In this document: piece by piece, positions 1-38,759 of the stretch
Numbering within the stretch: the stretch's first letter is position 1
Layout of the letters: the number at the start of each line of letters is the position of its first letter
NCBI GenBank assembly: GCA_012519515.1
Contig: JAAYQC010000069.1
Span: 1 to 38,759 of the forward strand
Direction: 5' to 3'
DNA length: 38,759 nt
DNA from: Bacteroidales bacterium
GTDB lineage: Bacteria > Bacteroidota > Bacteroidia > Bacteroidales > VadinHA17
The notes under the pieces: model-generated
Databases searched by the model: none
What the model saw: the letters and a program-made list of their open reading frames with translations, nothing else
What the model was told of the DNA's origin: nothing
Made by a program: the position numbers and the translations under genes

Positions 1-66
1 TCATTCCATTTCCGGATTGCAACATATCCGCGGGCAGGATCACAATATTCAGGGCGGAAACAATGA
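1..66 (+). CDS. possible 3' end of an upstream gene (partial)
   Basis: Frame 1 is open from the window edge to a TGA at 64-66, encoding about 21 residues that end in YSGRKQ. This stop would overlap the ATG of the next gene as ATGA, the usual arrangement of translationally coupled genes. The frame of the transporter gene is also open back to the window edge, so an open frame alone proves little. No function can be assigned from so short a tail. Confidence 0.3.
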   Translation, partial: SFHFRIATYPRAGSQYSGRKQ

Positions 67-959
67 GCAGAACCCGACTATCATACATCTATGCCGGAAT
101 TGCAATACTGTTCTGGTCTACAATTCCAACCGCCTTCAAAATCTGTCTTGGCGAGATGCCTATTATCCACATGCTTTCAATAGCATCCTTCACATCCGCC
201 CTTGCCCTCCTGGGTATAATCATTGCCGGAAAGAAAACAAGTCTCCTGATCTCTTCTTCACCCTCCGGCCTGCTGAGTTCAGCAATACTGGGGCTGATGA
301 ACCCTTTCGTATATTATCTTATCCTTCTGAAAGCCTATAAGCTCCTGCCCGCACAGGTTGCACAGCCGCTGAACATGATCTGGCCCATAATCCTTGTATT
401 TCTTTCAGCGCCAATACTTAAGCAGAAAATTGCTACCAGGAGTTATGCTGCCCTGCTCATCTCCTTTCTCGGGGTATATATAATATCGTCGCGGGGAAAG
501 CTGTTCAGCCACAATAGTGCCGACACCCTTGGCGTGCTTCTGGCAACAGGCAGTTCAGTCTTCTGGGCCCTGTATTTTATCCTGAACATGAGAGACAAAC
601 GGGACGAGTCAGTAAAGCTTTTCCTGAACTTTCTCTTCGGATCGTTATATCTGGCGATTGCAATGACGGTGACCGGCAACTGGCCGGGAATGGGGATTAT
701 AAGCCTGAAAGGCTGGGTATCCGCGGTATACATCGGCCTTTTCGAGATGGGCCTGACTTTTTTCTTCTGGCTGAAAGCGCTTCAGCTTGCTCCCTCGACC
801 GACAAGGTAAGCAACCTGGTTTACCTTGCTCCATTCCTGTCGCTTGTCTTTGTGAATTTCATACTTCACGAACCTCTGTATCTGACAACTCCTTTAGGGC
901 TGTTGCTGATAATAACCGGAATATTGATCCAGAACAAAAAGAAGCGGATAAGAGCTTAA
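63..959 (+). CDS. EamA/DMT-family transporter
   Basis: A 298-residue, very hydrophobic protein with about ten predicted membrane helices in two halves, the usual size and layout of EamA (drug/metabolite transporter) proteins. The start IYAGIAILFWSTIPTAFK is typical of the first EamA helix. The second half has the conserved WALYFILN-type helix and ends with a KKKR cytoplasmic tail. It lies in the inner membrane and probably exports a small metabolite or amino acid; the substrate cannot be read from sequence. The ATG at 63 follows GGCGGAAACA, a weak ribosome-binding site. No promoter is visible in the 62 bases before it, so it may be coupled to a gene outside the window. ruvC follows closely on the same strand. 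Confidence 0.9.
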   Translation: MSRTRLSYIYAGIAILFWSTIPTAFKICLGEMPIIHMLSIASFTSALALLGIIIAGKKTSLLISSSPSGLLSSAILGLMNPFVYYLILLKAYKLLPAQVAQPLNMIWPIILVFLSAPILKQKIATRSYAALLISFLGVYIISSRGKLFSHNSADTLGVLLATGSSVFWALYFILNMRDKRDESVKLFLNFLFGSLYLAIAMTVTGNWPGMGIISLKGWVSAVYIGLFEMGLTFFFWLKALQLAPSTDKVSNLVYLAPFLSLVFVNFILHEPLYLTTPLGLLLIITGILIQNKKKRIRA

Positions 960-964
960 TAGCT

Positions 965-972
965 TATCTTTG
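965..972 (+). promoter_or_regulatory. Bacteroidota-type -7 element for ruvC
   Basis: TATCTTTG matches the Bacteroidota -7 consensus TAnnTTTG. It lies just after the transporter stop and would start transcription near 979. No good -33 TTG is visible at normal spacing. Its position argues that the TTG at 970, used as a start in the ORF track, is not a start codon. Confidence 0.5.
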
Positions 973-1005
973 CATCCAGGCCCGAATTCTAAACAAAGAA
1001 AAGGA

Positions 1006-1572
1006 TTGAATAAGATCAAAAAGGAAAGAATCATACTCGGGATCGACCCCGGAACAACCATCACCGGCTATGGAATAATCAGGATATCGGGCAGGGATCC
1101 CGAACTGATAACCATAGGTGCGATCGACATCTCGAAATATGATGATCATTTCCTTAAAATCAAACATATCTTCGAACGCACTCTGGGGATTATTGAGGAA
1201 TATCATCCCGATGAGCTGGCTATCGAAGCCCCCTTCTACGGCAAGAATGTACAGTCGATGCTGAAGCTGGGAAGGGCACAGGGAGCGGCAATAGCGGCAG
1301 CGCTAAGCCGGTCTGTCCCGGTCTTTGAATATGCTCCGAGGAAGATTAAGATGTCGATAACCGGAAGAGGCTCAGCCTCAAAGGAGCAGGTCGCATCCAT
1401 GCTGATGCAGATACTTAAGTTCAAGGATATGGGTGTTAAGCTTGATGCCACCGACGGACTTGCTGCCGCGCTCTGTCATTTTTACCAGACCAACAACCCG
1501 TTAGGGGAAAAGAAGTCCGGCAGTTGGAATGACTTCATCAAAAAGAATCCCCGCAGGGTCAAAAAACAATAA
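1006..1572 (+). CDS. ruvC: crossover junction endodeoxyribonuclease RuvC
   Basis: RuvC resolves Holliday junctions by paired nicks, working with the RuvAB branch-migration complex. The N-terminal ILGIDPGTTITGYG carries the first catalytic Asp. LAIEAPFYGKNVQSMLKLGRAQGAA contains the second acidic residue and the DNA-binding loop, and DATDGLAAALCH carries the C-terminal acidic pair. The length, about 188 residues, is normal, with a short basic tail (KNPRRVKKQ). I chose the TTG at 1006 because the upstream TTG at 970 lies inside a TATCTTTG promoter element and would add an uncharacteristic HPGPNSKQRKG leader. There is no ATG before the IDPG motif. The gene converges with comF, four bases away. 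Confidence 0.93.
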   Translation: MNKIKKERIILGIDPGTTITGYGIIRISGRDPELITIGAIDISKYDDHFLKIKHIFERTLGIIEEYHPDELAIEAPFYGKNVQSMLKLGRAQGAAIAAALSRSVPVFEYAPRKIKMSITGRGSASKEQVASMLMQILKFKDMGVKLDATDGLAAALCHFYQTNNPLGEKKSGSWNDFIKKNPRRVKKQ

Positions 1573-1576
1573 ACTT

Positions 1577-2278
1577 TCAGATTACCGAAAAGGCAAGGGC
1601 GGCAACGCTGATTTTTATATTTTCACCCTTTAGCAATTCCGCGGCACAGGCCTCGATTGTCGAGCCGGTTGTGATCACATCATCCACGATGAGTATATGT
1701 CTGCCTTCCGTCTTACTCCTGTCGCTTACCCGGAATATTTCATTGACATTAAGCCATCTGTCATATCTCGATTTTTTTGTCTGAGTGGTACTGACGCTTA
1801 TTCTTTTCAGTATTCCGGTATCAACAGGTATGCCGGTAGCTTCCGAAATACCCCGGGCGATCAGCTCACTCTGGTTATATCCCCTACGGCGTTGCTTTGA
1901 AGGATGAAGAGGCACAGGTATTATAAGGTCTATTTCATTCAGATACACAGTGTTTTTCAATGAATTGCCATATATCCTTCCGAGTTCGGTTCCTATTTCG
2001 GCAGCGCCCTTGTATTTCAGATGGTGTATTAGCCTCCTGATCCTGCTGTCGCGGGTATAGTATGAAAATGCAGCAGCATGTTCAACCGGGCATCTTCCCC
2101 AGAAGATTTTCTCAACAGGATTTTCAGGAATCAGATGGAAACCGGTACGGGGAATAAGCACGAAGCATTCGGTACAAATGACCTTTTCATTCCTCAGAAG
2201 CTGATTGCCGCATCCATGGCAAAGCCTGGGGAATAGAAAACTAATGAAGTCATCCCACAGATCGTAAAGATAATTCAT
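1577..2278 (-). CDS. comF: ComF family phosphoribosyltransferase-like protein
   Basis: A 233-residue protein with an N-terminal zinc ribbon (CHGCG at about residue 20, CTEC about 14 residues later) and a C-terminal type I phosphoribosyltransferase fold. The PRPP-binding signature is ILIVDDVITTGSTIEAC, and the family motif VPLHPSKQRRRGYNQSELIA is present. ComF proteins support DNA uptake in competent bacteria, but the family is also universal in species not known to be competent, where the role is unclear. It is the last gene of the likely greA-hit-comF unit, 68 bases after hit. A YifB/ComM homologue lies elsewhere in this window. Confidence 0.92.
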   Translation of the reverse strand: MNYLYDLWDDFISFLFPRLCHGCGNQLLRNEKVICTECFVLIPRTGFHLIPENPVEKIFWGRCPVEHAAAFSYYTRDSRIRRLIHHLKYKGAAEIGTELGRIYGNSLKNTVYLNEIDLIIPVPLHPSKQRRRGYNQSELIARGISEATGIPVDTGILKRISVSTTQTKKSRYDRWLNVNEIFRVSDRSKTEGRHILIVDDVITTGSTIEACAAELLKGENIKISVAALAFSVI

Positions 2279-2346
2279 GCAGCGGGCAGAATTGCAGCCC
2301 TAAAGTTATGCAAATGCGGGGAAAGAAAAAAGCATCCCAGTTAAAA

Positions 2347-2745
2347 TCAGAGTATCACCTTTTCGTTTATCCTCTTTGCTATTTTTTCAAATTCCTCAGC
2401 CGACAGTTTCAGTTTGGGATTTTTGAAGTTAAGGTCCGAAACACTGTTGATGGGTACCAAGTGAATGTGTGTATGGGGCACTTCGAGGCCTACCACCGCC
2501 ACTCCAATCCTTGCGCATGGAACAGCTTTCTGGATTCCCAGGGCTACCTTTTTTGAGAAAAGCATTAGACCCGACAGATCATCGTCATTCAGGTCGAATA
2601 TATAGTCATTTTCTTTTTTGGGTACCACCAGGGTATGACCTTCCATAAGTGGATTAATATCGAGAAAAGCAAAATATTTCTCATCCTCGGCTACCTTGTA
2701 GCACGGGATCTCGCCTCTGATTATTTTTGTGAATATTGATGCCAT
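2347..2745 (-). CDS. HIT family nucleotide-binding hydrolase
   Basis: A 132-residue histidine-triad protein. The active-site motif HTHIHLVP (HxHxHxx) sits near residue 91. The N-terminus SIFTKIIRGEIPCYKVAEDE and the GHTLVVPK strand are characteristic of the Hint/HinT branch. These are small soluble dimers that hydrolyse phosphoramidates of adenosine or guanosine; the physiological substrate is uncertain. It starts 14 bases after greA and is probably co-transcribed from the greA promoter. Confidence 0.94.
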   Translation of the reverse strand: MASIFTKIIRGEIPCYKVAEDEKYFAFLDINPLMEGHTLVVPKKENDYIFDLNDDDLSGLMLFSKKVALGIQKAVPCARIGVAVVGLEVPHTHIHLVPINSVSDLNFKNPKLKLSAEEFEKIAKRINEKVIL

Positions 2746-2759
2746 ATAGCTATAGTATT

Positions 2760-3230
2760 TCAGGATATTGAAAGTATTTCAAAAGGTATTATACCGGAGG
2801 GTACTTTAATATCGACGGATTCACCCGCCTTTCTGCCCATAAGTCCCATCGCGATCGGTGAATTGACCGCGATTTTTCCCTGTTTCAGATTGGCCTCTGC
2901 TTCAGGAACTATCTGGTATTCCATAACATGGTTATTATTTTTATTCTTGATCTTCACCCTGTTAAGTATCCTTACCGTCGAAGTATCGATTTTTGATTCA
3001 TCGATGACCCTTGAACGCGAGAGAATATCTTCCAGCCGTGAGATCTTCATCTCAAGCATACCCTGGGCTTCCTTGGCGGCTGCATATTCTGCATTTTCCG
3101 AAAGGTCTCCCTTATCCCTGGCTTCGGCGATCATTTTGGAGATCTTGGGTCTTTCAACAAACCTGAGTTCATCAATCTCTTCTCTGAGCTTTTGAAGACC
3201 CTCTTCCGTAATGTATACAATATCTGACAT
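2760..3230 (-). CDS. greA: transcription elongation factor GreA
   Basis: GreA binds the secondary channel of RNA polymerase and stimulates cleavage of backtracked RNA. At 156 residues it has the standard length. Residues 1-75 form the N-terminal coiled-coil hairpin, with acidic tip motif GDLSENAEYAAAKEAQG. The C-terminal FKBP-like domain includes the INSPIAMGLMGRKAGE-type stretch (here VNSPIAMGLMGRKAGESVDI) that docks on polymerase. It is the first gene of a probable greA-hit-comF operon, with a well-formed promoter 50-90 bases upstream. Confidence 0.97.
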   Translation of the reverse strand: MSDIVYITEEGLQKLREEIDELRFVERPKISKMIAEARDKGDLSENAEYAAAKEAQGMLEMKISRLEDILSRSRVIDESKIDTSTVRILNRVKIKNKNNNHVMEYQIVPEAEANLKQGKIAVNSPIAMGLMGRKAGESVDIKVPSGIIPFEILSIS

Positions 3231-3289
3231 TAGTTGTCTTATATTTCAAAAACAAGAAGAATCCCGGAAATCCCGGAACTCTTCAGTAA

Positions 3290-3321
3290 CAAATATAAGA
3301 AGGCTTCAATGAATTTCCAAA
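3290..3321 (-). promoter_or_regulatory. greA promoter (TTTG-N20-TATATTTG)
   Basis: On the minus strand, TTTG (3318-3321) is followed after 20 bases by TATATTTG (3290-3297). This closely matches the Bacteroidota primary sigma factor consensus TTTG-N19-TAnnTTTG. The predicted transcript starts near 3283, giving greA a leader of about 50 bases. Confidence 0.75.
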
Positions 3322-3502
3322 AAAAAGAAAGTTAAAACTGGTATAAAACAAGTAATTAAGGCAGATTACCGCTTAGTGCTTACCGGTTTCTGTTAAAATC
3401 CACTTGATTAACAATGAATTATTCAATTAATATAACAGTCATTCGATTAACAAACAATGAACTACAGTGCTGTTAATCAGGCAACAAGCGATAAGAGCGG
3501 CA

Positions 3503-3626
3503 CGGGGCGCGGGGTACAGGGCGCAGGGCACAGAGCGCAGGGCACAGGGCGCAGAGCACAGGGCACAGGGCGCAGGGCACAGGGCGCAGGGCACAGGGCA
3601 CGGGTCACAGGGGACGGGGCACTGGG
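3503..3626 (+). repeat. degenerate heptanucleotide array (GGGCACA/GGGCGCA type)
   Basis: About 17 consecutive 7-base units run without a phase break, for example CAGGGCG, CAGGGCA, CAGAGCG, CAGGGCA. Units differ by one or two bases, and the two ends are the most degenerate. It lies in the 652-base gene-free gap between greA and a small secreted protein gene. The reverse complement of the unit (GCCCTGT) forms the array at 34742-34814. Confidence 0.9.
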
Positions 3627-3638
3627 ATAAATCTTGAA

Positions 3639-3694
3639 GGTCGTGCAGGTCTTGCAGGTCTCTTACAATGAGGAATTAGCGAAGGTTGTATCGG
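3639..3694 (+). repeat. nonamer repeats plus 37-base segment shared with the 34.7 kb locus
   Basis: Three 9-base units (GGTCGTGCA, GGTCTTGCA, GGTCTCTTA) run from 3639 to 3665. They lead into a 37-base segment at 3658-3694 containing TTAGCGAAGGTTG. The same 37 bases, with about five substitutions, occur in reverse complement at 34659-34695, again next to 9-base units and a heptad array. The shared order of modules shows that the two loci are copies of one composite repeat. Confidence 0.85.
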
Positions 3695-3696
3695 AT

Positions 3697-3741
3697 GGAT
3701 CCCCTCCAGTGGAGAGCCTGCCCCGCTCAAGCGGGGGGATC
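3697..3741. repeat. nested palindromic element
   Basis: GATCCCC (3698-3704) pairs with GGGGATC (3735-3741). Inside lie two smaller hairpins: CTCCA-G-TGGAG (3704-3714) and CCCCGC-TCAA-GCGGGG (3721-3736). The whole could fold as a three-way junction or cruciform. It has no T-run, so it is not a standard terminator. It looks like a REP-like or MITE-like intergenic element. Confidence 0.65.
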
Positions 3742-3756
3742 TTTCTTCGAAGGACG

Positions 3757-3882
3757 CTAAACGCTTAACCCTGAACACTTAACACTATCCACTCTTTCGC
3801 CCTGTGCTTGTTCGCATACCGCTTTCCCCTTTCTACTTTCTACTTTTAACTTTCTACTTTTAACTTTCCACTCTCTTCTCCC
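3757..3882 (-). repeat. second heptanucleotide array, abutting a stop codon
   Basis: Eighteen consecutive 7-base units fill this interval exactly, from CTAAACG CTTAACC CTGAACA CTTAACA through TACTTTT AACTTTC TACTTTT AACTTTC to TTCTCCC. The last unit ends at 3882, and the minus-strand stop codon of the neighbouring gene begins at 3883. One unit, GCCCTGT (3799-3805), is identical to the unit of the array at 34.7 kb, which links the two sequence types. Confidence 0.8.
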
Positions 3883-4269
3883 CTAGCGGTATTTCCTTCC
3901 TGCTTTCTTTTCCGAAGATTTTCTTTTCTTCTTTTTCTCCTTGTACTTCAGATCAGTATCCTTACGGTTTGCCGCCATCCGTTCCTGAACGGCGGGTGAC
4001 TGAATTGCCACTGCCCGCTTTTTTTGATCTTTCACGTATTCGTTGTACTCTTTCTCCAGCTTCTTCTGATCTGCTTCCTGTTTCTTCTTTGCCCTGACCA
4101 CGCTTGGAGATTCCCTGTATTTCACCTGCCTGGTGTTAAGGCTTTTTCCAAAAATACTCCTTTCAGGATTACGGTTGCCTTTTTTAACCTTCTGGGCTTC
4201 GCATACCGCACCGGTAAGAAAAAGTAAAAGAATTATCGGCAACAATCTTTTGAATGACAGATATTTCAT
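3883..4269 (-). CDS. small secreted basic protein, unknown function
   Basis: A 128-residue protein with an N-terminal signal peptide (basic MKYLSFKR, hydrophobic LLPIILLLFLTGAV, likely cleavage near CEAQ). The mature part is very rich in Lys, Arg and Glu, with a probable helical or coiled-coil stretch (ADQKKLEKEYNEYVKDQKK) and a strongly basic tail (KYKEKKKKRKSSEKKAGRKYR). I recognise no domain. It starts 20 bases after ahcY on the same strand and is probably transcribed with it, although a periplasmic protein has no obvious link to methyl-cycle metabolism. The Cys near the cleavage site is not in a convincing lipobox. The heptad repeats begin directly after its stop. Confidence 0.75.
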   Translation of the reverse strand: MKYLSFKRLLPIILLLFLTGAVCEAQKVKKGNRNPERSIFGKSLNTRQVKYRESPSVVRAKKKQEADQKKLEKEYNEYVKDQKKRAVAIQSPAVQERMAANRKDTDLKYKEKKKKRKSSEKKAGRKYR

Positions 4270-4289
4270 TTTCAGTCCGTTTTAACAGA

Positions 4290-5705
4290 TCAATACCTGT
4301 AATGGTCGGGTTTGTAGGGTCCGTTCCGGTCAACACCGATATAAGCTGCCTGTTCCTCCGAAAGACTGGTAAGTTTAACTCCCAGCTGATCGAGATGAAG
4401 CCTTGCCACCTCTTCGTCGAGATGTTTCGGAAGCCTGTAAACTCCAATCTCATAAGGCTTTATCCAGAGCTCGATCTGGGCAAGAGTCTGGTTGCTGAAC
4501 GAGTTGCTCATAACGAATGAAGGATGTCCGGTTGCACATCCCAGGTTAACCAGTCGGCCTTCGGCAAGCAGAAAGATCTCATGACCATCGGGGAACACAT
4601 ATTTATCAACCTGGGGCTTGATGTTCACCCTCCTGGTTCCTTTCATTTCATTAAGAAGGTCCACCTGTATCTCATTGTCAAAATGACCTATGTTGCATAC
4701 GATGGACTGATCCTTCATCTTCATCATATGTTCGAGGGTGATCACGTCCTTGTTGCCGGTTGCTGTTACGAAAATATTTGCCTCGGCCAGGGAATCCTCA
4801 ACCGTTTTCACCTCGAAACCTTCCATAGATGCCTGAAGGGCGCATATAGGATCTATTTCGGTAACAATGACCCTTGCCCCGTATGCCCTCATCGATTTGG
4901 CGCAACCCTTGCCTACATCACCGTAGCCGCAGACCAGCACCACCTTTCCTGCTATCATGACATCGAGGGCCCTTTTGAGGCCATCAGCCAGCGATTCGCG
5001 GCATCCGTAGAGGTTGTCGAATTTTGATTTCGTTACCGAGTCATTCACATTGATGGCGGGAGCCAGCAGTTCTCCTTTTTCCATCATCTGATAAAGCCTG
5101 TTAACCCCCGTGGTTGTTTCCTCTGAAATACCTTTCAGCTCGCTGACAAGCCTGTGCCATTTACCCGGATCCTGCTTAAGAATCTCCTTAAGCGTATCGA
5201 AAATAATTCCTTCTTCCCTGCTTGAGGGCTTCGCGTTGAGTATAGACGGATCTTTCTCTGCCTTGTATCCCAGATGAACGAGAAGAGAGGCATCGCCGCC
5301 GTCATCAACAATCATGCCGGGTCCTTTTCCTCCGGGAAAAGTAAGGGCCATCGCCGTGAAGCGCCAGTACTCCTCAAGCGATTCGCCCTTATAGGCAAAT
5401 ACCGGGATTCCTCTTTCAGCTATTGCTGCTGCCGCGTGATCCTGTGTGGAGAATATATTACAGCTTGCCCACCTGACATCGGCTCCAAGCTCTACAAGTG
5501 TCTCAATCAGAACGGCTGTCTGGATTGTCATATGAAGCGAACCCGTGATTCTTGCTCCCTTCAGGGGTTTCTGGGAAGAGTATTTCTTTCTTATTGCAAG
5601 AAGTCCCGGCATTTCCTTTTCCGCTATTTCGATTTCCTTTCTTCCGAAAGCAGCCAGGGAGATATCCTTAACCCGGTAATTTTCAACAGAAACAATCTGG
5701 TTCAT
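4290..5705 (-). CDS. ahcY: adenosylhomocysteinase (S-adenosylhomocysteine hydrolase)
   Basis: Converts S-adenosylhomocysteine to adenosine and homocysteine, relieving product inhibition of methyltransferases. At 471 residues it has the usual length of bacterial enzymes that include the family-specific insertion. Visible features are the substrate region [24 protein letters not shown], the NAD-binding [24 protein letters not shown] Rossmann motif, and the C-terminal [21 protein letters not shown]...[10 protein letters not shown] that contributes Lys and Tyr to the neighbouring subunit's NAD site. It is a cytosolic tetramer. The ATG is 16 bases from the predicted transcription start. It is followed by a small secreted protein gene. 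Confidence 0.98.
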
Positions 5706-5727
5706 TTATTCAGTTTTATGATTCGCG

Positions 5728-5735
5728 CAAAGTTA
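5728..5735 (-). promoter_or_regulatory. ahcY promoter -7 element
   Basis: On the minus strand this reads TAACTTTG, matching TAnnTTTG, with predicted start near 5721 and a leader of about 16 bases. The -33 is weak: a TTG lies about 23 bases upstream. Confidence 0.6.
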
Positions 5736-5757
5736 ACAATAAAATCAATGGGCTTGT

Positions 5758-6684
5758 TCAAGTCAGCAATCTCAGTGATTCGATCATGTCGAGTTTCATC
5801 CGGGCGGCAAGATGTTCCACGCTTTCGAATTTCTTTTCGTCCCTGAGCCGGAACCTGAAAACAACCTTTAGCGTCTTTCCGTAAAGATCGCCGCTGAAAT
5901 CGAATATATGAACCTCCACCGTTCTGATCTTCCTGTCGTTGTTCACGGTCGGGTTCATACCTATGCTCAGCATCCCCCTGTATTTTTCCCTGCCGATATA
6001 AACCTCAACGGCATATACCCCGTCGGCCGGGATCAGCTTGTTGTCAGGTGGTTTCAGGTTAGCTGTCGGGAATCCCAGGACATGGCCGAGCTTGTTTCCG
6101 GGAATTACCTCTCCGCTCAGGGAATAGGAATATCCCAGGCATGCATTTGCCGTTTCGAGCCTGCCGTTCAGGAGGGCCTGGCGTATGGCAGTGGAGCTGA
6201 TAATGCCTTCGGTGCCCCTGAGGCCTTCAATCTGTTCCGTTCCGATACCGTTAAGGCCGGCATGCAGGCTTATGCTGTCGAAGCCGGAATCCCTTCCTTT
6301 TCCGATATGGTTGTCATATCCCACCAGAAGAAATCCCGTTCCTATCCTGCCGGCAAGGATTTCACTGATGAACCGGCCGGTATCCATGGCGGCAAGCTTT
6401 TTGGTAAAAGGCATTACGATAATATGATCTATCCCCGACTTTAGAAGCAGTTCCATTTTCTCTTCAGGCGTCGACAGTAATTTAAGGTCGTCCTTCGGAC
6501 CCGGTAGCACAAACTTCGGATGCGGGTCGAAGGTAATGACAACTGACTCCCTGTCTGCATTGGCAGCTTTCAGTGCAAGCCGGTCAAGAAGAGCCCTGTG
6601 TCCCAGGTGGACTCCGTCAAAAACCCCAACGGTTACAAAAGGACTTTTGAGCGAAGGGTAAGTATTTCCGTCTTGAAAGATCAT
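5758..6684 (-). CDS. ribF: bifunctional riboflavin kinase / FAD synthetase
   Basis: Makes FMN from riboflavin and then FAD. Residues 1-180 form the nucleotidyltransferase (FAD synthetase) domain, with VGVFDGVHLGHRALLD carrying the HxGH motif, and an ISSTAIRQALLNG segment (the SST(A)IR motif). Residues 185-308 form the flavokinase domain with GFPTANL (PTAN motif) and DGVYAVEV. At 308 residues it has normal length. A -7 element lies 23 bases upstream, so it probably has its own promoter. The divergent neighbour is the glycogen branching enzyme. Confidence 0.97.
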   Translation of the reverse strand: MIFQDGNTYPSLKSPFVTVGVFDGVHLGHRALLDRLALKAANADRESVVITFDPHPKFVLPGPKDDLKLLSTPEEKMELLLKSGIDHIIVMPFTKKLAAMDTGRFISEILAGRIGTGFLLVGYDNHIGKGRDSGFDSISLHAGLNGIGTEQIEGLRGTEGIISSTAIRQALLNGRLETANACLGYSYSLSGEVIPGNKLGHVLGFPTANLKPPDNKLIPADGVYAVEVYIGREKYRGMLSIGMNPTVNNDRKIRTVEVHIFDFSGDLYGKTLKVVFRFRLRDEKKFESVEHLAARMKLDMIESLRLLT

Positions 6685-6706
6685 CGTCCTTTAACTATTC
6701 TTCAGG

Positions 6707-6714
6707 CAAAAATA
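6707..6714 (-). promoter_or_regulatory. ribF promoter -7 element
   Basis: The minus strand reads TATTTTTG, matching TAnnTTTG. Transcription would begin near 6700, about 16 bases before the ATG at 6684. No -33 at good spacing is evident. Confidence 0.45.
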
Positions 6715-6792
6715 AGAAAGCCTTTCAAAACGGGATAAAAAAGTAATTTAGATTTTGTATTTTTATAGAGTGTATCTCCTTATAAAACTACC

Positions 6793-8820
6793 ATGAATCC
6801 TGTAGATTTTTACTTGTCCGATCCCTGGCTGAATCCTTTCAGGAAAATTATAGAAAGCCGTATTAAAAAATGCCGGGCAAAGGAATCTGAGCTTAGCGGT
6901 GACGGCGAGCTCAAGGATTTTGCTATAGGGCATTTCTACTACGGGCTTCACCGCGACGGCGACGGATGGGTATTCAGGGAATATGCCCCGAATGCCGAAA
7001 AGATTTTTCTCACAGGTGTTTTCAGCGGCTGGAAGGAAAAGTCCGCCTACAGGATGAGCCGGATAAACCGCGACGGTGACTGGGAGATAAGACTACCTTC
7101 CGGAGCGCTTAATCACGGCGACCTGTACAAGCTTTCCGTTCACTGGAAAGGAGGCAGGGGTGAAAGGATTCCCTCCTATGCAACCAGGCTGGTGCAGGAC
7201 GATATCACCAAGATTTTTTCAGCACAGGTATGGTGTCCGGAAAAGGAATATAAATGGAAGATTAGGGATTTCAGGCCGGCGCCGACTGCCCCTGTCATCT
7301 ACGAAGCCCATGTGGGCATGGCTACGCCTTATGAAAAGGTGGGAAGCTTCCGCGAATTCACCGAAAACGTGCTACCCGTAATTGTACGGTCGGGTTACAA
7401 CACCATACAGCTGATGGCGATCCAGGAGCACCCGTTTTACGGGTCATTCGGTTATCATGTATCAAACTTTTTCGCCGTTTCCTCCCGTTTCGGAACTCCT
7501 GAAGATCTTAAGGAGCTTATCGACACAGCCCATGAATCGGGGATAAGGGTTATAATGGACCTTGTCCACTCCCACTCGGTGAAAAATGTTGCAGAAGGGC
7601 TGGGGCTGTTTGACGGTTCGCCCGGACTTTATTTCCACACCGGACCAAGGAGGCATCATGTTGCATGGGATTCACTTTGCTTCGATTACGGTAAAGACCA
7701 TGTTCTGCATTTTCTCCTGTCCAACTGCAGGTACTGGCTCGAGGAGTATAAATTCGACGGTTTCAGGTTCGATGGTGTAACAAGCATGATCTACTACGAT
7801 CACGGACTCGAGAAAAACTTCACCAGGTATGATGAGTATTTCGACGGCGGTCAGGATGAAGATGCCCTGGTCTATCTCTATCTGGCCAACAAGACCATAC
7901 ATCAGTTTAAGCCTGAAGCTATCACCGTGGCTGAGGAGATGAGCGGCATGCCGGGCCTGGCGGCTCCCTGCCGGGAGAAAGGTTACGGTTTCGACTACAG
8001 GCTCTCGATGGGTGTTCCCGACTACTGGATCAAACTCGTCAAGGACACACCTGATGAGAACTGGGACATGGGGCAGCTTATACATGAGCTGAGCCAGCGC
8101 CGTCCCGAAGAAAAGATAATATCGTACTGCGAATCGCACGACCAGGCTCTTGTTGGCGACAAAACACTTATATTCAGGATGATCGATGCAGAGATGTACA
8201 CTGGTATGTCAAAATCGTATCACAGCCTGACTCTCGATCGCGGTATAGCCCTTCACAAGATGATAAGGCTGATCACTTTCTGTGCTTCGGGCGGAGGCTA
8301 CCTGAACTTCATGGGCAATGAGTTCGGCCATCCGGAATGGATTGATTTCCCGCGCGAGGATAATAACTGGAGTTACAAGTATGCCAGGCGCTTGTGGCAT
8401 CTTGCCATGAATGAAGACCTGAAATATTCGTTCCTGATGAAGTTCGACAATGCCATGCTTAAGCTTCACAGGGAATTCAGGATTCTCGACGAAAGATCCG
8501 TGAACAGGATCTATGATAATAATCATGACAAGATAGTTGCCTTCACCAGGGGAGAGTTCCTGATGGTATTCAATTTCCATCCTAACAAGTCATTCACCGA
8601 TTATGGAATTCCGGTTAAGGGAAAATTCCGGATTGTACTGGATACTGATGATCCCGAATTCGGCAGGTTTGACAGGTTAAAAAGGAACGTCAGCTATACC
8701 TCCATAAGAAAAACACAAAGGCAGACACTCGACCAGCCTTTTCATCTGTATCTGTATCTGCCTTCGCGAACCGGACTGGTTCTAAAGATTGAGCCCACAA
8801 GGAGGGCCACCGATATCTAA
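6793..8820 (+). CDS. glgB: 1,4-alpha-glucan branching enzyme (GH13)
   Basis: Introduces alpha-1,6 branches into glycogen. In its 675 residues a CBM48-like domain (about 50-145, HFYYGLHRDGDGWVFREYAPNA) precedes the GH13 barrel. Catalytic Asp327 lies in FDGFRFDGVTSM, the acid/base Glu381 in AEEMSG, and the third acid in SYCESHDQ. The YEAHVGMA motif and overall shape resemble the eukaryote-like branching enzymes found in Bacteroidota rather than E. coli GlgB, which has a longer N-terminus. It is transcribed towards the glycogen operon on the other strand, and its TAA overlaps that operon's last stop as CTAA. Promoter not clear: the upstream region is AT-rich with TAGATTTTG, one base off the -7 spacing. 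Confidence 0.95.
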   Translation: MNPVDFYLSDPWLNPFRKIIESRIKKCRAKESELSGDGELKDFAIGHFYYGLHRDGDGWVFREYAPNAEKIFLTGVFSGWKEKSAYRMSRINRDGDWEIRLPSGALNHGDLYKLSVHWKGGRGERIPSYATRLVQDDITKIFSAQVWCPEKEYKWKIRDFRPAPTAPVIYEAHVGMATPYEKVGSFREFTENVLPVIVRSGYNTIQLMAIQEHPFYGSFGYHVSNFFAVSSRFGTPEDLKELIDTAHESGIRVIMDLVHSHSVKNVAEGLGLFDGSPGLYFHTGPRRHHVAWDSLCFDYGKDHVLHFLLSNCRYWLEEYKFDGFRFDGVTSMIYYDHGLEKNFTRYDEYFDGGQDEDALVYLYLANKTIHQFKPEAITVAEEMSGMPGLAAPCREKGYGFDYRLSMGVPDYWIKLVKDTPDENWDMGQLIHELSQRRPEEKIISYCESHDQALVGDKTLIFRMIDAEMYTGMSKSYHSLTLDRGIALHKMIRLITFCASGGGYLNFMGNEFGHPEWIDFPREDNNWSYKYARRLWHLAMNEDLKYSFLMKFDNAMLKLHREFRILDERSVNRIYDNNHDKIVAFTRGEFLMVFNFHPNKSFTDYGIPVKGKFRIVLDTDDPEFGRFDRLKRNVSYTSIRKTQRQTLDQPFHLYLYLPSRTGLVLKIEPTRRATDI

Positions 8821-11800
8821 TCGATCCACCTGAGCAGGTAGAAATCCTGCTTGTGCGGAAGGTCCTTGTGTTTCGGATAAATCCTTATACCGTAAAAGAA
8901 GGTACCCGCTTTTTCAGGAACCAGATTAGCCCTGTACAGGCATTTCCCGTTCTTGCCGCTGACCAGCTTGAATTCCTGGCTGTCGACAAATTCATATTCC
9001 CCGTCTTTGTTAAGTTGAGTGAAAACGAATTCGACTCCGACATTTTCCTTCGGTATCTTCTTTATATTCAATGCTATCTCAGCCCTGTAATCATGTCCTG
9101 AATGATAGACATTATCATTGGGCTGTTCGAAGCTGTAATTCAGGACTTCTATATTGTCCCATTCCTGCCTCATGGTATTTTTCCAGGAAGCCATTTCCTT
9201 GGCTTTCTCGAAGTTGTTAGCCTTGAAATACTTGCTTCTTGGCCACAGTTTCAGGTAATATCTGTCGATATAATCGTCAAGCATCCTGCGCATGGTAAAT
9301 TCCGGGGCGATCTTTACCATGGTGTTCTTGATATGGCTTATCCATTCTACCGGTACGCCTTCTTCATCCGCGGAATAATACGCGGGTATTATCTCGTATT
9401 CCAGCATATTGTAGATTGTTTCAGCATCGACGTCATTCTGGAGTTCCTGGTTGGTAAACGATCTTTTCTTGGGGAGAGCCCATCCCGCGTAGGCCCGGTA
9501 TCCTTCGACCCACCATCCGTCGAGCACGCTGAAGTGGATTGTGCCGTTCATCACTGCTTTTTCACCGCTTGTGCCTGAAGCTTCCAGCGGGCGGGTAGGA
9601 GTATTGAGCCAGATATCGACTCCCTGTATAAGTCGCTTTGCCAGTTCTATGTCATAGTTCTCGAGGAAAAGAACCTTTCCTGTAAACTGAGGCATCTGTG
9701 AAATCTCCACTATCCTCTTTATCAGATCCTGTCCACCGCCGTCGTGCGGATGGGCTTTTCCGGCATAGATGAACTGCACCGGCCTGTCGGGATCATTGAC
9801 TATCCTTGCCAGCCTGTCCATATCCCTGAACAAAAGAGAAGCCCTTTTGTAAGTGGCAAACCTGCGTGCAAACCCGATAGTCAGCGCCTTATCGTTCAGA
9901 TGAGTGCTTATATTCAGGAGGGTGCGTGGACTTACATGCTTGTCGATCATATCAGACTGCAGTCTCTTCCGTATGTTCACGAAGAGTTTCTTTTTAAGTG
10001 CAGTCTTGACTTCATAGATCTTTTTGTCGTCAATAGTATAGAGTTTCTCCCAGAGGCTTCTGTCGGTCTGGTCGAAATTGGCAGTTCCAAGAAGTTCCCT
10101 GTATACTTCCTGCCACTCCGGAGCTATCCATGTAGGATAATGGACACCGTTGGTGACATGGCCGATATAAAGCTCCTCCTTAAGATATCCGGGCCACAGT
10201 TTATTAAAGAGCCCCTGTGTAACCTCGCCGTGAAGCTTGCTAACCCCGTTCAGTTCCTGCGACATATAAGTTGCCAGGAAGCTCATGTTGAATTTTCTGT
10301 CGGCATCTCCGGGGCAGCGCCCGAGATCCATCAGCTGATCCCAGGTTATATTGAGCCTTGTATGATAATGTGAAATATATTTTCTCAGCAGATCTTCCTC
10401 AAAGGCATCATGGCCTGCCGGCACCGGCGTGTGAGTGGTGAACAGGGTGGATGGCCTTATTGCTTCGACGGCCTGATCGAAAGTAAGATGATACTCCTCG
10501 ATTAGTCTTCTTATTCTTTCAAGGCTGATAAAAGCCGAATGGCCTTCGTTGCTGTGGTAGAGTTCGGGAACGATTCCCATTTCGTTAAGAGCCCTTATGC
10601 CTCCGATACCGAGGATAAGTTCCTGCTTAAGCCTGTTCTCATGGTCGCCTCCATAGAGGTAATGGGTTATCGAACGGTCTTCGGGCAGGTTATCTTCAAA
10701 ATCAGTGTCGAGCAGGAAGAGGGACACCTTGCCTATTTTTGCTTCCCATATCCGGATATTCACTGTTCTTCCCGGCCAGACTATGCTTACCGTACGGTGT
10801 TTTCCCTCGGCATCCTTGACAGGACTGATGGGCAGTCGCGAGAATTCCTCGGCCTCATAGATGGTGAGCTGTTCTCCCTTAAGTCCGAGTTTCTGCTTGA
10901 AATAGCCAAAGCGGTAGAGAAGGCCTATACCTATTATGTTCACATTGGAATCGCTTGCTTCCTTAAGGTAATCGCCGGCAAGTATTCCCAGGCCTCCGGA
11001 GTATATCTTGAGACAGGGATGTATCCCGAATTCCATGGAGAAATAGGCGACCGACGGTTTATCTTTATCCCACGGCCTGCTGATATAGTCCCTGAAAGTC
11101 TTCATTATCTTGTCGAGATCGGTAATGAATTCGTCGTCATCCTCGAGGACCAGCAGTCGTTTATAGTCTATCTTTTCAAGAAGCAGTTTGGGGTTATGCT
11201 GAACCTTTTCCCAGAGTGAGGGATCCATTCTCCTGAAGAGAGATTCAGCTTCCGTGTTCCACGACCACCAGAGATTGTTGGCCAGTTCCTTGAGCGATGA
11301 CAGCTTGTCGGGAACATCGCTCTGTATGTAAATATCCTTCCAGACAGGTATCTGGTGAGGTTTCCGTACCTCTCTGCCCGGAGCCTCAACAAACTGAGCG
11401 AATTCCCGGGGCTCCTCTCTTCTTATACTGCTCTGTTCCAGGGCTATCTTATAGGCCTCGAAGTAGTACTTCACCAGGTTGTCCCACATGGCTATCCTGG
11501 ATATCTCATGAGCCCTGAACCTGGCTTCCCTGATCTCTCCTTCGGAAAGGCTCAGGTATTTCCTTATGAAATCCCTGATATCGCTGACAACACTTTTTTC
11601 GTTGTCATCGGTCCTTTCTATTACTGCAATTCCGTTTCCATGGTCCTTGCAATACTCCTTGACCCACAGGCCGAATCCCGAGAGCGAAGTAGTAATGGTC
11701 GGAATGGAGAACATAAGACTTTCGAGGGGGGTGTATCCCCAGGGTTCATAGTATGAAGGGAACACCGACAGGTCGAAGCCTATAAGGAGGTCGTAGTACG

Positions 11801-13040
11801 ACAGGTTGAATATTCCATCGTTACCATTCAGGTATGAAGGTGCAAATATAATCTTGACCTTTTCTTTCTTTTCATTTGTAAGCCCGTTACGGCTTATATT
11901 TCCGAGCACCGGATCGCTTGACGGATAATGCAGGCAATGAGTCAGGTAACGGTCGACCCCGTTCGGCGAACCGTTATTGTACAGAATATCTATCAGATCC
12001 TCGCGGGGCCCCCGGTGGTAAGCAGGCATCAGAAGGAATGCAACGCATTCACGGTTGAGCTTCTCTTCCTTGTTAAGCTCTCCGAGGGAGTCGATGAAGA
12101 TATCGACGCCCTTGTTGCGGTATTCATATCTTCCGCTGTTTACAATGAACATGCAGTTTTCGTCAAGTTTATATCCGAGTACTGCCTCAGCGACACTTCT
12201 CAGTTTATCCTTTGCTGCCTGCTGTTTCTTTGCGAATTCCTGGGCAGGAGGGACGAATGAATCCTCAAAGCCGTTGGGAGTCACAAGGTCGACGTCTTTA
12301 CCGAGGAAGTATGAACATTCCTTCGCGGTTATCCCGCTTACTGTTGTGAATACATCGGCTTCGGCAGCCGATATTTTTTCAAGCGACTGTTTTGCAACCA
12401 CGTTGAATTCCCTGGCAATCTGAACGGAATTATATTCTTTGAGTTTACCGTAGAGAGGCCTGTTATTGCCGGCAATCGATCGCCCTAACACTGTGGCATG
12501 GGTGGTAAAGGCTGTGGCTATCCATGGAGCGGATTTTTCGAGGTACAGTATTCCCGTACCGGTCATCCATTCATGAAACTGTGCAATAATATTATGGTGT
12601 TCACGGTAGCACGATGTAAAGCTTTCTATTACCTTTCCGGCGGCAAATCCGAACAGGGCAGGCTCCACGTAGTCCCATTGTCCGGTTATACTGTCGAGTT
12701 TATATGTTTCCCAGAACCTGGCAAATATCTCATTCTGTTGTCCGAAATAAGGCGTGAAATCAATAAGCAGAACAATAGGTTTCCCGGCAATGTTCCAGCG
12801 GCCGGTTTTAACTCTCAGTCCTTCTTTTTCAGCCAATGGCCTCCACTCGGGAAACAAGGATTCATCAGGGATGAACTCCGGGTTTTTAATGTCTTCTCTC
12901 CACACATCGGGCCCGATGGTAATATAGTTATCGCCAAGCTCATTGACTATGTTCAGCGCTTTTGTTGAAATTACAGTATGAATACCTCCGACCTTGTTGC
13001 ATACTTCCCAACTGGTCTCAAAAATTAGTTCAACATTCAT
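8817..13040 (-). CDS. glycogen synthase (GT3) - alpha-glucan phosphorylase (GT35) fusion
   Basis: A 1407-residue two-enzyme protein. Residues 1 to about 555 are a GT3, eukaryote-type glycogen synthase: FETSWEVCNKVGGIHTVISTKA opens the fold, and FPSYYEPWGYTPLESLMFSIPTITT is the C-terminal nucleotide-sugar site. After a linker, about 590-675 is a DUF3417 segment (LKELANNLWWSWNTEAESLFRRMDP). This is followed by the GT35 phosphorylase of the TIGR02094 type (YFSMEFGIHPCLKIYSGGLGILAGDYLKEASD, YHSNEGHSAFI). The pyridoxal phosphate Lys lies in EASGTSGEKAVMNG. The last ~110 residues are a beta domain. One chain thus appears able both to elongate glycogen and to release glucose-1-phosphate. GT3 enzymes normally use UDP-glucose, and no glgC is nearby. 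It is the last gene of the minus-strand glycogen operon. Both active sites look intact. Similar fusions are known in Bacteroidota. Confidence 0.95.
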   Translation of the reverse strand: MNVELIFETSWEVCNKVGGIHTVISTKALNIVNELGDNYITIGPDVWREDIKNPEFIPDESLFPEWRPLAEKEGLRVKTGRWNIAGKPIVLLIDFTPYFGQQNEIFARFWETYKLDSITGQWDYVEPALFGFAAGKVIESFTSCYREHHNIIAQFHEWMTGTGILYLEKSAPWIATAFTTHATVLGRSIAGNNRPLYGKLKEYNSVQIAREFNVVAKQSLEKISAAEADVFTTVSGITAKECSYFLGKDVDLVTPNGFEDSFVPPAQEFAKKQQAAKDKLRSVAEAVLGYKLDENCMFIVNSGRYEYRNKGVDIFIDSLGELNKEEKLNRECVAFLLMPAYHRGPREDLIDILYNNGSPNGVDRYLTHCLHYPSSDPVLGNISRNGLTNEKKEKVKIIFAPSYLNGNDGIFNLSYYDLLIGFDLSVFPSYYEPWGYTPLESLMFSIPTITTSLSGFGLWVKEYCKDHGNGIAVIERTDDNEKSVVSDIRDFIRKYLSLSEGEIREARFRAHEISRIAMWDNLVKYYFEAYKIALEQSSIRREEPREFAQFVEAPGREVRKPHQIPVWKDIYIQSDVPDKLSSLKELANNLWWSWNTEAESLFRRMDPSLWEKVQHNPKLLLEKIDYKRLLVLEDDDEFITDLDKIMKTFRDYISRPWDKDKPSVAYFSMEFGIHPCLKIYSGGLGILAGDYLKEASDSNVNIIGIGLLYRFGYFKQKLGLKGEQLTIYEAEEFSRLPISPVKDAEGKHRTVSIVWPGRTVNIRIWEAKIGKVSLFLLDTDFEDNLPEDRSITHYLYGGDHENRLKQELILGIGGIRALNEMGIVPELYHSNEGHSAFISLERIRRLIEEYHLTFDQAVEAIRPSTLFTTHTPVPAGHDAFEEDLLRKYISHYHTRLNITWDQLMDLGRCPGDADRKFNMSFLATYMSQELNGVSKLHGEVTQGLFNKLWPGYLKEELYIGHVTNGVHYPTWIAPEWQEVYRELLGTANFDQTDRSLWEKLYTIDDKKIYEVKTALKKKLFVNIRKRLQSDMIDKHVSPRTLLNISTHLNDKALTIGFARRFATYKRASLLFRDMDRLARIVNDPDRPVQFIYAGKAHPHDGGGQDLIKRIVEISQMPQFTGKVLFLENYDIELAKRLIQGVDIWLNTPTRPLEASGTSGEKAVMNGTIHFSVLDGWWVEGYRAYAGWALPKKRSFTNQELQNDVDAETIYNMLEYEIIPAYYSADEEGVPVEWISHIKNTMVKIAPEFTMRRMLDDYIDRYYLKLWPRSKYFKANNFEKAKEMASWKNTMRQEWDNIEVLNYSFEQPNDNVYHSGHDYRAEIALNIKKIPKENVGVEFVFTQLNKDGEYEFVDSQEFKLVSGKNGKCLYRANLVPEKAGTFFYGIRIYPKHKDLPHKQDFYLLRWID

Positions 13041-13097
13041 TATACAATATATTGGTTCAGATTTTAAGCTTATATCACTTAAGATTATAACTCAGAT

Positions 13098-14528
13098 TTA
13101 CTTAGAAGATTTTCCCGGCTTCGATTTTTTTGCAGTTATTTTTTTTCCCGCGGTCTTTGTTTTCGTCTTTACCGCCTGAATCGGTGCGGTTGCCGGTTCA
13201 GTTTTCCTTCTGCTTGCCGACTTCCTCCTAAGTTCGTCTATCTGGGCTTTCTGCTCATCGATAATGGATTCCTTTTCCTTTATCAGCTCATTAAGCTTTG
13301 ATATTTCGGCATGGCTATCCCTGTCGGGAACGAAACGGTTGACCCTGATCTCAAAGTCGCTTATCACGTTCATATAGTTCATAAAAGCATCATAGGGAGT
13401 GTCGTATGGATTGAAATATGCATGCACGGCACCGTCGGAAAAGAACTTCGTGGCCATATAGTAGAAATGGTCGCTTGCCTGAAGGTATTCCCAGTCTTTT
13501 TTTATCTGGACATCATCACATCTGTTCACCTTGTCAGTGAGGTTATATAGTTTCTCAAGGGCGGCAACCTGAAGTTCATTACCGTGCCATGCTGTAATAT
13601 CACGTTCTTCGTCGGCCCATGAAATGGGGGAAGGAACGCTGATAGCCGAGACAGGCTGGAGGTTTTCCGCCACCTCCGTCGGTGTCATGAATTTGAATGG
13701 TGTTTTCTTCAGGATTGTCGCGGGCAGATGTTCCAGGAACTCGAATATCCCGGTGTCCTTATGATTATGCTCCCCGAATGTCTCATAGTCGAGGAAGATG
13801 TTGACCAGTTCGCTCTTGGGTGCTATTTTGGCTATCCATGCTGCATACTTGTCGGTTGTGAGAGGCCATTCAGCCCATGCCCTGTTTGAGAACCTGAAGG
13901 CAATATCATCGCTCAGTACAAAGTTTCTCAGAAGCACTTTCAGCCTCGGGTTGATGGAATTGCAATAAAGGAAATTAGGGCTCTTCCATCCGAGAACATG
14001 CTTGGCTCCTTCCGTAAGCATCGATTTGAATCCCATGTCGGCGACCCACGATCCTATCTGGTCGGAATAGATCAGTTCGGTATTTCTGAAAGAAGTGCTT
14101 TCATAGCCGATGTGTTCCCTGAGCATTTCCCTGTGAGCGTTGATCTGATGTTCAAATTCGCTTCTCGTTTTTATTGATGCAAGCGAGTGCGACTCTGTTT
14201 CGGCCAGGAATTCCACCATTCCCGTTTCAGCCAGCTTCCTGAATGAATCCAGGACTTCCGGGGCATACAGCTGGAACTGCTTTATCACAAGGCCGGTAAG
14301 CGAAAAGGTCACTTTAAACTTGCCCTTGTTTTTCTGGATCTGATCGAGGATTATCGCGTTGGCCGGCAGATAGCAGTTGTCAGCCACCTTTCTCATGATC
14401 GACTCGTTGGTGAAATCGTCATAGTAATAATGGTCATGCCCCAGGTCAAAGAACCTGTATCTTTTAAGCCTGAAAGGCTGATGCACCTGAAAATAAAAGC
14501 ATATTGCTTTTTTGCCTGTTACACTCAT
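13098..14528 (-). CDS. GH57 family alpha-amylase / glucan-acting enzyme
   Basis: 476 residues. The GH57 motifs are visible: FYFQVHQPFR (region 1), the nucleophile Glu151 in FRNTELIYSD, and the acid Asp247 in FLDYETFGEH. This family includes alpha-amylases, 4-alpha-glucanotransferases and branching enzymes, and the exact specificity cannot be fixed by eye. There is no signal peptide, so it is cytosolic and probably acts on glycogen. After about residue 410 comes a coiled coil (ISKLNELIKEKESIIDEQKAQIDELRRK), then a Lys/Ala/Thr-rich tail ending KKSKPGKSSK. The tail is not part of the GH57 fold and might mediate binding to partners or glycogen. It follows the GT4 gene by only two bases. Confidence 0.92.
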   Translation of the reverse strand: MSVTGKKAICFYFQVHQPFRLKRYRFFDLGHDHYYYDDFTNESIMRKVADNCYLPANAIILDQIQKNKGKFKVTFSLTGLVIKQFQLYAPEVLDSFRKLAETGMVEFLAETESHSLASIKTRSEFEHQINAHREMLREHIGYESTSFRNTELIYSDQIGSWVADMGFKSMLTEGAKHVLGWKSPNFLYCNSINPRLKVLLRNFVLSDDIAFRFSNRAWAEWPLTTDKYAAWIAKIAPKSELVNIFLDYETFGEHNHKDTGIFEFLEHLPATILKKTPFKFMTPTEVAENLQPVSAISVPSPISWADEERDITAWHGNELQVAALEKLYNLTDKVNRCDDVQIKKDWEYLQASDHFYYMATKFFSDGAVHAYFNPYDTPYDAFMNYMNVISDFEIRVNRFVPDRDSHAEISKLNELIKEKESIIDEQKAQIDELRRKSASRRKTEPATAPIQAVKTKTKTAGKKITAKKSKPGKSSK

Positions 14529-14530
14529 AT

Positions 14531-15829
14531 CTAGTTCTTATTTTGCCAAATCACTCTGTAATAAATATCTCTTACGTGTCGAGCCGAATTATCCCATTTA
14601 AGTCTTACCACTTCTTCCTTTCCGTTCTTGATAAACATTTTTGAAAGAGCGGGATAATTAAGTATTCCGTAGATGGCATCAGCCATTGCGTCGATATCCC
14701 AGAAATCGGTTTTGACGGCATGAGTCAGAATTTCTGACACGCCCGACTGTTTGCTGATTATAACCGGCACGTTCGACTGCATGGCTTCAAGCGGGGAAAT
14801 TCCGAAAGGCTCTGAAACCGACGGCATAATGTAAACATCGCTCATATTTAGCATTGTGAATACATCATTTCCTTTAAGGAAGCCTGTGAAATGGAACCTG
14901 TCGGTTATTTTCAGTGCGGCGGCTCTTCGCATCATTTTCTCCATCATGTCGCCCGAACCTGCCATTACGAATCTCACGTTGGGCATTACCTTAAGCACCT
15001 TGTGCGCGGCTTCAATAAAGTATTCAGGGCCCTTCTGCAGGGTAATTCTTCCCAGGAAGGTAACCACCTTGTCGTCAAATCCCTTTTTAAGGGCAACATC
15101 CTGAGAAATCTTGACAGGTTCAACAGCATTGTAGACTGTTTCAACCTTCTCGGGATCGATATGATATTTATTGATAACTATATCCCGGGTAAGATTGCTC
15201 ACCGTGATTATCTTGGATGCGGCATCCATCCCGAGTTTTTCAATCCTGTACACGTCGGGGTTAACATTGCCTCCGCTCCGGTCAAAGTCGGTTGCATGAA
15301 CATGAATCACGAGAGGTTTACCCGAAACCTCCATTGCAGAAATGCCTGCAGGATAGGCAAGCCAGTCGTGTGCATGGATAATGTCGAATTCGTTTTCCTC
15401 GGCAATAACAGAGGCAACCACTGAATACTTGTATATCTCGTCCATCAGTGAACTGCCGTACTTTCCCGAGAAATCGACTGTACCCTCCTCATTGGTCTGC
15501 ACCAGCATCTTATAGCCTGTCGTTTCGGTATTTATACGTTCCCAGAATTCATCCGGATCAGTGTATGGGACTATCTTTGAGGATATCTCGATCATTTCGA
15601 GGGGGCGTCTGAAGCCCTTGTAATGGATTGTTCTGGATGCCACCGGCACCTTGTTCGCTCCAATGAGTTTCACCCTGGTCTGGTCTTCATCGCCCCATGC
15701 CTTTGGTACGACAAAAATAACCTCGAGGTCCTCAAGTGTCGACATACCTTTTGTCAGGCCGTAACTGGCTGTACCCAGCCCGCCGGAGATATGTGGCGGA
15801 AACTCCCAACCGAACATTAATACACGCAT
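14531..15829 (-). CDS. GT4 family glycosyltransferase of the glycogen operon
   Basis: 432 residues, GT-B fold. MRVLMFGWEFPPHISGGLGTASYGL is the N-terminal glycine-rich acceptor region. HAHDWLAYPAG and VIHVHATDFDRSGG precede the C-terminal donor-binding half (FLGRITLQKGPEYFIEAA, and VSEPFGISPLEAMQSNVPVI with the E-x7-E motif). Because it sits inside a glycogen operon it may act as a glucan synthase or primer-extending enzyme. GT4 also contains many unrelated specificities, so this is inference from context. It is tightly spaced: 27 bases after the debranching enzyme and 2 bases before GH57. Confidence 0.9.
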   Translation of the reverse strand: MRVLMFGWEFPPHISGGLGTASYGLTKGMSTLEDLEVIFVVPKAWGDEDQTRVKLIGANKVPVASRTIHYKGFRRPLEMIEISSKIVPYTDPDEFWERINTETTGYKMLVQTNEEGTVDFSGKYGSSLMDEIYKYSVVASVIAEENEFDIIHAHDWLAYPAGISAMEVSGKPLVIHVHATDFDRSGGNVNPDVYRIEKLGMDAASKIITVSNLTRDIVINKYHIDPEKVETVYNAVEPVKISQDVALKKGFDDKVVTFLGRITLQKGPEYFIEAAHKVLKVMPNVRFVMAGSGDMMEKMMRRAAALKITDRFHFTGFLKGNDVFTMLNMSDVYIMPSVSEPFGISPLEAMQSNVPVIISKQSGVSEILTHAVKTDFWDIDAMADAIYGILNYPALSKMFIKNGKEEVVRLKWDNSARHVRDIYYRVIWQNKN

Positions 15830-15856
15830 ATCACACCTGTTTTATTTTTATTACAA

Positions 15857-17803
15857 TTAATATTTATTCTCAAGCAGATCCATTATTCTCAGGATCTCGC
15901 CAACGCTCCATGCCTGTGAGATGGTTCCGTTAGGTGCGTGAGGCGGGTCGCCGTCGTGGATCTCGGAGATAGTGCTTACTCCGTGTTCGCTCATCACCTC
16001 TTCGAAACCCAGTAAGAGCTTCTTTACCCTTGCCACGCCCTGGTGGTCGTAGACTTTCAGCCATCCTTCACAGAACGGGCCCAGTAGCCACGGCCATACC
16101 GTACCGTTGTGGTAAGCCATATCCCTTTCCTCCTGACTTCCCCCGTATGTCCCCTTGTAAAGAGGGTTTCCGGGCGACAGGGTACGAAGGCCTCTCGGAG
16201 TAAGCAATTCCTTGTCGGCAATATCCAGTACCCGTTTCATCTGGTCTTTGCTTAGCATTGAATAGGGAAGAGAAACTGCGATCAGCATGTTTGGTCTCAC
16301 TGAATAGTTCTTTCCTTCTTCATCATTTACATAATCGGCAAGGAGTCCCTTTGCATGATCACAGAACACTTCATGGAACGATTGCTTTATGAGTTCGGGA
16401 AGAGCTTCGTATTCCTTCACAAACTTCCTGTCCTTAACCTTCCGTGCCAGATCGAGGGTGAAACAAACGGCATTGTACCACAGTGCATTTATTTCAACAG
16501 CATAGCCGTTCCTCGGTGTAACCGGCACTCCGTTCACCACTGCATCCATCCAGGTCAGTGATTTTCCGGGGGCATCGGCATAGATCAGGCCATTTTCCCT
16601 CATCCCGATATTGAATCCGGTTCCTTCCCTGTAAGCATTGAGAACCGATTTCATCGCGTTCCCGTAATGTTCCCATGCATCGCTGCCTCCGTTTTCGAGA
16701 TACTGCTGGACAGCCCAGAAAAACCAGAGAGGGGCATCAACTGAGTTAAATGCAGGATTATCGGGATTTCCCATATTGGGGAACAACCCGTCCTTCATAC
16801 TGCCGATCTGTGTGTCGAGAACATCGCGGTAAAGCTGAAGCTTTTTATCAGGCCTCGCGGTTGCCAGCCCGGGAAGAGCTATAAATGTATCTCTGCCCCA
16901 TGATCCGAACCATGGATACCCGGCGATGATAAGGGTCTTACCCTGCCTGCGCTCCACGAATTGCTGAGCTGCATTCTTGAGGCAGTTTGAGAAATTGCTT
17001 CTTGGGATTTTGCCGCTGACGGTCTTGGTAAATTTCGACTTGAAGCCGCTTGGTTTTTCTTCCCTGGTTGAAGCCGAAAAAACAATGACGTCTCCCTCTC
17101 CGGCTTCCAGTTCAAAGAAACCGGGAGTGAAAAGGTCCTCGGAATAGTCATATCCCCTCTTTTGCTCCTCGATGTACTCTACACCGCGGTACCAGTCGGG
17201 AACATGAACGAACTCCGGTTTCCTCGAGAATTGCATATGCAGATAGGGGAATCCCTCATAGAGCTTCATTTTTATCCCGTTGGGAATGAATTCAACCTTG
17301 GTATTGGCTGCAAGATTTGCATGTGTCAGTTCATGTATGTTCCTGAAGGCAAGAAATGGGCGGATCTGAAGCTTCATCGGCTCCGATGCCTCAAGGATAG
17401 TGTACCTCGACAGGTATTGTTCCTCGTAATGAACAAGAAGCCTTTCATGCTTTAGTTTCACACCTCCCACCCTGAAAATCCTTGATGGAATTATTTCCAT
17501 CCCGAGTTCCTCGATATACTTGTGTCCCTTGGGGCTGTAATAATCTCCCCTGTATTTCCTTATACCTATGTTGAAGCTCTTGTCCTGATTCACTATAGTG
17601 GTGTCAATAGAGGAAAGAAGCACATGCCGTTCTCCTCCGAAAGCATCAATCGGGCAAACAAGAAGACCATGATATTTTCTCGTGTTGCATCCGACAATTG
17701 TGGTTGCGGAGTAGGACCCTGCACGGTTGGCCCTTATCACTTCCCTCGAAAGCGAAAACTCGAGGTTGACAATCTGTGCCTTTTCAAACTTGATATAACT
17801 CAT
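15857..17803 (-). CDS. amylo-alpha-1,6-glucosidase, glycogen debranching enzyme (GH133)
   Basis: About 648 residues. The N-terminal half is a beta-rich glycogen debranching domain (REVIRANRAGSYSATTIVGCNTRKYHGLLV). The C-terminal half is an (alpha/alpha)6 barrel with AGYPWFGSWGRDTFIALPGLA, VPVTPRNGYAVEINALWYNA and MAYHNGTVWPWLLGPF, the GH133 signature regions. It hydrolyses alpha-1,6 branch points left after phosphorylase action. It is the first gene of the four-gene glycogen operon. I start it at the ATG at 17803 (MSYIKFEKAQ) because the upstream 16 codons (MKYLLKLLLTYKKDLH) are AT-rich and not family-like. No clear minus-strand promoter was found in the 160-base gap that it shares with the divergent tlpA-like gene. 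Confidence 0.94.
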   Translation of the reverse strand: MSYIKFEKAQIVNLEFSLSREVIRANRAGSYSATTIVGCNTRKYHGLLVCPIDAFGGERHVLLSSIDTTIVNQDKSFNIGIRKYRGDYYSPKGHKYIEELGMEIIPSRIFRVGGVKLKHERLLVHYEEQYLSRYTILEASEPMKLQIRPFLAFRNIHELTHANLAANTKVEFIPNGIKMKLYEGFPYLHMQFSRKPEFVHVPDWYRGVEYIEEQKRGYDYSEDLFTPGFFELEAGEGDVIVFSASTREEKPSGFKSKFTKTVSGKIPRSNFSNCLKNAAQQFVERRQGKTLIIAGYPWFGSWGRDTFIALPGLATARPDKKLQLYRDVLDTQIGSMKDGLFPNMGNPDNPAFNSVDAPLWFFWAVQQYLENGGSDAWEHYGNAMKSVLNAYREGTGFNIGMRENGLIYADAPGKSLTWMDAVVNGVPVTPRNGYAVEINALWYNAVCFTLDLARKVKDRKFVKEYEALPELIKQSFHEVFCDHAKGLLADYVNDEEGKNYSVRPNMLIAVSLPYSMLSKDQMKRVLDIADKELLTPRGLRTLSPGNPLYKGTYGGSQEERDMAYHNGTVWPWLLGPFCEGWLKVYDHQGVARVKKLLLGFEEVMSEHGVSTISEIHDGDPPHAPNGTISQAWSVGEILRIMDLLENKY

Positions 17804-17916
17804 ATGCAAATCTTTTTTATACGTCAATAAAAGTTTTAAAAGATACTTCATTTTATTGAACCATGCAAAAGCAATTCTATAAAATGTGTACAGGGCTTAA
17901 CCTGAAAAAAAAAGAA

Positions 17917-17924
17917 TAACTTTG
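17917..17924 (+). promoter_or_regulatory. promoter -7 element for the TlpA-like gene pair
   Basis: TAACTTTG matches TAnnTTTG. Start of transcription is expected near 17931, about 36 bases before the ATG at 17967. No -33 TTG is evident; an A-rich tract precedes the element. Confidence 0.6.
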
Positions 17925-17966
17925 CAACTCAATAAAACAAACTAAATAACAAATAACCTTTCCTGC

Positions 17967-19130
17967 ATGAACATAAAATCTGCCTTCATCCTGTCTGCCA
18001 TCCTGATGCTCACTGCCTGCAAGAACAACAATGTCGAACTGACAGGTATCCTTGAATATCCATTGCCCGGACAATACATTTTCCTGCAGGAACTTAAGTC
18101 TGATGCGCTTCTAAATGTGGATTCCGTCATAGTTTCGAATGATGGAAAATTTGAGTTCAAAAGGAAGGTTAAATTCCCGTCATTTTACCTGCTCAAAATT
18201 AATCAAAATAACTTTCTAACAATGCTTGTTGAGCCAGGAGAGAAAATAAAAATGACATCTCATTTTGATTCGCTTAATTATCCGGTGGTTGTCAGTGGGT
18301 CGAAAGGCACCGGTCTGATAGCTGACTACAACAAGAAACTTCTCAGTACCAGGAACAAGATCAGGGGATTGAACGACCTGTTTAACAACAACACTGGAAG
18401 GAGTGATATGACTGCCTTTATTGATTCTCTCGACAGGCTTGGCGATGCTTACCTGAATGAAATAAACAGCTACGCGAAGGAATTCATAGATAAGAATATT
18501 TCTTCTCTGGCCACCATTCCGGTTTTATATTCCATGCTCACTCCCTCACTTTATGTTTTCGATCCTCAGCAAGACCTGCAGTATTTTCTGAAGGTCGATT
18601 CTTCACTGTTCAGCCTTTACCCGGAATATGGTCCGGTTATTGATCTTCACAACCAGATAAACGAAATGCGGGCCTATTTTGCAACAAGCGGCACACAGGC
18701 GGCCGCGGGCGGAGAATACACTGAAGCTCCCGAGATAGCACTGCCTGATCCCGGCGGCGACACTATCAGACTGTCGTCCACAAGGGGCAACTATGTACTT
18801 CTTGATTTCTGGGCAGCATGGTGTCCTCCATGCAGGGCCGAAAATCCTAACCTTGTCGCGGTGTTCAACAAATACAAAAGCAAGGGATTCCTGATTTACC
18901 AGGTATCACTCGACAAGACACGCGATGCATGGCTCAAGGGGATCAAGGATGACGGGCTGGGAGGCTGGATTCATGTAAGCGACCTTGGCTACTGGAATTC
19001 TTCAGTGGTACCGCTTTACAGACTGGAATCAATCCCGGCTAACTTCCTGCTCGACAGGGAAGGCCGGATAATTGCCTGCAACCTAAGGGGGGATGCATTG
19101 CAGAGAAAACTTGAAGAATTGTTCAATTAA
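17967..19130 (+). CDS. TlpA-like thioredoxin lipoprotein (DUF4369-type N-terminus)
   Basis: 387 residues. A lipoprotein signal (SAILMLTAC, Cys at about residue 18) anchors it on the periplasmic face. Residues 20-110 resemble DUF4369, a beta domain seen in Bacteroidota thiol-disulfide proteins. The C-terminal thioredoxin fold has the active site FWAAWCPPCRAENP, with Cys286 and Cys289 and cis-Pro in SIPANFLLD. It probably acts as a thiol-disulfide reductase or isomerase in the periplasm; its target is unknown. It is followed 36 bases later by a paralogue that lacks the CXXC, and the two may be partners. Confidence 0.93.
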   Translation: MNIKSAFILSAILMLTACKNNNVELTGILEYPLPGQYIFLQELKSDALLNVDSVIVSNDGKFEFKRKVKFPSFYLLKINQNNFLTMLVEPGEKIKMTSHFDSLNYPVVVSGSKGTGLIADYNKKLLSTRNKIRGLNDLFNNNTGRSDMTAFIDSLDRLGDAYLNEINSYAKEFIDKNISSLATIPVLYSMLTPSLYVFDPQQDLQYFLKVDSSLFSLYPEYGPVIDLHNQINEMRAYFATSGTQAAAGGEYTEAPEIALPDPGGDTIRLSSTRGNYVLLDFWAAWCPPCRAENPNLVAVFNKYKSKGFLIYQVSLDKTRDAWLKGIKDDGLGGWIHVSDLGYWNSSVVPLYRLESIPANFLLDREGRIIACNLRGDALQRKLEELFN

Positions 19131-19166
19131 TTTTAAATCGCCAAATCCTAAAGGAAATTCTGTCCG

Positions 19167-20342
19167 ATGATGAAGAAGATATTAATAATAGTTATACCGG
19201 CGCTTCTCCTTTCCGGATGCAGCAGCAAAGACTCATTCACTGTCACGGGACATATAAGCAATCCCCGGCAAAAAAGCCTTGTGCTTAACAAGGTCGATGT
19301 TGACAGGCTGATCTTTATTGATTCGGCAAAGCTTGGAACCAACGGCAGTTTCAAATTCAGGGTTAAGGCAACGGATACCGATTTCTACCAGATAGGATAC
19401 TCAGATACGGATTTCATAACTCTCATTGCCGGACCGGGTGAAAAAATCAGGCTGACTTTCAAAGGCCTGAACACTTCGGGCGATTATGAGGTTTCGGGAT
19501 CAAAGGAATCTGAGGATGTCAGGGTTCTCGACCTCAGGCTTGCTGCCGGGAAGGTTAAACTCGACTCGCTCAGGACATTGTACGTCAATCTTGAGGGAAC
19601 TGAAGGCTCCGAAGCCGAACGGAGCAGGCTCGAGGAAGAATTCACTGACGTTCTGCAGGATCTTCGCAAGAAAAACATCGAATACATTGTAACCAATCCT
19701 TCATCAATGGCATCACTTAAGGCCGTTTACCAGAGGATAGATGAAAACACCTATGTACTGTACGATCACCGCGACCTTCAGTACCTTAAGATAGTTTCTG
19801 ATTCACTCGGACGCCATTATCCCCGGTCCAGGAACGTCAAAGCACTGGCTGAAGACCTCAAAAAAGAAATGAATGAGATGGTTGCCAGGCAGATCCGGAA
19901 TATCGCCAGCAATGCACCGGAAACCGTACTCAATCCGAACCTTCTCGATGTCAACGGAAACAGGATAGCTTTGTCATCACTGAGGGGAAAAATTGTTTTG
20001 CTGACCTTCTGGTCGGTTGATTCAAGAGAATGTCTGAGCGAGAACATCCAACTGAAGGAATTTTATAAAAACTACAGGAACAAGGGATTCGAGATATACC
20101 AGATCAATGTTGACCAGAACGAGGAGAGATGGAAGCAGGCCGTGTCCTTCGAAGAGCTTCCATGGATAAGCACACGGGAAGACGATCCACAGGTTCTTGA
20201 GAACGTGAGGCTTTTTAATGTTCAGGTATTGCCAACCAACTATCTTTTCGGCCGTGACGGTTCCATAATAGCTACCAACCTTCACGGGAGATCGCTTCAG
20301 ATAAAGCTCAACCAGTTGTTCAATAATCCGGGCGGCAATTGA
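19167..20342 (+). CDS. TlpA-like lipoprotein paralogue with degenerate active site
   Basis: 391 residues, the same layout as its upstream neighbour: lipobox LLLSGC (Cys18), a DUF4369-like beta domain, a helical middle and a C-terminal thioredoxin fold. At the active-site position it reads FWSVDSRECLSE: Trp and the first Cys of WCPPC are replaced by Asp285 and Ser286, and only Cys289 remains. The cis-Pro loop (QVLPTNYLFG) is kept. Both proteins place these residues at the same numbers (286, 289), so this is a tandem duplicate that has lost redox activity by substitution. It may act as a mixed-disulfide trap, a chaperone or a binding partner. The TTGA at its end overlaps the start of the lpxH-like gene. 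Confidence 0.9.
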   Translation: MMKKILIIVIPALLLSGCSSKDSFTVTGHISNPRQKSLVLNKVDVDRLIFIDSAKLGTNGSFKFRVKATDTDFYQIGYSDTDFITLIAGPGEKIRLTFKGLNTSGDYEVSGSKESEDVRVLDLRLAAGKVKLDSLRTLYVNLEGTEGSEAERSRLEEEFTDVLQDLRKKNIEYIVTNPSSMASLKAVYQRIDENTYVLYDHRDLQYLKIVSDSLGRHYPRSRNVKALAEDLKKEMNEMVARQIRNIASNAPETVLNPNLLDVNGNRIALSSLRGKIVLLTFWSVDSRECLSENIQLKEFYKNYRNKGFEIYQINVDQNEERWKQAVSFEELPWISTREDDPQVLENVRLFNVQVLPTNYLFGRDGSIIATNLHGRSLQIKLNQLFNNPGGN

Positions 20343-21085
20343 AAAAGAACGGGAAAATATTTTTTGCATCCGATTTTCACCTTGGACTGAAGGCCGGAAA
20401 GGAACCGGACGAGAGGGAGAGGCTGGCGGTCCGGTGGCTCAATACAATTGCACCTGAGGCAAGAGAGATTTTCCTGCTTGGCGATATCTTTGATTTCTGG
20501 TGGGAGTACCGGCTCGTTGTGCCCCGCGGCTTCACCAGGTTTCTCGGAACCATTTCATCAATAACCGATTCGGGTACACCTGTCCATTTCTTCACCGGAA
20601 ACCACGACATGTGGGTCAAAGACTACTTTTCAACCGAATGCGGGATGATTGTTCACACATCGCCCTACACCTGCACCATCGACGGCAGGAAATTCCATAT
20701 TGCCCACGGGGAAGGACTTGGAAGCAAAAACATCGGATACAGAATCCTTCTGTGGATATTCAGGAACAAAACCCTGCAGTTTCTATATTCAATGCTTCAC
20801 CCCAGGATTGGGATAAGCATTGGCCTCAACTGGTCGCAACATTCGAGGTTTGCCAAAGGCATATCCATGGATTTCATGGGGGAAGACAGGGAGGATCTTC
20901 TCCGATACTCACGCGAGGTGATGAAAAAGGAAAACATGGATTATTTTGTCTTTGGGCACAGGCATATGCCAATGACCTTCAACAACGGCGACAATGGCCG
21001 GATAGTTATTCTTGGCGACTGGTTCAGTCTTGGAAGTTACGCGGAATGGGATGGCAGCGAGCTATGCCTGAAGAGCTTCAGTTGA
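20339..21085 (+). CDS. lpxH: UDP-2,3-diacylglucosamine diphosphatase (LpxH-like)
   Basis: A 248-residue calcineurin-type metallophosphatase. The metal-binding motifs are all visible: ASDFHLG (Asp12, His14), LLGDIFDFWWEY (Asp49), FTGNHDMW, the HGEGLG loop, and FGHRHMP near the C-terminus. In Bacteroidota, proteins of this form catalyse the LpxH step of lipid A synthesis, cleaving UDP-diacylglucosamine to lipid X; some relatives have other substrates. The start is TTG at 20339, overlapping the preceding stop as TTGA. No ATG lies before the catalytic SDFH. Its last 24 bases overlap the convergent SiaB-like gene. Confidence 0.85.
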   Translation: MKKNGKIFFASDFHLGLKAGKEPDERERLAVRWLNTIAPEAREIFLLGDIFDFWWEYRLVVPRGFTRFLGTISSITDSGTPVHFFTGNHDMWVKDYFSTECGMIVHTSPYTCTIDGRKFHIAHGEGLGSKNIGYRILLWIFRNKTLQFLYSMLHPRIGISIGLNWSQHSRFAKGISMDFMGEDREDLLRYSREVMKKENMDYFVFGHRHMPMTFNNGDNGRIVILGDWFSLGSYAEWDGSELCLKSFS

Positions 21086-22198
21086 CCCGTTCGTGTTCTC
21101 CACCCTTACCGAAAGTATAAAGTAGGAATAATCATCGTTGACTTTCCTGAACAGGTATTCCAGTTTGCTCCCCGACTTCCTGGCCATTGAAATAAGTCCC
21201 ATATTCCCCGTGCTGTCGCTTTCAATAGTCTGGGCCGAAAGAGATGCAAAGAAAAGGGTTTTCAGTTCATCCGGATTAAAACTGTTTATATCGTCGATCT
21301 TTTGTTTCAGGGCGTCCGTCATTGTTACCGGAACAAGATTCCCGCTTGTCACGATAAATTCTCCTTTCGTGAGCCTTACCATCGCAAGAGGCATTCCAAA
21401 CTTCTGCTCAGCTTCTTTTCCCGGATTGTATTTCGACACATTCTCCAGAATCTCGACCAGTACATTGAAAACCTTTTTTCTAAGCCTTGTGTCAACATCT
21501 TCATCAGTAAGCCTGGCTTCGGTTATTGACAGCACTTCCTCCCCTATTCCGGAATTCATATGGCCCGACCACATCAGATGAACATTGTTTTCCGCCAGCA
21601 TTCTCTCGAGTCCGAATACCGGCAGGCCACTGAATCTTTCGCTGGCCTGCCCCTTGCTTATCCCCATACCTGTTGAATCGACGGTTTTGCTCAGAACAAA
21701 ATATGACAACCCTCCCCCGATGGGAATAAAATCATAATCTAGTTTGTTACCCGTCTTCAGGGCCATTTCCAGGAGTCCCAGACCAGCCCCGCCCTTTCTG
21801 CTGAAACCGGGGGTTTTGAGAATCTGCTTGTACAAAACCTTTATCTCGGCGGCATTCAGCGAATTAACCTTTGCCAGCTTGTAAGCCAGCAATTCCGACT
21901 GGGTATCAGGAATCAGGTTCCCGGTTGTAATGGTATAGCCGCCATCGGTTTTTGAATATGAAACCAGGGGCATGACAGGATGGTCCATGTTCCCGCTGTG
22001 CTTGACAATGTTTTGCAGGCTTTCGAGAACGTACATGAACAGTCTCTTTCGCCCTACCATATTGAAAGAGTCTTCCTTCATGTCATTTTCAAGAAGGCTA
22101 AGCAGAGGAAGAGAGTTTTTCTCGCTTACTTCTCCCCTGAAAACAAACATAAGGCCTTCTTTCCTGATTGTATCCTGAATGGTATTTGTCAGATTCAT
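21062..22198 (-). CDS. protein with two fused SiaB-like (DUF6272) kinase domains
   Basis: About 378 residues in two similar halves. Half one (1-190) contains an N-box-like YVLESLQNIVKHS, the sequence GYTITTGNLIP and a G-box-like GGAGLGLLEMALKTGNKLDY. Half two (200-378) repeats the order: VLVEILENVSKYNPG, GEFIVTSGNLVP, STGNMGLISMARKSGSKLEY. This matches the SiaB family protein kinase fold, a GHKL-type kinase that phosphorylates SiaC anti-anti-sigma-like proteins. The family is usually one domain of ~180 residues next to siaA/siaC-type genes, none of which is present here. The second half has a less typical G-box, so it may be a non-catalytic partner. I start at the ATG 22198 rather than the TTG at 22213. 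The 3' end overlaps lpxH by 24 bases. Confidence 0.75.
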   Translation of the reverse strand: MNLTNTIQDTIRKEGLMFVFRGEVSEKNSLPLLSLLENDMKEDSFNMVGRKRLFMYVLESLQNIVKHSGNMDHPVMPLVSYSKTDGGYTITTGNLIPDTQSELLAYKLAKVNSLNAAEIKVLYKQILKTPGFSRKGGAGLGLLEMALKTGNKLDYDFIPIGGGLSYFVLSKTVDSTGMGISKGQASERFSGLPVFGLERMLAENNVHLMWSGHMNSGIGEEVLSITEARLTDEDVDTRLRKKVFNVLVEILENVSKYNPGKEAEQKFGMPLAMVRLTKGEFIVTSGNLVPVTMTDALKQKIDDINSFNPDELKTLFFASLSAQTIESDSTGNMGLISMARKSGSKLEYLFRKVNDDYSYFILSVRVENTNGSTEALQA

Positions 22199-22286
22199 AT
22201 TTAATAATTGCAATATTTCTATAACGGCAAAACAGGCTGATTCGTCTAAAACATCTAAATATTATAAGATAGCTTTCCTTAATGGG

Positions 22287-22338
22287 AATGATTTTACCAC
22301 TGGCTTTATAAAAATGATTTTACCACTGGTTTTATAGA
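22287..22338. repeat. 26-base tandem direct repeat upstream of the SiaB-like gene
   Basis: AATGATTTTACCACTGG followed by C/T and TTTATA occurs twice in direct succession with a 26-base period and one mismatch in the core. It lies 90-140 bases before the SiaB-like start and just after the YifB stop. It could be a double operator site or a recent tandem duplication. No canonical -7 element was found beside it. Confidence 0.6.
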
Positions 22339-22358
22339 ACTTCCTCTGCTTGACATAT

Positions 22359-23897
22359 TTATCCTGCCCATCCCTCGCGGTCGAGGTTTCTGTAGTTGAT
22401 CGCTTCGGAAATATGTTCCGCGCTTATGTTTTCTGATTCCGCGAGGTCGGCGATTGTTCTTGCCAGTTTTAGTATCCTGTCGTAGGCTCTTGCAGACAAG
22501 CCTCTGATATTCATTGCAGTGCGTAGCAGTTTCCCGCCGGCCTCATCAAGCCGGCAATATTTTCTCTGCATTGAAGCTGTCATCTGGGCGTTTGCATATA
22601 TTCCTTTCACGGAAGCAAAGCGTTTAGCCTGTATCTCCCGTGCCCTCACAACTCTTTCTCTTACAACAGACGAGCGTTCGGAACTTAAATTATCTGCCAG
22701 CTTGTCATATTTTACAGGAACCACTTCGATATGTATATCTATTCTGTCGAGCAGCGGACCGGAGATGCGGTTCAGGTATTTCTGTCTCATCCCCGCGTTG
22801 CACATGCATTCTCTTTCAGGGTGGTTATAATAGCCGCAGGGGCATGGGTTCATGGAAGCAATGAGCATGAAGCTTGCCGGGTAATCGCAGGTCGATCTTG
22901 CCCGTGAAATGGTTATTATCCTGTCTTCGAGCGGTTGTCGCATCACCTCCAGGACAGTTCGCTTGAATTCAGGCAGTTCATCGAGGAACAACACCCCGTT
23001 ATGTCCGAGGGAGATTTCCCCGGGTTGCGGCACCGTCCCACCGCCGACCAGGGCGACATCGGATATTGTATGGTGCGGACTTCTGAAAGGGCGCCTGGTC
23101 ATCAGGGCAGTATGGTCGTCTATCTTGCCTGCAACCGAATGGATTTTTGTGGTTTCGAGTGCTTCCTCGAGTGTAAGCGGGGGCATTATTGATGCTACTC
23201 TCTTGGCCAGCATCGTTTTGCCGGCACCGGGAGGCCCGATCATAAGAAGATTATGATGGCCGGCAGCAGCAACCTCCAGAGCCCGTTTCACGTTTTCCTG
23301 TCCTCGGACATCCGAGAAATCGATGTCGTATCTGTTTGCTTCTTCCCTGAAAAGGCTGTCAATATCAACCTTTACCGGTTCAAACTGTCTCAATCCGTTG
23401 AAAAAATCAAGGACATCCCCGAGCTTTTCCATCCCGTAAACATCCAGTCCCGAGACCACCGCCGCCTCCCGGGCATTTTTCACAGGCACTATTACCCCTT
23501 TGAAGCCTTCTTCCCTTGCACTGAGGGCTATTGGAAGAACACCTTTCACGGGCTGAAGCGTCCCGTCGAGGGAAAGTTCACCCATCATGATGTAGGATTC
23601 GATTTCTCCCGGTGCTATCTTTTCATCGGCCGCCAGGATTCCCACTGCCAGGGGAAGGTCGTACGACGATCCCTCCTTCCTGATATCGGCCGGGGCCATG
23701 TTTATAAGCACCTGCTGACCGGGCCACCTGAAACCCAGGCATCGGAGCGATGACTCTATCCGCTGCTGGCTCTCTTTCACTGCCACATCGGGAAGACCGA
23801 CAAGAAAAAAGCGTATCCCCCTGGATACATTGACTTCAATAGTCACCGTAACTGCATCAATGCCTGTTACGGCACTGGCGAATGTCCTTACCAACAT
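22359..23897 (-). CDS. YifB/ComM family Mg-chelatase-like AAA+ ATPase
   Basis: 512 residues. The N-terminal domain (1-170) is the ChlI/Lon-protease-like fold (VEVNVSRGIRFFLVGLPDVAVKESQQRIESSL). Then comes the AAA+ core with Walker A GPPGAGKTMLAKRV, Walker B VLFLDELPEF and the MNPCPCGYYNHPERECMC zinc-like cysteine cluster. The C-terminal Mg_chelatase_C domain is LSARAYDRILKLARTIADL. In naturally competent bacteria ComM is a branch-migration helicase that integrates incoming DNA; in others its role is less clear. The gene has its own good promoter. Confidence 0.96.
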   Translation of the reverse strand: MLVRTFASAVTGIDAVTVTIEVNVSRGIRFFLVGLPDVAVKESQQRIESSLRCLGFRWPGQQVLINMAPADIRKEGSSYDLPLAVGILAADEKIAPGEIESYIMMGELSLDGTLQPVKGVLPIALSAREEGFKGVIVPVKNAREAAVVSGLDVYGMEKLGDVLDFFNGLRQFEPVKVDIDSLFREEANRYDIDFSDVRGQENVKRALEVAAAGHHNLLMIGPPGAGKTMLAKRVASIMPPLTLEEALETTKIHSVAGKIDDHTALMTRRPFRSPHHTISDVALVGGGTVPQPGEISLGHNGVLFLDELPEFKRTVLEVMRQPLEDRIITISRARSTCDYPASFMLIASMNPCPCGYYNHPERECMCNAGMRQKYLNRISGPLLDRIDIHIEVVPVKYDKLADNLSSERSSVVRERVVRAREIQAKRFASVKGIYANAQMTASMQRKYCRLDEAGGKLLRTAMNIRGLSARAYDRILKLARTIADLAESENISAEHISEAINYRNLDREGWAG

Positions 23898-23932
23898 AAT
23901 ATTATACTTGCACGATTAGCGAAACACGGTAT

Positions 23933-23964
23933 CAAATATAATAAAAAGATGTAACAAGGACAAA
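23933..23964 (-). promoter_or_regulatory. YifB/ComM promoter (TTTG-N20-TATATTTG)
   Basis: The minus strand has TTTG at 23961-23964, then 20 bases, then TATATTTG at 23933-23940. Transcription would start near 23926 and the ATG follows about 29 bases later. Confidence 0.7.
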
Positions 23965-24128
23965 GACCTGCAACTAAAGTTTAACAGACATTGATTATAT
24001 ATGATATAGCCCCCACGGCCTGAAAATCATCCGGGTGTTTTCAGCCAAAGGGACAGGTTGCCGAAACTGATCCGGCCGAAACCTTTCGATCCGGCCGGCA
24101 TTTCTATAATACCCGAACTCAGCTTACA

Positions 24129-24755
24129 TTATAAATATGTTTCAATTGTTGATCCATCTCTGTATTGGTTTGTTCTGTATTTTTTGTTTTTTCCCAACAA
24201 GGTGCGTATTAGGTTGACAGCTGCCTCGTCATGTATCCCGGGAATAATAGTCGTACGGAACTCAACCTCTATTGCCGAATTGTTTAACAGAAGTATGGAA
24301 GTCATAATCTTTTCAATGATATCGGCAGTGACCTGGATTCCGGTTATTTTAGCATATAAACTCTTTTCAGGTAAAGTTTTGACATCCATCGCGATATAAT
24401 CAGCCAACTTGTTTTTAATGATTTTTTGCAACATGGATGGATTAGTGCCATTGGTATCAAGCTTCAGGGAATATCCCAGCGATTTAATCTCTTCAAGCAA
24501 TACCGGCAAATCACCGTAAATAGTTGGTTCACCCCCGGTTACGACAACACCGTCAAGCCAGTTGTTTCTTTCTGCAAGAAAATCCAGCACTGTTTTTTCA
24601 TCAATATCTTCTGTTCTGTCAATCAGCTCAGGGAGGACAAGAGACGGATTATGACAATATCCACACCTGAAATTGCAACCTTTCGTAAAGATTACGGCAG
24701 CAACTTTCCCATCCCAGTCAACAAGACTGTTTTTTACAAAACCCCCTATCCTCAT
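24129..24755 (-). CDS. nrdG: anaerobic ribonucleotide reductase activating enzyme (radical SAM)
   Basis: 208 residues. Generates the glycyl radical on NrdD using S-adenosylmethionine and a 4Fe-4S cluster bound by CNFRCGYC (the CxxxCxxC motif, near residue 27). VVVTGGEPTIYGDLPVLL is the GGE motif that holds the methionine part of SAM, and LKLDTNGTNPSML follows. The start overlaps the nrdD stop as ATGA, indicating translational coupling. It is somewhat longer than the E. coli protein and belongs to the NrdG2/PflA-like shape. The 230 bases after it hold only a weak GC-rich dyad (24072-24098). Confidence 0.95.
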   Translation of the reverse strand: MRIGGFVKNSLVDWDGKVAAVIFTKGCNFRCGYCHNPSLVLPELIDRTEDIDEKTVLDFLAERNNWLDGVVVTGGEPTIYGDLPVLLEEIKSLGYSLKLDTNGTNPSMLQKIIKNKLADYIAMDVKTLPEKSLYAKITGIQVTADIIEKIMTSILLLNNSAIEVEFRTTIIPGIHDEAAVNLIRTLLGKNKKYRTNQYRDGSTIETYL

Positions 24756-26950
24756 CTCCTTGTTTCAGGCTCATGCATCAGACTGCTCAGCCCGGCAACT
24801 GCCACTTCCTCTTTAATCCCGGTGTCCCTGCTCCCCGGCGTGTCTGTTACCCTGAACAGAACCCTGTCTTTATATTCCTGGCGCTTCCCGCTGTTCCATT
24901 GACTGACCGGTCGCAGATAACCTACTATTCTGCTATAAACTTCACAATTTTTTCCGCAATCGGGACATTTAAAATGCTCCCCTGCCACATAACCATGTGA
25001 AGGACAGATGCTGAATGTAGGTGAGAGTGTTATGTACGGTAGACGGAATCCCGCGGTTATTTTTCTTATCAGGTTTTTTACGGAACCGGCGGGAATGTTG
25101 TTTTCTCCCGTAAAAACATGTAGCACTGTTCCTCCCGTGTATAAAGTCTGAAGTTTATCCTGATGTTTGAGAATCTCAAATATGTCGTCGCTATAGTTCA
25201 CGGGGAGTTGAGTGGAATTTGTATAATAAGGACTGGCTCCCTTTAGATACTCATTCCGGTTTGCCGTGATAATATCAGGATATTGAACTGTATCGATCCT
25301 GGCGAAACGGTAGGTGGTGCTTTCTGCCGGAGTGGCTTCAAGGTTGTAAATATTTCCTGTTTCCTCCTGGAACTCAGATAATACACCACGCATATAATCC
25401 ATAATCCTGACAGCAAATTCTTTCCCTTCCACGGTGTCAATCCCAACTCCGAGATGGTTTATGCAACACTCATTCATACCCACGATACCGATGGTTGAAA
25501 AATGGTTTTTCCAGTAGCAATTATAGCGCTTATAAATATCTCTCAGATAAAACTTTGAATAAGGATAAAGACCTAGCTCGGTATAGTGTTCAATTGTTTT
25601 TCTTTTGATTTCCAGACTCGTTTTTGCCAGCTCCATCAGGTTCCTTAATCGCTGAAGGAGATTTGATTCCGAAGAAGCTTCATAACCGAGTTTGGGAAGA
25701 TTGATGGTAACTACACCAACTGAGCCGGTCAGGGGAGCTGATGCAAAGAGACCACCTCCGCGTTTTATCAGTTCTCTTTTATCAAGGCGCAGACGGCAGC
25801 ACATACTTCTCACATCTTCAGGATTAAGGTCGGAATTGACAAAATTTGAAAAGTACGGGATGCCGTATTTAGCTGTCATTTCCCAGATCCCGTTCAGCTC
25901 AGGGTCATCCCATTGGAAATCGCGGGTAATGTTGTAAGTGGGTATGGGAAAGGAGAAGGGACTTCCCGTTTCATCTCCTTCAAGCATGATCTCGGCAAAA
26001 GCTTTATTCAGCATTGTCATTTCCTGCTGATAATCGCCGTACACGGAGTCCTGCATTTCACCTCCACAAATAACAGCTTCATTTTTAAGAAAATCGGGAA
26101 CGGTAAGATCCATTGTTATATTAGTGAACGGAGTTTGAAATCCGACTCTCGTGGGGATATTCATATTAAAAAGGAATTCCTGCAAGGCCTGCTTAATCTG
26201 CTTGTAGTTCAGTTTGTCGTGTCTTATAAACGGAGCAAGAAGGGTATCGAAGTTTGAAAAGGCCTGGGCACCGGCAGCTTCTCCCTGCATCGTGTAGAAG
26301 AAATTAACTATTTGCCCAAGCGCCGTTCTGAAATGACGAGCGGGTTTGGTCTGTGTTTTTCCATCGACGCCCCTGAAGCCAGTAAGAAGAAGATCTTTAA
26401 GATCCCATCCCACGCAATAAACACTCAAAAACCCCAGGTCATGAATATGAAAATATCCCTGCTTATGTGCTGAAGCAATATTTTCGGGATATATTCTTTC
26501 GAGCCAGTACTGAGATGTTATTGTTGTTGATATATGCTGGTTCAGACCCTGAAGAGAGTATGAAGAATTAGCGCTCTCCCTGACTCGCCAGTCTGATACG
26601 GTAAGGTAATTATCAATAACTTCGATGTTTGTAAAAAGTTCTCTGGTGTTTCTAACAAGTTCTCTCTGCTTTCGATAAAGTATATAGGCTTTCACGAGAT
26701 CAAAATCACCATCCTCAAACAATGCATGCTCCACATGATCCTGGATTCGTTCGACAGTCAGAGTTTCACTCTTCAATAATAGAGCCAGCCGGTCCGACAC
26801 AATTGATGTAAGGCTTTTTGCTTTTGACCGGTCAGGTTTTCCGATCGCGCGCGTTGCTTTAAAAATTGCATTTTCAATTTTTTCAGGATTAAATGCAACT
26901 ACTTCTCCATTACGTTTAATAACCTGAGACAAAAGAAGTTCACCATTCAT
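24752..26950 (-). CDS. nrdD: anaerobic (class III) ribonucleoside-triphosphate reductase
   Basis: 732 residues. Reduces NTPs to dNTPs under anoxic conditions. Residues 5-95 are an ATP-cone allosteric domain (VIKRNGEVVAFNPEKIENAIFKATRAIG). The barrel contains RSMCCRLRLDKREL with an active-site Cys candidate. The C-terminus has a four-Cys zinc site (CPSHG...CPDCGKNC) and the glycyl-radical loop SRIVGYLRPVSQWNSGKRQEYKDR, with Gly677 as the likely radical site. About 25 residues beyond the usual end (TDTPGSRDTG...EPETRR) are unusual. The gene lies downstream of a cobalamin riboswitch, so it is expected to be turned down when B12 is plentiful. Confidence 0.97.
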   Translation of the reverse strand: MNGELLLSQVIKRNGEVVAFNPEKIENAIFKATRAIGKPDRSKAKSLTSIVSDRLALLLKSETLTVERIQDHVEHALFEDGDFDLVKAYILYRKQRELVRNTRELFTNIEVIDNYLTVSDWRVRESANSSYSLQGLNQHISTTITSQYWLERIYPENIASAHKQGYFHIHDLGFLSVYCVGWDLKDLLLTGFRGVDGKTQTKPARHFRTALGQIVNFFYTMQGEAAGAQAFSNFDTLLAPFIRHDKLNYKQIKQALQEFLFNMNIPTRVGFQTPFTNITMDLTVPDFLKNEAVICGGEMQDSVYGDYQQEMTMLNKAFAEIMLEGDETGSPFSFPIPTYNITRDFQWDDPELNGIWEMTAKYGIPYFSNFVNSDLNPEDVRSMCCRLRLDKRELIKRGGGLFASAPLTGSVGVVTINLPKLGYEASSESNLLQRLRNLMELAKTSLEIKRKTIEHYTELGLYPYSKFYLRDIYKRYNCYWKNHFSTIGIVGMNECCINHLGVGIDTVEGKEFAVRIMDYMRGVLSEFQEETGNIYNLEATPAESTTYRFARIDTVQYPDIITANRNEYLKGASPYYTNSTQLPVNYSDDIFEILKHQDKLQTLYTGGTVLHVFTGENNIPAGSVKNLIRKITAGFRLPYITLSPTFSICPSHGYVAGEHFKCPDCGKNCEVYSRIVGYLRPVSQWNSGKRQEYKDRVLFRVTDTPGSRDTGIKEEVAVAGLSSLMHEPETRR

Positions 26951-27005
26951 TTTTAAAAAATTTTAGTTAATAAATGGTAACTAGCGGGGATTTTAACAAA
27001 GAATG

Positions 27006-27020
27006 TCTGTATCGTACAGA
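27006..27020. promoter_or_regulatory. hairpin-forming dyad between riboswitch and nrdD
   Basis: TCTGTA-TCG-TACAGA is a perfect inverted repeat 56-70 bases before the nrdD ATG, within the predicted leader RNA. It may be part of the riboswitch expression platform. The minus strand has no T-run right after it, so simple termination is not obvious. Confidence 0.45.
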
Positions 27021-27057
27021 TACTCAATCACTTTTCACCCGAAAGCTACGAAATTTT

Positions 27058-27215
27058 TATTTCCGGCAGGTCTTCTGACTTATCCCGTTTCAACCGCCTT
27101 CCCGATCACAAATGGACAGTGGCTATCGGTTGAACCATATAATGGGACTTACAGCTACGGGGATAGTTCCGGATTTACACCGGATTCCCTATTAATCTGC
27201 TTAGAACCGGATATG
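27058..27215 (-). promoter_or_regulatory. cobalamin (B12) riboswitch controlling nrdDG
   Basis: Read on the minus strand, the segment contains the conserved blocks of the cobalamin aptamer in order: GGGAATCCGGTGTAAATCCGG, CCCCGTAGCTGTAAG, GCCACTGT and AAGTCAGAAGACCTGCCGG. The closing helix P1 can form between ATATCCGG at the 5' end and CCGGAAAT at the 3' end with one mismatch. The aptamer is about 158 bases and ends about 108 bases before nrdD. Known cobalamin riboswitches repress their genes when adenosylcobalamin or related forms bind. Here it would shut off the B12-independent reductase when B12 can support another, B12-dependent one. Confidence 0.93.
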
Positions 27216-27218
27216 ACA

Positions 27219-27226
27219 CAAAACTA
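27219..27226 (-). promoter_or_regulatory. nrdDG promoter -7 element
   Basis: The minus strand reads TAGTTTTG, matching TAnnTTTG. The expected start, about 7 bases downstream near 27212, falls at the 5' strand of riboswitch P1, so the aptamer would be at the very start of the transcript. No -33 TTG at good spacing was seen. Confidence 0.65.
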
Positions 27227-27271
27227 ATTCTAAGTGATCCGATAATAAAAAATGAACACGGCAACTTATTA

Positions 27272-27347
27272 AGAGTACAATTTAAGTTATCAACAGATTC
27301 GATTTTGTATCCGGTGAAGCGGGAAAACCGGAGCCCGGGAGTACTCT
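27272..27347. other. foldable intergenic segment of unknown role
   Basis: AGAGTAC (27272-27278) is complementary to GTACTCT (27341-27347). The enclosed region contains a second helix, TCCGGT (27310-27315) with ACCGGA (27327-27332). The outer and inner helices together resemble a closed RNA domain. It lies upstream of the nrdD promoter and downstream of the zinc peptidase gene, so on the minus strand it could only be in the 3' region of the peptidase transcript. I could not match it to a known riboswitch or sRNA class. Confidence 0.35.
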
Positions 27348-27397
27348 ATACCAGCTAATAGACTATGCAGAAATGAAATCCGGGCCTGAAACAACAC

Positions 27398-27416
27398 GTT
27401 ATAACAATGTTATAAC
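27398..27416. promoter_or_regulatory. perfect 19-base dyad, possible operator
   Basis: GTTATAACA-A-TGTTATAAC is an exact inverted repeat with 9-base arms and a one-base centre. The centre is too tight for a stable hairpin and the arms are AT-rich, so a protein-binding site is more likely than a terminator. It lies between the zinc peptidase stop and the nrdDG promoter, about 180 bases upstream of that promoter. Confidence 0.5.
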
Positions 27417-27475
27417 ATGGCTTTAAGGCTCTGTAAAACAAGTTTTTACACTTCAAGTTAGCCGTGGAGGGTACG

Positions 27476-27541
27476 GGTAAACCACGGAGAACACCGGATT
27501 ACACGAACTATGCACGGAGAGAACTGAGAACACGGACTATG
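27476..27541. repeat. degenerate CACGGAGAACAC repeat patch
   Basis: Variants of CACGGAGAACAC and CGAACTATG or CGGACTATG occur twice in about 65 bases, just downstream of the zinc peptidase stop. They look like a decayed tandem repeat, similar in kind to the low-complexity patches elsewhere in this window but of another sequence. The ORF at 27464-27865 that crosses it is not a credible gene. Confidence 0.45.
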
Positions 27542-27556
27542 TATGGATTGAGCTTT

Positions 27557-28405
27557 TCAGTTTATGTTTGCATTGAAGGTATCGCCCTGATCAAAATCGC
27601 CGGAGGTATAGCCTTTTCGGAACCACTCCTTACGCTGGGCCGCGGTACCGTGGGTGAAAGCATCAGGAACAACTCTTCCCTGGTATTTCTTCATCAGGAC
27701 GTCATCTCCTACCGAAGCGGCAGCGTTCATAGCTTCTTCAATATCGCCCGCCTCGAGGGAGTTGAACATCTTCTGGTCGTAGTGAGCCCACATCCCTGCC
27801 AGGAAATCAGCCTGCAGTTCAAGCCTGACAAGGAGTTTGTTTGCATTTACCTGGCTCATCCCTGATCGCCGGTTGTTTACATCGCCCAGTATTCCCAGGA
27901 GGTTCTGCACATGATGTCCGACCTCATGTGCAATCACATACGCTATTGCAAAATCGCCGTTAACCCCGAGATTTGCGCTCAGGTCGTCGAAAAATGCAAG
28001 GTCTATATATACCTTCTGATCGCCGGGGCAGTAGAACGGCCCGCTGGCAGCAGTTGCATATCCGCATGCCGACTGTACCTGGTCGCGGAAAAGGACGAGC
28101 ACGGGCGGCTTATAGGTCATGTTCGACTGCTCGAAAAGTTTTCCCCAGACATCTTCCGTTCCGGCCAGAACCACGCTCACAAAGTCCACCATTTCCTCTT
28201 CTTCGGGAGTTGAGGTAAATTCACCCGATTCTGTTGATACTGCAGGGGAATTGTCAATTATTGAGGACGGGTCGCCGCCCAGAAGAAGCACTATCAGCAC
28301 TATGACAACAGTACCTATGCCTCCTCCCACCGCCATCCTGCCTCCGCTGCTCATTCCTCTGCGGTCTTCCACATTATCGCTTTTTCGTCTGCCTTCTGTT
28401 CTCAT
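27557..28405 (-). CDS. neutral zinc metallopeptidase (YpfJ-like, PF04228 type)
   Basis: About 282 residues. A short cytoplasmic N-terminus (MRTEGRRKSDNVEDRRG) is followed by a Gly-rich segment and one membrane helix (GTVVIVLIVLLLGG). The catalytic domain then starts near residue 70. The zinc motif is HEVGHHVQ, with a likely third ligand in LELQADFLAGMW. CGYATAASGPFYCPGDQKVYIDLAFF is highly typical of the family. The substrate is unknown; the catalytic domain should face the periplasm. I start at the ATG 28405 because the track's 24 extra residues upstream are not family-like. It is downstream of an EEP-family gene on the same strand, 138 bases away. Confidence 0.92.
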   Translation of the reverse strand: MRTEGRRKSDNVEDRRGMSSGGRMAVGGGIGTVVIVLIVLLLGGDPSSIIDNSPAVSTESGEFTSTPEEEEMVDFVSVVLAGTEDVWGKLFEQSNMTYKPPVLVLFRDQVQSACGYATAASGPFYCPGDQKVYIDLAFFDDLSANLGVNGDFAIAYVIAHEVGHHVQNLLGILGDVNNRRSGMSQVNANKLLVRLELQADFLAGMWAHYDQKMFNSLEAGDIEEAMNAAASVGDDVLMKKYQGRVVPDAFTHGTAAQRKEWFRKGYTSGDFDQGDTFNANIN

Positions 28406-28543
28406 TTTTTTGTTCTTTGTTTGAATTATACCCGCGAACTCCGTCAAATCCCGTACCGGAAGTCCGGAATGGAACAACGGAATGCCAATAACTGTTAAAA
28501 ATATAAAAGTTTAGTGAATACCTGATTTATTTAGCCGGCAGAA

Positions 28544-29440
28544 TTAAGGAACCCTCAGCGGTTTATCGGATTCAGGTTTCAGCGAGACACTTGCCATTAC
28601 CGGCCAGTGATCGGAAATGTAAATCCCGTGGTCCTTTCGGATAAAAGTTCTGTGGTCTAGTACTTTCATTCCGTTACGCACAAAGATATAATCGATCCTG
28701 CCCGACGATATACTGTCGGAAAAGCCGTTGAAGGTATATGCCGGTCCGGTTGGTCTTTTTTCCGACACGGCATAAGTATCGGCAAGAATAGGCAGGCTTT
28801 CGAACGGACCCGTGAGTATCTCGTATCCTTTCGCGGAGATTCGCATGTTGAAATCGCCTGTTATCACGAAGGGGAAACCGGCAGTGATGCTGTCGACTTT
28901 ATTAAGCAGCAGACTGGAGCTCATTATCCTTGCCGAGTCGGAGTCGTGAGCAAAGTGAGTATTAAAGAAAAAGAAATGTTTTGATGATGTTTTTTCCGAC
29001 AGTTCCACCCATGTTACTATTCTTGGAAGTCCGGCCCCCCAGGCCTGCGATCCTGCCACCGAAGGGGAATCAGACAGCCAGAAGGTTTTCGAACGTATCA
29101 GGTCGAACCTGTCCTTCCTGAAGAATACCGGGTTCATCTCCCCTTGTTTTACACCGTCGCTTCTTCCCACTCCCACCGAACTGTAATCGGTCAGAGCGGA
29201 ATCGATGTACTCATACTGATGATTCAGTACCTCCTGCATTCCGATAAGGTCGGGCATTTCTTCCTTGAGGAAACTGCACAGGAATGCCGCGCGGTTGGGC
29301 CACGCGTTGATGCTGTCGCGCGGGTTGTCGTACCTGATATTGAAAGTCATGACCTTCAGGGTATCCGGATCCTGCTTTCTCTTACAGTTGGGAAGAAGAA
29401 TGATAAGGAACATGGCGATAAGAAAACACAATTTCTTCAT
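28544..29440 (-). CDS. endonuclease/exonuclease/phosphatase (EEP) family lipoprotein
   Basis: 298 residues with a lipoprotein-like signal (FLIAMFLIILLPNC, Cys at about residue 19). The EEP fold has VMTFNIRYDNPRD, LIGMQEVL (metal-binding Glu), FNTHFAHDSDSAR, ITGDFNMRI (Asp, Asn) and the C-terminal SDHWPVMASV catalytic His. Members act on phosphodiester substrates ranging from nucleic acids to sugar phosphates and phospholipids. An exported form in Bacteroidota probably degrades an extracellular or periplasmic substrate, which I cannot name. It diverges from mutL, sharing a palindromic promoter. Confidence 0.92.
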   Translation of the reverse strand: MKKLCFLIAMFLIILLPNCKRKQDPDTLKVMTFNIRYDNPRDSINAWPNRAAFLCSFLKEEMPDLIGMQEVLNHQYEYIDSALTDYSSVGVGRSDGVKQGEMNPVFFRKDRFDLIRSKTFWLSDSPSVAGSQAWGAGLPRIVTWVELSEKTSSKHFFFFNTHFAHDSDSARIMSSSLLLNKVDSITAGFPFVITGDFNMRISAKGYEILTGPFESLPILADTYAVSEKRPTGPAYTFNGFSDSISSGRIDYIFVRNGMKVLDHRTFIRKDHGIYISDHWPVMASVSLKPESDKPLRVP

Positions 29441-29535
29441 AGAAAGATAATTTTGATGAGATACGGGGCATCACTGACAAAAATAATAAAAGCTGAAAAC
29501 TGATAATGCGAATTTCCTTGTACAAAAGCAATATT

Positions 29536-29554
29536 GCAAATATACTATATTTGC
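29536..29554. promoter_or_regulatory. symmetrical divergent promoter between the EEP lipoprotein gene and mutL
   Basis: GCAAATATA-C-TATATTTGC is a perfect palindrome with 9-base arms. Each strand reads TATATTTG, a full match to TAnnTTTG, so one -7 element faces mutL (29546-29553) and the other faces the EEP gene (29537-29544). The two are one base apart, so polymerase cannot occupy both at once. A possible mutL -33 TTG lies at 29518-29520, though its spacing of 25 is long. Confidence 0.65.
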
Positions 29555-29579
29555 ATCAGGTTTAAAACGAGGATGAAAA

Positions 29580-31376
29580 ATGCCCGATGTTATAAAGCTG
29601 TTACCCGATTCGGTTGCAAATCAGATAGCTGCAGGGGAAGTGATTCAGAGGCCTTCATCGGTGGTGAAGGAATTGATGGAGAATGCAGTCGATGCCGGAT
29701 CAGAGAAAATAGATGTCGTCATCAGGGATTCCGGAAGGACTCTCATCCAGGTGATAGATAACGGCACCGGCATGTCGGAGACTGATGCCCGGCTGGCATT
29801 TGAAAGGCATGCCACTTCAAAGATTACCACTGCAAACGACCTTTTCAAAATAAGCACCAAGGGTTTCCGCGGAGAAGCCCTTGCCTCCATAGCTGCCGTT
29901 GCCATGGTTGAGCTCCGTACCAAAAGAGAAGAGGATGAATCAGGAACCCTGCTTGAGATCAGCGCTTCGAAAGTGGAGACACAGGAGCCATGCAGCTGTT
30001 CCACCGGTTCGAACATTTCAGTGAAGAACCTGTTTTTCAACATCCCTGCCAGGAGAAAATTCCTCAAATCGGACAATACCGAGATGAGGCATATAATCAA
30101 TGAGTTCCAGAAGATTGTCATAGCCCATCCCGAAATCAGGTTCACCCTTATTCACAACGACAGCGAGGTTTACAACCTTCTCCGGGGAAGCACACGGCAA
30201 AGGATAATCTCCGTCTTCGGCCGGCAAATAAACAACGACCTTATCAGGCTCGACACAAGCACCACCCTCATTGCCATCAGCGGCTTTATAGGAAAGCCTG
30301 AAAACGCAAGACGGTCATTCGGAGAGCAGTTCTTTTTCGTGAACAACAGGTTCATGAAACATCCCTATTTCCACAAGGCAGTAATTGAAGCCTATCAGAA
30401 CTTGCTGCCCCCTGAAGCCATACCTTCTTATTTTATATTCATGGAGGCCGATCCCGCGTCCATCGACATAAATATTCACCCCACCAAGACGGAGATCAAG
30501 TTCGAGGACGAAAGAGCTATCTGGCAGATACTGATGGCTTCGGTCAGGGAAGCCCTGGGCAGGTTCAATATAGTGCCTTCGCTCGATTTCAAAGGTGAAG
30601 GGCTTGTAGATATTCCGGTAATATCCTCATTCCGGGACATTCCCGAGCCGCCACCGATCACGATCAATCCTGACTACGACCCCTTTGCCGGCGATGACAG
30701 GCATTCGACGCAAAGCAGGCTTATCGAAAGGTTTGAAAGGGAGAAAACTGAAGGCTGGGAGAAACTGTACGAAGGTCATGAAAGAGATAAGGAGGATAGC
30801 AGCAGGGTATTTGCCGACAGGAAGTTTTTCCAGATGAAGAACAAGTATATAATCTGTCCCGTTAAGTCGGGACTGATGATCATCGATCAGAAAAGAGCTC
30901 ACGAAAGGGTACTTTTTGAACAGTTCCTGAAAAATCTGGAGAACCGTCTCAGTCTCAGCCAGGCCCAGCTATTCCCGGTTGAAGTCACCCTCGACCCTTC
31001 TGATATTTTGATACTCAAGGAAATAGAAGACGATCTCCGGCTGTTGGGATTCGCCTTTGAATACAGGGATGAAAATTCAATTTCAATAACCGGGAAACCT
31101 TCGGGCATTGGTACCGACGATCCCGCGATGATGATTGAGATACTTCTCGAGGAATTCAAGAGAACAAAGTCAGATCCTGCCGCGGGCATAAGGGAAAAAG
31201 TTGCATCAGCCATGGCAGGCGCATCTGCAATTCCGTATGGCAAGCCCCTGATGAAAGACGAAATGGAGGAATTGTTCGACGCTCTCTTCCTGTGCAAGGC
31301 TCCCAACTATTCACCGACCGGGAAACCCGTGATCAACATCCTTACCATGGATGAGATTGACAGGCGACTGAAATAA
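29580..31376 (+). CDS. mutL: DNA mismatch repair protein MutL
   Basis: 598 residues. The N-terminal GHKL ATPase has LPDSVANQIAAGEV, motif I ELMENAVDAGS, motif II DNGTGMS and motif III STKGFRGEALASI, followed by the transducer domain. The C-terminal dimerisation domain begins after about residue 400. At the position of the endonuclease motif DQHAxxExxxxE it reads DQKRAHERVLFE, with Lys and Arg in place of His and Ala. The end reads CKAPNYSPTGKPVI rather than a CPHGRP-type metal motif. MutL couples MutS recognition to strand incision. Whether this protein nicks DNA itself is uncertain. Confidence 0.96.
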   Translation: MPDVIKLLPDSVANQIAAGEVIQRPSSVVKELMENAVDAGSEKIDVVIRDSGRTLIQVIDNGTGMSETDARLAFERHATSKITTANDLFKISTKGFRGEALASIAAVAMVELRTKREEDESGTLLEISASKVETQEPCSCSTGSNISVKNLFFNIPARRKFLKSDNTEMRHIINEFQKIVIAHPEIRFTLIHNDSEVYNLLRGSTRQRIISVFGRQINNDLIRLDTSTTLIAISGFIGKPENARRSFGEQFFFVNNRFMKHPYFHKAVIEAYQNLLPPEAIPSYFIFMEADPASIDINIHPTKTEIKFEDERAIWQILMASVREALGRFNIVPSLDFKGEGLVDIPVISSFRDIPEPPPITINPDYDPFAGDDRHSTQSRLIERFEREKTEGWEKLYEGHERDKEDSSRVFADRKFFQMKNKYIICPVKSGLMIIDQKRAHERVLFEQFLKNLENRLSLSQAQLFPVEVTLDPSDILILKEIEDDLRLLGFAFEYRDENSISITGKPSGIGTDDPAMMIEILLEEFKRTKSDPAAGIREKVASAMAGASAIPYGKPLMKDEMEELFDALFLCKAPNYSPTGKPVINILTMDEIDRRLK

Positions 31377-31421
31377 ACCCTGCAATTTTTCTGAAGCCAT
31401 ATATGATCCGGATGTAAGCTC

Positions 31422-31452
31422 TTTGTCGGATAAATTGATAATAGTATCTTTG
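31422..31452 (+). promoter_or_regulatory. promoter of the rhomboid gene pair (TTTG-N19-TATCTTTG)
   Basis: TTTG at 31422-31425 and TATCTTTG at 31445-31452 are separated by exactly 19 bases, the best consensus promoter in the window. Transcription should start near 31460. That leaves the TTG at 31461 too close to the transcript start and supports the ATG at 31479. Confidence 0.8.
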
Positions 31453-31478
31453 CCCAATTATTGAATAAAATCCATTTG

Positions 31479-32222
31479 ATGAACGGATACGGAAGAGGGT
31501 TCTCGGCTTTGCCTCCGGTAGTAAAGAACCTCATTATCATAAATGTCCTTCTGCTTGTAATAACCTGGACCGTCCGAAGCGTTCTCGGCTATGATCTCAC
31601 GGCCGTTCTGGGTCTTTACTTTCCTAAATCGGAGATGTTCAGGCCATTCCAGATCCTTACACACATGTTCATGCATGCCGGCTTCTGGCATCTTTTCTTC
31701 AATATGTTCGCCCTTTACATGTTCGGCGGCGTTCTTGAGACTGTGTGGGGGCCAAAGCGGTTTTTCATTTACTACATGGTTTGCGGGCTTGGGGCTGCCC
31801 TTGTTCATGAATCGGTTATAGCAATCCAGTACGCGAAGGTGATGAAGGCTATCAGGCCCGATCAGCTTCAGCTTGTTCTGGCCGACGGCGCCATGATTCT
31901 GAGTGAGGGAAAACAGTATGCCGATGTCACCATGAAAAATCTCCAGATGATACTTAACATACCGACGGTTGGTGCATCCGGGGCTATTTTCGGTATTCTG
32001 CTTGCTTTCGGGGTCCTTTTCCCGAACACCCAGCTGCTGCTTCTATTCCCCCCTATTCCTATAAGGGCGAAATATTTTGTAATCGGCTACGGTGCCATCG
32101 AATTATGGCTGGCGCTTACACAGCCCGGAAGCAACATAGCTCATGCAGCCCATCTCGGAGGAATGTTATTCGGCTATATCCTGATCAGGTACTGGAGGAA
32201 AACATCAAAAACACTTTACTGA
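31479..32222 (+). CDS. rhomboid family intramembrane serine protease (first of two)
   Basis: About 247 residues, six predicted membrane helices. The first conserved His cluster is LTHMFMHAGFWHLFFNMFALYMFG. The catalytic Ser is in PTVGASGAIFGI (about residue 167) and the catalytic His in AHAAHLGGMLFGY (about 225). Between helices there is an insertion of about 50 residues (IQYAKVMKAIRPDQ...DVTMKNLQMI) just before the catalytic Ser. Such an insertion is found in many Bacteroidota rhomboids but not in E. coli GlpG. It cleaves membrane-protein substrates within the bilayer; the target is unknown. The next rhomboid gene starts four bases after its stop. Confidence 0.93.
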   Translation: MNGYGRGFSALPPVVKNLIIINVLLLVITWTVRSVLGYDLTAVLGLYFPKSEMFRPFQILTHMFMHAGFWHLFFNMFALYMFGGVLETVWGPKRFFIYYMVCGLGAALVHESVIAIQYAKVMKAIRPDQLQLVLADGAMILSEGKQYADVTMKNLQMILNIPTVGASGAIFGILLAFGVLFPNTQLLLLFPPIPIRAKYFVIGYGAIELWLALTQPGSNIAHAAHLGGMLFGYILIRYWRKTSKTLY

Positions 32223-32226
32223 GAAT

Positions 32227-33117
32227 ATGTCCCTGTGGCACAACATAAAAAAGACATTCAGCGATGCAAATAAACTTAACAGGCTGATATACATCAATGT
32301 CGCGGTTTTCCTTTTCCTGTCGGCCATATCGATCATTACTTATCTCTTTAACGACGAAGCGTTTTCAATGAAGGTCCTCAGGCTCTTCGCGGTTCCTGCA
32401 TCGCTCAGGACGCTCGCCATGAAACCATGGACGCTGATAACATACATGTTCACGCACAAGGACATTCTGCATATACTTTTCAACATGCTATGGCTCTACT
32501 GGTTCGGGAGGATCTTCCTTGAATACCTCGACCAGCGGAAACTTGTTGTCGTGTACATCCTCGGAGGCATATCCGGAGCAATAGTCTATGTCCTGTCGTT
32601 CAACATCTTTCCCGTGTTCACCAGTCTCATTCCCGAGTCGGTTGCCATCGGAGCCTCGGCGTCGGTAATGGCTGTCGTGGTAGCTATCGCGGCTTATGTT
32701 CCGAATTATCCGGTTCACCTGCTGCTTATCGGACGGGTAAAGATTATCTGGATTGCAGTCGGTATCTTCGTCCTGACCTCATTTATGGATTTTTCCGTCA
32801 ATTCGGGCGGAAAACTTGCACATATGGGGGGCGCACTCTTCGGCTACCTTTACATTGTAAACCTGAGGAAGGGTAAGGATCCGGGAAGGACCCTCAACAG
32901 GATTATCGATTCAATAGCCTCTCTTTTCAAAGCCCGGAAGGAAAAGATGAAGGTGAGCTATAGCAGGAAAAAGACCGATTATGAATACAACAAGGCAAAA
33001 GCCGAGCGTCAGGAAAAGATAGACAGGATACTCGACAAGATATCCAAGGGAGGTTACGACAGTCTTACCAAAGAGGAAAAAGATCTTCTCTTCTCGGAAA
33101 GTCAGAAGCAAAACTGA
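32227..33117 (+). CDS. rhomboid family intramembrane serine protease (second of two), with cytoplasmic tail
   Basis: 296 residues. FTHKDILHILFNMLWLYWFG is the first His region, the catalytic Ser144 is in IGASASVMAV and His199 is in GGKLAHMGGALFGY. The catalytic loop is GASA rather than the more common GASG. A hydrophilic tail from about residue 215 ends in IDRILDKISKGGYDSLTKEEKDLLFSES, a segment found at the C-terminus of many Bacteroidota rhomboids (DUF6576-like) that may act as a regulator or docking site. It is only about as similar to its neighbour as unrelated rhomboids are, so the pair is probably old. Two short dyads follow the stop. Confidence 0.92.
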   Translation: MSLWHNIKKTFSDANKLNRLIYINVAVFLFLSAISIITYLFNDEAFSMKVLRLFAVPASLRTLAMKPWTLITYMFTHKDILHILFNMLWLYWFGRIFLEYLDQRKLVVVYILGGISGAIVYVLSFNIFPVFTSLIPESVAIGASASVMAVVVAIAAYVPNYPVHLLLIGRVKIIWIAVGIFVLTSFMDFSVNSGGKLAHMGGALFGYLYIVNLRKGKDPGRTLNRIIDSIASLFKARKEKMKVSYSRKKTDYEYNKAKAERQEKIDRILDKISKGGYDSLTKEEKDLLFSESQKQN

Positions 33118-33147
33118 TCACTCATCCGGGAATACTCATAAATCAAT

Positions 33148-33176
33148 AATCACAGTGATTAAAAATCATCATTTTT
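33148..33176. terminator. AT-rich dyads after the rhomboid pair
   Basis: AATCAC-A-GTGATT (33148-33160) is followed directly by AAAAAT-CATC-ATTTTT (33161-33176). The second can form a hairpin ending in T residues. It is a plausible weak terminator for the rhomboid operon, or an operator for the next gene 53 bases downstream. Confidence 0.4.
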
Positions 33177-33228
33177 AATTACCGTTTTTGAAGGAATTCA
33201 GGTACATTAGCAGGAAATCCCGGAGACT

Positions 33229-34314
33229 TTGAAGAAAGCATTTTACAAAATACTTCTTGGTATCAATGTCCTTTTCGCGTTTTCCCTGGCATTGTCATAT
33301 CTTTCGGTTCATATCAATCCCGATATTATCGCTTTCCCGGCACTCTTCGGTCTTGCCTATCCCTATCTTCTGCTTATCAACATCTTGTTCTGCCTGATCT
33401 GGGTGATAAACCTGAAATGGGAGGTTCTGATTTCGTTGCTTGTCATTCTTGCCGGCTATACTCATTTTTCAAATTATCTGAAAGTTCAGAAACCTGAGGG
33501 CGACAAGACAGGAACCTTCCAGGTGCAGAGTTATAACGTAAGGCTTTTCAATTATTACGAAGGGCCGGGAAACAGCAATTCAGAGAAGAAAATACTTGAG
33601 CTGCTCAGAAATCAAAGAGCAGATGTAATATGCCTTCAGGAGATTTTTCTTTCAGGCGATCCGCTGCTGAAGCAGCAGGAAATAAAGGCGGCCCTGGGAA
33701 AAGGATACAATTCCCATTTCAAGATAATCCGCACAGGGAGGAACCGGTCGTACGGGATAGTAACCCTTAGCCGTTATCCTATTGTCTCAAGGAATGATAT
33801 TGTTCATGAGAAGTCGTCGAGCCTTTCAATTTACACCGATATAATTGCAGACGGTGATACCATAAGGATATTCAACAACCATCTGCAATCGTTCAGGCTG
33901 CACCGGAGGGAAAGGACTTTTATCACTGAACTTTTTGGAGGGATAGATGAACGTGATACTTTCAATGAGATTGTAAACCTGTCATCGAGTCTGCGGGCAG
34001 GTTTTATTAAGAGGTCTTCCCAGGCCCAGGCTCTCAGGGAAATAATAGGGAAATCGCCCTACCCTGTAATTGTTGCAGGTGACTTCAACGACACACCCGT
34101 GTCATATTCATACCGTAAAATCAGAAAAGGACTTAATGATGCATTTTTAAGTGCGGGATACGGGGCCGGATTCACCTACAAGGGGAATTACCCCCCGAAC
34201 AGGATCGATTATATACTGTTTGACAATTTCTTTGAATGCCGGCACTTCAACATCGAAAAAGTGAAGTACTCAGATCACTATCCGATTACGGCTTTTTTCA
34301 GGAAGAAAAACTAG
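33229..34314 (+). CDS. membrane-anchored EEP (endonuclease/exonuclease/phosphatase) family protein
   Basis: 361 residues. Three hydrophobic helices occupy about residues 5-85, followed by an EEP domain with QSYNVRLFNYYEG, ICLQEIF, IFNNHLQSFRL, VIVAGDFNDTP and KYSDHYPITAFF. The catalytic domain should lie on the periplasmic side. Its function is unknown beyond phosphodiester or phosphomonoester cleavage. The start is TTG at 33229, preceded by CCCGGAGAC, a reasonable ribosome-binding sequence. No ATG occurs before the membrane helices. It is the second EEP protein in the window, but differs in length and anchoring from the one at 28.5 kb. Confidence 0.88.
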   Translation: MKKAFYKILLGINVLFAFSLALSYLSVHINPDIIAFPALFGLAYPYLLLINILFCLIWVINLKWEVLISLLVILAGYTHFSNYLKVQKPEGDKTGTFQVQSYNVRLFNYYEGPGNSNSEKKILELLRNQRADVICLQEIFLSGDPLLKQQEIKAALGKGYNSHFKIIRTGRNRSYGIVTLSRYPIVSRNDIVHEKSSSLSIYTDIIADGDTIRIFNNHLQSFRLHRRERTFITELFGGIDERDTFNEIVNLSSSLRAGFIKRSSQAQALREIIGKSPYPVIVAGDFNDTPVSYSYRKIRKGLNDAFLSAGYGAGFTYKGNYPPNRIDYILFDNFFECRHFNIEKVKYSDHYPITAFFRKKN

Positions 34315-34317
34315 ATT

Positions 34318-34341
34318 GGGTTCGGGGTTTGGGGTTTGAGG
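34318..34341 (+). repeat. short heptad array directly after a stop codon
   Basis: GGGTTCG, GGGTTTG, GGGTTTG and AGG begin three bases after the TAG of the EEP gene. It is the third place in the window where 7-base repeats abut a stop codon. Confidence 0.6.
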
Positions 34342-34353
34342 TAGTCAATGGTT

Positions 34354-34499
34354 GTTTACCCCCTTCCCAACCTTCCCCCAAGTGAAGGAGCAAGAAGATT
34401 CTGCTAATATTGGGAAGAAATATGAACTTCATTATTTGATGTAACAAATTGAACAGCAGGGGCATTTCCCCCTTGGGGGAAACGGGAAAGGGGGTAAGT
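34354..34499. repeat. MITE-like inverted-repeat element
   Basis: The left end (TTTACCCCCTTCCC...TTCCCCCAAG, 34355-34383) is an imperfect inverted copy of the right end (CTTGGGGGAAACGGGAAAGGGGGTAAG, 34472-34498). Between them lie about 90 unremarkable AT-rich bases. The right arm includes CCCCC-TT-GGGGG. There is no coding content. It resembles a small non-autonomous mobile element or a decayed REP-like repeat. Confidence 0.5.
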
Positions 34500-34588
34500 G
34501 AATGCAGGGGAAACAGGAAAGAGGGTAAATGAACTGGTACAGGAGGAAATGATTCAAGAAACATATTACGGGATGCAGTGCCCGGTAT

Positions 34589-34814
34589 GCGGTTCGGGGT
34601 TCAAGGTTCGCAGCTATGCAAGTTTCGTTAAGTGTTTAGCATTCAACGTTCAACAAACCCTATGCAACCTTCGCTAAATCCTCATGATAAGAGACTTGCA
34701 AGACCTGCATGACCTGCACGACTTGCAAGACCTGTCCTTTTGCCCTGTGCCCTGTGCTCTGTGCCCTGAGCCCTGTGCCCTGTGCCCTGTGCCCTGAGCC
34801 CTGTGCCCTGTGCC
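34589..34814 (-). repeat. composite heptad/nonamer repeat, inverted copy of the 3.5 kb locus
   Basis: Heptad-like units GCGGTTC GGGGTTC AAGGTTC (34589-34609) lead through degenerate units to the 37-base shared segment (34659-34695). Then come five 9-base units (GACTTGCAA, GACCTGCAT, GACCTGCAC, GACTTGCAA, GACCTGTCC; 34693-34737) and ten 7-base units GCCCTGT or one-base variants (34742-34811). The array ends two bases before the stop codon of the dehydratase gene. Module order matches 3503-3694 read on the other strand. The ORF at 34709-35035 is an artefact of this array. Confidence 0.85.
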
Positions 34815-34816
34815 AT

Positions 34817-35761
34817 TTACACCAGCAATCCCGTCAAATCAACATTTCCGCCCGAAATAACAAGACCCACTTTTTTTCCCCTGAACAATTCCGGATTTTC
34901 TCCCACCACTGCCAGCACGGTAGCCGACGAAGGCTCTATGATGATTTTCATTCTCTCCCATACCAGTTTCATCGATTGTATTATCGACTCCTCGCTTACT
35001 GTAATGATATCATCTACATTTTTGCGGATTATTGAAAATGTCAGTTCACTCAATGAGGTTAGAAGTCCGTCGGCTATTGTTAAAGGATTAACAGAAGGAG
35101 TGAGTATTCCCGTTGTGAACGACTTCCATGCATCATTGGCATTTAGTGGTTCAGCTCCGAAAACTTTAATTCCCGGGTTGATCCCCTTTGTGCATGTCGA
35201 GGTTCCGCTTATGAGTCCTCCGCCACCAACCGGAGCAATTACTGCATCCAGATCATTTATTTCCGCAAGGAGTTCAAGGGAAGCGGTTCCCTGGCCGCAT
35301 ATCACCATGAAATTATCGTAGGGATGAATGAGTGTCGCCCCGGTCGACTCCATGATAGCCTTGCAAGTTTCCTCACGTGCCCGCGTTGTGGGTTTGCAGA
35401 AGGTTATTTCAGCACCGTATCCTGCAACAGCGTCTTTCTTGACCGACGGGGCGTTTTCAGGCATCACGATGTAGGCCTTTATTCCGTTCATCCTTGCGGC
35501 AAGGGCCAGGGCGGCGGCATGGTTACCCGATGAATGTGTCACGACACCCATTTTCCTGTTTTCCTGGCCAAGAGAGAGGACAGCATTTGTAGCGCCTCGG
35601 AATTTGAATGCCCCGACCTTCTGAAAGTTCTCACATTTGAAAAAAAGTTCGCAGCCGAAAATATTATTCAGCAGGCTTGAGGTAAGAACGGGTGTCCGCT
35701 TGATAAATGGACTTATCCTAAGGTGAGCAGACTGAATATCTGCCAGTGTTGGGAGTGTCAT
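34817..35761 (-). CDS. threonine/serine dehydratase-like PLP enzyme
   Basis: About 314 residues, a fold-type II PLP enzyme without the C-terminal ACT regulatory domain. That fits the catabolic threonine ammonia-lyase or serine racemase-like group rather than biosynthetic IlvA. The PLP Lys (about residue 53) is in KVGAFKFRGA. Other motifs are THSSGNHAAALALAA, PVGGGGLISG (phosphate-binding glycine loop) and VISGGNVDL near the end. It probably deaminates threonine or serine to a 2-oxo acid; the exact substrate is uncertain. The ATG at 35761 is preferred because the track's TTG at 35779 falls inside a -7 promoter element. Confidence 0.9.
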   Translation of the reverse strand: MTLPTLADIQSAHLRISPFIKRTPVLTSSLLNNIFGCELFFKCENFQKVGAFKFRGATNAVLSLGQENRKMGVVTHSSGNHAAALALAARMNGIKAYIVMPENAPSVKKDAVAGYGAEITFCKPTTRAREETCKAIMESTGATLIHPYDNFMVICGQGTASLELLAEINDLDAVIAPVGGGGLISGTSTCTKGINPGIKVFGAEPLNANDAWKSFTTGILTPSVNPLTIADGLLTSLSELTFSIIRKNVDDIITVSEESIIQSMKLVWERMKIIIEPSSATVLAVVGENPELFRGKKVGLVISGGNVDLTGLLV

Positions 35762-35776
35762 TCCATGGGTTTTAAC

Positions 35777-35784
35777 CAAAATTA
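35777..35784 (-). promoter_or_regulatory. dehydratase promoter -7 element
   Basis: The minus strand reads TAATTTTG, matching TAnnTTTG. The transcript would start near 35770, about nine bases before the ATG. The element lies two bases after the T-run of the hppA terminator, so terminator and promoter are packed together. Confidence 0.5.
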
Positions 35785-35785
35785 C

Positions 35786-35823
35786 AAAAAAAATTCCCCC
35801 CTCCGGGAATACGGAGAGGGGAA
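35786..35823 (-). terminator. rho-independent terminator of hppA
   Basis: Read on the minus strand, TTCCCCTCTCCG pairs with CGGAGGGGGGAA around a TATTCC loop with one mismatch, followed by eight T residues. It is placed about 30 bases after the pyrophosphatase stop and is the clearest intrinsic terminator in the window. Confidence 0.85.
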
Positions 35824-35851
35824 TTAATATTCAATAAATCATATTACCGTA

Positions 35852-38143
35852 TTATCCGAGAATGCTCCATGTAACGGTCAGTCCGGCGAGGACAACCGAA
35901 ACCATCGACATCAGCTTGATAAGGATATTGAGTGCCGGGCCTGAGGTATCCTTGAAAGGATCGCCTACCGTATCACCCACAACGGCTGCCTTGTGAGCTT
36001 CGCTCCCCTTGCCGCCGTGGAAGCCGCGTTCGATATACTTCTTGGCATTGTCCCATGCACCGCCGGCGTTGTTAAGCTTGGTAGCAAGGACAAAGCCGGT
36101 GGTCATTCCGCCCGCGAGAAGGCCGATCACACCGGCAACGCCGAATAACCATCCAACCAACAGGGGAACAACGATCGCGATCATTGAAGGAACAATCATT
36201 TCACTCTGTGCACCCTTTGTTGAGATCTCGACACATTTTGCATATTCAGGTTTTCCTGTTCCTTCCATGATGCCGGGGATTTCGCGGAACTGACGGCGAA
36301 CCTCGTCCACCATCTTGCCTGCAGCACGACCGACTGCTTTCATACTCATTGAGCTGAAAAGGAATGCCATCATACCTCCGATGAAAACACCACTTAGGAG
36401 AATGGGGTTAAAAACTGTAAGATCGTAAGCGGCAGCAAAATCCCTGACCGAAGCGCTTGTAATCTGAACCGCGGTCTGTCCGTCCTGAACTGCCGGTACA
36501 GTGCTGTTATAGAAGAGAGTATCGCCTATCTGCTTGAAGCCTTCAGGAGCCTTGTCGATAAGCCGGCCAAGCCACAGTCTGACTTCTTCCAAATATGCTG
36601 CCATAAGGGCAAGAGCTGTAAGGGCAGCTGAACCGATAGCAAATCCTTTTCCGGTTGCAGCGGTAGTATTGCCAAGTCCGTCGAGAGCATCAGTTCTTTC
36701 CCTGACTTCCTTGGGAAGCTCCGACATTTCGGCATTTCCGCCCGCGTTATCGGCAATCGGTCCGAATGCATCGGTTGCAAGAGTAATACCAAGGGTTGAA
36801 AGCATCCCTACTGCAGCGAATCCTATACCGTACACTCCCATTGCAAAGTTGGAGAAACCTCCTGCAAAACCGTAAGCAGCTATGATACCTGCAACGATTG
36901 TCACAACCGGGATCCATGTGGAAGCCATACCAACTGCAATCCCCTCGATAATCACTGTGGCAGGGCCCTGAAGAGCCTGTTTTGCAATGCCCTGGGTGGG
37001 CTTGTTGCCATCAGAAGTGTAGTATTCGGTCGACTGGCCTATAATCACACCTGCCAGAAGACCTGAAACTGCTGAACCGAATACGCCCCATGTAATCCAG
37101 TCAAATGCTGCCATAATAGCCAGAACAACCAGAATAAGAGCAGAGCTGCCTCCGGTGCCAAGAAGGAGGGCATGAAGAAGAGCCTTTGGTGTTGCCGATT
37201 CCTTTGTTCTTACAAAGTAAACACCGGCAATAGAAAGAATAATACCTATAGCTGAAACCAGCATTGGGGCGATTACTGCCTTCATCTGAATATCGCCCAG
37301 TGCTACGGGCAGGGCAGCACCGAGAGCAGCTGTTGCAAGAATTGATCCTGCATACGATTCATAGAGGTCAGCGCCCATACCGGCTACATCACCCACGTTG
37401 TCGCCAACGTTGTCGGCAATGGTAGCAGGGTTGCGGGGATCATCCTCGGGGATGCCTGCTTCAACCTTTCCAACCAGGTCAGCACCCACGTCAGCAGCTT
37501 TTGTAAAGATACCGCCGCCCACACGAGCAAAGAGAGCCTGTGTCGATGCACCCATCCCGAAGGTAAGCATAACAGCAGTGATTTCTATAAGTTTCGCATG
37601 CTCAGTAGTACCAGGATGAACAAATGTCAATCCGAGGAATGTCATTCCATTAGCCATGTGCTCGGGTGTGAATACCAGTTCATTGAGGATCCAGAACCAG
37701 AGAGCTATGTCAAGCAGACCGAAGCCAACAACGACAAGACCCATAACCGCACCACTCCTGAGAGCAACCTGCAGTCCCTTGTTAAGCGATTTTGAAGCCG
37801 CCCATGCAGTCCTGTTCGATGCATAAGTTGCTGTTTCCATTCCAAGAAAACCGCAGAGGCCCGAGAAGAACCCCCCGGTAAGAAATGCAACAGGAACAAA
37901 AGGATTCTGAATCCCCATATAAGCCAGCAAAGTCAGCAGGACAACAAGTATCATGAACACCTTGAATACGACAGAATACTGCCGTTTGAGATATGCCATT
38001 GCCCCTTCCCTGACATAAGCTGCGATTTCTTTCATCCTGTCGGTGCCTTCTTCCTGAGCTTTCATACCCCGGTAGAAGATCCATGCAAAAAGCAATGCCA
38101 GGAGTGCGGAAATCGGCACAATCCAAAAAATACTACTAATCAT
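35852..38143 (-). CDS. hppA: membrane-bound ion-pumping pyrophosphatase, K+-dependent type
   Basis: 763 residues with about 16 membrane helices. Pyrophosphate hydrolysis drives export of H+ or Na+. The substrate-binding region is [35 protein letters not shown], with the matching C-terminal [22 protein letters not shown]. The sequence [10 protein letters not shown] has Ala at the position that is Lys in K+-independent enzymes (GNTTKA), so it should need K+. I cannot decide between Na+ and H+ pumping by eye. It would recover energy from biosynthetic pyrophosphate, which suits an anaerobic or energy-limited life. It has its own promoter and terminator. Confidence 0.97.
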
Positions 38144-38211
38144 GATATCAGTTTTTAAATTAGAAAAATTAGGTTCCGGTATGAAAAAAATTTTGCCGCT
38201 ACAAAACTAAT

Positions 38212-38219
38212 TCAGATTT
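38212..38219 (-). promoter_or_regulatory. hppA promoter -7 element
   Basis: The minus strand reads TAGTTTTG, identical to the nrdD -7 element. Transcription should begin near 38205, leaving a leader of about 60 bases. A -33 at the normal spacing was not found. Confidence 0.55.
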
Positions 38220-38549
38220 TTATTTATGCAAGCAAAAAAAACAATCCCGTATCAAATTGCTCTTAAAAAATCGTAATTAATGTTTTCGGGTTCTGACATT
38301 GGATACTGTGGCGTACTCTCCCCTGGGTATCCCCGGAGCAGCCGCTGGGAATAAACCTATATTCCTCACATTCGCAGGAATTGCTCATGACAATGAAATG
38401 AGAATGCATCAGGCAGGCAACAGAACTGACATTTTATTACATTTACAGGGAATTGTTTAAGGAAATCCCGGCAGACTGCCATATAAGTGCTTTTTTAAAA
38501 GACAAGAATGCCGCGAAGTATGAAGGGAGAAGATAATAAATTGCAAAAA
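38220..38549. other. gene-free interval before the diaminopimelate dehydrogenase gene
   Basis: About 330 bases with no credible ORF on either strand. The start is A-rich, and the middle contains GC-rich CCCCTGGGTATCCCCGGAGCAGCCGCTGGG, which could form weak hairpins. I see no known riboswitch, tRNA or repeat. TAAATTGC just before the ATG resembles a -7 element but misses the consensus. Confidence 0.5.
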
Positions 38550-38759
38550 ATGGAAAGAATAAGAATCGGAATATCCGGATACGGAAACCTGGGCAAGGGA
38601 GTCGAACTGGCAGCCGCGCAAAACCCCGACATTGAACTGGTGGCTATCTTCACCAGAAGGGAACCGGAACATGCCTCAACGGGCTCAGCCCTTGTTCATA
38701 TATCCGAACTAAGAAAATACACCGACAAGATAGACGTGCTTATTCTCTGTGGCGGCTCA
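38550..38759 (+). CDS. ddh: meso-diaminopimelate dehydrogenase (5' part)
   Basis: The first 70 codons of a gene cut by the window edge and missing from the ORF track. The translation begins MERIRIGISGYGNLGKGVEL, an NADP-type Rossmann start, and continues with ELVAIFTRREP and IDVLILCGGS. These match the N-terminal domain of meso-diaminopimelate D-dehydrogenase. This enzyme makes diaminopimelate from tetrahydrodipicolinate in one step, for lysine and peptidoglycan, bypassing acylated intermediates. The minus-strand ORF at 38457-38672 is its shadow. Confidence 0.88.
   Translation, partial: MERIRIGISGYGNLGKGVELAAAQNPDIELVAIFTRREPEHASTGSALVHISELRKYTDKIDVLILCGGS

Follow-up and report, generated by a model that had tools for sequence, protein, structure and literature searches.

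In a survey of 7006 genomes with SPADE, heptamers were the commonest intergenic tandem repeats of prokaryotes, and no clear clue to their function emerged (PMC6344855). An excess of heptanucleotides among long simple sequence repeats (SSRs) is credited to Mrazek 2007, as cited in PMC4679880, together with the proposal that 7 nt is the length contacted by polymerase. The heptads GGGNATC and GGGGA(C/T)T of Xanthomonas and Nostoc are quadruplex-forming repeats (Rehm 2015, PMC4692102), and G-rich heptads on the sense strand at most 50 bp behind stop codons have already been described. TAACTGA heptamers occur in Beggiatoaceae, Cyanobacteria and some Bacteroidetes (PMC4679880), and heptanucleotide STRR repeats are known from the cyanobacterium Calothrix, as cited in PMC4692102.

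We analyzed a 38,759-nt contig (JAAYQC010000069.1, hereafter the window) from the draft genome of a Bacteroidales bacterium (3.2 Mb in 255 contigs, 97% complete; hereafter the focal genome). Its main heptad, GRGCDCR (the G word), is neither GGGNATC nor GGGGAYT. The arrays are 7-nt tandem repeats in intergenic DNA, as are the heptamers of Rehm 2015, and the G word has the same unit length, a G tract, the same strand and the same place behind stops. In contrast to those repeats, one unit in four has a broken G tract (GAG), the arrays often start 0-2 nt behind the stop, and alongside them occur many non-G words as well as composites that turn over between sister species. As in the SPADE data and in Mrazek 2007, the latter as cited in PMC4679880, heptamers dominate the intergenic tandem repeats, and period 7 exceeds other periods as in the dominant heptanucleotide SSR class. 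Those studies, as far as the citing paper portrays the older one, are statistical surveys, whereas the present analysis works out word set, empty sites, turnover and strand rule inside a single genus. The TAACTGA heptamers resemble the arrays in being dispersed, intergenic and present in Bacteroidetes; however, that system has one fixed word, placed mostly upstream of start codons in its main genome and usually in 2-6 copies there (PMC4679880), and both words and positions differ here. STRR repeats, as they appear in the citing source, are likewise tandem intergenic heptanucleotides with several words per genome. The word is not among the named cyanobacterial repeats. An initial annotation of the window had missed the published heptamer excess (PMC6344855; Mrazek 2007 in PMC4679880) and the G-rich sense-strand heptads behind stop codons (PMC4692102).

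Array 1 occupies 3499..3626 on the plus strand and comprises about 18 units of the G word, here GGCACAG or GGCGCAG (TRF unit GGCACAG, 18.3 copies, 77% matches). In the lag test, identity at lag 7 was 0.75 for array 1 (3503-3631; shuffle mean 0.35) and 0.62 for array 2 (3757-3882; shuffle mean 0.32). The halves of array 2 are each significant alone (0.57 and 0.73), and none of 2000 dinucleotide shuffles reached the observed value for either array or either half. Array 2 consists of 18 heptads in a single phase; along it the word drifts from CTTAACA by way of GCCCTGT to AACTTTC, and the strand that is sense for the adjoining gene is GA-rich (GAAAGTA). Its last base, 3882, immediately precedes the TAG stop codon (3883..3885, minus strand) of a 128-aa ORF at 3883-4269, which the insertion adjoins. 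Between the arrays lie a 9-base repeat block, (TCTTGCAGG)n, at 3632..3661 (plus strand, TRF) and a segment at 3678..3741 (plus strand) in which the dispersed, non-repetitive core AGCGAAGGTTGTATCGGATGGATC is followed by a nested palindrome. The palindrome, at 3698-3741, reads GATCCCC...GGGGGGATC and encloses CTCCAGTGGAG and CCCCGCTCAAGCGGGG. The period of both arrays, the in-phase drift, the end of array 2 at the base before the stop, and the repeat block and palindrome had all been described in the initial annotation and were confirmed; the start of array 1 had been set slightly late, at 3503.

A search of 3230-3890 against known RNA families returned no match at the gathering score. The RNA of array 1 folds better than shuffles (z -2.8 for the G-rich strand and -4.6 for the C-rich strand, the latter through repeated GCGC/GUGC pairing); the folding of the palindromic core RNA is not better than that of shuffles. 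The only Rfam match in the window is a cobalamin riboswitch (RF00174, 108 bits) at 27048-27226 on the minus strand, which stands ahead of a ribonucleotide-reductase-like gene (24752-26950, minus strand).

Period 7 recurs throughout the focal genome with many unrelated words. A lag scan of 0.93 Mb gave 80 segments at lag 7, 70 at lag 14, 13 at lag 8, 9 at lag 9 and almost none at other lags; shuffles give none. Because about half of this sample had been picked for carrying copies, density was taken from the remaining, unbiased 0.437 Mb. Here we found 32 arrays at lag 7 (about 73 per Mb), 23 at lag 14, 8 at lag 8 and 8 at lag 9, and none at lags 4-6, 10-13 or 15. A lack of 7-base periodicity outside this locus, which would have counted against the initial annotation, is therefore not observed. 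Although 89% of this sample is coding, 29 of the 32 lag-7 arrays fall outside called ORFs. At least 7 perfect dimers are present for each of about 20 different heptads, and the words include GRGCDCR, (T/G)RRCAAT, DAACNCT, xACTTTC, GAACCTT/GAACCCC, GCGGCxx and AATACAT. To our knowledge, the STRR words differ from these, and we know of no description of such a position rule or turnover for STRR. Several words can be held in one array, as in array 2 of the window and in arrays of the sister species. The constant phase across changing words that was noted in array 2 does not extend to a general property: the phases at 30 junctions between unlike words (8, 3, 8, 2, 3, 4 and 2) are too dispersed, and general phase-locking was rejected.

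The core and the module order are copied within the genome. Composite copies have both in common, BLAST copies of the core/palindrome module are up to 93% identical, and the core is present in 12 copies in the 0.93 Mb and in none in the sample from relatives; for the 9-base module, the corresponding numbers of approximate matches are about 43 and 2. The copies differ in the modules that they carry, and many are a G-word array alone. A short palindromic repeat, CCGTTATAACAATGTTATAACA, has about 44 approximate copies in the 0.93 Mb and 6 in the relatives' sample, and sits inside the same intergenic composites (e.g., L050 7895-8530 and L049 6262-7492). Period-8 arrays of GACCGCAA (54 approximate matches) come after G-word arrays in several composites (e.g., L051 8894-9474).

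G-word arrays begin directly behind stop codons, many at 0-2 nt and frequently without any gap. Where the flanking genes stand in tandem, 28 of 35 arrays lie closer to the stop than to the following start (p=5e-4); 14 arrays are at most 10 nt from the stop, against 3.9 expected under uniform placement (maximum 9 in 2000 simulations). This null is generous, since promoters exclude arrays too; the strand rule escapes that objection. At most 20 nt from a stop, the G-rich strand is the sense strand in 23 of 24 G-word arrays (p=3e-6); more than 40 nt away, there is no bias of the G word toward G-rich sense (13 vs 24). Compared with random place and strand inside the same gaps, stop-adjacent sense arrays of the G word number 11 in the focal genome (2.6 expected), 16 in congeners (2.3 expected) and 11 at loci of other taxa with lower GC, up to 0.58 (2.5 expected). 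The counts of stop-adjacent antisense arrays are 0, 0 and 2, respectively. By placement simulation and strand test alike, the enrichment directly behind stop codons is real. Non-G words near stops show a weak trend toward G-rich sense (6 vs 3 in the focal genome, 4 vs 1 in the sister). Gene calls came from a simple ORF finder and single distances may err; both window cases were checked against orthologues.

Comparison with congeners revealed recent gain at empty sites for two loci in the window. At the first, alignment showed that the ancestral gap, with the greA promoter TATATTTG and a leader hairpin (3231..3370, minus strand), is kept intact, and the insertion separates this block from the stop codon of the 128-aa ORF. 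The gap between the 128-aa gene and greA measures 132-148 bp in most congeners, 652 bp in the focal genome and 261 bp in the sister species, G032. The G032 insert starts 12 nt behind the same stop and consists of (GGTTGCT)n followed by (GGTACGC)n; promoter and leader hairpin are kept in both genomes. The second composite, at 34315..34816 (minus strand), lies between two convergent stop codons and has the same module order as the first. Its G-word array (34741..34814, minus strand, TRF) begins 2 nt behind the stop of a threonine-dehydratase-like gene, with the G-rich strand as sense, and its 9-base repeat block (34692..34734, minus strand, TRF) is ordered as at 3632-3661. In about 25 of 29 congener loci, the convergent neighbor ends within a few bases of the 3' end of the threonine-dehydratase-like gene; in the focal genome, about 500 bp of repeats separate the convergent stops, and G032 has a short insert with other repeats. 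Both window insertions are thus about 500 bp long and start at a stop codon, and most congeners are without repeats there. Most congeners show the flanking gene pairs in synteny, and the arrays are therefore not mis-joins. Among 52 orthologous gene pairs compared between the focal genome and its sister, arrays are present in both for 4, in the sister only for 3 and in the focal genome only for 1. At the shared positions, arrays may have been gained separately in each species, or a single old insertion may since have had its words exchanged.

The greA promoter TATATTTG is of the Bacteroidota type. Between it and the start codon, at 3256-3284 on the minus strand, lies a terminator-like hairpin with a T run, which is conserved across an alignment of 8 species (13 pairs, of which one shows two-sided changes) and is possibly an attenuator of greA.

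Between sister species, the exchange of words is complete. We searched for three consecutive copies of a word, allowing at most 2 mismatches; controls with reversed patterns gave zero. Triplets of GGTTGCT occur 30 times in G032, 20 in G062, 10 in G021 and 40 in G033, and 0 times in the focal genome, while triplets of CAATTAG occur 134 times in the focal genome and 0 times in the five relatives tested. A two-protein tree gave (((G032,focal)99,G062)88,G033)89. Given this position of the focal genome, the simplest reading is that the terminal branch saw the loss of one word and the gain of another. The G word is found in low copy through much of the genus and in scattered phyla, and is absent from 24 other families of the order; heptad arrays as such were found in many separate genomes. 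Two origins were rejected. A phage origin does not fit, as the G word is rare in viral sequence (18 stretches among 2.9 million contigs), and local seeding of a word at its own stop codon is at odds with the occurrence of one word at dozens of loci in one species and its lack in the sister.

In the congener G029 (L300-L309), period-9 arrays exceed period-7 arrays (10 vs 5 in 0.19 Mb), and the favored length may therefore itself shift between lineages. In Acidobacteria bacterium YP1.bin64 (L155, L183), several (RRGCGCA)n arrays are clustered and split by a recurring AAGGAAAAAGCAGAAAGCGCAG start; these clusters resemble a longer repeat containing heptads.

The best explanation, to which we give an even chance, is a fast-evolving, lineage-specific heptad family in which duplication in 7-nt steps behind stop codons is combined with spread of words between loci, near neutrality. 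Arrays would be born and lengthened by tandem duplication at replication or repair. Duplication would be favored in the transcribed stretch behind the stop codon, where nascent RNA is without ribosome cover and G-rich RNA could re-anneal to the template as an R-loop. Arrays would be tolerated there because coding sequence and next promoter stay intact. Recombination or conversion among arrays would carry words from locus to locus, and drift would replace them, as in eukaryotic satellite libraries. A dedicated enzyme is not required, and most arrays are probably near-neutral. The suggestion of the initial annotation that a process measures length was the right kind of idea, since a constant length of about 7 nt with changing sequence holds genome- and genus-wide; of the two processes it named, slippage of single units has left no visible signature, and templated synthesis is unlikely (see below). 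Adjacent units resemble each other less than in shuffles, which may be an effect of assembly, since short-read assembly would hide runs of equal units and unit order is unreliable in such assemblies.

This observation also counts against duplication in 7-nt steps, as do several others. Local slippage alone leaves the same word at dozens of loci unexplained, and the weakest point of the model is how one word comes to be spread over a genome, for which none of the measurements accounts. The length of 7 is taken as given rather than derived against 6 or 10, the trend toward G-rich sense is only weak for non-G words, and G029 has more arrays of period 9 than of period 7. Copying of arrays from one another gained no backing: arrays have no more strings of unit variants in common than shuffled ones do, and the best score falls inside the shuffled range (one pair reaches at least 18 bits, against 0.13 expected); we do not use this as proof, because short-read assembly would hide long shared blocks.

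It is doubtful that the arrays are instead a selected 3'-UTR element, in which post-stop G-rich heptads of the mRNA form RNA/DNA quadruplexes or bind a protein. Such an element would affect termination, mRNA stability or supercoiling, and selection would hold position and strand. Strand- and position-specific placement across taxa speaks for it, and the closest precedent makes quadruplexes in vitro (PMC4692102), although the same study found no regulatory role (Rehm 2015). The units themselves point in both directions. Among 704 interior units from 62 arrays of the G word, variation is confined to unit positions 2, 5 and 7, and 338 of 350 units with a single change carry G2 to A, A5 to G, A5 to T or A7 to G. 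Four GGG tracts are present in 44 of 63 arrays, yet within the tract it is the middle G that varies most: it reads A (giving GAG) in 24% of units, against 0.9% and 0.4% at its neighbors. This is the reverse of what quadruplex selection predicts and argues against its strict form. Moreover, GGG is missing from most other words, and most congeners are without an array at the same two genes. The small number of change types was not read as proof of constraint, as a small pool gives the same by chance; a few high-frequency alleles in every array fit a shared pool spread between loci.

REP/RAYT elements are short, dispersed, intergenic palindromic DNA, often downstream of stop codons. A non-autonomous mobile element of the REP or MITE kind, in which the composite of heptads, 9-mers and palindromic core is inserted behind stops and copied whole, would account for the module order and core common to copies of up to 93% identity and for the insertions of about 500 bp at empty sites. 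We regard it as unlikely. Module content varies by copy, with many copies being a G array only; the palindromic core, in contrast to REP/RAYT, is just one optional module. The words that the sister carries at these sites are different ones, and the sequence sampled from it contains no copy of the core. Neither fixed ends nor a target duplication was seen. The focal genome, at 97% completeness, has 0 matches to the Y1 transposase (Y1_Tnp, PF01797), of which the sister has 4, and among polymerases the search covered RVT_1, with 0 matches in the focal genome and in the sister.

Compared with duplication in 7-nt steps, readings that invoke an active machinery fare poorly. That gene ends across the genus are overwritten by an active machinery working in trans, which advances in constant steps of 7 nt and has its word fixed a single time for each species, is very improbable; if it were true, one change of template or enzyme would rewrite dozens of loci linked to translation stops, in a prokaryotic counterpart of telomere-like or satellite-library turnover. 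Even less credible is templated synthesis, in which a dedicated polymerase writes gene-end heptads from a template that differs by species: it fits a species-wide exchange of words at constant length and place, but several words share one array, neither a candidate gene nor a template was identified, and the lack of RVT_1 matches in both genomes makes a reverse transcriptase unlikely. An assembly or binning artefact, suggested by some arrays at contig ends and by the anti-clustering of equal neighboring units that short-read assembly could produce, is largely refuted already by flanking gene pairs that are syntenic in dozens of separate assemblies and by heptad arrays in many separate genomes, and we give it next to no credence.

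The arrays are a pronounced form of a phenomenon that is known but lacks an explanation. They add to earlier work composites built of several words, sites that are empty in congeners, a turnover of words by species, and the strand rule for another word and for further phyla. Since the strand rule at stops recurs in unrelated phyla, it points to transcription and the translation stop, and not to the word itself. The genus supplies the comparative material, sister species with empty sites and a full exchange of words on one branch, which makes the heptamer question directly testable.
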